64,000 nt of DNA from Asaia bogorensis. GTDB taxonomy: Bacteria; Pseudomonadota; Alphaproteobacteria; Acetobacterales; Acetobacteraceae. Below, one piece after another: positions 1 through 64,000 of this stretch (position 1 is its first letter; each line of letters begins with the position of its first letter). The stretch lies in contig CAMBRC010000005.1 in NCBI GenBank assembly GCA_945869965.1, forward strand, positions 1 to 64,000. Reading direction: 5' to 3'. A model generated the notes under the pieces. That model was given only the letters and a program-made list of their open reading frames with translations, ran no database searches and was not told the origin of the DNA. The translations under genes and the position numbers were made by a program.

Positions 1-1389
1 CATCACCAATACCGAGGTAATCGGCACCGCGACCATGTTGGCGACGATGTAATAGAGCTGCACGGCGCCGAAGTGATAGGCCCCGAAGGGCGCCGAGGCG
101 GTGCCAGCCAAGGCACTGGTCAGCACCAGCGCCGCGAGGAACGCCGCCGCCCGCCGCAGCCAGCCCCCTCGCTCAGCCCCCTGCCCCGCCACTCGGGTCA
201 ACCAAGGGCGCAGCGCCTCGAACCCCGCAATCAGCGCCAGGGTGGCGGCAAAACTCATCTGGAAGCTGACGCGGGCAATCTCGTACGGTGCGGCCAGCAG
301 CACGGCGGCCAGCGCCAGCGCCCAGGCGCGCAGCGACAGGGCCCGCCGGCCGGCCAGAATCGCCAGCGTAACCAGGCAGGCGGCGGCAAAGCTGCGCAGC
401 ATCGGCACCTGCGACCCCGTCAGCAACGTATAGAAACCGCCCGCGGCCAGGGCGCACAGCGCCGCAATCGCCTTGGTCGGCAGGCGCAGCGCCGTCCATT
501 CGAAACAGGCAAGCAGCAGACGGACAGCGGAAAACACCAGCCCCATGGCGATGGCGAGGTGCAGGCCGGAGATGCTGAGCAGGTGCGAAATACCGGAATT
601 TCGAAACGCCGCCTGCTCGTCCGGGCCGATCGCGCTAGCGCCTCCAACCATCAAGCCGGCGGCGAGCTTGCCGACCGGGCCGGGCAGTGCGGCATGAATG
701 CGCAGCATGATCGCTTCCTGCAGCGCCTGGAGCCGCGCCGTCATCCCGGAAGGTGGGGGCGAGGCCAGGCGCTCGACGGGATTGAGCGCATAGCCGAAGC
801 CGGCGCCGCCGGTGTGAAATGCATCGAACTGGACATCCCAGCCGCCAGGCAGCGGGGCGCCGGAGGGTGGCAGCAGCATCGCCCGGATCCGCAGCACGTC
901 GCCGGTAACGATCGGCTGGGTATCGGTCGGGCGCAGCCGGATGCGCAGCGTGCGCGCCAGGGCCGGCGCATCGCCGAGCCGCGCGGCTGACAAGGTGACG
1001 CGGCGGCCCTGTGGCAGCGGTTCGACCATGGCGACGGTGCCGGTGATGATGGTGGCGCGCGTCGGCAGCACGGGTTGCGGCGGCGCGCGCGTGGTTGCCA
1101 TTTGCGCGACGCCGAAGCCGATGCCGAAGGCCGTGACCAACAAGCCAACGGCCAGCACCGGCCATCGCGCGCGCCCGATCAGCACCAGCGCCATGCCTGC
1201 CAGGATGAAGGCCGGGCCGGTGCGCGGCGCCGGCTCGCTCGCCAGCACATAGTAAAGTGCGGCGCCGGCGGCCAGCGCCACGGCGAGCAGCGGGGCGAAC
1301 CGGCCGCGCTCGGCCTCGGCCAAGGCATGCGCGCGGTCGGCGAGGCCGGCGAGCCTTGGGAAACGAGAGGGGCGCGCAGCCGGTTGCAT
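1..1389 (-). CDS. comEC: ComEC/Rec2-family DNA uptake channel, 5' part only
   Basis: Membrane protein thought to move single-stranded DNA across the inner membrane during natural transformation. The frame is open for 463 codons from ATG at 1389 to the window edge, so the C-terminal third is missing (family proteins are roughly 650-750 aa). Residues about 35-95 form hydrophobic segments, residues 100-200 the soluble N-terminal OB-like region (DUF4131), and from about residue 235 the competence domain begins, with GISHLLSISGLHLAIAMGL, the usual signature of this family, followed by several membrane helices. It is transcribed away from the SnoaL-like gene and gltX. A comEC-gltX neighbourhood is common in Alphaproteobacteria (from memory), and dprA, another transformation gene, lies at 12.9 kb. 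Whether the C-terminal beta-lactamase-like domain exists cannot be seen. Confidence 0.9.
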   Translation of the reverse strand, partial: MQPAARPSRFPRLAGLADRAHALAEAERGRFAPLLAVALAAGAALYYVLASEPAPRTGPAFILAGMALVLIGRARWPVLAVGLLVTAFGIGFGVAQMATTRAPPQPVLPTRATIITGTVAMVEPLPQGRRVTLSAARLGDAPALARTLRIRLRPTDTQPIVTGDVLRIRAMLLPPSGAPLPGGWDVQFDAFHTGGAGFGYALNPVERLASPPPSGMTARLQALQEAIMLRIHAALPGPVGKLAAGLMVGGASAIGPDEQAAFRNSGISHLLSISGLHLAIAMGLVFSAVRLLLACFEWTALRLPTKAIAALCALAAGGFYTLLTGSQVPMLRSFAAACLVTLAILAGRRALSLRAWALALAAVLLAAPYEIARVSFQMSFAATLALIAGFEALRPWLTRVAGQGAERGGWLRRAAAFLAALVLTSALAGTASAPFGAYHFGAVQLYYIVANMVAVPITSVLVM

Positions 1390-1474
1390 TCGGCTAGGCT
1401 ACGCGGCGGCCGGGGCGGCGTCACGCGGGTTTCGTTGCCGGTCGTGACCAAATCTGCGCGACACGGAGAGGAAG

Positions 1475-1951
1475 ATGACCTTCACCACTGTGCTGGACCG
1501 CTTCGCCGACGCAGTGCGGCGCAATGACGGCGCGGGATTGGCCGCGCTGTTCACCGCCGACGGTGTCTACGAGGACGGGTTCTTCGGCCCGCACCAGGGA
1601 CCCGGCCCGATCGCGGCGATGCTGCAACGCTTCCACGATGGCGGGCGCGACTATTGGTGGGAATTCGTCGAGCCGGTCTGCACCGGTGATCTCGGCTATG
1701 CCAGGTGGCGGTTCAGCTATTCCTCGCGCCGACCCGGCGCGAAGGGCCGCCCCGTGCTGTTCGAGGGGATCAGCCGGTTCCGGCTGCACGACGGATTGAT
1801 CGCGCATTATTTCGAGGTGTTCGACCGCGGCCTGGCGCTGGCGCAACAGGGCTATCCCGCCGATGGAATCGCCAGCGTCTCGGCCAAGGCGGCGGCGCGG
1901 CAGAACGCCAAGCCGGAAAACCAGCCGCATCTGCGCCGGTTCGCGCAGTAG
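1475..1951 (+). CDS. SnoaL-like / NTF2-fold protein
   Basis: A 158-aa protein of the NTF2-like superfamily, which includes SnoaL cyclases, limonene epoxide hydrolase-like enzymes and many uncharacterised small-molecule binding proteins. The N-terminus (TTVLDRFADAVRRNDGAGLAA) followed by LFTADGVYEDGFFGPHQG matches the helix-helix-strand opening of the fold, and the WEFVEPVCTGDLGYARWRFSY stretch fits the central beta sheet. A purine-rich GAGAGGAAG sits just upstream of the ATG. It lies between divergent comEC and gltX, about 37 bp before gltX, so the two may be co-transcribed. The C-terminal 30 residues are charged and probably disordered. Substrate unknown. Confidence 0.75.
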   Translation: MTFTTVLDRFADAVRRNDGAGLAALFTADGVYEDGFFGPHQGPGPIAAMLQRFHDGGRDYWWEFVEPVCTGDLGYARWRFSYSSRRPGAKGRPVLFEGISRFRLHDGLIAHYFEVFDRGLALAQQGYPADGIASVSAKAAARQNAKPENQPHLRRFAQ

Positions 1952-1988
1952 GCTTGGGAAACCCGCCAACTGGCCGTAGATAGCGGCC

Positions 1989-3386
1989 ATGACCGTACGT
2001 GTGCGCTTTGCCCCCTCCCCCACCGGCCTGCTGCATATCGGCGGCGCCCGGACCGCGTTGTTCAACCTGCTGTTCGCCCGCCACCATGGCGGCAAATTTC
2101 TCCTGCGGGTGGAAGACACCGACAAGGAACGCTCCACCGACGCGGCGACGCAGGTGATCCTGGAGGGACTGGCGTGGCTCGGGCTGGGCAATGACGGTCA
2201 GACCGTCTTCCAGAGCCAACTTGTGGCGCGTCATGCCGAGGTAGCTCGGGAAATGGTGGCGCGCGGTTCGGCATATCTTTGCTATCTCAGCGCCGACGAG
2301 CTGAAGGCCACGCGGGAGGCTGCCGCCGCGCAAGGCCGGGTGACCAAATTCCGCTCGCCCTGGCGCGACCGCGATCCCGCCGCCGCCCCCGCCGGCGTGG
2401 CGCCGTCCATCCGCCTGCGCGCGCCGATCGAGGGCGAAACGGTGATCGACGACCTGGTCCAGGGCACCGTGCGGGTGGCCAACACCGAGCTGGACGACAT
2501 GATCATCCTGCGCAGCGATGGCACCCCGACCTACCAGCACGCGGTGGTGGTGGACGACCACGACATGGCGATCACCCATGTCATCCGCGGCGACGACCAC
2601 CTGACCAACGCCTTCCGCCAGGCGCAAATCTATGACGCGATGGGCTGGGAGCGCCCGCGCTTCGCCCATATCCCGCTGATCCACGGCGAGGACGGCAAGA
2701 AACTGTCCAAGCGCCATGGCGCGGTCAGCGTGCTGGAGTTCCAGGAACAGGGGTATCTGCCCGAGGCGCTATGCAACTACCTGCTGCGCCTCGGCTGGGC
2801 GCATGGCGATGTCGAGATCCTCGACCGCGACGAGGCGATCCGGCTGTTCGACCTGGACGGCGTCGGGCGCGGCGCGGCGCGGATGGACTACGCCAAGTTG
2901 CAGCATGTGAACGCCCATTGGCTGCGCTTGCGCGACGACGGCTGGCTGGCCGGCGAAGTCGTCCAGCGGCTGGCGGGACGGGAGTCACTGGCGCTGGGCA
3001 CCGACGCCATGCACCGTATCCGCGCGCTGATGCCGGCCTTGAAGGAGCGGGCGAAGACGCTGGTGGAACTGGCCGATTCCTGCACATTCCTGGCGCATCC
3101 GCTGCCCCTGCCGATGACACCGAAGGCCGCCGCACTGCTGTCGGCCGAGAACCGGCTGATGCTGCGCGAGGTGGCCGATGGCCTGGCCGCAAGCGATTTC
3201 AGCCTGGCGGGCGTCGATGCGGCCTTGCGGGCATTCGCCGAGGCGAGCGGGCGCAAGCTCGGTGCGGTGGCCCAGCCGCTGCGCGCCGCACTGACCGGCA
3301 GCACGGTCAGCCCGGGGATCGACGCCGTTCTGGCAGCGCTGGGCCGCGAGGAGTCGCTGGCGCGGATCGCGGCGGCCTCGCTTTGA
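1989..3386 (+). CDS. gltX: Glutamyl-tRNA synthetase
   Basis: Class I aminoacyl-tRNA synthetase charging tRNA-Glu in the cytoplasm. The 465 aa include FAPSPTGLLHIGGARTALFN near the N-terminus (HIGH-type motif), LRVEDTDKERST (residues about 39-50) and KLSKRHGAVSV near residue 238 (KMSKS-type motif). The C-terminal third is the helical anticodon-binding domain. Length is normal for bacterial GltX. Many Alphaproteobacteria carry two GltX paralogues, one of which mischarges tRNA-Gln for later amidation; the sequence alone does not tell me which this is. It follows the SnoaL-like gene closely. Confidence 0.95.
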   Translation: MTVRVRFAPSPTGLLHIGGARTALFNLLFARHHGGKFLLRVEDTDKERSTDAATQVILEGLAWLGLGNDGQTVFQSQLVARHAEVAREMVARGSAYLCYLSADELKATREAAAAQGRVTKFRSPWRDRDPAAAPAGVAPSIRLRAPIEGETVIDDLVQGTVRVANTELDDMIILRSDGTPTYQHAVVVDDHDMAITHVIRGDDHLTNAFRQAQIYDAMGWERPRFAHIPLIHGEDGKKLSKRHGAVSVLEFQEQGYLPEALCNYLLRLGWAHGDVEILDRDEAIRLFDLDGVGRGAARMDYAKLQHVNAHWLRLRDDGWLAGEVVQRLAGRESLALGTDAMHRIRALMPALKERAKTLVELADSCTFLAHPLPLPMTPKAAALLSAENRLMLREVADGLAASDFSLAGVDAALRAFAEASGRKLGAVAQPLRAALTGSTVSPGIDAVLAALGREESLARIAAASL

Positions 3387-3408
3387 CGGCGGTTTGATGG
3401 CCCCCATG

Positions 3409-3430
3409 GCAGGATGACGTTGCATCCTGC
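3409..3430 (+). other. Hairpin after gltX
   Basis: A perfect 8-bp inverted repeat, GCAGGATG and CATCCTGC around a 6-nt loop, lies 22 nt past the gltX stop. No T-run follows, so it is not a canonical intrinsic terminator. It could stabilise the 3' end of gltX mRNA or act in the leader of the following small ORF. Confidence 0.45.
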
Positions 3431-3478
3431 GGGCGGCGTGCCGGGTTGGCCGGTGCCGCCAGCGTATGGGGGACAACG

Positions 3479-3601
3479 ATGCCGGAACCGAGCTGGGAGG
3501 CTGCCACCACCGGATGGGCGCACGGGTTCCTGAAGTTCCTCGACTTCCAGGGCGACGCGCACAAGAAAGCCCAGTTCGACAAGGCGTTCCCCTCGCTGTA
3601 G
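3479..3601 (+). CDS. Small protein of unknown function (40 aa)
   Basis: A 40-codon ORF with a GGGGGA ribosome-binding site six bases before its ATG. The third codon positions are almost all G or C, as in the real genes around it, which supports translation. The product begins MPEPSWEAATTGWAHGFLKF and has a charged middle (DAHKKAQFDKAF); no signal peptide or membrane segment is visible. I do not recognise the family. It stands between gltX and the PPOX-like gene. It could also be a remnant of a longer gene, but nothing homologous continues in any frame. Confidence 0.45.
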   Translation: MPEPSWEAATTGWAHGFLKFLDFQGDAHKKAQFDKAFPSL

Positions 3602-3690
3602 CCCGGCCGCGGCGGATCGCGGCGTTTGCCGGCGGGCAAGCGCCATGGTGAAGTCAGCTCTTGCGCGTCAGCGCGAAGGACCCTGCCCGC

Positions 3691-4164
3691 ATGCACCCCG
3701 CCCCGCCGCCGACACCGACCGATCCCAAACGCGACCTTGCGGCGCGGCTGCGCGACACGCTGGGGCGACTGCAAGGCGATGTCGATGTGTGGGTGGCCAC
3801 AGCACGAGGCGACATCCCGCATCTGATCCCGCTGTCGTTCCTATGGGATGGCGGGCGCCTGCTGCTGGCAACGCCGGATGAGTCGGTGACCGCGCGCAAT
3901 TTGCGGGCCACCGGGCGGGCGCGGCTGACGCTGGGGACCACGCGGGATGTGGTGGTGATCGAGGGCACGGCGGAATCGCTGCCGCTGGCCGCCGTGGCAC
4001 CGTCCGTGGCGGATGCATTCGCCGCGCGCACCGGGTTCGATCCGCGCCGGAGTGCCGCGCGGATGACCTTCATCTGGATCCGGCCACGGCGCATCCAGGC
4101 CTGGCGGGAGGAGGCCGAGCTGGCCGGGCGCGAGCTGATGCGTGATGGGGCTTGGCTGGACTGA
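3691..4164 (+). CDS. Pyridoxamine 5'-phosphate oxidase-fold protein (FMN/F420/heme-binding type)
   Basis: A 157-aa split beta-barrel protein of the PPOX superfamily. The segment VDVWVATARGDIPHLIPLSF followed by LWDGGRLLLATPDESVTARN and the RARLTLGTTRDVVVIEGTAE strand pair is typical of small flavin- or F420-binding members. ATG 3691 is preferred over the upstream TTG at 3661 because GAAGGA lies ten bases before it. The 3' end faces the marR gene, with a GC-rich repeat cluster between them. Substrate and cofactor cannot be read from the sequence. Confidence 0.75.
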   Translation: MHPAPPPTPTDPKRDLAARLRDTLGRLQGDVDVWVATARGDIPHLIPLSFLWDGGRLLLATPDESVTARNLRATGRARLTLGTTRDVVVIEGTAESLPLAAVAPSVADAFAARTGFDPRRSAARMTFIWIRPRRIQAWREEAELAGRELMRDGAWLD

Positions 4165-4197
4165 TACCAACCATCGGAACGCTTCACTCATCCAGGC

Positions 4198-4329
4198 AAG
4201 CAAGGCTGGGCTCTGCCCAGACCCGCCAGGGGCCGAGCCCCTGGACCTCAACCCTATAAAAAGTAATGGGGGTCTGGGGCCGTCGGCCCCAGCGGGTCGA
4301 GGGCAGAGCCCTCGCCTTCCTTCCCTTCC
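4198..4329. repeat. GC-rich palindrome cluster, copy 1
   Basis: About 130 bp made of successive short GC-rich palindromes, including GGGCTCTGCCC, CCAGGGGC/GCCCCTGG, GGGGCCGTCGGCCCC and CGAGGGC/GCCCTCG. It opens with AGCAAGGC and closes with GCCTTCCTTCCC. The same order of elements with related sequence recurs at 55842-56006. Here it fills the gap between convergent genes, so folded RNA from either strand could limit read-through. Confidence 0.7.
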
Positions 4330-4375
4330 TGTGGGTCAATCATTTCGCCGGTTGGTTTCGCGCGCGGGCGGCGCG

Positions 4376-4831
4376 TCAGCGGTTGGTGTCAAGCCAGCTG
4401 CGCAGCCGGCGCAGCGGGGCGAGCATGGCTTCCAGCTCGCCCGCCGGGATGGCCGCGGCGAGCCCCGCCAACCCACCGCCGAGGCTCGCAATGGCGCGGT
4501 TGCGGGCCGCGGTGCCGTCGGGTGTGATGGCCACCAGCTTGCCGCGGCCATCGAGCGGGTCCGGGCGCACCGTCACCAGACCCTTGGCCTGCAGGCGGGT
4601 GACGGTGTTGGTCATGGCGCCCTTGGTCACCTGCATGGCGCCGGCCAGCCGAACCAGCGACGATTCGCCGCCGAGCCGGTGGAATCGGTTCAGCACCACG
4701 AATTGCGGCAGGGTGAGGTCGGGTGCCAGCAGCCGTTCGGCGCGGGTGCCGGAGAGCTGGGCGATGATGCCCACCTCGTTGAGCACCTGAAAGGCAAGCG
4801 GGTCCTGCCCCGTGCCGTCCGCCGCCGTCAT
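4376..4831 (-). CDS. MarR-family transcriptional regulator
   Basis: A 151-aa winged-helix repressor. Residues about 40-100 give the HTH and wing: LTLPQFVVLNRFHRLGG, then LAGAMQVTKGAMTNTVTRLQ as the recognition region and GLVTVRPDPLDGRGKLVAIT as the wing. MarR proteins usually bind palindromic operators as dimers and release them on binding phenolic ligands or on cysteine oxidation; no cysteine is present here, so a ligand-type mechanism is more likely. Its start overlaps the stop of the nitroreductase-like gene (ATGA), showing one operon. The palindrome 6028-6045 upstream of that operon is the probable autoregulatory site. Confidence 0.9.
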   Translation of the reverse strand: MTAADGTGQDPLAFQVLNEVGIIAQLSGTRAERLLAPDLTLPQFVVLNRFHRLGGESSLVRLAGAMQVTKGAMTNTVTRLQAKGLVTVRPDPLDGRGKLVAITPDGTAARNRAIASLGGGLAGLAAAIPAGELEAMLAPLRRLRSWLDTNR

Positions 4832-6009
4832 GCGATGTGTGCCGCAAGGCCGCGGCGGGGCGCCGGATCGGCGATCGCGGTGCCGGCCGGCAGGTGGCCG
4901 AGCCGGGCCAGCATCTGCACGGTAAAGCGCGGCAAAGCGGCATCGAGCAGGGCGTGGATGGCGCGGTGGTGCGGTTCCACTTGCGGGTACTCCTGCAGGG
5001 ATTGCTGATTGGGATGCATCGCCAGTCCGGCGAGCGTGCCAGCGAGGTTGACCCTGGCATAGGCGCGGCCGGCATCGATCTGCAAGCGGCGCGTGTTGCC
5101 CTCGGTCACCAGCCAGAGATAGACCGGGGTGGTGGCGGTGACGCGGTCGAAATCGGCGATCTGGGTGGTGATGGCCTGGGAGTCCGGCGCCGGCGGGACG
5201 CTGCGGTCGAACAGCCCGGCCTTGGTCAGCGCGACCAGCATGGGCTTGGTGATGGCAATGCCGTCGCGATACCGGTCAATCTCGCGGCTGCCGACGCGCA
5301 GCACGTGGTAGGACTCCATGATCGCCGGCGCGGTGGTCAGCTCGGTTTTCCAGGCGGCGCGAGCGATGTCGCGGATCGCCTGGGTGCGGGCGGGCGCCTC
5401 CGGACCGCTGACGCCGAAGCGCACGGCAAGCCCGGCGCTGGCGGCGGCGAGGCGGGCCAGGTCGGCGGCGGCGGGGGCACGCGCCAGGTCGTAGGCCCGG
5501 CGGTCGGTGCGGCGGCTGAAAATCGCCGCGAAAAGCGGGTCGCGGGCGGCCGAGGGCTCAGGCAGCAGACGGACATGGGCAAATGGCTTGGCGTCCAGCC
5601 GCTCGCCGGGCTCGCCGTCCGGAAACAGGCGGATTTCCGCCCGATGGCCACGTTCGGCGGCCGCCATGGCGAGCAGCTCAAGGAACGCGCCGGCGCCCAT
5701 CATGATCTGGCGCCCGAACGGGTCGGTGGCGGGCAGCAGGCGCGCGGTGTCCAGGCGCAGGGTGACTGCGTCAGCGCTCGCCCCGGCAGGGCCGAAATCG
5801 GCGATCCAAGGCTGCATGTTGTGCGGGTTTGGCGCCAACAGGGCGTGAGCAAGAACGAAGCGGCGAACATCGGGGTTCGCGGCGGCTTCGCGCCAGGCGG
5901 CGATGGCGGTGTCCGGGACGCCGAACACCTGCCATTGGCTGGCGGCGGCGGCCGTGGCGGCGAGGATGACGCCACCAGTGGCGAGACGGAGGATGTTTCG
6001 GCGTTTCAT
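4828..6009 (-). CDS. Tat-exported Acg-type nitroreductase-fold protein
   Basis: A 393-aa protein resembling the Acg family of FMN-binding nitroreductase-fold proteins. The N-terminus MKRRNILRLATGGVILAA is a twin-arginine-like signal followed by an alanine-rich hydrophobic segment, so export of a folded cofactor-bound protein is likely. Family-type motifs include LLAPNPHNMQPWI (about residue 60) and SRRTDRRAYD (about residue 165). Acg proteins are thought to bind or sequester flavin rather than act as ordinary nitroreductases. It is the first gene of an operon with marR and has the palindrome 6028-6045 about 20 bp before its ATG. Physiological substrate unknown. Confidence 0.8.
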   Translation of the reverse strand: MKRRNILRLATGGVILAATAAAASQWQVFGVPDTAIAAWREAAANPDVRRFVLAHALLAPNPHNMQPWIADFGPAGASADAVTLRLDTARLLPATDPFGRQIMMGAGAFLELLAMAAAERGHRAEIRLFPDGEPGERLDAKPFAHVRLLPEPSAARDPLFAAIFSRRTDRRAYDLARAPAAADLARLAAASAGLAVRFGVSGPEAPARTQAIRDIARAAWKTELTTAPAIMESYHVLRVGSREIDRYRDGIAITKPMLVALTKAGLFDRSVPPAPDSQAITTQIADFDRVTATTPVYLWLVTEGNTRRLQIDAGRAYARVNLAGTLAGLAMHPNQQSLQEYPQVEPHHRAIHALLDAALPRFTVQMLARLGHLPAGTAIADPAPRRGLAAHIA

Positions 6010-6027
6010 GTTCGTATTTCCTGAATG

Positions 6028-6045
6028 TAGTTTATCATTAAACTA
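6028..6045. promoter_or_regulatory. Perfect palindrome, likely MarR operator
   Basis: TAGTTTA-TCAT-TAAACTA is a perfect 7-4-7 inverted repeat in an AT-rich patch, 18 bp before the ATG of the nitroreductase-like gene of the marR operon. Its size and position fit a MarR-family operator overlapping the promoter. The divergent selenoprotein-like gene begins about 160 bp away, so control of both directions is possible. Confidence 0.6.
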
Positions 6046-6203
6046 TTTTTTGCGCCAATGCAAAGCTTCACGCGACGATCCCCGGGTCATGTCCGTGGAG
6101 AAACCATGCCGAGCGGCGACGCTGTCGGGTGACCGCAAGCAAGATGTGCAACGGCCGGGCCAATGTGCGAGTCTGTCCACACCGCATTCATATGGGAGGG
6201 TCC

Positions 6204-6872
6204 ATGACGACGCTTACGGAACAACTGGCGGCGATGCGGCTTGCCGCATTTGGCGACGCCGCCAAACCTGGACGTATTCCGCCAGAGGCAGCGGCGGTGA
6301 TGCACCGGGTGACCGCCGACCAGCGGGCTTCGGGCTATACCGATCGCATGCCCAAGCCAGGCAGCGCGATGCCCCGGTTCAGCCTGGCCGATACCGACGG
6401 CACGATGGTGGACTCGGCGGCGCTGCTGGCGCGCGGACCGCTGGTGGTGTCGTTCTTTCGCGGCGCGTGGTGACCGTACTGTAAATCAGAGCTGTATGCT
6501 TTGAATGCAGTGTTGGCCACTATTCGTGATCTCGGCGCCGAGCTGGTGGTGATCTGCCCGCAGGTGCCGGCGATCCTCGCCGATCTGAAGACCAAGCAGT
6601 CGCTGGATTTCCCGCTGCTGCATGATGCCGGCAACGCCTATGCGGCGAAGCTGGGGATTGCGATGACGCTGCCGGACGACCTGGTGGCGATCTACACCAA
6701 GTTCGGCATCGACCTGCCGAAGGTGAATGGCGACGGGGCATGGCAGCTGCCGGTGCCGTCGCGCTGGGTGGTGGATGCGGCGGGCGTGTTGCGGCATGTG
6801 TTTGCTGATCCCGACTATACCAGCCGGCCGGAACCGGAAGAGACGCTGGCGAAATTGCGCGCCATCGTCTGA
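6204..6872 (+). CDS. Peroxiredoxin-like selenoprotein candidate (in-frame TGA = Sec90)
   Basis: AhpC/TSA-type thioredoxin-fold protein of 222 residues if TGA 6471-6473 is read as selenocysteine. The upstream part ends LVVSFFRGAW, then TGA, then PYC: cysteine homologues carry RGxWCPYC here, so TGA replaces the first (peroxidatic) cysteine and leaves C93 as partner (U90-P-Y-C93). The same frame continues with ELYALNAVLATIRDLGAELV and VVICPQVPAILADL, typical of the family, to the stop at 6870-6872 with no further interruption. ATG 6204 is chosen because GGGAGGG precedes it; an upstream in-frame start at 6129 lacks support. Likely role: thiol- or selenol-dependent reduction of peroxides in the cytoplasm. 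A hairpin right after the TGA fits a SECIS element. If the organism lacks selA, selB, selC and selD, the alternative is a Cys-to-stop pseudogene. No frameshift is present. Confidence 0.85.
6474..6513 (+). promoter_or_regulatory. Predicted bacterial SECIS hairpin
   Basis: Lower stem ACUGUA (6478-6483) pairs with UGCAGU (6506-6511); after a 2x1 internal loop the upper stem UCAGAGC (6486-6492) pairs with GCUUUGA (6498-6504); the apical loop is UGUAU (6493-6497). Two wobble pairs (6477/6512, 6476/6513) extend it toward the TGA. The loop starts 20 nt after the TGA and has G at its second position, as described for bacterial SECIS elements bound by SelB. The hairpin lies inside the coding sequence and shifts local codon use toward A/T (AAA, TCA, TAT, GCT, AAT), unlike the rest of the gene. 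Confidence 0.75.
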
Positions 6873-6932
6873 TCCCGGCTTGTGCGACCCCTCGGTTGTG
6901 TCGATCATCGGCACAAACGAGGGGAAACGCCG

Positions 6933-7772
6933 ATGTCCGACAAACCAGTCCTGTTGATCGACAACCCGGCGCCGGGGATCCGGCGGCTGACCATGAACCG
7001 GGCGGAAAAGCGCAATGCGCTGAACAATCCGCTGCGCGGTGCGATTCTGGAGGCGCTGATCGAGGCTGACCGGGACCCCGAGGTGAAGGTGTCGATCCTG
7101 CGCGGGGCCGGGCCGTCGTTCTGTTCGGGCTATGACCTCTCCGCGAACAATGCTGTTGAGCAACCCTATTACACCGCTGGCGGGCCTGGGGCCTGGGCGC
7201 GGCATGTGGTTGAGGGGTGGATGAAGATCTGGGACCTCGCCAAGCCGGTGATTGCGCAGGTGCATGGGCATTGCCTGGCGGGCGGGAGCGAGTTGGCGAC
7301 GTGTTGCGACCTGGTCTACGTGGCCGAGGATGCGAATATTGGCTATCCGCCGGTGCGGCTGATGTCGCCGCCGGACAACCAGTTCCATCCGTGGCTGATG
7401 GGCATGCGCAACGCGATGGAGATGATGCTGACCGGGGACGGGATTTCCGGCATCGAGGCGGCGCAGAAGGGGTTTGCCAACCGGGCGTTTCCGGCGGCTT
7501 CGCTGGAGGAAGAGGTGTTGAAGATCGCGGCGCGGGTGGCGCTGATCCCGACCGAGCTGAACCAGATTAACAAGCGCAGCGTGCATCGGGCGATGGAGGC
7601 GCAAGGGTTGCGGGCGGCGATCCGGGCGGGGACGGAGTTGCAGGCATTGGCGTTCACAACGCAGGCGAGCCTGGAATACCGGGCGCAGTTCAAGCGGGAT
7701 GGCAAGAGCGTGAGCGCGGTGTTGAGCCAGCGGGATGCGGCGTTTGGGGATTATCGGGAGAAGAAGGAGTAG
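6933..7772 (+). CDS. Enoyl-CoA hydratase/isomerase (crotonase) family protein
   Basis: A 279-aa crotonase-fold enzyme acting on acyl-CoA thioesters in the cytoplasm. RRLTMNRAEKRNALNNPL near the N-terminus and the oxyanion-hole segments SFCSGYDLSA (about residue 65) and HGHCLAGGSELATCCDLVY (about residue 110) are family hallmarks. The catalytic glutamate in GGSELA is present, while the second acidic residue of true hydratases is not obvious, so another crotonase reaction such as isomerisation or dehalogenation is possible. GAGGGGA precedes ATG 6933. It runs in the same direction as the selenoprotein candidate 60 bp upstream and is convergent with the methyltransferase gene. Confidence 0.85.
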   Translation: MSDKPVLLIDNPAPGIRRLTMNRAEKRNALNNPLRGAILEALIEADRDPEVKVSILRGAGPSFCSGYDLSANNAVEQPYYTAGGPGAWARHVVEGWMKIWDLAKPVIAQVHGHCLAGGSELATCCDLVYVAEDANIGYPPVRLMSPPDNQFHPWLMGMRNAMEMMLTGDGISGIEAAQKGFANRAFPAASLEEEVLKIAARVALIPTELNQINKRSVHRAMEAQGLRAAIRAGTELQALAFTTQASLEYRAQFKRDGKSVSAVLSQRDAAFGDYREKKE

Positions 7773-7779
7773 CTGGGGC

Positions 7780-8562
7780 TCAGCGCTTGAACACCAGCCC
7801 CTGGCCGGTTGGCAGCGGCATGACGCGGTAGTTGCGGGCCTGGAACCAGGGGTCTTCGGCGATCTTCTGGCCGCGATAGGCCATCGCCCATTCGTAGTCG
7901 TCCAGGACCAGGATGCCGCCGGGGACGATGCGGTCGAACAGCGCGTCCAGCGTGGCCAGTTCGGCGGTGGCCTGGTTGAGGTCGAGGTGCAGGTAGGCGA
8001 TGCGCTCGGGCGCCTGGTCGATGAAGCTGCCGGGGATTTCGCCCTGGACGATGCGCACCTGCGGATAGCCGGCGAACTTGGCGCGGACCGTATCGGCCAG
8101 GCTGGGGCCGTGGGCGGGCATGGAGTGGTGGGCCATGCCGGCTTCGTGCTCGAACAGGTCGTAGCCCCAGAACGTCTTGGGGAAGGCCGGGCCGCCGAGA
8201 TAGTCGACCACCGTCTTGATGCCGACGGCGCGATAGCAGCCGCATTCCACGAAGTCGCCGTCCAGGTGCACGGCGTGATAGGCGGCACAGGCGAGGATGT
8301 AGCGGCGCCAGATCACCGCCCGGTCAGATTCGGACTCGGCGTTGCTCTGCCAGGCCTGGAGAAAGGCGGTGTCCTCCAGCATCGAGTTGTTGCGGCCCCA
8401 GGCCAGGAAGCTGTCGGCGAAATGGACCCCGCCCGGGACGCGGGCGCAGATCTCGCTGGCGAGGCGGGCCACCTCGGCCTGGTCATGGTTGACCCAGACA
8501 CTCGGGTAGAAATAGCTCACCACCTGGGCGGGGTTGGCCGGGGACAGGACGGGAAGGGTCAT
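7780..8562 (-). CDS. TylF/MycF-type class I SAM-dependent methyltransferase
   Basis: A 260-aa protein related to the macrocin O-methyltransferase family, which also contains enzymes acting on glycans and natural products. The SAM-binding part is GDFVECGCYRAVGIKTVVDY (about residues 100-120) followed by KTFWGYDLFEHE. RIAYLHLDLNQATAELATLD and PGGILVLDDYEWAMAYRGQK supply the metal-binding aspartates typical of this family. No sugar-biosynthesis genes surround it. It is convergent with the crotonase gene at only 7 bp and is followed upstream by a small leucine-rich protein gene on the same strand. Acceptor substrate unknown. Confidence 0.8.
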   Translation of the reverse strand: MTLPVLSPANPAQVVSYFYPSVWVNHDQAEVARLASEICARVPGGVHFADSFLAWGRNNSMLEDTAFLQAWQSNAESESDRAVIWRRYILACAAYHAVHLDGDFVECGCYRAVGIKTVVDYLGGPAFPKTFWGYDLFEHEAGMAHHSMPAHGPSLADTVRAKFAGYPQVRIVQGEIPGSFIDQAPERIAYLHLDLNQATAELATLDALFDRIVPGGILVLDDYEWAMAYRGQKIAEDPWFQARNYRVMPLPTGQGLVFKR

Positions 8563-8609
8563 GATATCTCGCTATTTTGGCGATGAGCCTCCCAGCTTGG
8601 GCCGCCGGG

Positions 8610-9137
8610 TTAACAAGGCGTTGCATGACGGACGGCGTTGATATTTGTTTCTGTATCGGAATAACTTGGACAGCATCGTGCTACCCCGCAAGGGGGGGAT
8701 GCGACATCGGGGTCGCGGCGTGCGCGGCGGTGCGCGTGCCCGGCACGGGCGGGCGCATGCCGTGATGGTGCCGGGTGATGTGATGAGGGGGGCACATGCC
8801 ATTGCGGGCGTCGTCCGCGTGCTTGCCATGCGGGCGCGCGCGAGCACGGGGCGGGTTCGGCCAGTTTGCAGGCGGGGTGGCCGTGGCGCGCGGTGCGCGG
8901 GGCGGCGCGGGATTGGCGCGGCATCGGATTGCGGCGGGATTTGATTGGCGACGGGAGGAGGCTGCCGGTCTGCCAGGCCTGGAGGAGGAGTTCCAGGCGG
9001 GCGAAGATGCGCGCGAAGATGGCGGCGATCAGGGCGTGCAGGGACGCCGGCAACAAGGCGCGGTTCTCCCGCGGTGCCCACGCATTGCTGCGCAGGCTCC
9101 TGAGCTGGCCGCTCAGCGGGGATGGACGGTTTTCCAT
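8610..9137 (-). CDS. Small leucine-rich protein with low-complexity tail (family member 1)
   Basis: A 175-aa ORF beginning MENRPSPL. Residues about 33-58 (SLHALIAAIFARIFARLELL) form an amphipathic, alanine/leucine-rich segment; the rest is a proline, arginine and histidine-rich tail that may be disordered. No known domain is recognised. The gene resembles 32071-32526 in its MEN start, the LHxLxAA helix and the AGTTAGTTAG motif just before the ATG, which is why this frame is preferred over an overlapping frame on the same strand. The coding status of the tail is uncertain. Confidence 0.45.
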   Translation of the reverse strand: MENRPSPLSGQLRSLRSNAWAPRENRALLPASLHALIAAIFARIFARLELLLQAWQTGSLLPSPIKSRRNPMPRQSRAAPRTARHGHPACKLAEPAPCSRAPAWQARGRRPQWHVPPSSHHPAPSRHAPARAGHAHRRARRDPDVASPPCGVARCCPSYSDTETNINAVRHATPC

Positions 9138-9148
9138 TCGCGTGCATT

Positions 9149-9158
9149 CTAACTAACT
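9149..9158 (-). promoter_or_regulatory. AGTTAGTTAG leader motif, copy 1
   Basis: On the minus strand AGTTAGTTAG lies 11 nt before the ATG of 8610-9137. The identical 10-mer occurs 14 nt before the ATG of the related gene at 32071. No clear Shine-Dalgarno sequence is visible in either leader, so it may be part of a promoter, an operator half-site pair or a translation signal. Confidence 0.45.
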
Positions 9159-9223
9159 ATGAGATGGAGTGCAAGGAAAAATTACTGGGTGGTGGGGTTT
9201 TTTTAGGAGAGGGTAGGAAGTGA

Positions 9224-9258
9224 GAAGCGTGGATCTTTCGCTTCGCTCAAGATGACGG
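9224..9258. repeat. Short dispersed repeat ending GATGACGG, copy 1
   Basis: About 35 bp beginning GAAGCGTGG and ending GATGACGG. A related sequence in reverse orientation lies at 59245-59282, with about three quarters of positions matching by eye. Both copies sit close to an AT-rich palindrome of the family at 9310-9346, suggesting the two elements occur together. Confidence 0.5.
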
Positions 9259-9309
9259 TGGGGGGGTGTTGGCTAGAAAGAGCCCCCCTCCGAGGGATTC
9301 TTAGCGAGT

Positions 9310-9346
9310 GAATTTTTTTGCTTCTTTTTGTTCACAAAAAGAAGAT
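9310..9346. repeat. AT-rich palindromic repeat, single copy at ppa 3' end
   Basis: Core arms CTTCTTTTTGT and ACAAAAAGAAG (9321-9344) form an 11-bp perfect hairpin with a 2-nt loop, preceded on the plus strand by a T-run. It begins nine bases past the ppa stop in the direction of ppa transcription and could act as its transcript end. Twelve further cores of the same design are found in the window. This is the only one without a close inverted partner. Confidence 0.75.
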
Positions 9347-9352
9347 TCTTGC

Positions 9353-9877
9353 TTACTTCGCCCGCGCGATTGCCGCCAGGATCATGGCCCGTGCTTCCGC
9401 CGCATCGCCCCAGCCGATGACCTTGACCCATTTGCCGGGTTCCAGGTCTTTGTAGTGTTCGAAGAAGTGCTGGATCTGTTCGAGGGTGATCAGCGGCAGG
9501 TGATCGTAATTGGTGACGTTGAGGTAGCGCTTGGTCAGTTTCGGCGAGGGCACGGCGATGATTTTTTCGTCGCCGCCGGCTTCGTCGTTCATTTTCAGGA
9601 CACCGACGGGGCGGACGTTGATCACCGCGCCGGGGATGATCGGGCGGGTGTTGGCGACCAGGACGTCGATCGGGTCGCCGTCTTCGCTGAGGGTATGGGG
9701 GACGAAGCCGTAATTGCCGGGGTAGCGCATGGGGGTGTGCAGGAAGCGGTCGACGAAGAGGGTGCCGGCTTCCTTGTTCATCTCGTATTTGATCGGCTCG
9801 CCGCCGATCGGGACCTCGATGATGACGTTGACGTCGTCGGGCGGGTTGATGCCGATGGGGATGGCGTCGATGCGCAT
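9353..9877 (-). CDS. ppa: Inorganic pyrophosphatase, family I
   Basis: Soluble hexameric-type pyrophosphatase (174 aa) hydrolysing PPi to phosphate with Mg2+ and pulling biosynthetic reactions forward. Active-site segments are visible: [38 protein letters not shown] with the signature [10 protein letters not shown] (about residues 64-73), and [15 protein letters not shown]. Start ATG 9877 is preceded by GGAGAG; a longer open frame on this strand reaches far into pyrB antisense and is spurious. Length is normal. The stop is followed by an AT-rich palindrome. Confidence 0.95.
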
Positions 9878-10033
9878 GGCGGCTCTCCGGTGGGTGCGGG
9901 GGCATAGCAAGCGGCATGTTGCGCTGCAACATGGGAATTGGCACCGATTGTATTGAAGCATGCGCATTGGCGCATGGCGCGGCGGCGGGCGCGCGGTTAA
10001 CGTGCGGCCCCGAACCGATTCGGGATTCTTCGC

Positions 10034-10975
10034 GTGATCACTTCTCCGCGCCACTTGTTGCAGATCGAGGGGATGCATCCACCCGAGATCGACACGATGC
10101 TCGACCTTGCCGAGAGTTATGTGCTGCTGAATCGGTCCGGCAAGACGCAGCGCGACCTGTTGCGCGGGCGGACGATGATCAATTTGTTTTTCGAGGACAG
10201 CACGCGGACGCGCACCAGTTTCGAGCTGGCGGGCAAGCGGCTGGGGGCGGATGTGATCAACATGTCGGTCTCGACCTCGAGCGTGAACAAGGGCGAGACG
10301 CTGCTGGATACGGCGGCGACGCTGAATGCGATGAACTGCGATTTGCTGGTGGTGCGGCATGGGCAGTCCGGGGCGCCGAATTTGCTGGCGCAGAAGGTGG
10401 ATGCGGCGGTGATCAATGCCGGGGATGGGACGCATGAGCACCCGACGCAGGCGTTGCTCGACGCCTTGACCATTCGGCGGCGGAAGGGGCGGCTGGAGGG
10501 GCTGGTGATCGCGATCTGCGGCGATGTGCTGCATAGCCGGGTGGCGCGGTCGAACATTCATCTGTTGACCGCCATGGGCAGCCGGGTGCGGGTGATCGGG
10601 CCGCCGACGCTGATCCCGTTCGATGCCGGGCGGCTGGGGGTGGAGGTCTTTCATGACATGAAAAAAGGGCTGGAAGGCGCTGATGTTGTGATGATGCTGC
10701 GGGTGCAGCGCGAGCGGATGAGTGGGGCGGGGGGCCTGGTGCCGAGCCCGCGGGAATATTTCAGGTTCTGGGGGTTGGACCGCGAAAAGCTCGCCTGGGC
10801 GAAGGACGACGCGATTGTCATGCATCCCGGACCGATGAATCGCGGGGTGGAGATTGACTCGGCGGTGGCGGATGATCCCGTGCGCAGCGTGATCAAGGAA
10901 CAGGTGGAGATGGGGGTGGCGGTGCGGATGGCGGTGCTGGACATCCTGGCGCGGGGTAACCGCCGCAATGATTAG
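10034..10975 (+). CDS. pyrB: Aspartate carbamoyltransferase catalytic subunit
   Basis: Transfers the carbamoyl group from carbamoyl phosphate to aspartate, the committed step of pyrimidine synthesis. The 313 aa contain the carbamoyl-phosphate site [19 protein letters not shown] (about residues 53-71), [17 protein letters not shown] (about 130-146) and [12 protein letters not shown] near residue 262. The start is GTG at 10034. Its last codons overlap the following dihydroorotase-like gene by 8 bp. In bacteria with this arrangement the two proteins form a dodecameric complex, and no pyrI is seen, as expected. Confidence 0.95.
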
Positions 10976-12269
10976 GGACGCGGCCGTGGCCACGACGACT
11001 GATGTGCTGATTACCAACGCGCGGCTGATCGACCCCGCGAGCGGGCTCGACACGATGGGCGGGTTGCTGGTGCGCGACGGGCGGATTGTCGATGTTGGCC
11101 CGGCGCTGGGGCGGCCGGATGGGGTGGAAGTGGTGGATGCCGGGGGGGCGGTGCTGTGCCCCGGGCTGGTCGACATGCGGGCGGAGCTGGGCGAGCCGGG
11201 CGGCGAGTACCGGGAAACCATCGCGAGCGCGGCGCAGGCGGCGGCGGCCGGCGGGATCACCACGCTGGCAGCGTTGCCGAACAGCGAACTGGCGATCGAT
11301 GATCCCTCGCTGGTGCGGCTGTTGCGCGCGCGCGGCGAGGAGACCGGCAGCCTGACGATCCTGCCATACGCGGCGGTGACCAGGGGCTGTCTCGGCAAGG
11401 AACTGGCCGAATTGGGGCTGCTGCGCGAGGCCGGTGCCGTTGCTTTTACTGATGGGGCACGGGCGATTGCCTCGGCGCACATGATGCGGCTCGCCCTGGC
11501 CTATGCGGCACAATGGGGTGCCAGGGTGGTGCAGCACCCGGAGGAGCCGTCGCTTGCCGGGGCGGGGGTGGCGACGCAGGGGGAGTTAGCGACGCGGCTC
11601 GGGCTGCCGGCAATTCCGGCGGCGGCCGAGGCGATGATGGTTTGGCGCGACATTCGGCTGGCGCGGATGACCGGGGGGGCGGTGCATTTCGCCCATGTCT
11701 CGACGGCCGAGGCCTTGGCGCTGATCCGGGCGGCGAAGGCGGATGGGGTGGCGGTGACGTGTGATACGGCGCCGCCGTATTTTGATCTCAACGAGACGGC
11801 GATCGGCGATTTCCGGACATACGCGAAGCTGTCGCCGCCGTTGCGAGCGGAGGCGGACCGGATGGCGGTGGCGGCGGGGCTGGCGGACGGGACGATCGAT
11901 GCCGTGGCGTCGGACCATCAGCCGCGCGATGCCGATGACAAGCGGCTGCCGTTTGCGCAGGCGGCGGCGGGGGGGACGGGGCTGGCCACGCTGCTGGCGG
12001 TGACGCTGGTGCAGGTTCATGGCGGGGCGCTGCCGCTGATGCGGGCGCTGGAATTGCTGACCGTGGCCCCTGCCCGCTTGCTGGGTTGTGCGGCGGGGAC
12101 GCTGGCGAAAGGGGCGGCGGCGGATTTGTGCCTGTTCGATCTCGAGCGTGGCTGGCGGGTGGAGGCTGGCGCGCTGCCGGGCAAGGCTCAAAATACGCCG
12201 TTTGACGGGCGGGCGCTGGAGGGACGGGTGATCGGGACCTGGCATGGCGGGCGGAGGGTGTTTGGATGA
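10968..12269 (+). CDS. pyrC: Dihydroorotase-like protein, probably non-catalytic (PyrX type)
   Basis: A 433-aa amidohydrolase-superfamily protein with the overall dihydroorotase layout: [20 protein letters not shown] near residue 65, [27 protein letters not shown] and [17 protein letters not shown] near residue 310. The zinc-binding HxH normally found in PGxxDxHxHxREPG is replaced by RAE, and the metal-ligand histidine region reads [11 protein letters not shown]. It is therefore probably the structural partner that stabilises PyrB, as known for PyrX in Pseudomonas, and as often seen beside pyrB in Alphaproteobacteria. An active PyrC should be encoded elsewhere. The gene overlaps pyrB by 8 bp and plsY by 4 bp. 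Confidence 0.85.
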
Positions 12270-12865
12270 GCAGTTTCGTCCCGTTCCTGTTCGCGTTGCT
12301 GGCGGCGTATTTGCTGGGGTCGATCCCGTTCGGGTTGGTGCTGGCGCGGCTGGGCGGGGCTGGGGATATCCGCCAGATCGGTTCGGGCAGTATCGGTGCC
12401 ACCAACGTATTGCGCACCGGGCGTAAGGCGCTGGCGGCGGCGACGTTGTTGCTGGACGCGGGTAAGGGGGCGGCGGCGGTGGTGCTGGGGGCGAAGCTGG
12501 CCGGGCTGGAGGCCAGTTATATCGCCGGGGTGCTGGCAGTTGTCGGGCACATGTTCCCGGTCTGGCTGGGTTTTCGCGGCGGCAAGGGGGTGGCGACCGG
12601 GGTTGGGGTGCTGCTTGCGGTTAATCCGCTGTTGGCGCTGAGTTGCGGGGTGATCTGGCTCGGCCTGGCGTTCACGGTGCGGATTTCTTCGGCGGCTTCG
12701 CTGGCGGCCTCGGCGATGGCGCCGGTGATCGCGGCGGTGCTGCAGGTGCCGTTCATGCTGCTGGTCTGTACCACGGTGGTGGCCGGGCTGATCTGGCAGC
12801 GGCATCGGGAGAATATCATGCGGCTGGTGGCGGGGACGGAGCCGCGGATCGGCGGCAAGAAGTGA
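12266..12865 (+). CDS. plsY: Glycerol-3-phosphate acyltransferase PlsY
   Basis: Inner-membrane enzyme transferring the acyl group from acyl-phosphate to glycerol 3-phosphate, the first step of phospholipid synthesis. The 199 aa show the family's conserved loops: LLGSIPFGLVLARL near residue 16, GSGSIGATNVLRTGRK near residue 40 and GHMFPVWLGFRGGKGVATG near residue 95, separated by hydrophobic segments. It overlaps the upstream gene by ATGA and the downstream dprA by GTGA, so translational coupling along the pyrB-pyrC-plsY-dprA transcript is likely. Confidence 0.95.
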   Translation: MSSFVPFLFALLAAYLLGSIPFGLVLARLGGAGDIRQIGSGSIGATNVLRTGRKALAAATLLLDAGKGAAAVVLGAKLAGLEASYIAGVLAVVGHMFPVWLGFRGGKGVATGVGVLLAVNPLLALSCGVIWLGLAFTVRISSAASLAASAMAPVIAAVLQVPFMLLVCTTVVAGLIWQRHRENIMRLVAGTEPRIGGKK

Positions 12866-13983
12866 ACGACGCGGTCGACCGGCTGCGGCTGGCGCGGACC
12901 GAGGGGGTGGGGCCGGTGGCGTATCGCCGGTTGATGGCGCGGTTTGCCAGTGCGGCGGAGGCGTTGGAGGCGCTGCCGGGGCTGGCGCGGGCTGGCGGGC
13001 GGAGCAGCGCGCCGCGGATGCCGGCACCAGGGGAGATCCGGCGCGAGATCGATGAGGTGGCGGCGCTGGGGGGGCAGTTGTTGTTTCTCGGCGATGACGC
13101 CTATCCGCCATTGCTGGCGCGGCTGGACGATGCGCCGGCGGTGCTGGCGGTGTTGGGGGAGATCGCGTTGCTGTCGGCGCGGGCGGTGGCGGTGGTGGGC
13201 AGCCGCAATGCCTCGGCGAATGGGCAGCGGATTGCCGAGACGCTGGGCGCCGATCTGGCCGCTGCTGGGCTGGTGGTGGTGTCCGGGCTGGCGCGTGGGA
13301 TTGATGCGGCGGCGCATAAGGGGGCGTTGACGACCGGGGCGACGATCGCCTGCGTGGCTGGCGGGCCGGATGTTGTTTATCCGCCGCAGCATCGGGCGTT
13401 GCAGGCGCGCATTGCCGAGGGCGGCGCGGTGGTGGCCGAGCATGCGCCGGGGGTGCAGCCGCAGGCGCGGCATTTTCCGCGGCGCAACCGGGTGATCGCC
13501 GGGCTGGCGCTGGGGGTCGTGGTGGTTGAGGCGGCGCCGCGCTCCGGCAGCCTGATCACCGCGCGTCTTGGCGCGGAGGCTGGGCGAGAAGTGTTCGCGG
13601 TGCCGGGCTCGCCGCTCGATCCGCGGTCGCGCGGGGCCAACGGGCTGATCCGCGACGGGGCGCATTTGACCGAGACGGCGCAGGATGTGCTGTTCGCCCT
13701 GCCGGCCGATGGCAGCCGGTTGCGCGGGCGGCTGGGGCTGTCGGAGACGCAACAGGCGGCCCAGGCGGCGCCCGGCGGTGGCTTTGCCCTGGCACATGGC
13801 GAGCATGCGGCGGTGATCGATGCGGTGCTGGCACTGCTGGGTCCCGCACCGACGGCTGTTGACGATCTGATCCGGCGCTGCCAGTTCTCCGGTCCCGCGG
13901 TGCTGTCGGTCCTGCTGGACCTGGAGCTGGCGGGACGGATCGAGACGCTGCCGGGCAACCGGGTGGCGCGGCTGGACGGCTGA
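12862..13983 (+). CDS. dprA: DNA-processing protein DprA
   Basis: Protects incoming single-stranded DNA and loads RecA during natural transformation. The start is GTG 12862, overlapping the plsY stop; the 373 aa begin with a helix-hairpin-like region (RLARTEGVGPVAYRRLM), followed by the Rossmann-like domain with AVVGSRNASANGQRIAETLG (about 108-127), VVSGLARGIDAAAHKGAL, FPRRNRVIAGLALGVVVVEA and GSLITARLGAEAGREVFAVPG. The C-terminal winged-helix DprA_WH region (VDDLIRRCQFSGPAVLSVLL) is present. Together with comEC at the window start it suggests competence genes are retained. Confidence 0.95.
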   Translation: MNDAVDRLRLARTEGVGPVAYRRLMARFASAAEALEALPGLARAGGRSSAPRMPAPGEIRREIDEVAALGGQLLFLGDDAYPPLLARLDDAPAVLAVLGEIALLSARAVAVVGSRNASANGQRIAETLGADLAAAGLVVVSGLARGIDAAAHKGALTTGATIACVAGGPDVVYPPQHRALQARIAEGGAVVAEHAPGVQPQARHFPRRNRVIAGLALGVVVVEAAPRSGSLITARLGAEAGREVFAVPGSPLDPRSRGANGLIRDGAHLTETAQDVLFALPADGSRLRGRLGLSETQQAAQAAPGGGFALAHGEHAAVIDAVLALLGPAPTAVDDLIRRCQFSGPAVLSVLLDLELAGRIETLPGNRVARLDG

Positions 13984-14044
13984 CGGGATACCCTGTCGGA
14001 TACCAACAGTTACAGAGCGTTGTGCTCGCGGAATCGGACCCTGA

Positions 14045-16792
14045 ATGTCGGACGTCGTCGTCGTCGAATCGCCCGCCAAGGCCAAGACCATCAATAAATA
14101 TTTGGGCAGCGGGTTCACCGTGCTGGCCAGCTTCGGGCATGTGCGCGACCTGCCGCCTAGGGATGGCAGCGTGCGGCCGGACGAGGATTTCGCCATGGAT
14201 TGGGCTGCCGATGAGCGCGGCGCCCGTCAAATCTCCGCGATTGCCAAGGCGCTGAAGGGCGCCAAGACGCTGTATCTCGCCACCGATCCGGATCGGGAGG
14301 GCGAGGCGATCAGTTGGCATGTGCGCGCCATGCTGGAGGAGAAGAACCTGCTGAAGGGGATGCGCGTCGAGCGCGTGACCTTCAACGAGATCACCCGCAC
14401 CGCCGTGCTGCATGCCATGGCGCATCCGCGCGAACTCGATCAGCCGTTGATCGAGGCGTATATGGCGCGGCGGGCGCTCGATTATCTGGTGGGCTTCACA
14501 CTTTCACCGGTGCTGTGGCGCAAGCTGCCGGGCAGCCGTAGCGCCGGGCGAGTGCAATCGGTGGCGCTGCGGCTGATCTGCGAGCGCGAGGCCGAGATCG
14601 AGGCGTTCCGGGCGCGCGAGTACTGGACGGTCGAGGCCGGATTGGTGACACCGGGCGGGGCGCCGTTCAGCGCGCGGCTGACCCATTTGGACGGCAAGAA
14701 GCTCGACCAGTTCGACCTCAACACTGAGGCGCTGGCCAGTCGTGCCCGTGCCCAGGTCGAGGCCGGCAGCTTTGCCGTGTCGACCGTGGAGCGGCGGCGG
14801 GTTCGGCGCAATCCGCCGGCGCCGTTTACCACCTCGACCCTGCAACAGGATGCTTCGGGCCGGCTTGGGATGGGCGCGCAGCAGACGATGCGCACCGCCC
14901 AGGGGCTGTATGAGGGGGTGGACATCGATGGCGATACCACCGGCCTGATCACCTATATGCGCACCGACGGGGTGCAGATGGCGCGCGAGGCGATCGACGC
15001 CATCCGCGGCCATGTGCGCGACGGTTTCGGGGCCAACTACCTGCCGGCGGCGGCGCGCGAATACACCTCCAAGGCGAAAAACGCCCAGGAGGCGCACGAG
15101 GCGATCCGCCCGACCGATGTGTCGCGCACCCCGGACAGCGTCGCCCGCTACCTCAGCCACGACCAGCAGCGGCTGTACGAGCTGATCTGGAAGCGCGCGG
15201 TGGCCTCGCAGATGCAGTCGGCGGAATTCGACCAGGTGGCGGTCGAGATCGACGACACGACGAAGAAGGACGGCCCCCGCCTGCGCGCGAACGGCTCGAT
15301 CCTGGCGTTTGACGGCTACCTCAAGCTGTACCGCGAGGAAGTGACCGAGGAAGCATCGGGCAAGGATGACGACAACCGCATGCTGCCGCCAATGCGCGAG
15401 CGCGACCCGCTCAAGCGCGGCGAGGTTGTCGCCGAACAGCACTTCACCCAGCCACCGCCGCGGTTTTCCGAGGCCTCGCTGGTCAAGAAGATGGAAGAGC
15501 TGGGCATTGGCCGGCCCTCGACCTATGCCTCGATCCTGTCGGTGTTGCAGGACCGGCAATACGTCAAGCTGGACAAGCGCCGCTTCGTGCCGGAGGACCG
15601 CGGCCGGCTGGTCACCGCCTTCCTGACCAGCTTCTTCGAGCGCTACGTCGATCCCGGCTTCACCGCCGGGCTGGAAGAACAGCTCGACGACATCTCGGGC
15701 GGCCGGGCCGACTGGCGCGGCGTGATGCATGCGTTCTGGGCGCATTTCTCCAAGGCGATCGAGCAGACCCGCGACCTCAAGATCACCGACGTCATCAATG
15801 CGTTGGACGAGGAACTCGGCGCGCATTTCTTCCCACCCCGACCCGACGGGACCGACCCACGCGATTGCCCGTCCTGCAAGGCCGGCCGGCTGGGGCTCAA
15901 GCTCGGGCGGCATGGCAGTTTTATTGGTTGCTCCAACTATCCCGGCTGCCAGTACACGCGGCGCCTGGCGGTGGACGGCGGCGACGAGGCCGGCGACACG
16001 CTGAAAGAGGGCATGCGCGTCCTCGGCCACCATCCGGAAACCGGCGAAGAAATCAGCGTCCGGCGCGGCCCCTACGGCGTCTACGTGCAGCAGGGCGAGC
16101 AGGTTCCCGACAGCAAGACCAAGCCCCGCCGCACCTCGCTGCCGCGCGGGGTGGAAGGCGATACGGCTACGCTGGACCAGGCGATTGCCCTGCTCTCCCT
16201 GCCGCGCCTGGTGGGGCTGCATCCCGAGGCGCAGGAGCCGATCGAGGCCGGGATTGGCAGGTTCGGCCCCTTTGTGAAGATGGGTGGTATTTTCGCCTCG
16301 CTGGACAAGGATGACGACGTCCTGGTGGTTGGGCTGAACCGGGCGGTCGATTTGCTGGCCAAGAAGCTCGCCAGCGTGCGCACGCTGGGTGGGCATCCCA
16401 AGGACAAAGAACCCGTCCTGGTCCGCAAGGGCCGCTTCGGTCCCTACGCCCAGCACGGCAACACCGTGGCCAACCTGCCGCGCGACGTGACGATGGACGA
16501 CATGACGCTGGAAGCTGCGGTCGCGCTGCTGGCCGAGAAGGGCAAGGTGCTCAAAGCCAAAGGCGGCGCCAAGAAGCCAAAGGGTCGCGCGGCCAAGCCA
16601 GCCCCGGCCGAGGGCGCGATGGCAGCCAAAGCCCCTGCCGCCAAGAAGGCCGCGCCGAAGAAACCCGCCGCCAAGAAGCCTGCGTCGAAGGCGAAACGGC
16701 CCGCCGCGAAGAAAAAACCCGTCGCCGCGAAGGCGTCGCAAAAGCCTGCCGCCAAGGCGGTGAAAAAGCCCGCCGCCGAGGCCACGGGCTAA
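14045..16792 (+). CDS. topA: DNA topoisomerase I (type IA)
   Basis: Relaxes negatively supercoiled DNA. The 915 aa start with the Toprim domain (VVVESPAKAKTINKYLG; metal-binding ATDPDREGEAISWH near residue 80). The catalytic tyrosine lies in GLITYMRTDGVQMAREAID near residue 305. A C4 zinc ribbon (CPSCKAGRLGLKLG ... CSNYPGC) begins about residue 608, followed by three topo-C-type repeats with GRFGPFV or GRFGPYA. From about residue 835 the protein is a lysine/alanine tail of repeated KKPAAK units, a nucleic-acid-binding extension common in high-GC Alphaproteobacteria. RNase R begins one base after its stop. Confidence 0.97.
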   Translation: MSDVVVVESPAKAKTINKYLGSGFTVLASFGHVRDLPPRDGSVRPDEDFAMDWAADERGARQISAIAKALKGAKTLYLATDPDREGEAISWHVRAMLEEKNLLKGMRVERVTFNEITRTAVLHAMAHPRELDQPLIEAYMARRALDYLVGFTLSPVLWRKLPGSRSAGRVQSVALRLICEREAEIEAFRAREYWTVEAGLVTPGGAPFSARLTHLDGKKLDQFDLNTEALASRARAQVEAGSFAVSTVERRRVRRNPPAPFTTSTLQQDASGRLGMGAQQTMRTAQGLYEGVDIDGDTTGLITYMRTDGVQMAREAIDAIRGHVRDGFGANYLPAAAREYTSKAKNAQEAHEAIRPTDVSRTPDSVARYLSHDQQRLYELIWKRAVASQMQSAEFDQVAVEIDDTTKKDGPRLRANGSILAFDGYLKLYREEVTEEASGKDDDNRMLPPMRERDPLKRGEVVAEQHFTQPPPRFSEASLVKKMEELGIGRPSTYASILSVLQDRQYVKLDKRRFVPEDRGRLVTAFLTSFFERYVDPGFTAGLEEQLDDISGGRADWRGVMHAFWAHFSKAIEQTRDLKITDVINALDEELGAHFFPPRPDGTDPRDCPSCKAGRLGLKLGRHGSFIGCSNYPGCQYTRRLAVDGGDEAGDTLKEGMRVLGHHPETGEEISVRRGPYGVYVQQGEQVPDSKTKPRRTSLPRGVEGDTATLDQAIALLSLPRLVGLHPEAQEPIEAGIGRFGPFVKMGGIFASLDKDDDVLVVGLNRAVDLLAKKLASVRTLGGHPKDKEPVLVRKGRFGPYAQHGNTVANLPRDVTMDDMTLEAAVALLAEKGKVLKAKGGAKKPKGRAAKPAPAEGAMAAKAPAAKKAAPKKPAAKKPASKAKRPAAKKKPVAAKASQKPAAKAVKKPAAEATG

Positions 16793-16793
16793 G

Positions 16794-19067
16794 GTGGCGC
16801 GCCCGCCCCGGTCCGGCGCGCCCCGCCGGCGCCGCGCTGCCCCCGATGCCGTAGCACCCGGCGACACCGCCGCCCTGCCCAGCCGCGAGGCGGTGCGCAG
16901 CTTCATCGGGAGCGCCACCGGCCGCGTCGGCAAGCGCGAGATTTCCCTGCACTTCAAGCTCGGCCCCGAGCACCGCAAGGCCCTGCGCCAGTTGCTGAAG
17001 GACCTGGCCGGCGGCGGCGAGGTGGCGCCAGCCGGCCATCGCCGGTTCACTTCGCCCACCCCCGCCCATACCGGCCGGCTTCCCGATGTCATGGTGATCC
17101 AAATCACCGGCACCGACGCCGACGGCGATGCGGTCGCAAAGCCGGTGGAGTGGCGTGGCGACGGCCCGCCGCCGATGATCCTGATGGCGCCGGAGCCGCG
17201 CGGCCGTCCGGCGCTGGCTCCCGGCGAGCGGGTTCTTGCCAAGCTCAAGCCGATTGGCCGGGGCCGCTACGAAGGCCGCACGCTGAAGCGCCTGACCGAC
17301 GCCCCCGGCCGCATTCTCGGCGTATTCCGCGCGGGCAAAGACGGTGCGGAATCCCGTATCATCCCGACCGACCGGCGCGCCAAGGCGGAATGGGCGGTGC
17401 CCATCGGTGAAGCCGGCGGGGCCGAGGATGGCGAGATCGTCCTGGCCGCCCCGCTGCCTACCTCCTTGGCGCACGGCGACCGCCCCTACGGCCTCAAATC
17501 CGCCCGGGTGATCGAACGGCTCGGAGCCATGGGCGATGCCCGCTCGGTCAGCCTGGTGGTCATCCACACCCACGACATCCCGACCGAGTTTTCCGCCGAG
17601 GCGCTGGCCGACGCCGAAAAGGCGACCGGCGTGGGGCCGCAGGGCCGCGACGACCTGCGCGACCTGCCGCTGGTCACCATCGACGGCGAGGACGCACGGG
17701 ATTTCGATGACGCGGTGTTCGCCGAGCGGGATGGGGCGGGCTTCCGCCTGATCGTCGCCATCGCCGATGTCGCGCATTATGTGCAACCGGGCGCGCCGCT
17801 CGACCGCACCGCCCGCACCCGCGGCAATTCCTGCTATTTCCCCGACCGCGTGGTGCCGATGCTGCCCGAGGCGCTGTCCAACGGCTGGTGCAGCCTGCGC
17901 CCGCACGAGGATCGCGGCTGCCTGTTTGTCGAGATGCGCGTCGATGCCGATGGCGGCAAGGTTTCGCACCGCTTCGGCCGTGGCCTGATGCGCAGCGCCG
18001 CCCGCCTGACCTACGAACAGGTCCAGGCGGCGCACGACGCCGATGACACGCTCGGCCTGCCAATCCCGCCGCTCTACGCCGCTTTCCGCGCCCTGCTCGG
18101 CGCCCGCCTCGCCCGCGGCACGCTCGACCTTGACCTGCCGGAACGCAAGGTGGTGCTCGGCGAGGACGGAAAAGTCGCCTCCGTCGCCCCGCGCCCGCGC
18201 CTGGACAGCCACCGGCTGATCGAGGAGTTCATGGTGCTGGCCAATGTCTGCGCCGCCGAGGAACTCGAACGCCTGCACCGCCCCTGCGTCTATCGCGTGC
18301 ACGCCCCGCCGACCGAGGAGAAGCTGGCCAATTTGCGCATTTTCCTGCGCGGCTTCGACATCTCGCTGCCGCCGGGCGACCAGGTGCATCCGCGTGACCT
18401 GCTGGGCGTGCTGAAAAAAGTCGCGGGCACCGAACACGCCCCGCTGGTCAACGAGGTGATGCTGCGCAGCCAGTCCCAGGCCGCCTACGACATCGAAAAC
18501 ATCGGTCATTTCGGCCTAGCCTTGGCGCGCTATGCCCATTTCACCAGCCCGATCCGCCGCTACGCCGATCTGCTGGTGCACCGGGCGCTGATCACTGGGC
18601 TGCGACTCGGGGCGGGCGGGCTCGCCGAAGACGAGATTCCAGGCCTCCCGGACACCTGCGAACACATCACGGCGACCGAAAGACGCGCCGCTTTGGCCGA
18701 ACGCGACGCCATTGACCGCTATCTCGCCGCTTTCATGGCCGATAAGGTGGGTTCGCTGTTCGCAGCGCGCATTTCCGGCGTGACCCGGTTCGGGCTTTTC
18801 GTCACAGTGGCGGATAACGGCGCCAGCGGGTTGGTGCCGATTTCCTCGCTGTCGGACGATTTCTGGATGCACGACGAAGCGACCCACACCCTGACCGGCC
18901 GGAACAGCGGCTTCATCTTCCGCCTGGCCCAGGAGGTCGAGGTGCGGCTGGCCGAGGCCAGCCCGGTCACTGGCGGATTGATCTTCCAGATCATGCAGGG
19001 CAACAGCCGTCCCGCCGGACGCTTCGTCCGCTCCACGCAAACCAGGGGGCGCCAGCGGCCTCGGTGA
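16794..19067 (+). CDS. rnr: Ribonuclease R
   Basis: 3'-5' exoribonuclease degrading structured RNA. The 757-aa protein has an N-terminal basic/winged-helix region, cold-shock-type OB folds, the RNB catalytic domain with LVTIDGEDARDFDDAVFAER (catalytic aspartates, near residue 300) and the SPIRRYADLLVHRAL motif near residue 585, and a C-terminal S1 domain (ISGVTRFGLFVTVADNGASG). GTG 16794 follows the topA stop by one base. The next gene starts inside its last codons (GTGA-type overlap). Confidence 0.95.
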   Translation: MARPPRSGAPRRRRAAPDAVAPGDTAALPSREAVRSFIGSATGRVGKREISLHFKLGPEHRKALRQLLKDLAGGGEVAPAGHRRFTSPTPAHTGRLPDVMVIQITGTDADGDAVAKPVEWRGDGPPPMILMAPEPRGRPALAPGERVLAKLKPIGRGRYEGRTLKRLTDAPGRILGVFRAGKDGAESRIIPTDRRAKAEWAVPIGEAGGAEDGEIVLAAPLPTSLAHGDRPYGLKSARVIERLGAMGDARSVSLVVIHTHDIPTEFSAEALADAEKATGVGPQGRDDLRDLPLVTIDGEDARDFDDAVFAERDGAGFRLIVAIADVAHYVQPGAPLDRTARTRGNSCYFPDRVVPMLPEALSNGWCSLRPHEDRGCLFVEMRVDADGGKVSHRFGRGLMRSAARLTYEQVQAAHDADDTLGLPIPPLYAAFRALLGARLARGTLDLDLPERKVVLGEDGKVASVAPRPRLDSHRLIEEFMVLANVCAAEELERLHRPCVYRVHAPPTEEKLANLRIFLRGFDISLPPGDQVHPRDLLGVLKKVAGTEHAPLVNEVMLRSQSQAAYDIENIGHFGLALARYAHFTSPIRRYADLLVHRALITGLRLGAGGLAEDEIPGLPDTCEHITATERRAALAERDAIDRYLAAFMADKVGSLFAARISGVTRFGLFVTVADNGASGLVPISSLSDDFWMHDEATHTLTGRNSGFIFRLAQEVEVRLAEASPVTGGLIFQIMQGNSRPAGRFVRSTQTRGRQRPR

Positions 19068-20743
19068 ATCATGCATGGGTCCTGCTGGTAATCCTGGGAC
19101 TTCTGGCGTCGTTTGACCGCGCCGCCCGCGCTGAACCGTTTTCGGCCACCCCTACCTTGAGCCAGGTGCTGGTCGCCCAGGTCACCAGCACCGCGTTCGA
19201 GTTCATGGCGCCGCGCACGCTGGAGCCGATCCCGATCCCGCAAATGGCGCTGTGGGGCCTGCGCGGCCTGACCACGCTGGACGCCCGCCTGACCCCGGAC
19301 CTGCAAACCGACCGCAACAGCCGCACCCTTCGTCTGATCGGCCCGAGCCGCGTGCTGATGAGCCGCCCGGCCCCGCCGCCCGACAATGCCGCCGCCTGGG
19401 GCGAGGCGGTCGGGCAAATGGTGCGCGCCGCCTGGGACGGCTCCGAAGCGGTGCGCCGGGCAGGCACGCAGGGCATCCTGCGCGCCTTCTTCGACGAGTT
19501 GTTCAACCACCTCGACCCCTACTCGCGCTACACCACGCCGGCCGAGACCACCGCCGACCGGGCGCGCCGGGTCGGCCGTGCGACCGTCGGGATCAAGCCG
19601 GTGCTGCGCGGCGGCCAGGCGCTGATCGACGCCGTCCAGCCCGGCAGCCCCGCCGCCCTGGCCGGCATCAAGCGCGGCGAGCGCATCGCGGTGATCGACG
19701 GCGAGCCGGTCCAGGGGGCCGACCTGCAATCGATCGGCGCCCTGCTCGCCGGTCCCGAAGGCACCATGGTCACTCTCGGGCTGCGCGGCCGCGACGGCAC
19801 CCGGACGGTGACCCTGAACCGCGAGGCCCTGCCCCAGGAAACCGTCACCAGCAGCCGGCGCGAAGAATTGCTGATGCTGCGGATCACCAGCTTCGCCAAC
19901 AACACTGCCACCCGGCTGGGCCAGGAACTGATCGCGGGCATGGCCGCCAACCCGCCGCCGGCCGCCGTCGTGCTCGACCTGCGCGGCAATCGTGGCGGCG
20001 TGCTGCGCCAGGCGGTAGCGGCGGCGGCCATGCTGCAACCCGCCGGCGTGGTCGCCTCGACTGCCGGGCGCGATCCGGCCGCCGCCGTCGAATACCGCGC
20101 CGATGGCGGCCGCGATCTGGCACCGGGACTGCCGGTGATCGTCATCGTCGACGGCCGCAGCGCCAGCGCCGCGGAGGTGCTGGCCGCCGCCCTGTCCGAC
20201 CATCGCCGCGCCGTGGTGATCGGCAGCACCACGCTGGGCAAGGGCCTGGTCCAGACCATCGCCCCGCTGCCCGACGGCGGCGAACTCTATCTGACCTGGA
20301 GCCGGCTGCTCGCCCCGCGCGGCTGGCCGCTGCAGGGCCTCGGCGTCGTGCCGCAACTCTGCACCAGCCTCGGCCAGGACGCCCTGGCGCGCAATCTGGC
20401 AACCCTTGCGCGCGGCCAACAGCCGTTGCAGGGCGGGCTGGAACGCCACCGAACCGCCCGCGCGCCGCTGTCGCCGTACGCCGTGCTGGAAATCCGCGCC
20501 ATCTGCCCGGCCGCCGAGGGTGGCGACCTCGACCTGCTGGCCGCCCGCGAACTGGTGCGCAGCCCCGCCGCCTACGCCGCCGCCCTGATGCCCGCTCTGC
20601 CGCCGCGCTCGGCCCTCGGCCGGCCCAGTGCAATCCTGCCCCCGGCTCCGGCCCCCGCCGCCCCACCTCCGACGGTATTGCCCCAATCCGGCCTGCCCCG
20701 CACAGGATCAGGCTTGACGGGCACGACCGCGATGCGTAACTAG
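19064..20743 (+). CDS. Exported S41-family (CtpA-like) peptidase with PDZ domain
   Basis: A 559-aa serine protease of the C-terminal processing family. The N-terminus (WVLLVILGLLASFDRAARA) is a signal peptide, so action in the periplasm is expected. A short N-terminal region ends FNHLDPYSRYTTPAE, the PDZ domain covers roughly residues 165-250 (VGIKPVLRGGQALIDAVQPG), and the S41 core has LDLRGNRGGVLRQAVAAAAM, the serine in VDGRSASAAEVLAAAL and the lysine in STTLGKGLVQTI. The proline-rich C-terminus is probably disordered. The GTG start overlaps rnr by 4 bp. In related genomes a protease gene lies at this place between rnr and rpmG (from memory). Confidence 0.9.
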   Translation: MNHAWVLLVILGLLASFDRAARAEPFSATPTLSQVLVAQVTSTAFEFMAPRTLEPIPIPQMALWGLRGLTTLDARLTPDLQTDRNSRTLRLIGPSRVLMSRPAPPPDNAAAWGEAVGQMVRAAWDGSEAVRRAGTQGILRAFFDELFNHLDPYSRYTTPAETTADRARRVGRATVGIKPVLRGGQALIDAVQPGSPAALAGIKRGERIAVIDGEPVQGADLQSIGALLAGPEGTMVTLGLRGRDGTRTVTLNREALPQETVTSSRREELLMLRITSFANNTATRLGQELIAGMAANPPPAAVVLDLRGNRGGVLRQAVAAAAMLQPAGVVASTAGRDPAAAVEYRADGGRDLAPGLPVIVIVDGRSASAAEVLAAALSDHRRAVVIGSTTLGKGLVQTIAPLPDGGELYLTWSRLLAPRGWPLQGLGVVPQLCTSLGQDALARNLATLARGQQPLQGGLERHRTARAPLSPYAVLEIRAICPAAEGGDLDLLAARELVRSPAAYAAALMPALPPRSALGRPSAILPPAPAPAAPPPTVLPQSGLPRTGSGLTGTTAMRN

Positions 20744-20803
20744 CCCGCCTCGCCGGTCACCTTCTCCGCACCGGCCGCCGCTCCACGTTCGGGACATTCC
20801 ACC

Positions 20804-20971
20804 ATGGCCAAGTCCAACACCATCCAGATCAAGCTCGTATCCAGCGCGGATACCGGGCATTTCTACGTCACCAAGAAGAACGCCCGTGCCCAGACCGGCA
20901 AGATGGAGCTGCGCAAGTACGACCCCGTCGCGCGCAAGCACGTCGCCTACAAGGAAGCCAAGATCAAGTAG
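20804..20971 (+). CDS. rpmG: 50S ribosomal protein L33
   Basis: A 55-aa basic protein beginning [20 protein letters not shown] and continuing [20 protein letters not shown], matching L33. The zinc-binding cysteines of the C+ type are absent, so it is the C- form usual in Alphaproteobacteria. It follows the S41 protease by 60 bp and is closed by the hairpin terminator 21001-21022. Confidence 0.97.
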
Positions 20972-21000
20972 GATCGGGCAAACCCGGCGGGACCATCACA

Positions 21001-21022
21001 AGGGCGCGAGAGCGCCCTTTTT
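21001..21022 (+). terminator. Rho-independent terminator after rpmG
   Basis: Stem AGGGCGC / GCGCCCT with GAGA loop followed directly by a T-run, 30 nt after the rpmG stop. It probably ends the long transcript running from the pyrB-topA region, and it separates rpmG from the convergent pleD gene. Confidence 0.9.
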
Positions 21023-21034
21023 GATTCCCCGCCT

Positions 21035-22408
21035 TCACACCCCCAGCGTCTGATCGACCTCGACCCGATTCCGCCCAGCCCGCTTGGCCGCGTACAGCGC
21101 CTGATCCGCCGCCTGGATCAGCCGCTCTGGCGTCATGCTCGCCCCGGGAACACAGCACGCCACCCCCACACTGACCGTCAGGCGATGCGACAGCCCGGTC
21201 TCCGGCACAAAACGCAGTTCCTCGATCGCGCCGCGCAGCCGCTCGGCGGCACTCAACGCATCAAGCTCGCCCGTCCCCGGCATCACCACCACAAACTCCT
21301 CGCCGCCATAGCGCGCGATCGAGTCGAACACCCGGACCCGCCCCCGCAGCGTCTGCGCAATCAACGTCAGCGCCGCATCGCCCACCTGATGCCCCCACTG
21401 GTCATTGATCGTCTTGAAATGATCGACATCCAGCATCAGCACCGCCAGCCCGTGCGGCTGCCCCGACGCCAGCAGACTATGCAAATGCCGCGACAGATAG
21501 CGCTGGTTGTAGAACCCGGTCAGCGGATCGGTCAGCGCCAGCTCCAGCGCATGGCCCAAATCGCTGCGCAGCCGGTCCTGGTAGAACTTGCGCCGGATCT
21601 GGTTGCGCGCCCGCGCCCGCAGCTCCAGCGCATCCAGCGGCCGCAACAGCCAGTCATTGGCGCCGAGATCAAACCCGCGCAGCACCAGGTCGCGCTGCTC
21701 CGGCTCGGCGATCACCAGCATCGGGATCGCCTGCGTCGCCTCGCCAGCCCGCAACCGCGACGCCAGCCGCAGCGGGTCATCGGCCACCATCGACAGGCTG
21801 ATCACCACCAGGTCGAACTGGATCGCCTGGGTCAGCGCCAGCATCTCGGCCTCGCCGCTGGCCCGCCCGGCCAGCACCCCTTCCTGCTGCAACGCATCCT
21901 GCACCGCGGCGGCCGACTCATCCCAATCATCGACCACCAGCGCCCGCGCACCCGCCACCGACGGCAGCGCCAGCGTATCCGCGCCAAGCCCCAGCGCATG
22001 CGCCGTCTCGCCGCGCACCCGCCACTCATCCAACAGCCGCTTCAGCCGCACCAGCGAGCGCGTCCGCGCCAACAGGGTGACGAAGTCGACCGGCTTGGTC
22101 AGGAAATCATCCGCCCCGGCCTCCAGACCGCGCACCCGCTCCTCGTTCTGATCCAGGGTCGTGACCATCACCACCGGAATATGCCGCGTCACCGGGTCGC
22201 GCTTCAGCTCGCGACAGGTCTCAAATCCATCCATGTCCGGCATCATCACATCGAGCAGGATCAGGTCGGGCTGCCACGTCCGCGCCAGGTGCAACGCATC
22301 ATGCCCGTCCTGCGCCGTCGCCACCTGATAGTATTCGGCCGAAAGTCGCGCCTCCAACAGCCGCACATTCGCCGCCACATCATCCACAATCAGGATTCGT
22401 GCCGTCAT
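21035..22408 (-). CDS. pleD: PleD-like diguanylate cyclase response regulator
   Basis: Makes cyclic di-GMP when phosphorylated. The 457 aa comprise a first receiver domain (VDDVAANVRLLEARL; phospho-acceptor D in LILLDVMMPDMDGFETC near residue 53), a second receiver-like domain (residues about 150-275) in which the acceptor position reads VVISLSM, lacking Asp, and a GGDEF domain (DPLTGFYNQRYL; RYGGEEFVVVMPGTG). The product-inhibition I-site RxxD is present as RVFD, five residues before GGEEF. The same REC-REC-GGDEF arrangement defines PleD of Caulobacter. Its 3' end faces rpmG. Confidence 0.92.
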   Translation of the reverse strand: MTARILIVDDVAANVRLLEARLSAEYYQVATAQDGHDALHLARTWQPDLILLDVMMPDMDGFETCRELKRDPVTRHIPVVMVTTLDQNEERVRGLEAGADDFLTKPVDFVTLLARTRSLVRLKRLLDEWRVRGETAHALGLGADTLALPSVAGARALVVDDWDESAAAVQDALQQEGVLAGRASGEAEMLALTQAIQFDLVVISLSMVADDPLRLASRLRAGEATQAIPMLVIAEPEQRDLVLRGFDLGANDWLLRPLDALELRARARNQIRRKFYQDRLRSDLGHALELALTDPLTGFYNQRYLSRHLHSLLASGQPHGLAVLMLDVDHFKTINDQWGHQVGDAALTLIAQTLRGRVRVFDSIARYGGEEFVVVMPGTGELDALSAAERLRGAIEELRFVPETGLSHRLTVSVGVACCVPGASMTPERLIQAADQALYAAKRAGRNRVEVDQTLGV

Positions 22409-22748
22409 CGCTCAAGTCCTGTGCGGCTCGCCGCGCCGATTGCCATTATCCGACCACTCAAAAAAACCTCGTACCGCTCCGGCCACCCCGTCAACCGCCC
22501 AGAAGCGGCCGTCCATCGGCGGCATACCCATAATGCCACGCAAGATAATGAAAAACACGATACGTCACCGAGACCGGGCCGCCAATGTGCCGGTTACACT
22601 CCGCGACGAATTTCATCCGCCGCGCCGGACCTTGCCGACATGCCGCCCCCCGCACCTCACCCACGGGCCAAACTTCCCCCGGGCCGCCCTCTGGCGCTAC
22701 CCTGGCGCCAAAGCCGCCGGCCGACCGGCCGCGCACAGGAAACGCCGC
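22409..22748. other. Intergenic region between divergent pleD and acyl-CoA ligase
   Basis: About 340 bp with no supported gene; open frames across it are extensions of the downstream ligase frame without a start signal. A relatively AT-rich patch around 22540-22565 (ATAATGAAAAACACGATACG) is the likeliest promoter area. AGGAAACGCCGC before ATG 22749 supplies the ribosome-binding site. I see no repeat or RNA gene. Confidence 0.4.
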
Positions 22749-24374
22749 ATGTCCGCCAGCGACTACGACCTGCCGAAGAACGCCGCCAACCACGCGCCGC
22801 TATCCCCGCTGAGCTACCTGTCGCGCACCGAAGCCGTCCACCCGAACCGCATCGCCGTGATCCATGGCACCCGCCGCATCACCTGGGGCCAGACCGGCGA
22901 GCGCTGCCGCCGCCTGGCCAGCGCACTCGCCAAACTCGGCATCACCAAGGGCGACACTGTCGCCGCCATGCTGCCCAACATCCCCGAGATGTTCGAGGCC
23001 CATTTCGCCGTGCCGATGACCGGCGCCATCCTCAACGCGCTGAACATCCGCCTGGACGCCGCCACCATCGCCTTCATCCTCCAGCACGGCGAGGCGAAAA
23101 TCCTCCTGACCGACCGCGAGTTCGCCGCCACCATCCAAGCCGCCCTCGCCCTGATCCCCGCCGACAAGCGCCCCATCGTCATCGACGTGATCGACGACCT
23201 CGCCCCCCCCGGCGCCCGCCAAGGCACCCTGGAATACGAGTCCCTCCTCGCCGCCGGCGACCCCGCCTACCCCATCACCCTGCCGGACGACGAATGGGAC
23301 GCCATCGCGCTGAACTACACCTCCGGCACCACCGGCAACCCCAAGGGCGTCGTCTACCACCACCGCGGCGCCTACCTGAACGCCACCTCGAACGTCCTGA
23401 CCTGGGCCATGCCCGCCCACCCCGTCTATCTCTGGACCCTGCCGATGTTCCATTGCAACGGCTGGTGCTTCCCCTGGACCATCACCGCCATGGCCGGCAC
23501 CCATGTCTGCCTGCGCCGCGTCGAACCCACCGCCGTGCTGGACGCCATCACCACCCATGGCGTCACCCACATGTGCGGCGCCCCGATCATCGCCAACATG
23601 CTGATCCACGTCCCCGACGCCGCCTTCCCCAAACTCCCCCGCACCGTCGAATTCATGACCGCCGGCGCCCCGCCCCCGGCCGCCGTCATCGCCGGCATCG
23701 AACGCCGCGGCTTCCACATCACCCATGTCTACGGCCTGACCGAAGTCTACGGCCCCGTCACCGTCTGCGCCTGGCAGGACGAATGGAACGCGCTGCCCGA
23801 AGCCGACCAGTCCCGCATCAAGGCCCGCCAGGGCGTCCGCTACCACTCCCTGGAAGGCCTCATGGTCGCCGACGCCCGCACCCTCGCCCCCATGGCAAGG
23901 GACGGCATCACCATGGGCGAGGTCTTCATGCGCGGAAACCCGGTCATGAAGGGCTACCTCAAGAACCCCAAAGCCACCGACGAAGCCTTCGAAGGCGGCT
24001 GGTTCCACACTGGCGACCTCGGCGTCTGGCACCCGGACGGCTACATCGAGCTGAAAGACCGCTCCAAGGACATCATCATCTCCGGCGGCGAAAACATCTC
24101 CACCATCGAAGTCGAGGACGTCCTCTACCAACACCCCGCCATCCTCGAAGCCGCCGTCGTCGGCCGCCCCGACGAAACCTGGGGCGAAACCCCCTGCGCC
24201 TTCGTCACCCTCAAACCCGACGCCACCGCCACCGCCGAAGACCTCATCGCCTTCTGCCGCGCCAACCTCGCCCGCTTCAAAGTCCCCAAGACCGTCGTCT
24301 TCGGCCCTCTGCCCAAAACCAGCACCGGCAAGATGCAGAAATACGTCCTGCGCGAAAAAGCCGCCGCCCTATGA
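22749..24374 (+). CDS. Acyl-CoA synthetase, AMP-dependent (medium-chain / DmdB-like group)
   Basis: ANL-superfamily ligase of 541 aa activating a carboxylic acid through an acyl-adenylate. The P-loop ALNYTSGTTGNPKGVVYHHR (about residue 185), WTLPMFHCNGWCFPW, the A5-type motif VYGLTEVYGP, the hinge-region FHTGDLGVWHPDGYIELKDR (about residue 420) and the C-terminal lysine in KTSTGKMQKYVLR are all intact. The group includes medium-chain fatty acyl and methylmercaptopropionyl-CoA ligases; substrate is not decided by sequence. Its stop overlaps the haloalkane dehalogenase start (ATGA), and a methyltransferase follows, giving a three-gene operon. Confidence 0.9.
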   Translation: MSASDYDLPKNAANHAPLSPLSYLSRTEAVHPNRIAVIHGTRRITWGQTGERCRRLASALAKLGITKGDTVAAMLPNIPEMFEAHFAVPMTGAILNALNIRLDAATIAFILQHGEAKILLTDREFAATIQAALALIPADKRPIVIDVIDDLAPPGARQGTLEYESLLAAGDPAYPITLPDDEWDAIALNYTSGTTGNPKGVVYHHRGAYLNATSNVLTWAMPAHPVYLWTLPMFHCNGWCFPWTITAMAGTHVCLRRVEPTAVLDAITTHGVTHMCGAPIIANMLIHVPDAAFPKLPRTVEFMTAGAPPPAAVIAGIERRGFHITHVYGLTEVYGPVTVCAWQDEWNALPEADQSRIKARQGVRYHSLEGLMVADARTLAPMARDGITMGEVFMRGNPVMKGYLKNPKATDEAFEGGWFHTGDLGVWHPDGYIELKDRSKDIIISGGENISTIEVEDVLYQHPAILEAAVVGRPDETWGETPCAFVTLKPDATATAEDLIAFCRANLARFKVPKTVVFGPLPKTSTGKMQKYVLREKAAAL

Positions 24375-25300
24375 GCACCCCGCCGCCATTCTTCCGCACC
24401 CCCGACAGCGCCTTCGTCGACCTTCCGGACTGGCCGTACACGCCGCGCTATGTGGAATGGGACGGCCTGCGCTCCCACTACATCGACGAAGGCCCCCCCA
24501 ACGCCCCCGTCGCCCTGTTGCTGCACGGTGAGCCCACCTGGGCCTACCTCAACCGCAAGATGATCCCGCCCTTGCTCGCCGCCGGTTACCGCTGCATCGC
24601 GCCCGACCACATCGGCTTCGGCCGCAGCGACAAGGTCACCGACGACGCCTGGTACACCATCGCCCGCCACGTCGATCGCCTCCGCGGCGTGATCGAGCGC
24701 CTCGAGCTCCAGCGCATCACCCTCTTTGTCCAGGATTGGGGCGGTCCCACCGGCCTGATCAACGCCGTCGCCATGCCCCAGCGCTTCGCCCGGCTGGTGA
24801 TCATGAACACCTGGCTGCACCATGACGGCTTCGAATACGGCCCCGGCATCCGCGCTTGGCGCGAAGCCGCCACCAACCCGATGTGGCTCGCCTGGACCCG
24901 CGGCGACCTGCCCTGCGGCGCCATTGTCGAACGCGCCCGCGCCCGCCGCGAAGGCGACCCCGCCGCCATCCGCCACGCCTACGAAGCCCCTTACGCCAAC
25001 AACCCCGCCGCCAAGGCCGGCGCCCGCCGCTTCCCCTACTGCATCCCCTTCGCCGAACCCGAAGCCGGCGCCGCCGCGGCCCAAGCCCGCGCCTTCGCCG
25101 CCCTGACCGCCTGGCGAACCCCGGTCCACCTCATGTTCGGCACCGCCGACCGCGTCTTCACCGCCGACTGGGGCCGCGCCTGGGCCACCCAAATCCCAGG
25201 CGCCACCTTCGATGCCATCGAACGCGCCGGCCATTTCGTCCAGGAAGACGCCGGCGAAGAAATCATCGCCCGGCTTCTGCAACGCATCGCCACCGGGTAA
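24371..25300 (+). CDS. Haloalkane dehalogenase (alpha/beta hydrolase, HLD-I like)
   Basis: Hydrolyses carbon-halogen bonds through a covalent ester. The 309 aa contain the oxyanion motif LLLHGEPTWAYLNRKM (about residue 53), the nucleophile segment LFVQDWGGPTGLINAVA (D then halide-binding W, about residue 121), FGTADRVFTADWG with the acid after strand 7, and the catalytic histidine in AGHFVQEDAGEEI. This layout matches the DhlA-like subfamily; closely related hydrolases without dehalogenase activity exist, so activity is inferred. Translation is coupled to the acyl-CoA ligase gene by a 4-bp overlap, hinting that dehalogenated products are processed to CoA thioesters. Confidence 0.85.
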   Translation: MSTPPPFFRTPDSAFVDLPDWPYTPRYVEWDGLRSHYIDEGPPNAPVALLLHGEPTWAYLNRKMIPPLLAAGYRCIAPDHIGFGRSDKVTDDAWYTIARHVDRLRGVIERLELQRITLFVQDWGGPTGLINAVAMPQRFARLVIMNTWLHHDGFEYGPGIRAWREAATNPMWLAWTRGDLPCGAIVERARARREGDPAAIRHAYEAPYANNPAAKAGARRFPYCIPFAEPEAGAAAAQARAFAALTAWRTPVHLMFGTADRVFTADWGRAWATQIPGATFDAIERAGHFVQEDAGEEIIARLLQRIATG

Positions 25301-25329
25301 GAAGCCATGACACACCAAGGCCGCACCCC

Positions 25330-26190
25330 ATGACCGACGCCGCCACCCGCCACGCCCGTCAGGTCGAAGCCTGGAACGGCCAGATGGGCGCCCAATGGGC
25401 CGCCAACGAAGCCCGCACCGAACGCGGCCTCGCCCCCGTCCTGGACGCCCTCCTCCAATGGTCCACCCCCACCCCAGGCATGCGCGTTGTCGATGTCGGC
25501 TGCGGCGCCGGCGGCACCACCCTCGCGCTGGCGAACGCTGTCACGTCCCCGGGCACCCCAACCGGCGAAGTCATCGGCCTGGACGTCTCCGCCGTCATCC
25601 TGGACGCCGCCCGCACCCGCCTCGCCGACACGCCCAACGCCCGCCTCGAACTGGCCGACGCCCTCACCTGGACCCTTGAAGGCGCCCCCGCCGACCTCCT
25701 CTTCTCCCGCTTCGGCGTCATGTTCTTCGGCAACCCCGTCGCCGCCTTCGCAAACCTCCGCCGCGCCCTCAAACCCGGCGCCCGCTTCGCCTTCGCCGCC
25801 TGGGCCGCGCTGGAAGACAACCCCTGGATCAACACCCCGCTCCAGGCCGCCCTCACCGTGATCGCGCCCCCACCGCCCGCCGACCCCGACGAGCCCGGCC
25901 AATTCGCCTTCGGCAACCCCGCCCGCGTCCAACGCATCCTGCACGACGCCGGCTACAGCCCCGTCCGTCACCGCGCCTTCGACTTCACCATGCGCTACCC
26001 CACCGACGACCTCGCCCGCACCGCCGCCGGCATGACCAATATGGGCCAGATCGCCCGCATCCTGCGCGACCGCCCAGACGCCGAACGCAGCCGCGCCGCG
26101 GACGCAATAGCCGCCACGCTCGCCCCCCTGGTCAAAGACAACTGGATTATCCTGCCAGCCCGCGTCTGGCTGTTCGACGCCAGGAAGTAA
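25330..26190 (+). CDS. Class I SAM-dependent methyltransferase
   Basis: A 286-aa methyltransferase. Motif I is MRVVDVGCGAGGTTLAL (about residue 48), followed by EVIGLDVSAVILDAARTRL and LELADALTWTLEGAPADLLF. FSRFGVMFFGNPVAAFANLR resembles UbiE/Methyltransf_11-type enzymes. The ATG at 25330 lies 30 bp after the dehalogenase stop in the same direction. Substrate unknown; a role in metabolising the dehalogenase substrate or product is only suggested by position. A palindromic repeat begins immediately after its stop. Confidence 0.8.
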   Translation: MTDAATRHARQVEAWNGQMGAQWAANEARTERGLAPVLDALLQWSTPTPGMRVVDVGCGAGGTTLALANAVTSPGTPTGEVIGLDVSAVILDAARTRLADTPNARLELADALTWTLEGAPADLLFSRFGVMFFGNPVAAFANLRRALKPGARFAFAAWAALEDNPWINTPLQAALTVIAPPPPADPDEPGQFAFGNPARVQRILHDAGYSPVRHRAFDFTMRYPTDDLARTAAGMTNMGQIARILRDRPDAERSRAADAIAATLAPLVKDNWIILPARVWLFDARK

Positions 26191-26287
26191 GAATCTTCTT
26201 TTTGTGAACAAAAAGAAGCAAAAAAACTTCATCCACAAAACAAGTGAATAAAAGTTTTTTGGTTCTTTTTTTCAAAAAAGAACGCGC
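26191..26287. repeat. Paired AT-rich palindromes between convergent genes
   Basis: Two cores: 26195-26218 (arms CTTCTTTTTGT / ACAAAAAGAAG) directly after the methyltransferase stop, and 26262-26283 (arms GTTCTTTTTT / AAAAAAGAAC) directly before the aminotransferase stop in reverse orientation. The pair forms an inverted arrangement, each hairpin placed where it would follow a stop codon, consistent with a bidirectional transcript end or a small inserted element. Confidence 0.75.
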
Positions 26288-27469
26288 TTAATTCCCCGCC
26301 AGGTAGTTCATTGCCGCCGCCACCCCATCCGGCGCATGCGGCACGCCCGCCGCCCGCAGCCCCATCTCAATCCCGCCCAGCGCCCCCACCAGCGACAATT
26401 CGCCAAAATCGCCCAAATGCCCAATCCGGAACACCCGGTCGTTCAACTGGCCCAGCCCATTGCCCAGCGACATATTGAACCGCTCCAGGATCACCGCCCG
26501 AAGCGCATTGGCCGAATGCCCCTCCGGCACCCGCACCGCCGTCAATGCGCTCGAATAATGCCGAGCCTCCGCACACTGCACCTGCAGCCCCCAGGCCCGC
26601 ACCGCGCGGCGCGTCGCCTCGGCAAACCGGTCATGCCGCGCGAACACGTTGTCCAACCCCTCCTCCAGCAACATCTCGCACGCCGTATCCAGCCCGTACA
26701 AAAGATTTGTCGCCGGCGTGAAAGGAAAATACCCCGTCACATTCGCCGCCAACATCGGCCGCCAATCCCAATAACTCCGCGGCAACTTCGCCCCCTCCGC
26801 CGCCGCCAGCGCCTTCGCCGAAACCGCGTTAAACGACAACCCAGGCGGCAGCATCAGCCCCTTCTGCGACCCCGCAATGGTCACATCCACCCCCCAGGCA
26901 TCGTGCTTATAGTCCATGCTCCCAAGCGATGAGATCGTATCCACCATCAACAACGCCGGATGCTTGGCCGCATCCATCACCGCGCGAACCTCATCGATCC
27001 GGCTCGCACACCCCGTCGAAGTCTCGTTGTGCACAACACAAACCGCTTTAATCCGGTGCGCCGTATCCTTCACCAGCGCTGCGCCAATCCCCTCAACATC
27101 CGCCCCGCGCCGCCAGTCCGTCTCAACAAACACCGGCACCAGCCCCAACCGCTCCGCCATCTCCTGCCACAAATGCGCAAACCACCCAGTCCGGCACATC
27201 AGCACGGCATCCCCAGGCGACAACGTATTGACCAACGCCGCCTCCCAAGCCCCGGTCCCGCTCGCCGGATAGATCACCACATGCCCCGAAGTCTGGAACA
27301 CCTGCTTCACCCGCCCCAGCACCCGCGCGCCAAAAACCCCGAAATCCGGCCCGCGATGATCCATCGTCGGATTGTCCATCGCCCGCAGCACCCGGTCCGG
27401 CACATTCGTCGGCCCAGGGATCTGCAAAAAATGCCGCCCGGCCGCCGGCTTAGTCTGGAAATACGCCAT
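26288..27469 (-). CDS. Serine-glyoxylate aminotransferase-like class V PLP enzyme
   Basis: A 393-aa PLP-dependent aminotransferase of the alanine/serine-glyoxylate family, making glycine from glyoxylate with serine or alanine as donor. Visible features: QIPGPTNVPDRVLRAMDNPT at the N-terminus, YPASGTGAWEAALVNTLSPG, VVHNETSTGCASRIDEVRAV, VDTISSLGSMDYKHDAWGVD and the PLP lysine in AGSQKGLMLPPGL (about residue 200). ATG 27469 is chosen because GGAGAG precedes it. It is next to a large FAD/Fe-S 2-hydroxyacid dehydrogenase that could supply glyoxylate. Serine-specific versus alanine-specific activity is undecided. Confidence 0.88.
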   Translation of the reverse strand: MAYFQTKPAAGRHFLQIPGPTNVPDRVLRAMDNPTMDHRGPDFGVFGARVLGRVKQVFQTSGHVVIYPASGTGAWEAALVNTLSPGDAVLMCRTGWFAHLWQEMAERLGLVPVFVETDWRRGADVEGIGAALVKDTAHRIKAVCVVHNETSTGCASRIDEVRAVMDAAKHPALLMVDTISSLGSMDYKHDAWGVDVTIAGSQKGLMLPPGLSFNAVSAKALAAAEGAKLPRSYWDWRPMLAANVTGYFPFTPATNLLYGLDTACEMLLEEGLDNVFARHDRFAEATRRAVRAWGLQVQCAEARHYSSALTAVRVPEGHSANALRAVILERFNMSLGNGLGQLNDRVFRIGHLGDFGELSLVGALGGIEMGLRAAGVPHAPDGVAAAMNYLAGN

Positions 27470-27517
27470 AAAACTCTCCTCGCAGCACCGCACCATGCCC
27501 CGCCGCGCCGCCAGGCG

Positions 27518-27916
27518 CTACCCGCCAAACACCATCCGCCCAATCACCCGCGGCGGCACAAACGTAAACGCCCCGGCCACGATCAGCCCGCCCACATACA
27601 CCCCCTGCATCACCCGGTGATGCAGCGAAATCCGCCCCGTCCGCGCCGCCCAAACCCCCACCGGCAACATCACCAGCGTGAACACCGACAACCCATGGAT
27701 CCAGGAAAACCGGCCGGGCCCCGCCACCTCGGTGATGGCAAAGCTCGACAGCGCCACCCCCACCATGATCACCACCCACACCCGCCCCAACAGCCGATGC
27801 CCCACCGTCCCCTTAGGCGCCACGAACTGCACGATCCCCAGCACAAACGCCGCCACCGCCCCCAACCCATGCAGCTGTATCGCCAATGAAGCGTCCAAGA
27901 ACGGTGCCAGGGTCAT
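27518..27916 (-). CDS. DUF2306-type small membrane protein
   Basis: A 132-aa protein with about four hydrophobic segments: QLHGLGAVAAFVLGIVQFVA, GRVWVVIMVGVALSSFAI, IHGLSVFTLVMLPVGVWAA and MQGVYVGGLIVAGAFTFV. The histidine-containing pattern (GHRLLGRVWV, LHHRVMQGVYVGG) is that of the DUF2306 family, whose function is not established. ATG 27916 is preferred over the longer frame because AAGGAGG stands seven bases before it. It lies upstream of the aminotransferase on the same strand with a 48-bp gap and is divergent from the FAD dehydrogenase gene. Confidence 0.75.
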   Translation of the reverse strand: MTLAPFLDASLAIQLHGLGAVAAFVLGIVQFVAPKGTVGHRLLGRVWVVIMVGVALSSFAITEVAGPGRFSWIHGLSVFTLVMLPVGVWAARTGRISLHHRVMQGVYVGGLIVAGAFTFVPPRVIGRMVFGG

Positions 27917-27963
27917 CGCCAACCTCCTTGCCAAATCCATCGCATCCGCGCCTATCCTCGCCC

Positions 27964-30837
27964 ATGAACGCCCCCTTCGCCACCTCCACCCTCGCCGCCC
28001 GCCTCCGCCGCGAAACCGAGGGCGAGGTCCTGTTCTCCCAAGCCGACCGCGGCCGATACGCCACCGACGCCTCGATCTACCAAATCACCCCCATCGGAAT
28101 CCTCGTCCCAAAAACCATCGCCGACGTCCAAGCCGCCCTCACCATCGCCCGCGAAGCCGGCATCCCCATCCTCCCCCGCGGCGGCGGCACCAGCCAATGC
28201 GGCCAGACCGTCAACCGCGCCCTCGTCATCGACTGCTCCAAACACCTCAAGCGCATCCTCGACATCAACCCCGAAACCCGCACCGCCCTCGTCCAGCCAG
28301 GCCTCGTCCTCGGCCACCTCAACGCCGCCCTCAAACCCCACAACCTCTTCTTCCCCGTCGACCCCTCCACCCACGCCCGCTGCACCATCGGCGGCATGGC
28401 CGGCAACAACTCCTGCGGCAGCAAATCCATCCGCTACGGCCTCATGGCCGACAACGTCACCGCCATCGACGCAATCCTCGCCAACGGCACCGCCCACCGC
28501 TTCACCCACCTCCCCGACAACCTCGGCGCCGATCTCCCACCGGCCATCGCCGCCCTCATCCAAGACCTGCGCGCCCTCGGCGCCGCCGAAGCCGAAGAAA
28601 TCGCCGCCCGCTTCCCCAAGGAGCTCCGCCGCGTCGGCGGCTACAACATCGAATCCCTCACCCCCACCGCCCGCGCCGAACGCCGGGACAACCTCGCCCG
28701 CCTCCTCGTCGGCAGCGAAGGAACCCTCGCCTTCTCCACCGCCCTGGAACTCACCCTGCACCCAATAAAACCGAGAAAAGTCCTAGGCATCTGCCAATTC
28801 CCCAATTTTCGTGCCGCGATGGCGGCAAGCCAGCACCTGGTGACTCTCGACCCCGAAGCCGTCGAACTCGTCGACCGCACCATGATCGACCTCGGCCGCG
28901 CCATCCCGATCTACCGCCCCACCATCGACCGCATGCTGATCGGCGAACCCGACTCCATCCTCATCGTCGAATTCCACGGCCACGAAGACGCCCCCCTCCT
29001 GGCCAAACTCGCTGATCTCGACACCATGATGGCCGACCTCGGCTACCCCTCCGCCGTCGTCCGCGCCACCGACCCCAGCTTCCAGGCCGACATCGCCAGC
29101 GTCCGCGAAGCCGGCCTCAACATCATGATGTCCATGAAAGGCGACGGAAAACCCGTCTCCTTCATCGAAGACTGCGCCGTCCCCCTCGCCGACCTCGCCG
29201 ACTACACCGAACGCCTCAACGACGTCTTCGCCAAACACAACACCAAAGGCACCTGGTACGCCCACGCCTCCGTCGGCTGCCTCCACGTCCGCCCCGTCCT
29301 CAACATGAAAGACGGCACCGACGTCACCAGAATGCGCGCCATCGCCGAAGAATGTTTCGCCCTCGTCCGCGAGTACAAAGGCTCCCACTCCGGCGAACAC
29401 GGCGACGGCATCGTCCGCTCCGAATTCCACACTCCGATGTTCGGCCCCCGCATCGTCGCCGCCTTCACCCGCGTCAAACACCTCTTCGACCCCACCGCCA
29501 TGCTCAACCCCAACCGCATCGTCGACCCCCCGCGCATGGACGACCGCACCCTCCTGCGCTACCCCCCCGGCTACGCCGCGATCCCCAACTTCACCCCCAA
29601 ACTCGACTGGTCCGCCCACCCCGGCCCCCTAGGCGGCATGCTCGGCGCCGTCGAGATGTGCAACAACAACGGCACCTGCCGCAGCTTCGACGCCGGCGTC
29701 ATGTGCCCCAGCTTCCGCGTCACCAACGACGAACAACACGTCACCCGCGGCCGCGCCAACACCCTCCGCCTGACCCTCACCGGCCAACTCGGCCCCGACG
29801 CCCTCACCGGCGAAGACCTCAACGACGCAATGAAACTCTGCGTCTCCTGCAAAGCCTGCCGCCGCGAATGCCCCACCGGCGTCGACATGGCGAAAATGAA
29901 AATCGAAGTCCAAGCCGCCCGCGCCGAAAAACACGGCATCCCCCTGCGCGACAAACTCGTGGCCAGCCTCCCCCGCCTCGCCCCCTGGGCCAGCCGCCTC
30001 CCCGCCCTCGCCAACCTGCGCAACAAGCTCCCCCTCCTGCGCAGCCTCACCGAAAAAATCGGCTTCGCCTCATCCCGCGACCTGCCCGAATTCCAACCAA
30101 ACCCCTTCCGCAACGACGAAGCAGACGCCAACGGCGACGTCCTCCTCCTCGCCGACACCTTCAATCGCCATTTCGAACCCGAAATCCTCCGCGCCACGGT
30201 GAAAGTCCTCCGCGCCCTCAACCTCAAAGTCGAGATCGCCGCCGCCGGCCCCAAAAACCTCTGCTGCGGCCGAACCTACCTCGCCGCCGGCATGATCGAC
30301 CGCGCCCGCGCCGAAGCCGCCCGGACCCTCGCCGCCCTCGCCGGCACCCGCCCCGTCATCGGCCTAGAGCCCTCCTGCCTCTTCACCCTCAAAGACGAGT
30401 TCCAATCCCTCCTCCCCGGCCAGGCCGCCGAAAACCTCGCCAGCCGCGCAATCCTCCTCGGCGAATTCCTCGCCCAACACGCCACCAAACTCCCCCTCAC
30501 CCCCCTCAAGCTCACGGCCCACGTCCACGGCCACTGCCACGCCAAAAGCTTCGGCGCCTTCCTCCCCGGCCTCGCCGCCCTGCGCGCCATCCCCGACCTC
30601 ACCGTCAAACCCATCGCCTCCTCCTGCTGCGGCATGGCCGGCAATTTCGGCTACCAGTCCGAAACCCAAGCCGCCTCAAAAGCCATGGCCGAAGCCACCC
30701 TCCTCCCCGCCATCCGCGCCGCCGCCCCCCACGACGTCATCGTCGCCGACGGCACCTCCTGCCGCCACCAAATCGCCGACCTCGCCGGCCGCCCCGCCAT
30801 CCACTCCGTGCAACTCATCGCCCGCGCCCTGGCATGA
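27964..30837 (+). CDS. FAD/Fe-S 2-hydroxyacid dehydrogenase (D-lactate or glycolate type), GlcD-GlcF-like fusion
   Basis: A 957-aa fusion oxidising a D-2-hydroxyacid and passing electrons to the quinone pool at the membrane. N-terminal FAD_binding_4 domain: PILPRGGGTSQCGQTVNRAL (about residue 72) and GGMAGNNSCGSKSIRYGL; C-terminal FAD-oxidase part ends with HSGEHGDGIVRSEFH (about residue 480) and FDPTAMLNPNRIVDP. A ferredoxin-like CVSCKACRRECPTGVDMAK lies near residue 624, and two CCG-type cysteine regions follow (NLCCGRTYLAAGM and SSCCGMAGNFGYQ). The neighbouring glyoxylate aminotransferase favours glycolate metabolism, but D-lactate cannot be excluded. Divergent from DUF2306 with a 47-bp shared gap. 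Confidence 0.9.
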   Translation: MNAPFATSTLAARLRRETEGEVLFSQADRGRYATDASIYQITPIGILVPKTIADVQAALTIAREAGIPILPRGGGTSQCGQTVNRALVIDCSKHLKRILDINPETRTALVQPGLVLGHLNAALKPHNLFFPVDPSTHARCTIGGMAGNNSCGSKSIRYGLMADNVTAIDAILANGTAHRFTHLPDNLGADLPPAIAALIQDLRALGAAEAEEIAARFPKELRRVGGYNIESLTPTARAERRDNLARLLVGSEGTLAFSTALELTLHPIKPRKVLGICQFPNFRAAMAASQHLVTLDPEAVELVDRTMIDLGRAIPIYRPTIDRMLIGEPDSILIVEFHGHEDAPLLAKLADLDTMMADLGYPSAVVRATDPSFQADIASVREAGLNIMMSMKGDGKPVSFIEDCAVPLADLADYTERLNDVFAKHNTKGTWYAHASVGCLHVRPVLNMKDGTDVTRMRAIAEECFALVREYKGSHSGEHGDGIVRSEFHTPMFGPRIVAAFTRVKHLFDPTAMLNPNRIVDPPRMDDRTLLRYPPGYAAIPNFTPKLDWSAHPGPLGGMLGAVEMCNNNGTCRSFDAGVMCPSFRVTNDEQHVTRGRANTLRLTLTGQLGPDALTGEDLNDAMKLCVSCKACRRECPTGVDMAKMKIEVQAARAEKHGIPLRDKLVASLPRLAPWASRLPALANLRNKLPLLRSLTEKIGFASSRDLPEFQPNPFRNDEADANGDVLLLADTFNRHFEPEILRATVKVLRALNLKVEIAAAGPKNLCCGRTYLAAGMIDRARAEAARTLAALAGTRPVIGLEPSCLFTLKDEFQSLLPGQAAENLASRAILLGEFLAQHATKLPLTPLKLTAHVHGHCHAKSFGAFLPGLAALRAIPDLTVKPIASSCCGMAGNFGYQSETQAASKAMAEATLLPAIRAAAPHDVIVADGTSCRHQIADLAGRPAIHSVQLIARALA

Positions 30838-30842
30838 CCAAA

Positions 30843-30980
30843 GCAAGCAAAAGTTCTTTTTTGAAAAAAAGAACCAAAAAACTTTTATCCATTGGAACCG
30901 GGCCTCGCCTCCACCAACGCGCCCAAACGAATAAAAGTCTTTTTGTTTCTTTTTCTTCAGAAAAAGAAGAATCCTTGCTT
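30843..30980. repeat. Paired AT-rich palindromes between dehydrogenase and lepB
   Basis: Core 30853-30874 (arms GTTCTTTTTT / AAAAAAGAAC) starts 16 nt after the dehydrogenase stop, and core 30947-30968 (arms TTCTTTTTCT / AGAAAAAGAA) lies 21 nt before lepB. Flanks AAGTCTTTTTG and CAAAAAACTT point toward each other, so the two cores are inverted relative to each other around a 70-bp GC-rich spacer. Confidence 0.7.
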
Positions 30981-30989
30981 CAAACCTAA

Positions 30990-31853
30990 ATGCTCCGCTG
31001 GACCGCCACCCTCCTCTCCCTGCCCTTCCCCGGCCTCGGCCACGCCCTCGTCGGCGCCCTCCCCCGCGCCCTGCTCATCGCCGCCCTCTCGCTGATCTGC
31101 CAGGCCCTCCTCGCCATCCTGATGGCCAGCGAAACCGTCACCCCCACCCATCTCACCCTCGCCGCCGCCTGGATGGTCCTGGTCCTCGCCGCATCCCTCG
31201 CCGTCGCCGCCGACGCCTGGCGCCTCGCCCGCACCCCCTCGCCCATCCCCTGGCCCCGCCGCCTCAAAGCCTTCGCCGCGGTCCTCGCCCTGAACATCGC
31301 CCTCGCCTTCCTCCCCATCACCCCCGTCACCTGGCGCAGCTTCTACATCCCCAGCGCCTCGATGCGCCCCACCCTGCGCATCGGCGACCGCTTCGTCGTC
31401 CAGACCGGCTGGTACGACACCAACCCGGTCCAACGCGGCGAGATCATCGTCTTCACCCGCGACCCCGACGCCCCAACCCCCGCCGACTACATCAAGCGCG
31501 TCATCGGCCTCGGCGGCGACCGCATCCGCATGGTCAACGGCACCCTGCTCCTGAACGGCACCCCGGTGCCCAACACCCCGGACCCCTCAGACCCCGACCA
31601 GCGTATCCTCACCCTGCCAGACGGCCCGACCTACACCGTGATCAAACGCACCAACCAAGGCCTCGCCAACAACACCCCGGAATTCCTCGTCCCCCCCGGC
31701 CATGTCTTCGTCATCGGCGACAACATGGACAACAGCGAAGACAGCCGCCTGGACGCCCGCATCCGCTACATCCCCCTCGCCAACCTGATCGGCCGCGCCG
31801 CCATCATCTACTGGCCCTTCGCCAATGACCGCTTCGGCACCCAACTCCGTTAG
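30990..31853 (+). CDS. lepB: Signal peptidase I with extended N-terminal membrane region
   Basis: Cleaves signal peptides of exported proteins at the outer face of the inner membrane. The 287 aa hold the catalytic serine in YIPSASMRPTLRIGDRFVV (about residue 125) and the lysine in ADYIKRVIGLGGDRIRMVNG (about residue 170), followed by VPPGHVFVIGDNMDNSEDSR (box E). Unusually, the first 110 residues contain about three to four hydrophobic segments instead of the one or two common in Gram-negative LepB. The gene lies between two repeat pairs. It may be a second, specialised signal peptidase rather than the housekeeping one. Confidence 0.9.
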   Translation: MLRWTATLLSLPFPGLGHALVGALPRALLIAALSLICQALLAILMASETVTPTHLTLAAAWMVLVLAASLAVAADAWRLARTPSPIPWPRRLKAFAAVLALNIALAFLPITPVTWRSFYIPSASMRPTLRIGDRFVVQTGWYDTNPVQRGEIIVFTRDPDAPTPADYIKRVIGLGGDRIRMVNGTLLLNGTPVPNTPDPSDPDQRILTLPDGPTYTVIKRTNQGLANNTPEFLVPPGHVFVIGDNMDNSEDSRLDARIRYIPLANLIGRAAIIYWPFANDRFGTQLR

Positions 31854-31867
31854 CACCCATCCAAACG

Positions 31868-31945
31868 GATGAAAGTTTTTTGGTTCTTTTTTTCAAAAAA
31901 GAACAAGCGCTTCTTTTTAAAAAAAGAAGCAAAAACTTTCAATCA
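31868..31945. repeat. Adjacent AT-rich palindromes after lepB
   Basis: Core 31883-31904 (arms GTTCTTTTTT / AAAAAAGAAC) and core 31910-31929 (arms CTTCTTTTT / AAAAAGAAG) are separated by only five bases, with AAAGTTTTTT flank on the left and AAAAACTTTC on the right. This is the tightest pairing of the family and gives a long, imperfect inverted repeat 30 nt downstream of lepB. Confidence 0.75.
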
Positions 31946-32046
31946 CTTGCGCCTGGCCCCCCCGGCCAGCCGCGCGGTTCCAGGCCCCGGGGACAACCGC
32001 CTTCAAAAAAAATCACGGCACCGCCAGAAAAACATTTGCACCGACC

Positions 32047-32056
32047 AGTTAGTTAG
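32047..32056 (+). promoter_or_regulatory. AGTTAGTTAG leader motif, copy 2
   Basis: Identical 10-mer to the minus-strand motif at 9149-9158, here 14 nt before the ATG at 32071. It is embedded in an unusually AT-rich stretch (AGTTAGTTAGTACATAATG). Sharing by two unlinked related genes suggests common control. Confidence 0.45.
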
Positions 32057-32070
32057 TACATAATGTGCGG

Positions 32071-32526
32071 ATGGAAAACAGCACCCCCCTCCCCCCCAAA
32101 GCGGCCCCAGGCAGCTTCGCGGCGGAGCTATGTGCAATCCTGACCAGCTTCGCCGCCCTGCACCCGCTCCTCGCAGCCCTCCTGCAACCGCTGCTGGACC
32201 ACCTGCGCCGCATCGGCGAAAGCCTGGACAACCTCTTCGCCACCCTCCGCGCCGGCACCCCTCCGCCCGCCGCCACACCCGCGGAGCCCCCGCGCGCCAC
32301 ATCCGCGCCGTCGCGCCGCCACCAGCCGCGCCAGCGCGTGAGCCGGCCCCGCGTCAGCGCCAACCGCGCATCCCCCGTTCCCCTGCCCGTCCACCGGCAA
32401 CCGCCCTGCGCCGGATCAGGCCCACCCCTGCCCCGCCTTGCCCCCCCCTCCGCGCGTCCCAAGTGCTTTTTCGCTTTTTTCGCCCCTCCCCGCCCCAGGC
32501 AGACGCACGCCCTATTTGTTACGTAA
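32071..32526 (+). CDS. Small leucine-rich protein with low-complexity tail (family member 2)
   Basis: A 151-aa ORF starting MENSTPLPPKAAPG. Residues 20-60 are a helical leucine/alanine-rich region (FAALHPLLAALLQPLLDHLR, then GESLDNLFATLRAG); the remainder is proline, arginine and alanine-rich with no recognisable fold. It parallels 8610-9137 in its first residues, the LHxLxAA helix and the AGTTAGTTAG leader. ATG 32071 is preferred to the GTG two codons earlier by this comparison. It ends inside the palindrome that precedes the DUF924 gene. Function unknown. Confidence 0.5.
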   Translation: MENSTPLPPKAAPGSFAAELCAILTSFAALHPLLAALLQPLLDHLRRIGESLDNLFATLRAGTPPPAATPAEPPRATSAPSRRHQPRQRVSRPRVSANRASPVPLPVHRQPPCAGSGPPLPRLAPPSARPKCFFAFFAPPRPRQTHALFVT

Positions 32527-32532
32527 ACGTAA
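32519..32532. promoter_or_regulatory. TTACGT-AA-ACGTAA palindrome upstream of DUF924 gene
   Basis: A perfect 6-2-6 palindrome followed by TATATAAG, 62 bp before the DUF924 start. The sequence resembles operators of some MerR-family regulators of acyl-CoA and amino-acid degradation (LiuR type; from memory, not checked). It overlaps the stop codon of the preceding small gene. No merR gene is in the window. Confidence 0.45.
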
Positions 32533-32594
32533 TATATAAGCCACCGCGTGCAAATCCCGCCCGGCCATGGCATCCACCCGCAGGGAGTCCCGCC

Positions 32595-33167
32595 ATGCCA
32601 TACCGCAACACCGCCGCCGCCATCCTCGATTTCTGGTTCCAGGGGGACCCCGCCCTCTGGCGCGCCGACCCATGGTTCAAGAAAAGCGACGCCTTCGACA
32701 CCGAAATCCGCACCCGCTTCGCCACCGCCCTCCAGGCCGCCCAGGACGGCACCCTCGACGCCTGGACCGCAACCCCTGACGGCACCCTGGCCCTCCTCCT
32801 CCTGCTCGACCAATTCGCCCGCAACATCCACCGCAACTCCCACCTCGCCTTCGCCGGCGACGCATACGCCCGCCGCATCGCCCGCGCCGCCATCGCCAAC
32901 GGCGCCGAAGACCGCCTCACCCCGGTCCAACGCGTCTTCCTCTATCTGCCCTTCGAACACTCGGAATCCCCCGAAGACCAGGACGATTCCATCCGCCTCT
33001 TCGAATCCCTTCCCCCATCCACCTGGCGCGAAAACGTCGTCCTCTACGCCCACAAGCACCGCGACGTGATCCGCGAATTCAACCGCTTCCCGCACCGAAA
33101 CGCCGCCCTCGGCCGAACCACCACCCCGGCCGAACAAGCCTGGCTGGATGCCGGCGGCGGCTTCTGA
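32595..33167 (+). CDS. DUF924-family protein
   Basis: A 190-aa all-helical protein. The N-terminus AAAILDFWFQGDPALWRADP, the LALLLLLDQFARNIHRNSHL segment near residue 65 and VFLYLPFEHSESPEDQDDSI near residue 115 are characteristic of DUF924, a family with TPR-like folding and no assigned reaction. CAGGGAG precedes ATG 32595. The isopropylmalate-type dehydrogenase follows within 6 bp, so the two are probably co-transcribed. Confidence 0.85.
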   Translation: MPYRNTAAAILDFWFQGDPALWRADPWFKKSDAFDTEIRTRFATALQAAQDGTLDAWTATPDGTLALLLLLDQFARNIHRNSHLAFAGDAYARRIARAAIANGAEDRLTPVQRVFLYLPFEHSESPEDQDDSIRLFESLPPSTWRENVVLYAHKHRDVIREFNRFPHRNAALGRTTTPAEQAWLDAGGGF

Positions 33168-33172
33168 AAGAC

Positions 33173-34279
33173 ATGAACATGCAGTCCAACCAGCGCTTCC
33201 ATATCGCCGTCCTCCCCGGCGACGGCATCGGCCACGAAGTCATGGCCCCCTGCCTGCGCCTGCTCACCGCCGCAGCCGCGCGCTGCGGCGGTTTCGGCCT
33301 GGACTGGGACGAGAAGCCCGCCGGCGCCATGACCTACAAGGACACCGGCACCGCCCTGCCGCCCGACACCATGGCCACCGCCCGCCGCGCCGACGCCATC
33401 CTGCTCGGCGCCATGGGCCTGCCCAGCATCCGCTACCCCGACGGCACCGAGATCGCCCCCCAGCTCGACCTCCGCTTCGACCTCGGCCTCTATGCCGGCC
33501 TGCGCCCCGTCCGCGTCCTCCCCGGCATGACCCCGGTCCTCGCCGATCCCCGCGCCGCCACCATCGATTTCGTCCTGATCCGCGAAAGCACCGAGGGCCT
33601 CTTCGCCTCCCGCGGCAAAGGCACCATCACCGACGACCGCGAAGCCCGCGACACCATGCTGATCACCCGCGGCGTCAGCGAGCGCCTGTTCGACTTCTCC
33701 TTCGCCCTCGCCGCCACCCGCAAGCGCCAGGGCCGGCCCGGCGTGGTCACCTGTGTCGACAAGGCCAATGTCTTCACCAGCTTCGCCTTCTTCCGCAAGA
33801 TCTTCCACGAACGCGCCGCCCTGAACCCGGGCCTCGGCAATGAATGCGCCTATGTCGACGCCATGGCCCTGTTCATGCTCCGCCGCCCGTGGGATCTCGA
33901 TGTCCTGGTCACCGAAAACATGTTCGGCGACATCCTCTCCGATCTCGGCGCCGGCCTCATGGGCGGCCTCGGCTTCGCCCCCTCGGCCGATATCGGCGAC
34001 AGCCACGCCGTCTTCCAACCCTGCCACGGCACCGCCCCGGACATCGCCGGCCAAGGCCGCGCCAACCCGGTGGCGATGTTCCTCTCAGGCGCGATGATGC
34101 TGGAATGGCTGGCCGAGAAACACGCTCTGCCCGAAGCGGCACGCGCCGGCGCCCTGGTCCGCGCCGCCATCGACACCGCCCTGGCCGCCGGCGCCCGCCC
34201 GATGGAAACCGGCGGAACCCTCGGCACCCTGGCCCTGACCGAAGCCGTCCTCGCCGCGATGGAAAACCTGCCGGCCTGA
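33173..34279 (+). CDS. Isocitrate/isopropylmalate dehydrogenase-family enzyme
   Basis: A 368-aa NAD(P)- and divalent-metal-dependent beta-decarboxylating dehydrogenase. Visible motifs: IAVLPGDGIGHEVMAPCLRL, DFVLIRESTEGLFASRGKG (substrate loop, near residue 125), VDKANVFTSFAFFRK and the family signature NMFGDILSDLGAGLMGGLGF near residue 250, with the metal-binding aspartates present. The family includes LeuB, tartrate/malate and homoisocitrate dehydrogenases. The substrate loop differs from classical LeuB, and no leuA, leuC or leuD is nearby, so a tartrate- or malate-type activity is at least as likely. Confidence 0.85.
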   Translation: MNMQSNQRFHIAVLPGDGIGHEVMAPCLRLLTAAAARCGGFGLDWDEKPAGAMTYKDTGTALPPDTMATARRADAILLGAMGLPSIRYPDGTEIAPQLDLRFDLGLYAGLRPVRVLPGMTPVLADPRAATIDFVLIRESTEGLFASRGKGTITDDREARDTMLITRGVSERLFDFSFALAATRKRQGRPGVVTCVDKANVFTSFAFFRKIFHERAALNPGLGNECAYVDAMALFMLRRPWDLDVLVTENMFGDILSDLGAGLMGGLGFAPSADIGDSHAVFQPCHGTAPDIAGQGRANPVAMFLSGAMMLEWLAEKHALPEAARAGALVRAAIDTALAAGARPMETGGTLGTLALTEAVLAAMENLPA

Positions 34280-34289
34280 TCCTGCCAGC

Positions 34290-34937
34290 CTATCCCGGCG
34301 CCAGCCCGATCTCGCCCTCGAACGCCGCCAAAAAATCCGCCAAAAACTGCGTCCGCTCCCGCGCCAACCGTGCCCCCGTCGCCGTCTGGAACCCGCCCTC
34401 CAGCGTCAACAGCTTGGTGCGGAAATGGTCGATCGCAAACGCCCGGTCGTCATACCCCCGCCGCTCCCCCCGGGGATCGTCCCGGTCATACAACGCCGAA
34501 CCCATCCGCCCCGCCGTATAGAAACACCGCGCCACCCCAATCGCCCCGATCGCCTCCAGCCGATCGGCATCCTGAAGGATCCGTGCCTCCACCGTCACCG
34601 GCGCAATCCCCGCCGAAAAACTATGCGCCTCGATCGCGTGCGCCACCGCCTCGATCCGCGACCGCTCCCAGCCCATCTCGCCCAGGATCCCCCGCCCCCG
34701 TTCCGCCGCCAACCGCGACGCCTGGCTGCGCAGCGGCGACGACTTCTCGACATGCACGCAATCATGCAACAGCACCGAAGCCGCCAGCACCTCGCCATCC
34801 CCACCCTCGACAGCAAGGATCACCCGCGCATTGGCCCACACCCGGGCCAGATGCCCGACATCATGCGACCCGTCATCACCCCCCGCTACCAGCGGCACCA
34901 ACCGCCCGGCCAACAACCCAAAAGGAGAAAACACCAT
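34290..34937 (-). CDS. HD-domain phosphohydrolase (YedJ-like)
   Basis: A 215-aa HD-superfamily protein. The metal ligands are visible as SHDVGHLARVW (first His), ASVLLHDCVHVEK (HD pair near residue 58), AHAIEAHSF and LQDADRLEAIGAIGVARCF (Asp near residue 122), the pattern of the YedJ/YpgQ group of small nucleotide or phosphate-ester hydrolases. It is convergent with the dehydrogenase gene, 10 bp apart, and is preceded 17 bp upstream by the next gene on the same strand. Substrate unknown. Confidence 0.85.
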   Translation of the reverse strand: MVFSPFGLLAGRLVPLVAGGDDGSHDVGHLARVWANARVILAVEGGDGEVLAASVLLHDCVHVEKSSPLRSQASRLAAERGRGILGEMGWERSRIEAVAHAIEAHSFSAGIAPVTVEARILQDADRLEAIGAIGVARCFYTAGRMGSALYDRDDPRGERRGYDDRAFAIDHFRTKLLTLEGGFQTATGARLARERTQFLADFLAAFEGEIGLAPG

Positions 34938-34954
34938 CGCCCCCGCTCAACTGC

Positions 34955-35950
34955 CTACCACGACATCGACTGCACCGGCACCGGCGCAGTGCGCGAACTG
35001 CGCCCCGGCGACGCCGCCGACGTCCACTCGGTGACCGGCATATAGCGCGGCGCCAGGAACTGATAGGTGCGCGAGATCAAATCCCACTGCACATCCTCGC
35101 CCCGTTCGGCATCGCTCCACCCGTCCAGGATCGGCTGCCAGGCCCGCTGGGCGCGATACAGCTGGTCCCGGTTGGACCGGATGAACGCCTGCTGGCCTTC
35201 CATGTTGCGCAGCGAATTCATCACCTCCCCGGTCTGCACCGCCACCTCGTCAAAACGGGCCACGAACTGCTCGCGCGCGGTATGGGCCAGCCGTAACACC
35301 CGGTTCAGCGTCTCCTGGCGCTGGCTATCGCCGCGCTGCGTCGCCACGATCCGCTCAAGCCGCCCCGTCATCATCTGCACCACCCGCAACAGCCGGTCGC
35401 GCAACGCCTCGATGTACGCCAGCTCACCGGCCAACGCCTCGACCAACGCCACCACGGCATCCTTGCTCGCGAGGCCAAGCTCGGTGGCGGCACGCTCGAA
35501 CGCCAGTTGAACCTGCTGGCGCAACGCCGGCTCGGTCTCCAATCGCGCAATCGGATCGCCCTTGGCCGGATCGGCGGCATCGGGATCGATCCACGACAGC
35601 AGCTGCAACTTGACGATGCTGAAGGCGCGCTTGCGATGCTCGGCCGTCGGCTCCCAACTGGCCTGCCCGCTCAGCACCTCGCTGGGCAGCCGGTCGCCCA
35701 GGCTGAGACCACAGACGTAGTCAAGGCTCTCGGCGATCAGCCCCAGCATCCGCCCGTCCGGGCTGTCATCGCCGATGCCGAATTCCCGTTGCAACGCCCG
35801 CAACGGCACGATCGCCTCGCGTTCGCCCAGGGTCACCACCATCACCGGCGTGCCATCGGCCCGGGCCCGGCGAAAACTGACGGTGCCAAGCATGGTGAAA
35901 ACCTGGTGCTTCAGAACGCACCGGTCAGGGAGGGCGTCATCGCTGGTCAT
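34955..35950 (-). CDS. Conserved-looking protein of unknown function with long helical region
   Basis: A 331-aa soluble protein I cannot assign to a family. Residues 10-110 look globular (CVLKHQVFTMLGTVSFRRAR, MVVTLGEREAIVPLRALQRE). Residues about 170-290 are charged helices likely to form coiled coils, for example YIEALRDRLLRVVQMMTGRL and RLAHTAREQFVARFDEVAVQ. No signal peptide or membrane segment is seen. The very C-terminus is serine/proline-rich. It runs in the same direction as the HD-domain gene (17 bp gap) and diverges from the EAL gene, which may point to a signalling role, but that is only positional. Confidence 0.7.
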   Translation of the reverse strand: MTSDDALPDRCVLKHQVFTMLGTVSFRRARADGTPVMVVTLGEREAIVPLRALQREFGIGDDSPDGRMLGLIAESLDYVCGLSLGDRLPSEVLSGQASWEPTAEHRKRAFSIVKLQLLSWIDPDAADPAKGDPIARLETEPALRQQVQLAFERAATELGLASKDAVVALVEALAGELAYIEALRDRLLRVVQMMTGRLERIVATQRGDSQRQETLNRVLRLAHTAREQFVARFDEVAVQTGEVMNSLRNMEGQQAFIRSNRDQLYRAQRAWQPILDGWSDAERGEDVQWDLISRTYQFLAPRYMPVTEWTSAASPGRSSRTAPVPVQSMSW

Positions 35951-36112
35951 GCTCGGCCTCGTCGTACCGGACCACTCTCACCTGCCGGGCTTAAGGCAGG
36001 ATGAACGCCGCCTTTTGCAGGCCATGCGGGGCTGAACAAAAAAGATACGCAGCGAAAGGAACCATCAAGGAATGGAGCTTAAATTGAGATTATCCTATTT
36101 TGTGAGACTATC

Positions 36113-36964
36113 ATGCGTTCTGTTCCATACCACGATCTGCCTCCCAACGGGCGCAGCCGGCGCGTCCCACCACCGCCGAGCGAGTCCCATGCCGAGCGGG
36201 CCCATCTCCGCCGGCTCCGGCGCGACCTGACCGAGGCCACCGAGCACGAGGGGTTTATCCTGTTTTATCAGCCCCGTATCGCCTTGCGCAGCGGAACCAT
36301 CGTCGGTGGCGAGGCGTTGATCCGCTGGCCGCATCGCAAGCGCGGGCTGATGGCCGCCGGCTCGTTCATCCCGGTGGCCGAGCAATCCGGCCTGATCACC
36401 GATATCGGCGCCTGGGTCATGCGTGCCGCCTGTATCGCCGCCACGGGCTGGGCCCCGGCCATCCGTGTCTCGGTCAACGTCTCGGCGCGCCAGCTTCAGG
36501 ACCAGGAGCTGCTGCGCCAGATCGGCGAATCGCTGGACGCTTCGGGGCTCGAGCCCGAACGGCTGGAAATCGAACTGTCCGAGGCGATCCTGATGGACGA
36601 CAACCTCGACACCCTGCTGGCCCTGTCGGCCATCCGCGACCTCGGCGTCGGCATCACGCTTGATGATTTCGGCTCCGGCGTCGCCAGCCTGGCGATGCTC
36701 AAGCGTCTGCCGCTGGAACAGATCAAGCTCGATCGCGCCCTGGTCCGCACCTTGCCGGACGATGCCGAGGACGTCGCCATCGTCCAGGCCATTGTCGACA
36801 CCAGCCATGCCCTCGGCCTCGGCGTGGTCGCCGAAGGGATCGAAACCGAAGCCCAACGCAGCCTGTTGACCGCGATGGGCTGCGACCACGGCCAGGGCTA
36901 CCTATTCAGCCAACCCCTGCCCGAGGACCAGTTCCGCCAACGCCTGGGCAAGCGCGCCGCCTGA
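36113..36964 (+). CDS. EAL-domain cyclic di-GMP phosphodiesterase
   Basis: A 283-aa stand-alone EAL domain after a short basic N-terminus. Key elements are intact: FYQPRIALRSGTIVGGEALI followed by RW (the EAL signature with the catalytic Glu, near residue 63), SVNVSARQLQ, ELSEAILMDD, LDDFGSGVASL (metal-binding DD, near residue 185), the lysine in EQIKLDRALV, VVAEGIETEAQ and QGYLFSQPL. It should therefore hydrolyse c-di-GMP to pGpG, opposing PleD at 21-22.4 kb. No sensory domain is attached. An AT-rich upstream stretch (AATTGAGATTATCCTATTTT) may contain the promoter. Confidence 0.92.
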   Translation: MRSVPYHDLPPNGRSRRVPPPPSESHAERAHLRRLRRDLTEATEHEGFILFYQPRIALRSGTIVGGEALIRWPHRKRGLMAAGSFIPVAEQSGLITDIGAWVMRAACIAATGWAPAIRVSVNVSARQLQDQELLRQIGESLDASGLEPERLEIELSEAILMDDNLDTLLALSAIRDLGVGITLDDFGSGVASLAMLKRLPLEQIKLDRALVRTLPDDAEDVAIVQAIVDTSHALGLGVVAEGIETEAQRSLLTAMGCDHGQGYLFSQPLPEDQFRQRLGKRAA

Positions 36965-37005
36965 TCTGCTTGCGCCGGACGGGCCGGACGGCCCATAGAG
37001 ACCGG

Positions 37006-37287
37006 GTGAATACCACCTTGCTCGAAGACTTCCTGTTGACCCACCTGCGCGAGCAGGCTCCCGCCTCGGTCGATCCGGTCCAGGTCGCCCGCGCCTTCCA
37101 GGCCGCCACGCAACCAGAAGACCGCGCCCCCGAGGCCTGGCACCGCCACCTCTCGGCGGTAAGGCGCATGGCGCTGCGCCTGGCCGGGGATGGGCGGGTC
37201 GAGGTGCTGCGCAAGGGCAAGCCGGTACCGGCCGCCGAAGCCCGTGGGGTGATCCGGCTGCGCCTGCCGGCGGTGAGCGCGCCATGA
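37006..37287 (+). CDS. DUF3253-family small protein
   Basis: A 93-aa winged-helix-like protein starting at GTG 37006 (VNTTLLEDFLLTHLREQAPA). The W-R-x3-VR core appears as APEAWHRHLSAVRRMALRLA and is followed by the GRVEVLRKGKPV wing, as in the DUF3253 family, whose members are often described as possible DNA-binding proteins. It follows the EAL gene by 41 bp and overlaps the lipoprotein gene by 4 bp, so the three probably share a transcript. Function is not established. Confidence 0.75.
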   Translation: MNTTLLEDFLLTHLREQAPASVDPVQVARAFQAATQPEDRAPEAWHRHLSAVRRMALRLAGDGRVEVLRKGKPVPAAEARGVIRLRLPAVSAP

Positions 37288-37748
37288 AGCGCCTGCTGCC
37301 GTTGTTACTCGCGCTGTTGCTGCCGGGCTGCCGCGGCACTGGCGCCGAAGGGCTCGCCCCGCCAGTGGCGCTCGACTTCGCCGCACTCGTCCGGCCATCC
37401 ACGCCGAACACCGCGCTGGCAGCACCTGCGGGGTTTTCGCCGGCGCCTGACCTGGTCACGCAGCCCTATCGCACCGATCCCGACCGGCTGTTCACCAGCA
37501 TCCGCGCCGTCGCCCTGGCCCAGGAGCGGACCTTCGCGCATGGCGATGCCGGTGCGGCGCGACAGGCGCATTTCGTCGCCCGCAGCGCCCTACTGAACTA
37601 TCCCGACCTGATCACGGTCCAGGTCACGCCGGAGTCCGGGCTGATTCTGTGGTCGCGCAGCATCTACGGCCGCTCGGATTTCGGCGTGAACCAAGCCCGG
37701 CTGACGGCCTGGCTCGCCGCGTTGGACGCGGCACTGGCCGCGCCCTGA
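37284..37748 (+). CDS. DUF1499 lipoprotein
   Basis: A 154-aa exported protein with a lipoprotein signal: MKRLLPLLLALLLPGC, with cysteine at residue 16 as the lipidation site. The mature part contains TQPYRTDPDRLFTSIRAVAL and SGLILWSRSIYGRSDFGVNQ with RLTAWLAAL at the end, matching the DUF1499 family of small periplasmic or membrane-anchored proteins of unknown function. It overlaps the DUF3253 gene by ATGA, so translation is coupled. Confidence 0.8.
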   Translation: MKRLLPLLLALLLPGCRGTGAEGLAPPVALDFAALVRPSTPNTALAAPAGFSPAPDLVTQPYRTDPDRLFTSIRAVALAQERTFAHGDAGAARQAHFVARSALLNYPDLITVQVTPESGLILWSRSIYGRSDFGVNQARLTAWLAALDAALAAP

Positions 37749-37769
37749 TCGAATTTTTGTGCGACTGAT

Positions 37770-37910
37770 CTAGCAGCGAGTGATCCAGCCGGAGGTGGTG
37801 TAGACGCGGCTGCACTTGGACTGCGCCTCGGCATCGCCGGCGGTCAACACGGGGACTGCAACGGCGGCCAGCAGAGCCAGGGCCAGAGCGAAAGCGGTTT
37901 TGCGCAGCAT
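37770..37910 (-). CDS. Small exported peptide with two cysteines (46 aa)
   Basis: ATG 37910 is favoured because AAAAGGA sits nine bases before it. Residues 1-29 form a typical signal peptide (MLRKTAFALALALLAAVAVP, ending with the cleavage-like AEA). The predicted mature peptide is only 17 residues, QSKCSRVYTTSGWITRC, with cysteines at both ends that could form a disulphide. I do not recognise it. It lies alone between the convergent DUF1499 gene and recQ. Confidence 0.55.
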   Translation of the reverse strand: MLRKTAFALALALLAAVAVPVLTAGDAEAQSKCSRVYTTSGWITRC

Positions 37911-38042
37911 CGGATGCATTCCTTTTCGGGCGCCCGCACGGGACGCGGTTTCGTATCGACGGCCCCCCGAGTCGCCACGGCGACGCAAAGGTAAGCAACC
38001 ACTAGTCCTCGGCCGCCCATTCCGGCAAGCGCCTGCGTCGCA

Positions 38043-38052
38043 AAAATGCGCG

Positions 38053-38061
<9 letters not shown>
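38043..38061. repeat. Short palindrome with AATGCGCGCTATT core, copy 1
   Basis: Overlaps the recQ stop codon. TCGCAA (just upstream, from 38039) and TTGCGA (to 38061) pair around a loop containing AATGCGCGCTATT; the 13-mer also forms part of the hairpin after livH at 48174-48192. Confidence 0.35.
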
Positions 38062-39951
<1,890 letters not shown>

Positions 39952-39959
39952 CGCCGGGC

Positions 39960-40244
39960 TCAGGGCGTGCGGACGATGATCTCCACCCGGCGCGCCTCTT
40001 CGGCGGTGCCGACGGTGTTCACCTCGCCCTCGCCGACACGCATCAGCCGGGCGGGCGCGATCCCGCCGGCGGCCATCAGGTCCTTGCTCTGTTGGACGCG
40101 CAGCAGCGAAAGCTGGAGATTCGTCTGCTGGCTGTCATCGGTGCTGGCGAAGCCGATGAACTTCCCGTTCGCCAGGGCAGGCGGGGCGGCGAATGCCAGC
40201 AGAGTGGCGAACAGGGCACCCATGATCGTCAAACGGCGGCGCAT
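39960..40244 (-). CDS. Short exported protein resembling part of an OmpA-like domain
   Basis: A 94-aa protein with signal peptide (MRRRLTIMGALFATLLAFAA, cleavage near ALA-NG). The mature 65 residues, GKFIGFASTDDSQQTNLQLS then LLRVQQSKDLMAAGGIAP and EEARRVEIIVRTP, match the second half of OmpA-type peptidoglycan-binding domains (L-S-x-x-R-A-x-x-V, then R-R-V-x-I). The first half of the domain is missing, so binding is doubtful. ATG 40244 with AGGGAGA upstream is chosen over the longer start. It lies 8 bp upstream of recQ on the same strand. Confidence 0.65.
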   Translation of the reverse strand: MRRRLTIMGALFATLLAFAAPPALANGKFIGFASTDDSQQTNLQLSLLRVQQSKDLMAAGGIAPARLMRVGEGEVNTVGTAEEARRVEIIVRTP

Positions 40245-40334
40245 ACCCGATTCTCCCTGGCACATCCTGATGCGCCTAGGTGCGCCACACCGCGCCGCCG
40301 CGTCAATGTCGAACCCCCTGGCGCCAAGGCAGGG

Positions 40335-41984
40335 TCAGCCGGCGGCGGCCACCGCCCGGCCGCCGGACAGCCGCCAGATCCGGTCCAGCCGCTCGACGCC
40401 GATCAGCCGGTGGGCGATCAGCAACACCGTGCGCCCCTCGGCGGCGGCGTTCAGCGCCTGGAAGAATTCGCGCTCGGTGGCGGCGTCCAGCCCGGCGCAG
40501 GGCTCGTCCAGCACCAGCACCGGCGCGTCGGACAGCAGCGCGCGGGCCAGTGCCAGGCGGCGCCCCTGGCCACCCGAGAAGCCCATGCCGCCCTCGCCGA
40601 CCCAAGTGTCCAGCCCGTCCGGCAGGGCGCCCACGAGCTCGTCGATCCGCGCCGCCGCCAGTGCCGCCCAGAGCTTTGCATCGTCAACCACGGTGCCGGC
40701 CAATGCTCCGTCGGCGGGCGCGCCGAGGAGAAGGTTGGCGCGGATGGTGTCGCTGAACAGGTGCGTCGCCTGGCTGAGCCAGGCACAGCGCGCCCGCATT
40801 GCGGCGTCGTCCAGCGTGGCGATATCGACGCCGCCGAGCAGCACCCGTCCGGCGCCGGGGCTGGCGACCTTCAGCAATAGCGCGGCCAGGGTTGATTTGC
40901 CGGCGCCGGACGGGCCGAGCAAGGCGACGCGGCTGCCCTGCGGGATATCCAGCGTCAGGCCGTCGAAGACCGGAGGGCGGTCGGCGGCCCAAGCGAAGTG
41001 GACCGCGTCGAAGCGGATGGCGCTGCCGGCGGGCATCGCCGCGCGGGCGGGCGCCGGGGGCAACGGGGCATCGGCGATCTCCACCACCCGCGCCGCCGCC
41101 TGTGCCGCATGGCCGGCCGCCACGCCGACACGCGGCAGCACGGCCACCGCCTCGAACGCCGCCACCACCAGGAAGGCGATGCCGGCCAAAGCCGCCCCGC
41201 CGTCCAGCAACAGCGCCACCAGCACCGCCAGCAGTGCTGCCTGTCCGGCCAGGAATGAAGCCGCACCAGCCAGCGCGGCGCGCGCGGCCAGATCGTGCTG
41301 GGCGGCCAGCAGCCGGGCTTCGCGCCCCTGCACGGTGGCCAGCATGCGGCCCTCGGCACCGAAGGCGCGCACCTCGCGCAGGCCGGTCAGCGTGTCCAGG
41401 CACGCCACGCGCAGCCCGGCAAAAGCGCCGGCGATGCGCCCGCCGGCCCGCCAGCTCATCCGTGCCGCCAGCAGCGGCAGCCCAAAGGCGGCAAGCGCGA
41501 ACAGGACCGCCACCACCCCGGCCAGCCAGACGCTGTGCAAGCCGATCCACCACGCCAGCACCGGCAGCAGCACCGCCGCCCCGGCCAGCGGCACCACGAT
41601 GCGGATGTAGAGGATGTCCAGCGCCTCGATATCGTTGACCAGGCGCGACAGCACGTCGCCCGCCTGGCGAAACCCCAACCCCCCGGCCGCGCGCGCCGCC
41701 AGCCCGCGAAAGAACCACACCCGCAGCGCCGCCAGCGCGCGAAACAGCGCGTCGTGCGTGGCCATGCGCTCGGCATAGCGCAAAGCGATGCGCAGCAGCC
41801 CCAGCGTGCGCAGCGCCAGCAGCGTGGCCAGGGTGCCGCCAACTGCCGCCGCCGCCACCATCCCGCCCGACTGCGTCATCAGCAGCAGCAGCGCCGCCAG
41901 CGCCGCCAGCGACAGCCCCACCCCACCCAGCAGCGCCGCCGCCTGGGGGCGCCAGAGCCCGATGATGCGCCATAGCGGGCTCAT
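40335..41984 (-). CDS. cydC: Thiol reductant ABC exporter subunit CydC
   Basis: Half of the CydDC heterodimer that exports cysteine and glutathione to the periplasm, needed for cytochrome bd and c assembly. The 549 aa start with a six-helix membrane domain (RIIGLWRPQAAALLGGVGLS ...) followed by the ATPase: Walker A LLGPSGAGKSTLAALLL near residue 360, signature FSGGQGRRLALARALL and Walker B VLVLDEPCAGLDAATE. Its start overlaps the cydD stop by 4 bp. No cydAB genes are seen in the window. Confidence 0.92.
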   Translation of the reverse strand: MSPLWRIIGLWRPQAAALLGGVGLSLAALAALLLLMTQSGGMVAAAAVGGTLATLLALRTLGLLRIALRYAERMATHDALFRALAALRVWFFRGLAARAAGGLGFRQAGDVLSRLVNDIEALDILYIRIVVPLAGAAVLLPVLAWWIGLHSVWLAGVVAVLFALAAFGLPLLAARMSWRAGGRIAGAFAGLRVACLDTLTGLREVRAFGAEGRMLATVQGREARLLAAQHDLAARAALAGAASFLAGQAALLAVLVALLLDGGAALAGIAFLVVAAFEAVAVLPRVGVAAGHAAQAAARVVEIADAPLPPAPARAAMPAGSAIRFDAVHFAWAADRPPVFDGLTLDIPQGSRVALLGPSGAGKSTLAALLLKVASPGAGRVLLGGVDIATLDDAAMRARCAWLSQATHLFSDTIRANLLLGAPADGALAGTVVDDAKLWAALAAARIDELVGALPDGLDTWVGEGGMGFSGGQGRRLALARALLSDAPVLVLDEPCAGLDAATEREFFQALNAAAEGRTVLLIAHRLIGVERLDRIWRLSGGRAVAAAG

Positions 41985-43699
41985 GCCACGCCCCGCGACG
42001 CAACCGCCCGGCCGTCCCTGAGATCAAGCCGGCGGCCGGAAAAAGCATGCGCGGCGACGGCATGGCTGGCCAGGATCACCGTGCGCCCGATCGCCAGGCG
42101 CTTCAGGCCGTCCAGCACCTCGGCCTCGGTGGCGGGATCGAGATGCGCCGTCGGTTCGTCCAGCAGCAGCAGCGGGGCATCCTTCAGGAAAGCCCGCGCG
42201 ATCGCCACCCGCTGCGCCTGGCCGCCGGACAGGCCGAAGCCGCCCTCGCCGACCGGCGTGTCGAGCCCCTGCGGCAGGGTGGCGGCGACGCTGTCGAGCC
42301 GGGCGAAACCTGCGGCCGCCTCGATCTCGGCATCGCTCGCCTCGGGTCGGGCGAAACGAATGTTATCGCGGATGGTGCCGGCAAACAGCACCGGGCGCTG
42401 GCCGATCCAGCCGACCAGCCTGGCCTGTGCTGCCGGCACCAGGGTGGCGATATCCGCGCCGTTCAGCGTCACACGCCCGCCATTGGGCCGCACGAAGCCG
42501 AGGAGGATCTCCAGCACGGTGGATTTCCCCGCACCCGACGGCCCGGTCAGGATCAGCGTCTCGCCCGCCGGCACGCGAAACGACAGCCCGTCCAGCGCCG
42601 GCCCGCGGCTGGCATCCCAGGTCAGGCTGACATCCTCGAACGCCACCGCCACCCCGCGCACGGCGACGTTGCGGATCGGCAGCGGGGCCGCCACGGCGGG
42701 CTCGGGCGGCAAGGCGGCCAGCGCCTCGGCCGCCGGCCCGGCATGGCTGCGATCCTGGTAGGCGGCGGCAAATCCACGCAGCGGGGCAAAGAACTCCGGC
42801 ACCAGCAGCAGCACCAGCAGGGCATCGCCGGGATGCAGCAGCGCGCCGCCGGCCAACGCCGCGACATAGCGCAATGCAAGCACCACGATCGCCACCGCCA
42901 GCGCGCAATCCAGCGCCGCCGAGGACAGGAACGCCACCGCCAGCACCCGCATCGTGCGTCGGCGCAATTCATCCGCCGCCCGCCCGAGCGCCACCGCCTC
43001 GGCGCCCGCGTGACCGGCCAGCACGATAGTGGCGATGCCGCGCACGCGGTCAACGAAGCGCGCCTGCAGCCGGGTCATGGCGGTGAATTGCCGTCGCGAT
43101 GCCGCCGCCGCGCCGAGCCCGGACAGCGCCATCGCCGCCGGCACGAGCAAGCCGGCCCCGGCCAGCACCGCGGCGGCGAAGGGATCGACCCACAGCACGA
43201 CCAGCCCGACCATCACCGGCCCGGCCACCGCCAGCAGGGCGGCGGGAATCCAGCGCGCGAACAAGCCGTCCAGCGCCTCCACCCGGTCCACCACGACGGA
43301 CGCCAGCTCGGCCGAATGCTGGCGCCGCAGCAGCGCCGGCCCGGCGGCGAGCATTCGCCCCAGTGCCTCGCTGCGCAGCCGCCGCCGCGCCGCCGCCCCG
43401 GCATTGAACCCGGCCCGTTCGAACAACACCCCCAGCCCCGCGCGCACCAGCGCCAGCGCGGCAAACACCGCCAGCGGCAGCGCCGCCGCCGCCAGCCCGG
43501 CGCCAGCCAACGCCGCCTGCAGCACCAGCGCGGCACAGGCCGCCTGGCCGATCCCCGCCATGGTGCCCAACAGCCCGAGCGCCACCGCCGGCGCGGCCTC
43601 GCGCCTGGCCGCGCGCATGCGTTGGCGCAGCCAGTCCTGCGAAGTCGTGCCCGGCGAGGTCGTGGCCGGCAACGGGGATTGATGCGTGGAGTCGTCCAT
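41981..43699 (-). CDS. cydD: Thiol reductant ABC exporter subunit CydD
   Basis: The partner of CydC, 572 aa. The membrane domain includes ALGLLGTMAGIGQAACAALV and RRQHSAELASVVVDRVEALD, the cytoplasmic loop pattern typical of CydD. The ATPase has ILTGPSGAGKSTVLEILLG near residue 400, LSGGQAQRVAIARAFL and LLLLDEPTAHLDPATE. Translated first in the cydDC operon. The start ATG at 43699 has only a weak ribosome-binding site. An SDR gene on the same strand ends 51 bp upstream. Confidence 0.92.
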   Translation of the reverse strand: MDDSTHQSPLPATTSPGTTSQDWLRQRMRAARREAAPAVALGLLGTMAGIGQAACAALVLQAALAGAGLAAAALPLAVFAALALVRAGLGVLFERAGFNAGAAARRRLRSEALGRMLAAGPALLRRQHSAELASVVVDRVEALDGLFARWIPAALLAVAGPVMVGLVVLWVDPFAAAVLAGAGLLVPAAMALSGLGAAAASRRQFTAMTRLQARFVDRVRGIATIVLAGHAGAEAVALGRAADELRRRTMRVLAVAFLSSAALDCALAVAIVVLALRYVAALAGGALLHPGDALLVLLLVPEFFAPLRGFAAAYQDRSHAGPAAEALAALPPEPAVAAPLPIRNVAVRGVAVAFEDVSLTWDASRGPALDGLSFRVPAGETLILTGPSGAGKSTVLEILLGFVRPNGGRVTLNGADIATLVPAAQARLVGWIGQRPVLFAGTIRDNIRFARPEASDAEIEAAAGFARLDSVAATLPQGLDTPVGEGGFGLSGGQAQRVAIARAFLKDAPLLLLDEPTAHLDPATEAEVLDGLKRLAIGRTVILASHAVAAHAFSGRRLDLRDGRAVASRGVA

Positions 43700-43750
43700 A
43701 CCGGACAGGGGTTTAGCTCATGACGTGGCGTTTGGCAGCGGCACGTCTGC

Positions 43751-44497
43751 TCACTGCATCACGTCGCCACCATTCGGCGACAGTGTCGCCCCGACATAGA
43801 ACCCGCCCTGCGGCCCCGCCAGCAGCAGCGCGGTCGCGGCGATCTCCTCGGCGGTGCCGAATCGTCCGGCCGGCAACCGCGCTTCGAAAGCCCGGCGCCA
43901 CTCGGGGCTGTTGCGGCGCACCAGGTCGGTGTCGATCGGTCCCGGCGCGATCGCGTTGACCCGCACACCCTTCGGCGCCGCCTCCCACGCCAGCGCCCGG
44001 GTGAAGCCGGCGATGCCGGCCTTGGCGGCACAGTACGGCGTGATGTCCGGGCCGCCCTTGATGCCGAGCTGGCTGGCGATGTTGATGATCACGCCACGGC
44101 CGCGCGCCACCATGCCGGGATAGACGTTCTGGGCCATGAAGAACATGCCCTTCAGATGGGTATCCAGGATCAGGTCGAAGTCCAACTCTGTCATCTGTTC
44201 AAAGGGTTTGCGCACGTTGCTACCGGCATTGTTGAACAGAATATCGACCGGCCCGAGCTGTTCGGCCACCCAGGTGGCAAAGCCGCGCCCGGCCGCGAGG
44301 TCCGAAACGTCGCAGCCGCGCTGCACCACGCGACGCCCGAGCGCGCGGATTTCGGCCGCGGTCTCGGCGGCCTTGTCGTCATCGGCGAGGTGACAAAAAC
44401 CGATATCCGCACCCTCGGCGGCGAAGGCCAGGGCGGTGGCCCGACCGATGCCGCGCGATCCCCCGGTGACCAAAGCCACCTGTCCTGCCAGTTGCAT
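43751..44497 (-). CDS. Short-chain dehydrogenase/reductase (FabG-like)
   Basis: A 248-aa Rossmann-fold NAD(P)-dependent oxidoreductase. The cofactor motif is VALVTGGSRGIGRATALAFA, NNAGS is at about residue 85, the catalytic serine in NIASQLGIKGG and the YxxxK in PYCAAKAGIAGFTRA (about residue 152), and the C-terminal APGPIDTDLVRR completes the classical SDR pattern. ATG 44497 is preceded by a G-run. It diverges from crcB with an 88-bp gap. FabG-like proteins act on many hydroxy and keto substrates, so specificity is open. Confidence 0.88.
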   Translation of the reverse strand: MQLAGQVALVTGGSRGIGRATALAFAAEGADIGFCHLADDDKAAETAAEIRALGRRVVQRGCDVSDLAAGRGFATWVAEQLGPVDILFNNAGSNVRKPFEQMTELDFDLILDTHLKGMFFMAQNVYPGMVARGRGVIINIASQLGIKGGPDITPYCAAKAGIAGFTRALAWEAAPKGVRVNAIAPGPIDTDLVRRNSPEWRRAFEARLPAGRFGTAEEIAATALLLAGPQGGFYVGATLSPNGGDVMQ

Positions 44498-44585
44498 GTT
44501 TGCGCCCCCCAATTGTCCGGACGATGATGGCACGCCCCCAGGCTATCAAGAATAGCTGGCGCTGGCCGCGAACAGGAGGGATGGG

Positions 44586-44969
44586 ATGCTAGGTTCACTG
44601 GCCGTGGCCGCGGGCGGTGCGGCGGGAAGCCTGTTGCGTTACTGGGCCACGCTGCTCGCCGCACGCTGGTGGGGGGCGGCGTTCCCGTGGAGCACAATTG
44701 TCATCAACGTGGTTGGCAGCTTCATCATCGGCTGGTTCGCCACCGCCACAATGCCGGGCGGCACCAGCCCGGCGGGCCACGAGTTGCGGCTACTGGTGAT
44801 GACCGGGCTTTGCGGCGGCTTCACCACCTTCTCCGCCTTCAGCCTGCAGACACTCGACCTGATGCGCGCTGGTGACTGGACCGGGGCCGTGGCGAATATT
44901 CTGCTGTCGGTCATCCTTTGCCTCGCCGCCGTCGCCACCGGCCATTGGCTGGCGGTGCGCGCAGGCTAA
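44586..44969 (+). CDS. crcB: Fluoride ion channel CrcB/Fluc
   Basis: Small membrane channel (127 aa) that exports fluoride as a dual-topology dimer. The signature sequence is present: GGAAGSLLRYWATLL near residue 10, FPWSTIVINVVGSFIIGWF near residue 33 with the conserved Asn, and TGLCGGFTTFSAFSLQTLDL near residue 73 with the GFTTFS sodium/fluoride region. Four hydrophobic segments can be counted. CAGGAGGG precedes the ATG. A remnant of another protein follows directly after its stop. Confidence 0.95.
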   Translation: MLGSLAVAAGGAAGSLLRYWATLLAARWWGAAFPWSTIVINVVGSFIIGWFATATMPGGTSPAGHELRLLVMTGLCGGFTTFSAFSLQTLDLMRAGDWTGAVANILLSVILCLAAVATGHWLAVRAG

Positions 44970-44970
44970 C

Positions 44971-45195
44971 GTCCCGGGCCGCCGCATCGTCGCGGTCGAA
45001 ACTCTGGCCACCGGCGGACAGACGCTGACCTGCGCCCTGCTCACGACCGAAGTGCTGCCCGATGCGGCTGGCACGCTGTTGCGCCTGACGGTGCAATTGG
45101 TCTCCTTCGCGGGACCCGGCATGGCGGCCGCTCAGCAGGGCGGCCACCGCGCTGCGCTGGGCCGTCTGGGAGCGATGCTGGACGCCAGCTTCTGA
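44971..45195 (+). pseudogene. 3' remnant of an SRPBCC/AHSA1-type gene
   Basis: Directly after the crcB stop, in another frame, about 75 codons read RRIVAVETLATGGQTLTCAL and then LPDAAGTLLRLTVQLVSFAG and HRAALGRLGAMLDASF. This matches the second half of SRPBCC (AHSA1-like) domains: strand pair, TxLxLTxQ strand and the long C-terminal helix. The N-terminal half and a start codon with ribosome-binding site are absent, so it is most simply a truncated gene left between crcB and the amidase gene. Confidence 0.55.
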
Positions 45196-45260
45196 CGCCA
45201 CGGGCCGTTTGCCTCGCTGCCGCATCCCTGGTGAGATCGTGGGTCAGGGGGAGTCCCGCC

Positions 45261-46721
45261 ATGCCCAACACCGAGCTGCTGTTCATGTCCGCCGCCCGCG
45301 CCGCGGCGCTGATCCGCCGGGGCAAGCTGTCGCCGGTGGAGTATGTCGACGTAATCCTGGCCGGCATCGAGCACGCGAACCCGAAGCTGAACGCCTTCAG
45401 CCACATCATGTCCCACCACGCCCGCCGCAGCGCCATGGCCGCCGAACAATCGGTCCGTCGCGGCGACGTGCTGGGACCGCTGCATGGCGTGCCGGTCAGC
45501 ATCAAGGATCTGGTCGAGGTCGACGGCGTGCCGTTCCGCCGCGGCAGCGCGATCTTCGCCGACGCCATCGGCGAAAACGACGACATCGTGGTGACCCGGC
45601 TGCGCGAGGCCGGCGCCATCATCATCGGCAAGACCACCACCCCCGAATTCGGCGTCAAGGCGCTGACCGACGGCCCGAGCTTCGGCATTACCCGCAATCC
45701 CTGGAATCTCGACCGCACGCCCGGCGGCTCCTCCGGCGGTGGCGCGGCAGCGGTGGCCGCCGGGCTCGGCCCGCTGGCACTCGGCACCGACGGCGCTGGC
45801 TCGATCCGCGGCCCCGCTGCCGCCTGTGGCCTGGTTGGGCTGAAACAAACCCTCGGCGTGGTGCCGCGCGAGGACCCCGCCGATGCGCTGGGCAACACCG
45901 CCTATGCCGGCCCGATCACCCGCACCGTCACCGACGCCGCCCTGATGCACGCGGTGCTGGCCGGCGATGGCCGCCCGGCACCGCTCAGCCTCGACCCCTG
46001 GGCGATTAGCCCGAGCCCACAGGGGCGGCTGATGCCGCGCCTGATCGGCGCCGAGGCGACCGGCCTGCGCGTCGGCTACATCGCCCGCTGCGCCAATCCG
46101 CGCGTCGCTGCGGATGTTACCGCCAATACGAACGCCATGCTCGCCACCCTGGACGATCTCGGCGCGGAGATCGAGGAACTGACCGAAGCCTTCGACTGGG
46201 CGGAGCCGCAGGGCCGCGTGCTGTATCAGGCCGGGATCGCCGTCGGCATGGCGAAATACCTGCCGCAATGGCAGAACCAGATGGACCCGGTGACGCTGGC
46301 TTTTGCCGAGCGCGGACAAGGCTTCACCCTGGCCGAATGGCGCCACGCCGAATGGGCCCGCACCACCCTGTTCCGCGCCGTCCAGGGCCTGTTCGAACGC
46401 TTCGACATGCTGGTGATGCCGACCATGTCGCGCACCGCGCTCCCCGTCGGCCACGACGCCGCGAACGACCAGGTGATGGTCGATGGCGAACCCACCGGCA
46501 TCACCCGCCAGGGCTGGACCGCCTACCAGTACCCGTTCAACCTGACCGGCCACCCGGCGCTGACCATCCCCTCCGGCTTCGGCGCTGACGGCCTGCCCAC
46601 GGCATTGCAGATCGTCGGCCCCTGGGGCAGCGAAACCGATATTCTCCGCCTGGGCGGGATGCTGGAACAGGCGCGGCCCTGGGCGCAGCATCGCCCGCCG
46701 GTGACGGGAGCCTCAGCGTGA
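45261..46721 (+). CDS. Amidase-signature-family amidohydrolase
   Basis: A 486-aa cytoplasmic hydrolase with the Ser-cis-Ser-Lys triad: lysine in GVPVSIKDLVEVDGVPFRRG (about residue 80), RTPGGSSGGGAAAVAAGLGP containing the cis-serine (about residue 155) and GTDGAGSIRGPAAACGLVGL containing the nucleophile (about residue 180). The family hydrolyses amides from nicotinamide to aryl-acyl amides and includes GatA. The absence of gatB and gatC nearby and the sequence after the signature favour a catabolic amidase. ATG 45261 follows GGGGGAG. The next gene overlaps its end by 4 bp. Confidence 0.9.
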   Translation: MPNTELLFMSAARAAALIRRGKLSPVEYVDVILAGIEHANPKLNAFSHIMSHHARRSAMAAEQSVRRGDVLGPLHGVPVSIKDLVEVDGVPFRRGSAIFADAIGENDDIVVTRLREAGAIIIGKTTTPEFGVKALTDGPSFGITRNPWNLDRTPGGSSGGGAAAVAAGLGPLALGTDGAGSIRGPAAACGLVGLKQTLGVVPREDPADALGNTAYAGPITRTVTDAALMHAVLAGDGRPAPLSLDPWAISPSPQGRLMPRLIGAEATGLRVGYIARCANPRVAADVTANTNAMLATLDDLGAEIEELTEAFDWAEPQGRVLYQAGIAVGMAKYLPQWQNQMDPVTLAFAERGQGFTLAEWRHAEWARTTLFRAVQGLFERFDMLVMPTMSRTALPVGHDAANDQVMVDGEPTGITRQGWTAYQYPFNLTGHPALTIPSGFGADGLPTALQIVGPWGSETDILRLGGMLEQARPWAQHRPPVTGASA

Positions 46722-47167
46722 GGCTTTTCGCGCTGCTCGCCATGCTGCTCGCCTACCCCGCACAGGCCGCCGAGATTCCGCGCTATGTCGCCGGCCCGGC
46801 CTCGGGGCTGCAACACGAGTGCCGCGAGGCCAAGCAGCCGGTGCCAAAACTCGAAGCCCTGGTCACCGAAATCCCCGACATTGACGGCGACGGCAAGCCC
46901 GACCACATCAAGGACGCCGGAAAGGGCTGCGCGGCGGTGCGGCTGTTGTACTGCAATGAGTCCGGCTGCTCGCTCGATGTCTATCTGTCCAGCCAGTACG
47001 GCTATGGCGGCGGTTGGAAGGCGCGCGGCTACAAGCTGGATCGCGGCACCCGGCCGGCGCGGTTGTCGATCCTCTCGTCCGGCGCCGAATGCAAGCTGCC
47101 GGCGGGACAGGAATGCACCATCACCCTGCGCTGGAACGGCTCGGAGTTGCAGCCCGTCCGGCAATAA
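46718..47167 (+). CDS. Exported protein of unknown function
   Basis: A 149-aa protein with signal peptide MRLFALLAMLLAYPAQAAEI. The mature part has six cysteines that could form disulphides (HECREAK, GKGCAAV, LLYCNESGCSLD, AECKLP, QECTITL) and a DIDGDGKPDHI segment resembling a calcium-binding or FG-GAP-type loop. I do not recognise the family. Its ATG overlaps the amidase stop, so the two are translated together, but no functional link is evident. Confidence 0.65.
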   Translation: MRLFALLAMLLAYPAQAAEIPRYVAGPASGLQHECREAKQPVPKLEALVTEIPDIDGDGKPDHIKDAGKGCAAVRLLYCNESGCSLDVYLSSQYGYGGGWKARGYKLDRGTRPARLSILSSGAECKLPAGQECTITLRWNGSELQPVRQ

Positions 47168-47288
47168 TCGCCCAATAATCGCCGCGCGGCCGGAACGGCA
47201 ATTGACGGCGCCGGAATCGCCCGCCTAGTTTGTCATTCAAATTGCGTCGTGACGGCAAACGTCCGCGCCAAAGGGGAAACGCCTGCGG
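47168..47288. other. Probable promoter region of the liv-type operon
   Basis: A 121-bp gap containing the AT-rich TTTGTCATTCAAATTGCG (47229-47246) and, closer to the ATG, AAAGGGGAAACG as a distant ribosome-binding site. No repeat or clear operator palindrome is visible. Confidence 0.35.
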
Positions 47289-48173
47289 ATGGACGATGTC
47301 GTTCGCCTGCTTCAGCTCGCTATCAACGGTTCAGCCGCAGGCTGCATCTATGGTATGGTCGCGCTGGGCTTCGTGCTGATCTACAAGGCCACCGAGATGG
47401 TGAACTTCGCCCAGGGCGAGCTGATGATGCTCGGGGCGTTCTTTGCCTATACCTTCGTGGCCATCCTCGGCATGAATTACTGGGTCGGCTTCGCGCTGGC
47501 GATCGCGGCGACCGCGGCTTTCGGCTACGTGCTCGATGCCGTGGTCCTGCGCCGGGTGATCGGCCAGCCGCAATTCGCCGTGGTCATGCTCACCCTTGGC
47601 CTGGCCTTCATCTTCCGCGCGGTGGCCGGGGCGGTTTGGGGCTATGACGCCGTCGGCTTCACCACGCCGTTCACCAACAAGATCGCCAATCTCGGCGGCG
47701 GCGTGGTTCTTGGGCAGGACAATGTCTCGATCATCATCGGCACGGTGATCCTGTGCGCGGTGCTGTACGTGTTCTTCAGCCGCACCCGGCTCGGCATCGC
47801 CATGCAGGCGAGTTCGCAGAACCAGCTTGCCGCCTACTACATGGGCATCCCGGTGCGCACCGTGTTCTCGCTGATCTGGGCGATCTCGGCCGGCGTCGCC
47901 GCGGTCGCCGCCGTGCTGCTGGTGCCGGTGTCGCAGATCGACGTGAACATGGGCCTGATTGGCATCAAGGCCTTCGCCGCCGCGGTGCTGGGCGGCTTCG
48001 GCTCGATCCCCGGCGCCCTGGTCGGCGGCATCATCATCGGCATCGTCGAGCAGCTTGCCGGCTACTACCTGCCGGCCGGCTCGATGGAGCTGACTTCCAA
48101 TATCGTGCTGCTGGGCGTGCTGATCCTGCGACCGCAGGGTCTGTTCGGCCAAGTCATCCGCAAGCGGGTCTAA
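47289..48173 (+). CDS. livH: Branched-chain amino acid-type ABC transporter permease (LivH-like)
   Basis: A 294-aa inner-membrane permease with about eight hydrophobic segments. LLQLAINGSAAGCIYGMVAL, EMVNFAQGELMMLGAFFAYT and GIKAFAAAVLGGFGSIPGAL with GGIIIGIVEQLAGYY are the standard LivH features. It is the first gene of a six-gene operon with LivM-, LivG- and LivF-like subunits, an acyl-CoA ligase and a binding protein. Such HAAT-type systems also transport aromatic and other organic acids, so branched-chain amino acids are not certain as ligand. Confidence 0.9.
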   Translation: MDDVVRLLQLAINGSAAGCIYGMVALGFVLIYKATEMVNFAQGELMMLGAFFAYTFVAILGMNYWVGFALAIAATAAFGYVLDAVVLRRVIGQPQFAVVMLTLGLAFIFRAVAGAVWGYDAVGFTTPFTNKIANLGGGVVLGQDNVSIIIGTVILCAVLYVFFSRTRLGIAMQASSQNQLAAYYMGIPVRTVFSLIWAISAGVAAVAAVLLVPVSQIDVNMGLIGIKAFAAAVLGGFGSIPGALVGGIIIGIVEQLAGYYLPAGSMELTSNIVLLGVLILRPQGLFGQVIRKRV

Positions 48174-48192
48174 GCAAATGCGCGCTATTTGC
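48174..48192 (+). repeat. Intercistronic hairpin livH-livM (AATGCGCGCTATT core, copy 2)
   Basis: GCAAAT / ATTTGC arms around GCGCGCT, starting at the last base of the livH stop and followed by GTCTTTTC. The 13-mer AATGCGCGCTATT is identical to one overlapping the recQ stop. It could cause partial termination or protect the livH mRNA end. Confidence 0.45.
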
Positions 48193-48218
48193 GTCTTTTC
48201 AGGAATCGCGGGCGGATC

Positions 48219-49292
48219 ATGAGCCAACTCAAGACGAGCTACACCCAGGACCTCCGCCTCGCCCGCCGGCCCGGCGATTTCGCTTGGTACGGCCTGTTGC
48301 TGGCCGTGCTGCTGGTGCTGCCGCAGGTCGCCGGCGAGTTCTATGTCGGCGAAATCGCCTTCGTCTTCATCTACTCGATCGCTGGCGTCGGACTGATGCT
48401 GTTGACCGGCTATACCGGGCTGGTCAGCCTCGGCCACGCGGCGTTCCTCGGCATCGGCGCCTATGCCAATGCGATCCTGCTGGCCAAAGGCGTGCCGTTC
48501 CTGGTGTCGCTGCCGCTGGCCGGACTGATCAGCGCCTTTGCCGGCGTGGTGATCGGCATCCCCACCCTGCGCATGAGCGGCTTGTATCTCGCCATCGCCA
48601 CCCTGGCCTTCGGCAGCATCGTCATCCTGGTCGGCGAGAAATGGCATTCGCTGACCGGCGGCTTCGACGGCTTCCCGGTCCCTTCGCCCCGCGTGTTCGG
48701 CATGCTGATCGAGGGCCCGACCGCAGTCTACTACCTGGCGCTCGCGGTGCTCGTCCTGGTACTGCTGGTGGCGATGAACATCCTGCGCGCGCCGCTCGGC
48801 CGCGCCATGGTGGCGATCCGCGACAGCGAGATATCGGCCCAGTCGATGGGCATCAACCTGGCCTTCTACAAAACCGTGGCCTTCGCCCTTTCGGCCGGCA
48901 TCACCGGCCTCGCCGGCGCGCTGTTCGGCCACTATGTCCGCCACCTCGCACCGGACTCATTCGGTGTCCTGCTGTCGATCCAACTCGTCACCATCGTCTT
49001 CATCGGCGGCCTCGGCTCGCTGCACGGTGCCGTCTTCGGCGCCGCCTTCGTCGCCATGTTGCCGCAGGCGATCGCCCTGGTGCGCGACGACCTGCCCTTC
49101 GGCATCGGCCGCATGCCCGGCCTGGAGCCCAGCCTATTCGGCCTGATCCTGGTGCTGGTCATCATGTTCGAGCCGCACGGCATTTACGGCCGCTGGCTGA
49201 AGTTCAAGCGCTGGTTCATCGCCTTCCCGATGCACAAGCGCGCGGCCTTCCGCCGCCAAAAATCGTACGCCAAGTCGGAGCGCCTGCGGTGA
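48219..49292 (+). CDS. livM: Branched-chain amino acid-type ABC transporter permease (LivM-like)
   Basis: A 357-aa second permease. SIAGVGLMLLTGYTGLVSLG followed by HAAFLGIGAYANAI is the LivM signature, and VAIRDSEISAQSMGINLAFY, the cytoplasmic coupling region, lies near residue 200. GGLGSLHGAVFGAAFVAMLP completes the conserved core. The C-terminus is an extended basic tail (RWFIAFPMHKRAAFRRQKSY). ATG 48219 is chosen over an upstream in-frame ATG because the protein then starts MSQLKTSY as usual. LivG begins inside its stop. Confidence 0.88.
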   Translation: MSQLKTSYTQDLRLARRPGDFAWYGLLLAVLLVLPQVAGEFYVGEIAFVFIYSIAGVGLMLLTGYTGLVSLGHAAFLGIGAYANAILLAKGVPFLVSLPLAGLISAFAGVVIGIPTLRMSGLYLAIATLAFGSIVILVGEKWHSLTGGFDGFPVPSPRVFGMLIEGPTAVYYLALAVLVLVLLVAMNILRAPLGRAMVAIRDSEISAQSMGINLAFYKTVAFALSAGITGLAGALFGHYVRHLAPDSFGVLLSIQLVTIVFIGGLGSLHGAVFGAAFVAMLPQAIALVRDDLPFGIGRMPGLEPSLFGLILVLVIMFEPHGIYGRWLKFKRWFIAFPMHKRAAFRRQKSYAKSERLR

Positions 49293-50095
49293 GCACCAGC
49301 ACCGGCTACTTCTCAGCACGCGACCTCGCCATGCGCTTCGGCGGCATCCGCGCCGTCGAGGGTGTCTCCTTCGACGTGCAAAAGGGCGAGGTCTTCTCGA
49401 TCATCGGCCCGAACGGCGCCGGCAAGACCACGATCTTCAACATGATCAGCCGCATCTACAACCCCTCCGGCGGCTCGCTGCATTTCGACGGCCGGGACAT
49501 CACCGCAATCGCCCCGCACCACATCGCCAAGCTCGGCATCGCCCGCACCTTCCAGAATATCGAGCTGTTCACCAACGCGACCCTGCTGCAAAACCTGCTG
49601 ATCGGCCGGCATTGCCATTCCTCCGTGCCGATCCTCTCGCAACTCGCCTTCCTGCCCAGCGTGCGCGCCGCCGAAGTCGAACACCGCAAGCGCGCCGAGG
49701 AAGTGATCGAGTTCCTCAACGTCCAGCGCTACCGCGACCAACTGATCGCCAACCTGCCTTACGGCGTGCGCAAGGTCGTCGAACTCGGCCGCGCCCTCTG
49801 CACCGAGCCCAAGCTGTTGCTGCTCGACGAGCCCTCCTCCGGCCTGAACGTCGAGGAGACCGAGGAGATGGCCTTCTGGATCGAGGACATCAAGAAAGAC
49901 CTCGGCGTCACCATCATCATGGTGGAGCATGACATGAAGCTCGTCACCGCCGTGTCCGACCGCGTGCTCGCGCTCAACCAGGGCCGCATCCTGTCGATGG
50001 GCACCTCGGCCCAGGTCCAGAGCGACCCCGAAGTCATCCGCGCCTATATCGGCGGCGCGCCCGAGCCTGCCGCCGCAACGGAGGCCGCGCCATGA
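49289..50095 (+). CDS. livG: ABC transporter ATP-binding protein (LivG-like)
   Basis: A 268-aa ATPase with GTG start overlapping livM (GTGA). Walker A is IIGPNGAGKTTIFNMIS, the signature region NLPYGVRKVVELGRAL is the divergent form usual in LivG proteins, Walker B is LLLLDEPSSGLNVEETEEM and the switch histidine lies in IIMVEHDMKLV. ITAIAPHHIAKLGIARTFQN is characteristic of the group. The C-terminus has the BCA_ABC_TP_C-type ending IGGAPEPA. Confidence 0.92.
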   Translation: MSTSTGYFSARDLAMRFGGIRAVEGVSFDVQKGEVFSIIGPNGAGKTTIFNMISRIYNPSGGSLHFDGRDITAIAPHHIAKLGIARTFQNIELFTNATLLQNLLIGRHCHSSVPILSQLAFLPSVRAAEVEHRKRAEEVIEFLNVQRYRDQLIANLPYGVRKVVELGRALCTEPKLLLLDEPSSGLNVEETEEMAFWIEDIKKDLGVTIIMVEHDMKLVTAVSDRVLALNQGRILSMGTSAQVQSDPEVIRAYIGGAPEPAAATEAAP

Positions 50096-50865
50096 CCGCG
50101 CCGCTGTTGAAAGTTTCGGGCATCGAGACCTTCTACGGCCCGATCCAGGCCATCCGTGGCGTCAGCCTCGAAGTCCCGGAAGGCAAGATTGTTACCGTCC
50201 TCGGCGCCAACGGTGCCGGCAAAACCACCATCCTGCGCACCATCTCCGGCGTGCTAGACCCCGACCGCGGCGAAGTCACCTTCGACGGCACCGACATCGT
50301 CGGCTACACCCCGGACCGCGTCATGCGCCGCGGCATCTGCCACTCGCCCGAGGGCCGCGAGATCTTCCCCTTCCTGTCGGTCGGCGAAAACCTGCTGATG
50401 GGCTCCTACACCCGCCGCGACAAGGACCAGGTCGCCCGCGACCTCGAAATGTGCTTCGGCTATTTCCCCCGCCTCAAGGAACGCGCCGACCAGCGCGCCG
50501 GCCAGCTCTCCGGCGGCGAACAACAGATGCTGGCGATCAGCCGCGCGCTGATGGGCCAGCCCAAGCTGCTGCTGCTGGACGAGCCCTCGCTCGGCCTGTC
50601 GCCGATCCTGACCCTGCAAATCTTCGAGATCGTCAAACGCATCAACCGCGAGCGCGGCGTCTCCATCCTGCTGGTCGAACAGAACGCCCATATCGCCCTG
50701 CAAACCGCCGATTACGGCTACGTCCTGGAAGTCGGCCGCATCGTCATGGAAGACACCTGCCGGCGCCTGATGGACAAAGACGACATCAAGGAATTCTACC
50801 TCGGCCACAAGGACGAAGGCGTGCGCGGCCAGCGGCGCTGGAAAAAGAAAAAGCTGTGGCGCTAG
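50092..50865 (+). CDS. livF: ABC transporter ATP-binding protein (LivF-like)
   Basis: A 257-aa ATPase. IETFYGPIQAIRGVSLEVPE, Walker A VLGANGAGKTTILRTISG, GICHSPEGREIFPFLSVGEN, signature LSGGEQQMLAISRALM and Walker B LLLLDEPSLGLSPIL are all typical of LivF. Its ATG overlaps the livG stop by 4 bp. The C-terminal tail is basic (RGQRRWKKKKLW). With LivG it forms the ATPase pair of the importer. Confidence 0.93.
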   Translation: MTAPLLKVSGIETFYGPIQAIRGVSLEVPEGKIVTVLGANGAGKTTILRTISGVLDPDRGEVTFDGTDIVGYTPDRVMRRGICHSPEGREIFPFLSVGENLLMGSYTRRDKDQVARDLEMCFGYFPRLKERADQRAGQLSGGEQQMLAISRALMGQPKLLLLDEPSLGLSPILTLQIFEIVKRINRERGVSILLVEQNAHIALQTADYGYVLEVGRIVMEDTCRRLMDKDDIKEFYLGHKDEGVRGQRRWKKKKLWR

Positions 50866-50867
50866 AC

Positions 50868-52685
50868 ATGAGCAACTCCACCATCCCCCAGATGATCCGG
50901 GCCCGCATCGCAGGGCACGGCCCGGAAACCATCCTGCGCCGCAAGGAACGCGGCGTCTGGCGCCCGATCAGCTGGGCCGAACTCGGCGCCCGCACCCGCG
51001 CCATCGGCAGCGCCCTGCGCACCGCTGACCAGAACGGGGATGGCCTGCAACCAGGCGAGGTCGCCGGCATCCTGTCCGAGGCCACCCCCGACTGGATCGC
51101 CGCCGACCTGGCCATCCTGTCCGTCGGCGCCGTCAGCATCGGCCTTTATCCCACCGATGGCGGCCCCGCCGTCGCCGCCATGCTGCAGGATTCCGGTTGC
51201 GCCGTGCTGTTCGTCGAAAGCGAAGAGCAGCTCGACAAAATCCTGCACCTGCGCAGCACCTGCCCCGCCCTGCGCCGCATCGTCATCCTCGACATGAAAG
51301 GCCTGCGCGATTTCGCCGACCCGATGTGCGAGAGCGTCGACAGCCTCGTCGCCCGCGGCCAAGCCATCGACCGCGCCGACCCACAGGCCTGGGACCGCGC
51401 CATCGCCGCCATCGCCCCCGCCGATCTCGCCGTCCTGGCCTATACCTCCGGCACCACCGGCCCGGCGCGCGGCGTCATGCTGACCCATGCCAACATCATG
51501 TCCCAGGTCGAGGGCGCCGCCCGCATGACCGGCCAGGGCCCCACCGACGAGCGCCTCGCCTTCCTGCCGATGTGCCACGTCACCGAGCGCATCCTCGGCC
51601 TCTATCAATCGCTGTCCTGCCGCAGCATCAGCAACATCGTCGAAAACGCCGAGACCGTGCCGGAAAACCTCGCCGAGGTCCGCCCCACGGTGATGATCGC
51701 CATCCCGCGTGTCTGGCAGAAATTCTACGCCCGCATCGCCGTCGGCGTCGCCGGTGCCACGCGGGTGCAAAAGGCGCTGTACGATGCCGCCTTCGCCATC
51801 ACCGCGCGTGGCGTTGATGCCCAGCTGGCCGGTCGCAACGACAGCACCAGCCCGCTCGCCAGCCTCGCCGACCGCCTCGTCCTCAAGCGCGTGCGCGCCG
51901 CCGTCGGCCTCGACCGCCTGCGCGTCGCCTGGGTCGGCGGCGCCCCCGTCTCCCCCGCCCTGCTGCGCTGGTACAGCTGCATCGGCATCGACCTGCGCGA
52001 GGTTTACGGCCTCACCGAATGCGCCGGCCTCGCCGCCGCCACCCCCGCCGGCCGCCTGGTCCACGGCAGCGTCGGCAGCGCCGTCGAGCACGGTGAAATC
52101 GCCATCTCGCCGGCCGGCGAAATCCTCGTCCGCGGCCCCCATGTCAGCGCCGGCTACTGGCGCGACCCCGCGACCACCGCCGCCGCCTTCGCCGATGGCT
52201 GGCTGCGCACCGGCGATCTCGGCCGCATCGAGGCCGGCATCCTCTCGCTGACCGGACGCACCGGCGAAGTGCTGACCATCGCCGACGGCTCGCTGGTCAA
52301 TCCCTCCGCCATCGAAAACGAGCTGACGCTGAGCCCGTTCATCGCCGACGCCCTGGTGCTGTCTGAGCCCGCCGGCTCAGCCGGCCAGGAGCCAGCCGGC
52401 CTGTCCGCCCTCATCATGGTCGAGTTCGACACGCTGGAAAAATGGGGCCAGGACAACAACGTCGCCTTCACCGGCTTCGCCAGCCTGCTCGCCGCCCCCG
52501 AAGTGACCGCGCTGATGTCCCACGCCGTGGACCAGGCCAATGCCCGCGCCCCCGCGGCCCGTCGCATCACCCGCTTCCGCCTGATCGACCGCAACCTGGC
52601 CCCCGAAGACCCCGAACTGACGCCGATGATGAAGCTGCGGCGCGATGTGGTCCTGGAACGCTTCGGCCAGTTGCTGCAAAGCTAG
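50868..52685 (+). CDS. Long-chain acyl-CoA synthetase-like AMP ligase in the ABC operon
   Basis: A 605-aa ANL-superfamily ligase of the long-chain (FAA1-like) group. The P-loop is LAYTSGTTGPARGVMLTHAN (about residue 190), followed by LPMCHVTERILGLYQSLSCR, the A5 motif REVYGLTECAGLAAATP (about residue 380) and WLRTGDLGRIEAGILSLTGR (about residue 440). The conserved C-terminal lysine is present in TPMMKLRRDVVLERF. It starts 2 bp after the livF stop and precedes the binding-protein gene. Embedding a CoA ligase in a Liv-type operon suggests the imported ligand is a carboxylic acid activated on entry. Confidence 0.88.
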   Translation: MSNSTIPQMIRARIAGHGPETILRRKERGVWRPISWAELGARTRAIGSALRTADQNGDGLQPGEVAGILSEATPDWIAADLAILSVGAVSIGLYPTDGGPAVAAMLQDSGCAVLFVESEEQLDKILHLRSTCPALRRIVILDMKGLRDFADPMCESVDSLVARGQAIDRADPQAWDRAIAAIAPADLAVLAYTSGTTGPARGVMLTHANIMSQVEGAARMTGQGPTDERLAFLPMCHVTERILGLYQSLSCRSISNIVENAETVPENLAEVRPTVMIAIPRVWQKFYARIAVGVAGATRVQKALYDAAFAITARGVDAQLAGRNDSTSPLASLADRLVLKRVRAAVGLDRLRVAWVGGAPVSPALLRWYSCIGIDLREVYGLTECAGLAAATPAGRLVHGSVGSAVEHGEIAISPAGEILVRGPHVSAGYWRDPATTAAAFADGWLRTGDLGRIEAGILSLTGRTGEVLTIADGSLVNPSAIENELTLSPFIADALVLSEPAGSAGQEPAGLSALIMVEFDTLEKWGQDNNVAFTGFASLLAAPEVTALMSHAVDQANARAPAARRITRFRLIDRNLAPEDPELTPMMKLRRDVVLERFGQLLQS

Positions 52686-52767
52686 AACCGCGCCGCCTGA
52701 TCCGCCGACAGGCACGTGGCGGGGAGCGATGCTCCCAATAAATTCGGCGAGACTTGAGGAGGGACGA

Positions 52768-53946
52768 ATGCGTCGACATATCCTGGTTGCAGCGGGCGCA
52801 TTTGCGCTCGCCGCCGCCCTACCGATCACCGCCCAGGCCCAGGCCGTGCGCGGTGTCAGCGACACCGAAATCATCATCGGCACCTATACCGACCTGTCCG
52901 GCGTCACCGTCGCCTGGGGCGTCAACAACTCCAACGCCATCCGCATGGTGTTCGACGACGTCAACGCCAAGGGCGGCATCCACGGCCGCAAGATCCGCTA
53001 CATCGTCGAGGACAACCAGTACCAGGTTCCGCGCTCGATCCAGGCCGCCAACAAGCTGATCAACCGCGACAACGTCTTCCTGATGATCGCCAATGGCGGC
53101 ACGCCGATGAACAACGCGGTCATGCCGGACCAGCTCGCCAAGGGCGTGCCCAACATCTTCCCGCTCACCTCGGCCCGCTCGATGCACGAGCCGTTCCACA
53201 AGATGAAGTTCGCACTGGTCTCCTCGTACTACGACCAGATGCGCGCCGCGGTGAAATACCTGGTCGAGACGCAGGGCAAGAAATCCATCTGCGCCATGTA
53301 CCAGGATACCGATTTCGGCCGCGACATCATGGACGGCGTCCGCGCTCAGCTCGACGCGATGAAGCTCAAGCTCACCGCCGAGGCCGCGCACAAGCCCACC
53401 GACGCCGACTTCTCCGCCTCGGTCGCCAAGCTGAAGGATGCCGGCTGCGACGCCATCCTGCTCGGCACCATCGTGCGCGACACCAACCAGATTATGACCT
53501 CGATCCGCAAGATCGGCTGGGACGTCACGGTGATGAACCAGGTCGCCGCCTACGACAGCGCGGTCGCCGAAGTGCCCGGTGGTGCCACCGAAGGCATGCT
53601 CTGCATGACCTCGGTGGTCTTCGCCAGCGCCGACGACCCGCGCCCGGCGGTGCAGGCCTTCGTCAAGAACTACAAGCAGCTCTATGGCCGCGACCCGAAC
53701 TTCGCCGCCCAGATCGGCTATACCGCCGCCACCACGATGATCCAGGGCCTGCAGAACGCCGGCCGCAACCTGACCGTCGACAGCTTCGTCGCCGGCATGG
53801 AGCAGATCAAAGGCCTGCAGGACATCTTCGGCTCGCCGCCGATGACCTTCGGCCCCAACCAGCGCCTGGGCTCCAACCAGAGCTACATCGCCGTCGTCAA
53901 GGGGGGCAAGTGGGCCCTCGCCGTGCCCAACCCGGTCGGCTACTGA
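52768..53946 (+). CDS. ABC transporter substrate-binding protein, Liv type
   Basis: A 392-aa periplasmic binding protein (Peripla_BP_6). The signal peptide is MRRHILVAAGAFALAAALPI ending AQAQA. The mature protein has VSDTEIIIGTYTDLSGVTVA, GGIHGRKIRYIVEDNQYQVP, KKSICAMYQDTDFGRDIMDG and QIGYTAATTMIQGLQNAGRN, all family-typical. GAGGAGGG supplies a strong ribosome-binding site at 52756-52763, as expected for a protein needed in excess over the permeases. A strong terminator follows. The ligand cannot be named; the operon's CoA ligase favours an organic acid. Confidence 0.9.
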   Translation: MRRHILVAAGAFALAAALPITAQAQAVRGVSDTEIIIGTYTDLSGVTVAWGVNNSNAIRMVFDDVNAKGGIHGRKIRYIVEDNQYQVPRSIQAANKLINRDNVFLMIANGGTPMNNAVMPDQLAKGVPNIFPLTSARSMHEPFHKMKFALVSSYYDQMRAAVKYLVETQGKKSICAMYQDTDFGRDIMDGVRAQLDAMKLKLTAEAAHKPTDADFSASVAKLKDAGCDAILLGTIVRDTNQIMTSIRKIGWDVTVMNQVAAYDSAVAEVPGGATEGMLCMTSVVFASADDPRPAVQAFVKNYKQLYGRDPNFAAQIGYTAATTMIQGLQNAGRNLTVDSFVAGMEQIKGLQDIFGSPPMTFGPNQRLGSNQSYIAVVKGGKWALAVPNPVGY

Positions 53947-53981
53947 ACCCGTCCGCTACCGCCTGAACCAATGCCTGATCG

Positions 53982-54010
53982 GGGCCCCGCGGCAGCGCGG
54001 GGCCCTTCTT
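53982..54010 (+). terminator. Rho-independent terminator of the liv-type operon
   Basis: A perfect 10-bp stem GGGCCCCGCG / CGCGGGGCCC with a GCAG loop followed by TTCTTC, 36 nt after the binding-protein stop. Confidence 0.85.
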
Positions 54011-54050
54011 CATTGGCCAGTGAAAACAAGAAAAGCCAAGTGGCAGGAAG

Positions 54051-54235
54051 AGTCTTCTTTTTGTGAACAAAAAGAAGCAAAAAAACTTCATTCGTAAGAT
54101 TATTCCCTGCCTCCGTTTTCCACGGGGGGAGCCGGAGGGGGATGCTTCACTCTCCCTGCGCCATGGGTAATCGCTATGGCCGGCCCTTTCGGATAAAGTT
54201 TTTTTGCTTCTTTTTGTTCACAAAAAGAAGAACCT
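54051..54235. repeat. Composite element: two inverted AT-rich palindromes around a GC-rich spacer
   Basis: Cores 54054-54077 and 54207-54230, both with arms CTTCTTTTTGT / ACAAAAAGAAG, face each other as about 40-bp terminal inverted repeats including the CAAAAAAACTT flank. The 130-bp spacer contains GGGGGGAGCCGGAGGGGG. The same architecture and spacer motif recur at 61050-61305. The element fills the space between the liv terminator and the DsbA-like gene and contains no gene of its own. Confidence 0.75.
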
Positions 54236-54273
54236 TCCTTACGTTCGCACCTCCCAATACGAGTCCGCCGGCA

Positions 54274-54948
54274 ATGAACATCGCCGTCCCGCCCAAGCCC
54301 AGGCTGACAATCGAGGTCGTGCACGACCTCGTCTGCCCCTGGTGCTACCTGGGCGTCCAGCGCCTGCTGCGCACCCTGCGCCGCCGGCCGGACATCGCCT
54401 ATGACCTCGCCTGGCACCCCTTCCTGCTCAACCCCGACATGCCGCGCGCCGGCATGTCCCGCCACGACTACGTGGTGCGCAAGTTCGGCGGCGAGGAGCG
54501 CGCCCGGCGCCTCTATACCTCGATCACCGAGATCGGCCAGAACGAGGGCCTCACCTTCCGCTTCGACCGCATGCGCCGCACCCCTTCCTCGATCGACGCC
54601 CACCGCCTGGTTCGCTTCGCCGCACCCGAGGGCCGCGCCGACGACATGGTGATGGCGCTGTTCGCCGGGCATTTCAGCGAGGGCCTCGATATCGGCGACC
54701 CCGCCGTGCTGGCCGCGCTGGCCGGCAGCGTCGGCCTGGCCCCCACCGCCGCCCGTGCCTTCCTCGACAGCGATACCGGCTATGACGTTATCCAGGCCGA
54801 AAATCTCCGCGCCCACCGCCTCGGCATCAACGGCGTCCCCTGCTTCGTCCTCGCCGGCCGCCATGCCATCGCCGGCGCCCAGGAAAGCGAAGTCATCGCC
54901 CGCCTGCTCGACGTCGCCCTGCTGGATGTCGCCCTGCTCGACGGCTGA
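54274..54948 (+). CDS. DsbA-family oxidoreductase (FrnE-like)
   Basis: A 224-aa cytoplasmic thioredoxin-fold protein with inserted helical domain. The active site is HDLVCPWCYLGVQRL (CPWC, residues about 22-25). NPDMPRAGMSRHDYVVRKFG, RMRRTPSSIDAHRLVRFAAP and GINGVPCFVLAGRHAIAGAQ (cis-proline loop) are typical of FrnE/2-hydroxychromene-2-carboxylate isomerase-like proteins. No signal peptide is present. ATG 54274 is the first start after the upstream repeat. The C-terminus ends with a short repeated ALLDVALLDV. Convergent with the DMT transporter gene with no gap. Confidence 0.88.
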   Translation: MNIAVPPKPRLTIEVVHDLVCPWCYLGVQRLLRTLRRRPDIAYDLAWHPFLLNPDMPRAGMSRHDYVVRKFGGEERARRLYTSITEIGQNEGLTFRFDRMRRTPSSIDAHRLVRFAAPEGRADDMVMALFAGHFSEGLDIGDPAVLAALAGSVGLAPTAARAFLDSDTGYDVIQAENLRAHRLGINGVPCFVLAGRHAIAGAQESEVIARLLDVALLDVALLDG

Positions 54949-55821
54949 TCAGCCCCGCCGCGTCACGATCAGACAGGCCAGCACGATCAACCCCGCCCCC
55001 AGCCAAACCGCCAGCGCCGGCACCTCGCCAAAAAACACGAACCCCACCGCCGCGGCATACGGCAGCGCCAGGTAATCCACGATCGCCAAAACCCCCGCCC
55101 GCGCCCGCCCAAACGCCCAGGTCAACAGGAAATGCCCGCTGACCCCCAACAGCGCCACCAGCCCAAACACCAGCCAAAGCGACACCGATGGCGGATGCCA
55201 GTCCGCCGCAGCGAACGGCAGCACGATCAACGCCGGCACAATATGCAAAATCAGTACAATCGACGTGGCATTGTCGCGCTGCGCCTGCCGCCGCAACAAC
55301 ACCGTATTCAGCGCATAGGTGAACGCCGACCCGATCGCCGCGGCAATCCCCACCGCATCGCCCGAAACGCCGTCAACCTCCGACAGCGTATCCCACGCGA
55401 TCACCCCAACCCCGCCCAACCCCAGCAGCACCGCGCCAACCACATCGCCGCGCAGCCGCTCCTTCAACAGCACCGCCGCCAGCACCGCAATCAGCAACGG
55501 CCCGAAATAGCTCAGCGCCAACGCCTCGGCGAACGGCAGCCGCCGCAACGCGGTGAAAAACAACACCGTCGAACTCACCGTCAACAACCCGCGCGGCGCA
55601 TTCGCCCGCCACGACGCCGCACTCGGCCAGCCCGCCCCCGCCCACCACAACGCCAACAGCACCAGCGGAATGCCCAACGCAAACCGCATCGCCACCACCT
55701 GCATGATCGGCAACCCCGCCGGAACCGCCTTCACCACCGCATCCATCGTGGTGAAAACCATGATCGCCCCGGTCGCAACCAGAAACGGCACAACAGGACG
55801 CGCGTGATCGGTAGGGGGCAT
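54949..55821 (-). CDS. DMT-superfamily (EamA) transporter
   Basis: A 290-aa integral membrane protein with about ten hydrophobic helices arranged as two EamA repeats. ATGAIMVFTTMDAVVKAVPA opens the first repeat, and ALALSYFGPLLIAVLAAVLL (near residue 95) and IVDYLALPYAAAVGFVFFGE (near residue 255) are the corresponding second halves of the two repeats. EamA proteins export metabolites or amino acids; substrate unknown. ATG 55821 is preferred over an upstream in-frame start at 55881. Its 3' end abuts the DsbA-like gene directly. Confidence 0.88.
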   Translation of the reverse strand: MPPTDHARPVVPFLVATGAIMVFTTMDAVVKAVPAGLPIMQVVAMRFALGIPLVLLALWWAGAGWPSAASWRANAPRGLLTVSSTVLFFTALRRLPFAEALALSYFGPLLIAVLAAVLLKERLRGDVVGAVLLGLGGVGVIAWDTLSEVDGVSGDAVGIAAAIGSAFTYALNTVLLRRQAQRDNATSIVLILHIVPALIVLPFAAADWHPPSVSLWLVFGLVALLGVSGHFLLTWAFGRARAGVLAIVDYLALPYAAAVGFVFFGEVPALAVWLGAGLIVLACLIVTRRG

Positions 55822-55841
55822 GCGGTGTGTTCCAAGGAAAG

Positions 55842-56006
55842 CAAGGCCAGGGCTCTGCCCTGGACCGTCGTGCGGGAGCACGCTTACGCGTGACGGGGCC
55901 GGCGGCCCCAGACCCCATTCGTTTGAGCGCCTTTAAGGTTGAGGGTGCAGGGGTCTCGGACCCCTGCTGGGGTTCAGGGGCAATGCCCCTGGCCTTCCTT
56001 CCCCTT
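55842..56006. repeat. GC-rich palindrome cluster, copy 2
   Basis: Successive palindromes CCAGGGC/GCCCTGG, GGGGCC/GGCCCC, GCAGGGGTC/GACCCCTGC and CCAGGGGC/GCCCCTGG, opening with AGCAAGGC and closing with GCCTTCCTTCCCC. It matches the cluster at 4198-4329 in order and ends. It ends three bases before the stop codon of the downstream oxidoreductase gene on the minus strand. Confidence 0.7.
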
Positions 56007-56009
56007 GGC

Positions 56010-57026
56010 TCAAGCCGGATCCGCCCCGACCTTCACCAGCATCTTGCCGAAGTTCTCGCCACGCAGCAGGCCGGTGAGCGCTTCCGGTGCGCTCTCGAGC
56101 CCATCCAGCACCGTCTCGCGGTAATGCAGCGAGCCTTCCTTGACCCACGGGCCGGCCAGCGCCCGCCACTCCGCAAGCCGCTCCGGCTTGTCGGACACAA
56201 TCAGCCCTTCGATGCGCACCCGCTTGCCCACCACAAACCCGAGATTCGGCCCCGCCGGCATCTCGGTCTCGTTGTATTGCGACACCATCCCGCACATCAC
56301 CACGCGCGCATGGAAATTGAGCTGCGCGAACACCGCGTGCTGCAACGCCCCGCCGACATTTTCGAAATACACATCGATCCCGTTCGGACAGGCATCCCGC
56401 AACGCCGAGTCCAGGTTGCCCACGCGATGGTCGATGCAATCATCAAACCCCAACGCCTCCTGCACCCACAGGCACTTGTCCGGCCCGCCGGCCACGCCGA
56501 CCACCCGCGCCCCCGCCCGCTTGGCGATCTGCCCGGCCACCGACCCCACCGCCCCGGACGCAGCGGAGATGACGACGGTCTCGCCCTTCTTCGGCCGCCC
56601 AATATCCGTCATCCCGGAATACGCCGTCGTCCCGGGCATCCCAAGCACCCCGAGATACGCCGAAAGCGGCGCCGCATGCCGATCCAGCTTCACCAGCGAC
56701 GCCGCCTTGGACACCGCATGGCTCTGCCACCCGCGCGCGCCCCCAACGATATCCCCCACCGCAAACCCGGCATCACCGGACGCGATGACCTCGCCAATAT
56801 TCTCCCCGGTCATCACCTCGCCGATCTGCACCGGCGCCGCATACGAGGCGACATCCTTCAACCGCCCCCGCATATACGGGTCGATCGACAACCAGATCGT
56901 CCGCGTCAGCACCTCCCCCGCCCCCGGCTGCGGCACCGCTCGCTCAACAATCTCGAAATGCTCCGGCGTCGGCTCCCCGCTCGGCCGAACCTTCAGCACA
57001 ACCGCGCGCAGAACATCGTTTGCCAT
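56010..57026 (-). CDS. NADP-dependent MDR oxidoreductase (2-alkenal reductase / CurA-like)
   Basis: A 338-aa zinc-independent medium-chain reductase. The N-terminus contains RTIWLSIDPYMRGRLKDVAS, the signature of the leukotriene B4 12-hydroxydehydrogenase/CurA group, then GMPGTTAYSGMTDIGRPKKG and the nucleotide-binding VVISAASGAVGSVAGQIAKR (about residue 155). VDVYFENVGGALQHAVFAQL is also family-typical. It probably reduces alpha,beta-unsaturated ketones or aldehydes. Start ATG 57026 overlaps the upstream alcohol dehydrogenase stop (TGATG), so the two are co-translated and may handle related carbonyls. Confidence 0.9.
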   Translation of the reverse strand: MANDVLRAVVLKVRPSGEPTPEHFEIVERAVPQPGAGEVLTRTIWLSIDPYMRGRLKDVASYAAPVQIGEVMTGENIGEVIASGDAGFAVGDIVGGARGWQSHAVSKAASLVKLDRHAAPLSAYLGVLGMPGTTAYSGMTDIGRPKKGETVVISAASGAVGSVAGQIAKRAGARVVGVAGGPDKCLWVQEALGFDDCIDHRVGNLDSALRDACPNGIDVYFENVGGALQHAVFAQLNFHARVVMCGMVSQYNETEMPAGPNLGFVVGKRVRIEGLIVSDKPERLAEWRALAGPWVKEGSLHYRETVLDGLESAPEALTGLLRGENFGKMLVKVGADPA

Positions 57027-58087
57027 CACGCCACCTCTGATTTCAGGATCAGCCGCCCGATAACATTGCCATCCCGCAGCCGCATCAGCGCATCATTCGC
57101 CTCATGCTGCGGCACGATCGTCACCGGCAACGCCGGCACCGCGCCCTCATTGGCCAACTGCACCAGCTCGCGCAGCTCCTTCGGATTGCCGACATAGCTC
57201 CCCTGGATCGTCAGCGCCTTGATCGGCATCAGCGGCAGGCTGACGTTCAACTCGCCGCCAAACAACCCAACCTGCACCAGCTTGCCGCCCTTGCGCAGCG
57301 CATCAAACGCAAACCGCGCCGTGGACGTCCCATTCACCAGGTCAATCACCGCCAGCGGCGGCCCCCCGCACGCCTCGACAATCCGCCCCGTCACCCCCTC
57401 GCCCGACCCATCCACGGTCTTCGTCGCCCCCGCCTGCGCCGCCACCGACCGCTTGGTGGCATCGATATCCACCACCACGATATTGCGATGCTTCAGCGCC
57501 TTCAAAACCGCAATCGCGTTCAACCCGAGCCCGCCAGCCCCCACCAGCACAATCGGCTCATCCGGCGAAATCGGCATCACCTTCTTGATCGCCGAGAAAA
57601 CGGTAATCCCCGAACAAGCGTACGTCGCCGCAATCGCATGCGGCACATTCCCGGGATCCACCAGATGCCGCGGATGCGGCGCCACCACATGCGTCCCATA
57701 CCCCCCGTTCTGGAACACCCCCAGCGCCTTGCCCTGCAGGCACATATTATCGTCTTCATCCAGGCAAGCCTGGCACGTACCGCACCCAACCCACGGAAAC
57801 ACAATGCGAATATCGCCCACGGCAACCCCCGTGGCATCCGGCCCCAGCTTCACCACCCGCCCAACAATCTCATGCCCCATCGCCACCGGCAGCTTCAGCC
57901 CCCGGTCGGTCAGCGTCATCACCTTCCCGCCGCCCAGATCGTACCGCCCCTCCCAGATATGCAGATCCGAGTGGCAAACCCCGCAATACGTCGTCTCCAG
58001 CAACACCTCCGTCCCCACCGGCTCCGGCGTCGGCAGCTCGATTTCCTGCAGCGGCTTCTCATTCTCGACAACGGCCCAAGCGCGCAT
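57026..58087 (-). CDS. Zinc-dependent alcohol dehydrogenase
   Basis: A 353-aa MDR alcohol dehydrogenase. Catalytic zinc ligands lie in TTYCGVCHSDLHIWEGRYDL (about residue 35) and MGHEIVGRVV (about residue 70); structural zinc cysteines are GCGTCQACLDEDDNMC (about 100-115). The NAD-binding motif is VLVGAGGLGLNAIAVLKALK (about residue 185). The protein oxidises alcohols or reduces aldehydes. It is the first gene of a two-gene unit with the CurA-like reductase, which fits stepwise detoxification of unsaturated aldehydes, though this is inference. Confidence 0.92.
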   Translation of the reverse strand: MRAWAVVENEKPLQEIELPTPEPVGTEVLLETTYCGVCHSDLHIWEGRYDLGGGKVMTLTDRGLKLPVAMGHEIVGRVVKLGPDATGVAVGDIRIVFPWVGCGTCQACLDEDDNMCLQGKALGVFQNGGYGTHVVAPHPRHLVDPGNVPHAIAATYACSGITVFSAIKKVMPISPDEPIVLVGAGGLGLNAIAVLKALKHRNIVVVDIDATKRSVAAQAGATKTVDGSGEGVTGRIVEACGGPPLAVIDLVNGTSTARFAFDALRKGGKLVQVGLFGGELNVSLPLMPIKALTIQGSYVGNPKELRELVQLANEGAVPALPVTIVPQHEANDALMRLRDGNVIGRLILKSEVA

Positions 58088-58153
58088 GATGGTCTTCCTC
58101 AGCAGGTTGATTTAACCGCAGTGAAGGCACCGCGGCGAACGCCGGTCAAGCGC

Positions 58154-59116
58154 CTATCCGTTGACCACCCGAACCGGCGCCCCGTCCAGCCACGCCACCA
58201 GATTCTCCACCGAACTCCGATACAGCTCCGGCATATTCTCCGCCGTCACATACCCCAGATGCGGCGTCAGCACCGTCCCCGGCACCGACCGCAAAGCATG
58301 CCCCGCCCCCAACGGCTCCTCGTCATAAACATCAATCGCCGCCCGAACCCGCCCCGCCCGCAACGCCGCCACCAGTGCATCCGTATCCACATGCCCCCCG
58401 CGCGACGTATTCACCAGCAACGCCCCCGCCTTCATCCCCGCAATCTCCCCCGCCCCCACCACATGCCGTGTCCGCTCCGACAAAACCAAATGCACGCTCA
58501 CCACATCCGCCCGCGCAAACAACGCGGCCTTTTCCACCCGCTCCACCCCCACCGAAGCCGCCCGCTCCGCCGTCAAGTTCTGGCTCCAGGCCACAACCTT
58601 CATCTCCAGCGCCTGCGCATACCGCGCCACCCGCGCCCCAATATTCCCCAACCCCACCAGCCCCAAAGTCCGCCCCATCGCCTCCCCCCCCGGCGGCACC
58701 GCCCCCTGGAACCGCCCCGCCCGCATCTCAGCATCCCCCAGCGGAATATGCCGCAACCCCGCCATCATCAGCCCCAGCGTCAACTCCGCCGTCCCATGCG
58801 AACTGCGCGTCGAGGTCGTATTGCAAACCACCACCCCCCGCGCCGTACACGCCGCCAAATCCACCGCCGCATTCCGCGCCCCGGTAAAACTCAACAGCTT
58901 CAACCGCGGCAGCCACGAAATCACATCCGCATGAAGCCGCGTCCGCTCCCGCATCGCCACCACCCCGTCAAACCCCGCCAACGCCGCCACCACCGCGTCC
59001 GCGCCCCCCAAATGCTCACGGAAAAACACCACCTCCGCCTTCGCCCGCACCGCCGACCAATCCGCCGCAGCCTCGGCAATCCCCTGCCAGTCATCCAACA
59101 CCGCAATGCGCATCAT
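58154..59116 (-). CDS. D-isomer-specific 2-hydroxyacid dehydrogenase
   Basis: A 320-aa NAD(P)-dependent dehydrogenase converting a 2-oxo acid and a D-2-hydroxy acid. The Rossmann motif is LGLVGLGNIGARVARYAQAL (about residue 145). Catalytic residues appear as the arginine in LLVNTSRGGHVDTDALVAAL (about residue 230), the glutamate in IDVYDEEPLGAGHAL and the histidine in VLTPHLGYVTAENM (about residue 285). Similar to phosphoglycerate/glyoxylate-type enzymes; substrate unknown. ATG 59116 is chosen because GAGGGA stands eight bases before it. Same direction as the alcohol dehydrogenase gene, 66 bp away. Confidence 0.9.
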   Translation of the reverse strand: MMRIAVLDDWQGIAEAAADWSAVRAKAEVVFFREHLGGADAVVAALAGFDGVVAMRERTRLHADVISWLPRLKLLSFTGARNAAVDLAACTARGVVVCNTTSTRSSHGTAELTLGLMMAGLRHIPLGDAEMRAGRFQGAVPPGGEAMGRTLGLVGLGNIGARVARYAQALEMKVVAWSQNLTAERAASVGVERVEKAALFARADVVSVHLVLSERTRHVVGAGEIAGMKAGALLVNTSRGGHVDTDALVAALRAGRVRAAIDVYDEEPLGAGHALRSVPGTVLTPHLGYVTAENMPELYRSSVENLVAWLDGAPVRVVNG

Positions 59117-59189
59117 GGCCCGTTTCCCTCTAAGTCCCCCAACCCTGACAATCCCGCCTCGCCGGCGCAAGCCCGCCAGCAATAAAACA

Positions 59190-59372
59190 AAGCAAGTTGT
59201 TCTTTTTTGAAAAAAATAACCAAAAAACTTTTATTCACTTAAAACCCGTCATCCCGCACGAAGTGAACGACCCACGCTTTCCTTCCCACCACACAAACCG
59301 CAGCAAAACACGCAGCACACCTCAAACGAATGAAGTTTTTTTGCTTCTTTTTGTCCACAAAAAGAAGACTTC
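59190..59372. repeat. Composite element: AT-rich palindromes around a GATGACGG repeat
   Basis: Left core 59199-59220 (arms close to GTTCTTTTTT / AAAAAATAAC, one mismatch), right core 59344-59367 (CTTCTTTTTGT / ACAAAAAGAAG with loop CC), in inverted orientation. The spacer holds the reverse-oriented GATGACGG repeat at 59245-59282. The element fills the gap between the divergent 2-hydroxyacid dehydrogenase and GST genes; no gene is seen in it. Confidence 0.7.
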
Positions 59373-59444
59373 CGCTTCCCCACGCGCCGCTTGCTTGTTC
59401 CCCCGATCACCCTGCGCCACACTCCCCTCCCAAGGAGACCCACC

Positions 59445-60089
59445 ATGTACACCCTCTTCGCCCGCCCCGGCTGGGGCTCCGCCATCGTCGAGCTGCAACT
59501 CGCCTGGTACGCCCTGCCATACACCGTCGAGGACGTCGAAAACCCCTTCACCTCCGCCGCCGCCCGCGCCCGCCTCGCCCCCCTCAACCCCATCACCCAA
59601 ATCCCCACCCTCCTCCTCCCCGACGGCCAGGTGATGACCGAATCCGCCGCCATCACCCTGCACCTCGCCGACCTCGCCCCCGCCCGAAGCCTCGTCCCCC
59701 CACCAAACCACCCCGCTCGCCCCGCCTTCCTCCGCTGGCTCGTCTTCACCGTCGCCAACATCTACCCAACCTTCACCTACGCCGATGACCCCGCCCGCTT
59801 CGTCGCCGACCCCGCCGCCCAACCCGCCTTCAAGGCCAGCGTCGACGCCTACGCCAAACGCCTCTGGTCGATGATGGAAGACGCCGCCGACACTCCCCCC
59901 ACTACCGGTCCATGGTTCACCGGTTCGGACCTCACCGCCCTGGACCTCACCATCGCCGTCATGACCAACTGGCGCCCGAACCGGCCTTGGTTCGCCGAGC
60001 ACTGCCCCAAACTGCACAGCATCGCCCTCGCCGCCGAAGCCCTCCCCGAACTGCGCGCCACCTGGCTGCGCAACGTCGTCCAACCCTGA
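59445..60089 (+). CDS. Glutathione S-transferase family protein
   Basis: A 214-aa protein with an N-terminal thioredoxin-like domain (YTLFARPGWGSAIVELQLAW; serine rather than cysteine in the active loop) and the glutathione-binding IPTLLLPDGQVMTESAAITL (about residues 52-71). The C-terminal helical domain includes FTGSDLTALDLTIAVMTNWR, the conserved N-capping region of GST C-terminal domains. AAGGAG precedes ATG 59445. It is followed 14 bp later by a 3-hydroxyacyl-CoA dehydrogenase-like gene, so an operon is likely. Substrate unknown. Confidence 0.9.
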   Translation: MYTLFARPGWGSAIVELQLAWYALPYTVEDVENPFTSAAARARLAPLNPITQIPTLLLPDGQVMTESAAITLHLADLAPARSLVPPPNHPARPAFLRWLVFTVANIYPTFTYADDPARFVADPAAQPAFKASVDAYAKRLWSMMEDAADTPPTTGPWFTGSDLTALDLTIAVMTNWRPNRPWFAEHCPKLHSIALAAEALPELRATWLRNVVQP

Positions 60090-60103
60090 CGGAGCCGCCC
60101 CCC

Positions 60104-61048
60104 ATGCCTTCCAGCGAAACGCCTCACATCGCCATCATCGGCGCCGGCTTCATCGGCCGCGCCTGGTCCATCGTCTTCGCCCGCGCCGGCATCCAAGTCC
60201 GCCTCTGGGACCCCGACCAGGCCGCCGCCGCCGCCTCCAAAGACTTCATCGCCGCCCGCCTGCCCGAACTCCACGCCGCCACCCTCATCACCGAAAACCC
60301 GGACGCCATCCTCGCCCGCATCACCATCGCCCCCACCCTGGAATCCGCAACCGAAGCCGCCATCCACGTCCAGGAAAACGGCCCCGAACGCCTCGACGTC
60401 AAACAAAACACCTTCGCCCGCCTCGACGCCCTCCTCCCCCCCGACATCCCCATCGCCAGCTCCACCTCCGGCATCCCCGCCAGCGCCTTCACCGAAAACC
60501 TGGCAAACCGCCACCGCTGCCTCGTCGCCCACCCCGTCAACCCGCCCTACCTCGTCCCCCTCGTCGAACTCTCCCCCGCCCCCTGGACCGACGAAGCCAC
60601 CATGACCCGCACCGCGGCCCTCATGCGCCGCGCCGCCATGGTCCCCGCCACCCTCAAGCGCGAAGTCGCCGGCTTCGTCCTCAACCGCCTGCAAATCGCC
60701 CTGGTCAGCGAAGCCTTCCGCCTCGTCGCCGACGGCGTCATCTCCGCCGAAGACGTCGACGCCACCGTCAAACACGGCCTCGGCCTGCGCTGGTCCTTCA
60801 TGGGCCCCTTCGAAACCATCGACCTCAACGCCCCCGGCGGCCTGTCCGACTACATCGACCGCTACGGCCCGCTCTACGAACAGGTCGAAACCGAAATGAC
60901 CCCGATCGCCTTCACCCCCGAACTCACCGACGACCTGCACGACCAACGCCGCGCCGTCCTCCCCATGGAACACCACGCCGAACGCCAAGCCTGGCGCGAC
61001 CGCCGGCTGATGGCGCTCCTGGCACACAAGAAAACCCAGCCTGAGTAA
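60104..61048 (+). CDS. 3-hydroxyacyl-CoA dehydrogenase-family NAD-binding protein (lambda-crystallin/L-gulonate type)
   Basis: A 314-aa oxidoreductase with N-terminal Rossmann domain (HIAIIGAGFIGRAWSIVFAR, residues 8-27; IASSTSGIPASAFTENLANR; CLVAHPVNPPYLVPLVEL with the catalytic histidine near residue 145) and a C-terminal helical domain (KREVAGFVLNRLQIALVSEA; GLGLRWSFMGPFETIDLNAP). This resembles L-gulonate 3-dehydrogenase and lambda-crystallin more than fatty acid oxidation FadB-type enzymes. Downstream of the GST gene in one probable operon. The 3' end is followed by a palindromic element. Confidence 0.88.
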   Translation: MPSSETPHIAIIGAGFIGRAWSIVFARAGIQVRLWDPDQAAAAASKDFIAARLPELHAATLITENPDAILARITIAPTLESATEAAIHVQENGPERLDVKQNTFARLDALLPPDIPIASSTSGIPASAFTENLANRHRCLVAHPVNPPYLVPLVELSPAPWTDEATMTRTAALMRRAAMVPATLKREVAGFVLNRLQIALVSEAFRLVADGVISAEDVDATVKHGLGLRWSFMGPFETIDLNAPGGLSDYIDRYGPLYEQVETEMTPIAFTPELTDDLHDQRRAVLPMEHHAERQAWRDRRLMALLAHKKTQPE

Positions 61049-61049
61049 A

Positions 61050-61305
61050 GAGGAAGTCTTCTTTTTGTGAACAAAAAGAAGCAAAAAAACTTTATTCATA
61101 GGTTTCCTTCTCTCCCCTCGCGCTTGGGCGGGGGGAGCCGGAGGGGGGCTCTTCTTCTCTGCTTTTCTTAACTTCCTCCTCCCTTCTTGCGCGCTTGGAC
61201 CGCGGAGCGAACCAAACCCGGGTTGAGGGATGATCCACACACCCCTGCGGCCCCCAGCCAACGAACAAAGTTTTTTTGCTTCTTTTTGTTCACAAAAAGA
61301 AGAAT
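61050..61305. repeat. Composite element: two inverted AT-rich palindromes around a GC-rich spacer (second copy)
   Basis: Cores 61058-61081 and 61279-61302 with arms CTTCTTTTTGT / ACAAAAAGAAG in opposite orientation, each with the CAAAAAAACTTT flank on the inner side. The roughly 200-bp spacer carries GGGGGGAGCCGGAGGGGG, also found in the element at 54051-54235. No protein-coding gene is supported inside. It lies between the dehydrogenase stop and the MFS gene. Confidence 0.75.
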
Positions 61306-61344
61306 CCTTCCTGCCACTTGCCTTCCCTCCCCCCCGGAATCCGA

Positions 61345-62565
61345 ATGCCCCCCCACCCAGAACTCCGCCAAGCCTGGCCCGTCATCCTCGCCTGCTTCGC
61401 GGTCGCCATTCACGCCTGGGGCTTCGGCTTTTACGGCATGTCGGTTTTCGTCGCCCGCCTCCAGGCCGAGCAGGGCTGGTCCACGTCGCTCGTCTCCGGC
61501 GCCACCATCGCCTTCTACCTCGTCGGCGCCGTCATGGTCGCCCGCATGCCCCTCGTCCTCGCCGCCATCGGCCCGCGCCTCGTCCTCCCCGCGGGCGTCG
61601 CCCTGATGAGCCTCGGCGCCATCACCGCCGGACAGGCCACCGCCCCATGGCAGATGATCGCGGGCTTCCTCATCATGGGTGCCGGCTGGTCCGCCACCTC
61701 GGTCGCTGGCATCGCCGCCACCCTCGCCCTCTGGTTCGACACACGGCGCGGCCTGGCCATCAGCCTGGCGCTGAACGGCGCCAGCGTCGCCGGCTTCACC
61801 ATCGCTCCCGCCCTGGTCGTGCTCGCCGACGCCCATGGCCTCGCCAATGGCGCCCTCTGGCTCGCCCTCGCCTCCGCCGCCATCATCATCCCGCTGACCC
61901 TGCTCGGCCTGCTCCCGGCCCGGCCGCCCGCCCCCACCGCCGCCGCAAAGGCAATCGCCCAGGGCGACCCAAGACCCGCCTACACCACCCAGGCCGAGGC
62001 CCTGCGCAGTTGGCACTTTTGGTCCGTCGCTGCCCCCTACGCCCTCATCCTGATGGCCCAGGTCGGCTTCCTGGTCCACCTCGTCTCCATCCTCACCCCG
62101 CCCCTGGGTGCCAGCGGCGCCGGCATCGCCCTCGCCTTGGTCTCCGCCGTCGCCGTCCTCGGCCGTGTCGGCTTGGGCCTGGTCATCGACCGCATCCCGC
62201 AGCGCCCCACCGCCGTCATCGGCCTGATGCTCCAAGCCACCGGCCTCCTCCTCATCGCCGCCCTGCCCGCCTCACCGGCCGCGCTCTACACCGGCTGCCT
62301 GCTCTACGGAATCTGGGTCGGCAACAACATTTCCCTGCCGTCACAGATCATCCAGCGCGAGTTCGCCACCGCCAGCTTCGGCCTCGTCGTCGGCCTCTCC
62401 ACCGCCATCGGCCAGACCAGCTACGCCTTCGCCCCCGCCCTCCTCGGCGCCACCCACGACCTCACCGGCGGTTACCCCGCCGTCCTCCTGCTCACCGCCG
62501 GCATGACGGCGCTGGGCGCCATCACCCTGCTCGCCGGGCGCGCCCACGCGCACACGATACGATAG
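61345..62565 (+). CDS. Major facilitator superfamily transporter
   Basis: A 406-aa integral membrane protein with about twelve hydrophobic helices. WPVILACFAVAIHAWGFGFY opens helix 1, ALWFDTRRGLAISLALNGAS is the conserved loop region near residue 135, and VAVLGRVGLGLVIDRIPQRP lies in the second half. The pattern resembles monocarboxylate or oxalate/formate-type MFS members. Substrate unknown. ATG 61345 follows the repeat element. The last 40 codons overlap a direct repeat whose second copy lies 1.4 kb downstream (63834), so the 3' end may have been exchanged or duplicated. Confidence 0.9.
   Translation: MPPHPELRQAWPVILACFAVAIHAWGFGFYGMSVFVARLQAEQGWSTSLVSGATIAFYLVGAVMVARMPLVLAAIGPRLVLPAGVALMSLGAITAGQATAPWQMIAGFLIMGAGWSATSVAGIAATLALWFDTRRGLAISLALNGASVAGFTIAPALVVLADAHGLANGALWLALASAAIIIPLTLLGLLPARPPAPTAAAKAIAQGDPRPAYTTQAEALRSWHFWSVAAPYALILMAQVGFLVHLVSILTPPLGASGAGIALALVSAVAVLGRVGLGLVIDRIPQRPTAVIGLMLQATGLLLIAALPASPAALYTGCLLYGIWVGNNISLPSQIIQREFATASFGLVVGLSTAIGQTSYAFAPALLGATHDLTGGYPAVLLLTAGMTALGAITLLAGRAHAHTIR
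62435..62520 (+). repeat. Direct repeat, copy 1 (MFS 3' end)
   Basis: 86 bp matching 63834-63919 with three differences counted by eye, offset 1399 bp. It codes for ALLGATHDLTGGYPAVLLLT and the following residues of the MFS transporter. Confidence 0.85.
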
Positions 62566-62566
62566 T

Positions 62567-63718
62567 CTATCCCAACGGCATCGAACCGGCGCGCCCCGTC
62601 ACCGCGGACGGCCGCGTCGCGCCGACGCCGATCCGCTGCCGTAGCCACCTTGTGAACCCCACCTCGATCACCCGGTGACTCGCAAAGGCAAGCGGCACCA
62701 GAACCACGACGGTCAGTACAGGAAACACCGCCATCACAAATAGACTACTGGGGTCGTCCGCAATTAACACCCTGACAATGCGCCGGCTAATGCCAAGCGC
62801 CGCGTTCTGCCACAAGTAAAAGCTGAAGCTGATCGTCCCTAGGAACTGCATCACCCGCCAGGTCAGAAACCGCCCCAGATGCCCTTCCCCGGCCACCAGC
62901 CCCCGAAAACCGAACAACAGGCAGCAAAGCCCGACACCGGCCAGGGCCAGCCGCCAATCCCCGCCCCACTGCAACAGCGTCGTGTCAATCAGCAACACAC
63001 CATCGGCACTCAACGCCTGGATCAGCGCCCACACCAGCAGAAAAGCGCCGATCAATAGCCCAGGCCACCGGGCTAATCCCCCGACAGCCCCACCGTCGTA
63101 CAGCCCCACCAGGACCCCAAGCATAAACGGCAACCCGCGCGGATAGAACAACAGCATGACCCCGCCGGCCACTAACACAGCTCCCCTGCCCGCCCTCAGC
63201 CCGCGCCACCCTGCCGGCAAACCGCCCGCGGCCAGCCAAGCCCCGCACAGCACGTAGAAAGCCATCTCATAGCTTAGCGACCACGTCGCCGGATTGAACA
63301 TCCAGATTGCAAACAACCCCGGCAGCGCCAGCATATTTGCCAACCCTACCAAGACAATATCGGAAAACGGCAACAACCAGACCGGGCGCCTGCCAGTCAA
63401 CATGCCAAACAATAGCGATGCAGGCACCACCACCCACAACAGCGGAACAATCCGAATCGCCTGGTCGCGTATAAACGCGCAGGGTCCGGCAGCGCGCGAC
63501 AGCGCCTGCACCATCACATAGCCGCTGACACAGAAGAACAGTTCCACGCCATACTCGCACACCCGCTTCAGAATGCGCCCGCCACCGGTCCACGCCGCCG
63601 GATAGACAGGCCAATCCGCGCCGAGCAGGTGAAAAATCAGAATCTGCACCGCAAACAGGCCCCGTGCGCCGTGCACATACGGGTTGAATCCGATGAGCGT
63701 TCCGCCCGGTTCGCGCAT
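62567..63718 (-). CDS. Acyltransferase 3 family membrane protein (OafA/YrhL-like)
   Basis: A 383-aa integral membrane O-acyltransferase. The N-terminus has the family motif ARGLFAVQILIFHLLG with the catalytic-type histidine (about residue 31), then YGVELFFCVSGYVMVQAL and IRDQAIRIVPLLWVVVPASL, followed by eight or more hydrophobic helices and the late motif ISFSFYLWQNAAL. Such proteins acetylate or acylate surface polysaccharides, antibiotics or lipids. The gene is visibly less GC-rich than its neighbours and lies between two direct copies of the MFS 3' end, pointing to acquisition. No other surface-sugar gene is nearby. Confidence 0.88.
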   Translation of the reverse strand: MREPGGTLIGFNPYVHGARGLFAVQILIFHLLGADWPVYPAAWTGGGRILKRVCEYGVELFFCVSGYVMVQALSRAAGPCAFIRDQAIRIVPLLWVVVPASLLFGMLTGRRPVWLLPFSDIVLVGLANMLALPGLFAIWMFNPATWSLSYEMAFYVLCGAWLAAGGLPAGWRGLRAGRGAVLVAGGVMLLFYPRGLPFMLGVLVGLYDGGAVGGLARWPGLLIGAFLLVWALIQALSADGVLLIDTTLLQWGGDWRLALAGVGLCCLLFGFRGLVAGEGHLGRFLTWRVMQFLGTISFSFYLWQNAALGISRRIVRVLIADDPSSLFVMAVFPVLTVVVLVPLAFASHRVIEVGFTRWLRQRIGVGATRPSAVTGRAGSMPLG

Positions 63719-63833
63719 CTATCGCGCCGTCGCAATCACAAGCCACATGGAAATGATCCTCCGGCGCGACAGGCCCGCGCGCTTCCCATCTATCAAACCA
63801 CCCTAGGCGGCGCGCCCGCACCCGGTCAAAGCG

Positions 63834-63952
63834 CCGCCCTCCTCGGCGCCACTCACGACCTCACCGGCGGTTACCCCGCCATCCTCCTGCTCACCGCCTG
63901 CATGACGGCGCTGGGCGCCCTCCTCCTTCTGGCCGGCCGCCCGCGGTCCTGA
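63834..63952 (+). pseudogene. Duplicated 3' fragment of the MFS transporter gene
   Basis: From 63834 the sequence repeats the MFS 3' end and codes for ALLGATHDLTGGYPAILLLT, CMTALGALLLLAGR and a stop at 63950-63952. The first 86 bp differ from 62435-62520 at three positions; beyond that, similarity is kept mainly at the protein level. No start codon or upstream transporter part precedes it, so it is not a functional gene. It may be the original 3' end displaced by an insertion, or the remnant of a second MFS gene. Confidence 0.75.
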
Positions 63953-64000
63953 TCAAAAAAAAACGGAAATCTTTCGCAATACCCCTTGCGCCCATACGTT

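Follow-up and report, generated by a model that had tools for sequence, protein, structure and literature searches.

Selenoproteins of the peroxiredoxin-like (Prx-like) kind with a UxxC redox motif have been described repeatedly (U, selenocysteine, Sec). The available text of PMC1088965 presents a Prx-like family from the Sargasso Sea in which UXXC replaces TXXU, and that of PMC2398784 a family named 'Prx-like 1' (pfam00578, UxxC), with 225 sequences in GOS. Table 1 of PMC13188914, the part of that source used for this comparison, tabulates both Prx-like UxxC proteins and a UxxS group, the cd02970 'peroxiredoxin-like family' (AhpC/TSA family), with WP_010940744.1 and MDX2448127.1 as representatives. 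An earlier note on the DNA analysed here had stated that UxxC motifs occur in bacterial Prx-like selenoproteins, and the available text of PMC1088965 and PMC2398784 confirms that they were already known.

The 64,000-nucleotide (nt) stretch of Asaia bogorensis DNA analysed here (the window) carries a gene of this kind at 6204–6872 on the + strand, which, judged from its sequence and that of its relatives, almost certainly encodes a selenoprotein. The complete explanation, that this is a functional gene whose UGA is read as Sec via SelB, tRNA-Sec and a SECIS element to give a proposed UxxC enzyme, is held with only slightly less assurance. Four lines of evidence argue for a selenoprotein gene and not a pseudogene: the alternation of TGA and Cys in one alignment column, the Sec machinery of the genome, co-occurrence with selA and conservation of the SECIS.

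The reading frame opens with an ATG at 6204 and runs to a TGA at 6870–6872, giving a Prx-like (AhpC/TSA-fold) protein of 222 residues with a single inner TGA at codon 90 (6471–6473, +). This codon, the predicted Sec90, is the first of a UPYC redox motif whose partner cysteine, Cys93, is encoded by TGT at 6480–6482 (+) and is invariant among 53 aligned rows, as are R86, G87, W89, U/C90 and P91. By eye, GGGAGGG at 6194–6200 (+), 3 nt before the ATG, is a possible ribosome-binding site with short spacing. The string RGAW-TGA-PYC described in the earlier note does lie in one open frame, although the sense codons past the TGA number 132 and not 133 as it had counted. Its expectation that the frame beyond the TGA continues the same fold is borne out by the read-through protein, which matches Pfam AhpC-TSA in one unbroken stretch across residue 90 (residues 53–198; 77.6 bits against a cut-off of 26) and Pfam Redoxin likewise in one stretch spanning residue 90 (66.2 bits). 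A gene caller does split the frame, as the note had anticipated: simple ORF calling yields 6129–6473 and 6501–6872 as two ORFs.

Homologues of this protein carry TGA or Cys at the active-site position. In a first sample of 147 genomes, comprising the window genome and relatives, 93 had some match to the read-through protein and ten had a strong match carrying one in-frame TGA: the window genome, four congeners (identity of 74–80%), G010 (62%) and G028 (47%), which represent two further genera of the family, and, from the same class, G096, G144 and G115 (44–48%). For the four congeners, G010 and G028, the TGA falls on the same column and the matched frame holds no further in-frame stop. The residue-90 column of 30 aligned loci from this sample comprises ten TGA, 20 Cys and nothing else. 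Among the 385 genomes of the class that formed a second sample, 16 had a match containing a TGA (E ≤ 1e-25); of the 23 new loci from this sample, the 22 that were read have TGA (12) or Cys (10) at the active-site position. The earlier note had placed the TGA at the first Cys of the CPYC of relatives and proposed aligning homologues at position 90, and the combined column agrees, with 22 TGA, 30 Cys and no third state in 52 of 52 rows read; these rows exclude a Cys paralogue in the window genome, L192 (a match at other coordinates) and second copies in G385 and G283. Weak TGA-bearing matches in G115:C28, G072, G063, G039 and G096:C741 (E between 5e-9 and 9e-4) were regarded as other redoxins and left out. 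The Cys paralogue, on contig C42, has CPYC and is 41% identical to the window protein. In G385, two TGA-bearing gene copies are adjacent (G385:C11:4742–5368 and 5655–6281).

Could the window gene be a pseudogene, a Cys-type gene whose TGC/TGT has become TGA through a recent nonsense mutation or a sequencing error? The assembly, in 209 contigs, is a draft, L163, one of the loci found by the pattern search described below, ends 78 codons past its TGA, and the family is not free of stray stops, although the one seen lies away from the active site: the homologue L196 (G401:C114), possibly a decayed gene, keeps its active-site Cys and has a TAG at another codon. TGA, by contrast, occupies the same active-site column in five members of the genus and in 17 further genomes. 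The frame downstream is also constrained, with pS of 0.34–0.38 and pN of 0.10–0.16 past the TGA in four congener comparisons (before it, 0.47–0.56 and 0.15–0.16), and because pS exceeds pN these sequence comparisons indicate that purifying selection acts on the region after the TGA within the genus. Sister genomes carrying the gene were checked for the decay past the TGA that the earlier note had named as a refutation, and none was seen. Its argument that a chance nonsense mutation would hardly fall on this codon is strengthened by the retention of the TGA column in four congeners and two other genera and by the downstream selection. Since, in addition, every TGA-form genome of both samples has selA and the SECIS hairpin is kept, as detailed below, a pseudogene or sequencing error is rejected as extremely improbable. 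The selenoprotein gene is dispensable to the genus, because four of eight congeners (one of these four genomes only 68% complete) have no close homologue and three of those four have selA.

Sec machinery, which the earlier note had predicted, is complete in the full genome, so that the absence of selB and selC, which the note had named as another refutation, does not apply. It includes selA (557.8 bits, cut-off 267.9), selB (355.8 bits, cut-off 242.25), selD (295.4 bits, cut-off 125), which lies on the window's own contig at 71857–72753, beyond the window end, and a tRNA-Sec (selC; 75 bits, gathering score 47) on which ARAGORN agrees, with anticodon TCA. The tRNA-Sec model also matches contig C46 (48.6, gathering score 47), a hit that was discarded because ARAGORN identifies it as a tRNA-Ser. 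The tRNA-Sec gene is near a contig end (L027 6289–6383, −) and on another contig than selB, unlike the nested selB/selC arrangement that the available text of PMC8124441 reports for some Alphaproteobacteria. CofD and F420 ligase genes are present about 4 kb from selB (L025 1262–2964 (−) and 7252–9240 (+)), which makes it probable that the organism synthesises cofactor F420.

Across genomes, the TGA form of the gene goes with selA, which is present in ten of ten TGA-form genomes against 41 of 147 in the background of the first sample, and in 16 of 16 against 56 of 385 in that of the second (hypergeometric P of 1.2e-6 and 5e-15, relatedness ignored); four genomes are common to both samples, so these counts represent 22 different TGA-form genomes. 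In G179, some 2.2 kb separate selA from the TGA-form gene (G179:C73:132481–133833 and 136021–136650).

An in-frame TGA within a conserved gene might also arise if UGA were read as another amino acid, Trp or Cys, through stop-codon reassignment or general readthrough. However, TGA is the gene's own terminal stop, in the window as in all five genus members read, the genome has SelB and a tRNA-Sec with a TCA anticodon, and homologues align Cys at residue 90, never Trp. Code reassignment was rejected on the terminal stop and the conservation of the inner TGA, and we give it next to no probability. In the selenoprotein reading, SelB and tRNA-Sec would decode codon 90 as Sec under the direction of a SECIS hairpin located within the reading frame, directly after that codon.

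A SECIS-like stem-loop is predicted at 6477–6512 (+), just 3′ of the TGA. The 42 nt past the TGA fold at −15.6 kcal/mol, with a 7-bp upper stem, a 5-nt apical loop UGUAU (6493–6497) and a spacing of 19 nt. The hairpin agrees in every respect with the bacterial SECIS model as given in the available part of PMC13188914, namely an apical loop of 3–9 nt, an upper stem of at least 4 bp, a G in the first two loop positions, a spacing of 16–37 nt and an MFE of −7.5 or lower. The folding z-score of 6472–6515 is −3.98, and none of 200 shuffles equals it; the value depends on the stretch folded and lies between −2.25 and −3.31 when the stretch is lengthened or shifted. When the window's stretch is recoded synonymously, 20 of 2,000 versions fold as well as it does. 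As 256 of the 1,384 TGA triplets in the window also fit the model, a lone SECIS-like hairpin is weak evidence by itself, and the argument therefore rests on conservation of the SECIS across Sec sequences. The same model fits the 42 nt past the TGA of a ResA-like gene in this genome (G000:C33), which reads TTWASW-U-GCRLDL with its in-frame TGA at L026:5105–5107 (−) and scores 289.6 bits against NF041054 'ResA-like WAxxUGC', just below the cut-off of 300; it is likely a second selenoprotein.

Conservation separates the two forms of the family. The SECIS model fits 123 of 132 unique Sec sequences (9 fail) against 3 of 29 Cys sequences, a comparison in which the search pattern favours the Sec count by fixing part of the hairpin's 5′ arm; among Cys sequences that share the pattern's fixed bases, 2 of 19 fit. 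Slightly wider criteria give 118 of 121 Sec and 4 of 29 Cys sequences, 3 of 19 pattern-matched Cys sequences and 494 of 2,420 synonymous recodings of Sec sequences (in both comparisons the 29 Cys sequences exclude L196, with its stray TAG). Over the 30 aligned loci of the first sample, the mean folding z-score is −2.97 in the ten Sec rows, with L047 (+0.29) as an exception, and 0.0 in the 20 Cys rows. Third-position GC over the 14 codons past the active-site codon is 0.57 in the ten Sec rows versus 0.81 gene-wide, and the 20 Cys rows show no such drop (0.80 versus 0.78).

Across 121 unique Sec sequences, the window hairpin is not kept as a fixed set of base pairs. Pairs of the lower stem are often missing, two of them forming in just 15 and 27 of the 121, and free folding gives three main registers, with the apical loop 16, 19 or 20 nt past the TGA. 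Because pairs are not kept column by column, the SECIS case is built on the free-fold test and not on covariation. Synonymous-codon conservation among the five genus members is not clearly raised in the hairpin, with five of eight amino-acid-invariant codons kept at 91–100 versus 74 of 148 overall, and it is given no weight in the argument.

AlphaFold2, given the 53-row alignment, predicts the protein with a pLDDT of 97.4 and a pTM of 0.92. The model shows an AhpC/TSA thioredoxin fold in which residue 90 lies just ahead of a helix at 91–102, so that Sec90 would immediately precede the first active-site helix and Cys93 would follow a turn later. Among fold matches in the PDB, Bcp/PrxQ-type peroxiredoxins take the first four places (TM by target 0.84–0.90) and a ResA-type oxidoreductase the fifth. 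Sequence alignment to PDB chains sets U90 on the Thr of 5epf and the Ser of 2cx3, R86 on their Pro and C93 on their Cys, which we take to be the peroxidatic one; alignment to ResA-type proteins sets U90 and C93 on both cysteines of CxxC. The earlier note had Sec replacing the peroxidatic Cys, and this has to be corrected, because Sec aligns with the Thr/Ser of T/S-x-x-C, a position that corresponds to the first Cys of a thioredoxin-like CxxC and not to the peroxidatic Cys.

The same alignments and the Bcp/PrxQ-type fold matches would suit a true peroxiredoxin in which C93 is peroxidatic and Sec90 auxiliary or resolving, a reading to which we assign a minor but appreciable probability. The classical peroxiredoxin active-site motif is P-x-x-x-T/S-x-x-C, and it is lost here: the window protein has R86-GAW-U90-PY-C93, with P replaced by R and T/S by U, and both R86 and U/C90 belong to the invariant positions of the family. 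ResA-type proteins with CxxC match too, and one would expect Sec, at the first motif position, to be the stronger nucleophile. From sequence and predicted structure, the protein is less likely to be a classical peroxiredoxin than a UxxC-type thiol oxidoreductase or an atypical peroxidase. In an enzyme of the latter kinds, Sec90 would act as the attacking selenolate that reduces a disulfide or a peroxide, and Cys93 would resolve it through a Sec–Cys selenenylsulfide, a bond that a thiol reductant would recycle. This chemistry would be nearer to that of thioredoxin/ResA-type CxxC proteins than to the T-x-x-C(P) of classical peroxiredoxins. We regard the division of roles between Sec90 and Cys93 as reasonably probable, and put forward the choice of substrate, disulfide or peroxide, with low confidence. 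More tentatively, the Sec–Cys pair may define a peroxiredoxin-fold selenoenzyme that works by thioredoxin-type UxxC chemistry.

Related genes are widely spread. The degenerate pattern RGxWUPYCxxEL with TGA at U, searched across genome contigs, found at least 117 loci. These include loci from Desulfoluna limicola ASN36 and Desulfosediminicola flagellatus IMCC35005. Each of the 117 matches listed is homologous to the window protein by a threshold of E ≤ 1e-3, and 83 also by one of E ≤ 1e-20; the weaker ones listed include a distinct group at about 24–30% identity, for example FFRGHWUPYCVAELRRWE. At least 90 codons are open past the TGA in 112 of the 117 matches listed, the remaining five being L163 and four that run off the locus. 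By record title, the matches listed fall in at least 13 named phyla, with 6 loci unplaced; Prx-like UPYC selenoprotein genes thus occur in many phyla. A match to the window protein also lies on a plasmid of Kozakia baliensis, likewise of the Acetobacteraceae (NZ_CP014677.1, 76535–77119, minus strand).

In a tree of 128 rows (102 Sec, including Sec rows from the matches listed, and 26 Cys), the window protein groups with its congeners and G010 in sets of 5, 7 and 23 rows that consist of Sec proteins alone (SH-aLRT 99, 99 and 96). The Sec/Cys label changes at least four times on this tree, or twice counting starred branches alone. The tree was made by a quick method with no mixture model, a few of its pairs are the same gene from two collections, and it leaves out L060–L063, L192, L196 and, by a length filter, 37 of the 117 pattern loci listed. 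Its Sec rows were sampled by the pattern, and its counts therefore carry no information on the frequency of Sec relative to Cys.

Downstream of the selenoprotein gene, an enoyl-CoA hydratase-family gene (ECH_1, 137.5 bits; 6933–7772, +) starts after 60 nt, and the two genes may share a transcript. The pair is kept in four of four congener loci (hydratase about 91% identical) and was not found at the six more distant loci searched. On the other side are a 393-residue ORF with no Pfam match and a MarR-type regulator, found at none of the ten loci searched (the four congener and six distant ones).

How does the window protein compare with described families? It shares the AhpC/TSA fold superfamily with Sec-peroxiredoxin (TxxU), in which Sec comes last in the motif, at the peroxidatic position, whereas the Sec of the window protein lies three residues earlier. 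SelL has the motif UxxU, whereas the window protein has one Sec, in UxxC, and matches the SelL-related model (NF040769) weakly, at 22 bits, far under the cut-off of 120. The window protein falls short of the cut-off of every NCBIfam model, the nearest others being thiol peroxidase (36.4 of 140 bits), ResA (30 of 170) and peroxiredoxin (24 of 211). The strongest NCBIfam E-value over the 53 aligned members is 7.6e-15, and we judge their matches to be far below the cut-offs from those shown for the first member. With the nearest models so far below cut-off for the window protein, such genes risk annotation as truncated. It is possible, though we advance this tentatively, that RGxWUPYCxxEL marks a distinct, broadly spread selenoprotein subfamily, or a few related ones, apparently lacking a curated NCBIfam model; pipelines that rely on such models would therefore truncate or split its members.

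In the open-licence literature we found no paper on a UPYC selenocysteine motif or on a peroxiredoxin-like selenoprotein in Acetobacteraceae. The cd02970 family, UxxS in the available part of PMC13188914, resembles the window protein by name, as plasmid relatives are mostly called 'peroxiredoxin-like family protein' among 15 matches listed, but the window protein has UxxC (UPYC) instead. The closest likeness is to the Prx-like UxxC selenoproteins. As the available text of PMC1088965 and PMC2398784 describes them, these share with the window protein a PF00578 (AhpC/TSA) domain with UxxC in place of the Prx TxxU, a SECIS-like hairpin right after the UGA and Cys-containing homologues; the published sets are, in that text, metagenomic and mainly marine, and the likeness is one of description. 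With the window gene, an Acetobacteraceae genome that has the complete machinery gains a well-supported selenoprotein, whose gene and SECIS are kept across genera. It belongs to a kind of protein described by 2005, of which it is a new and well-supported member.
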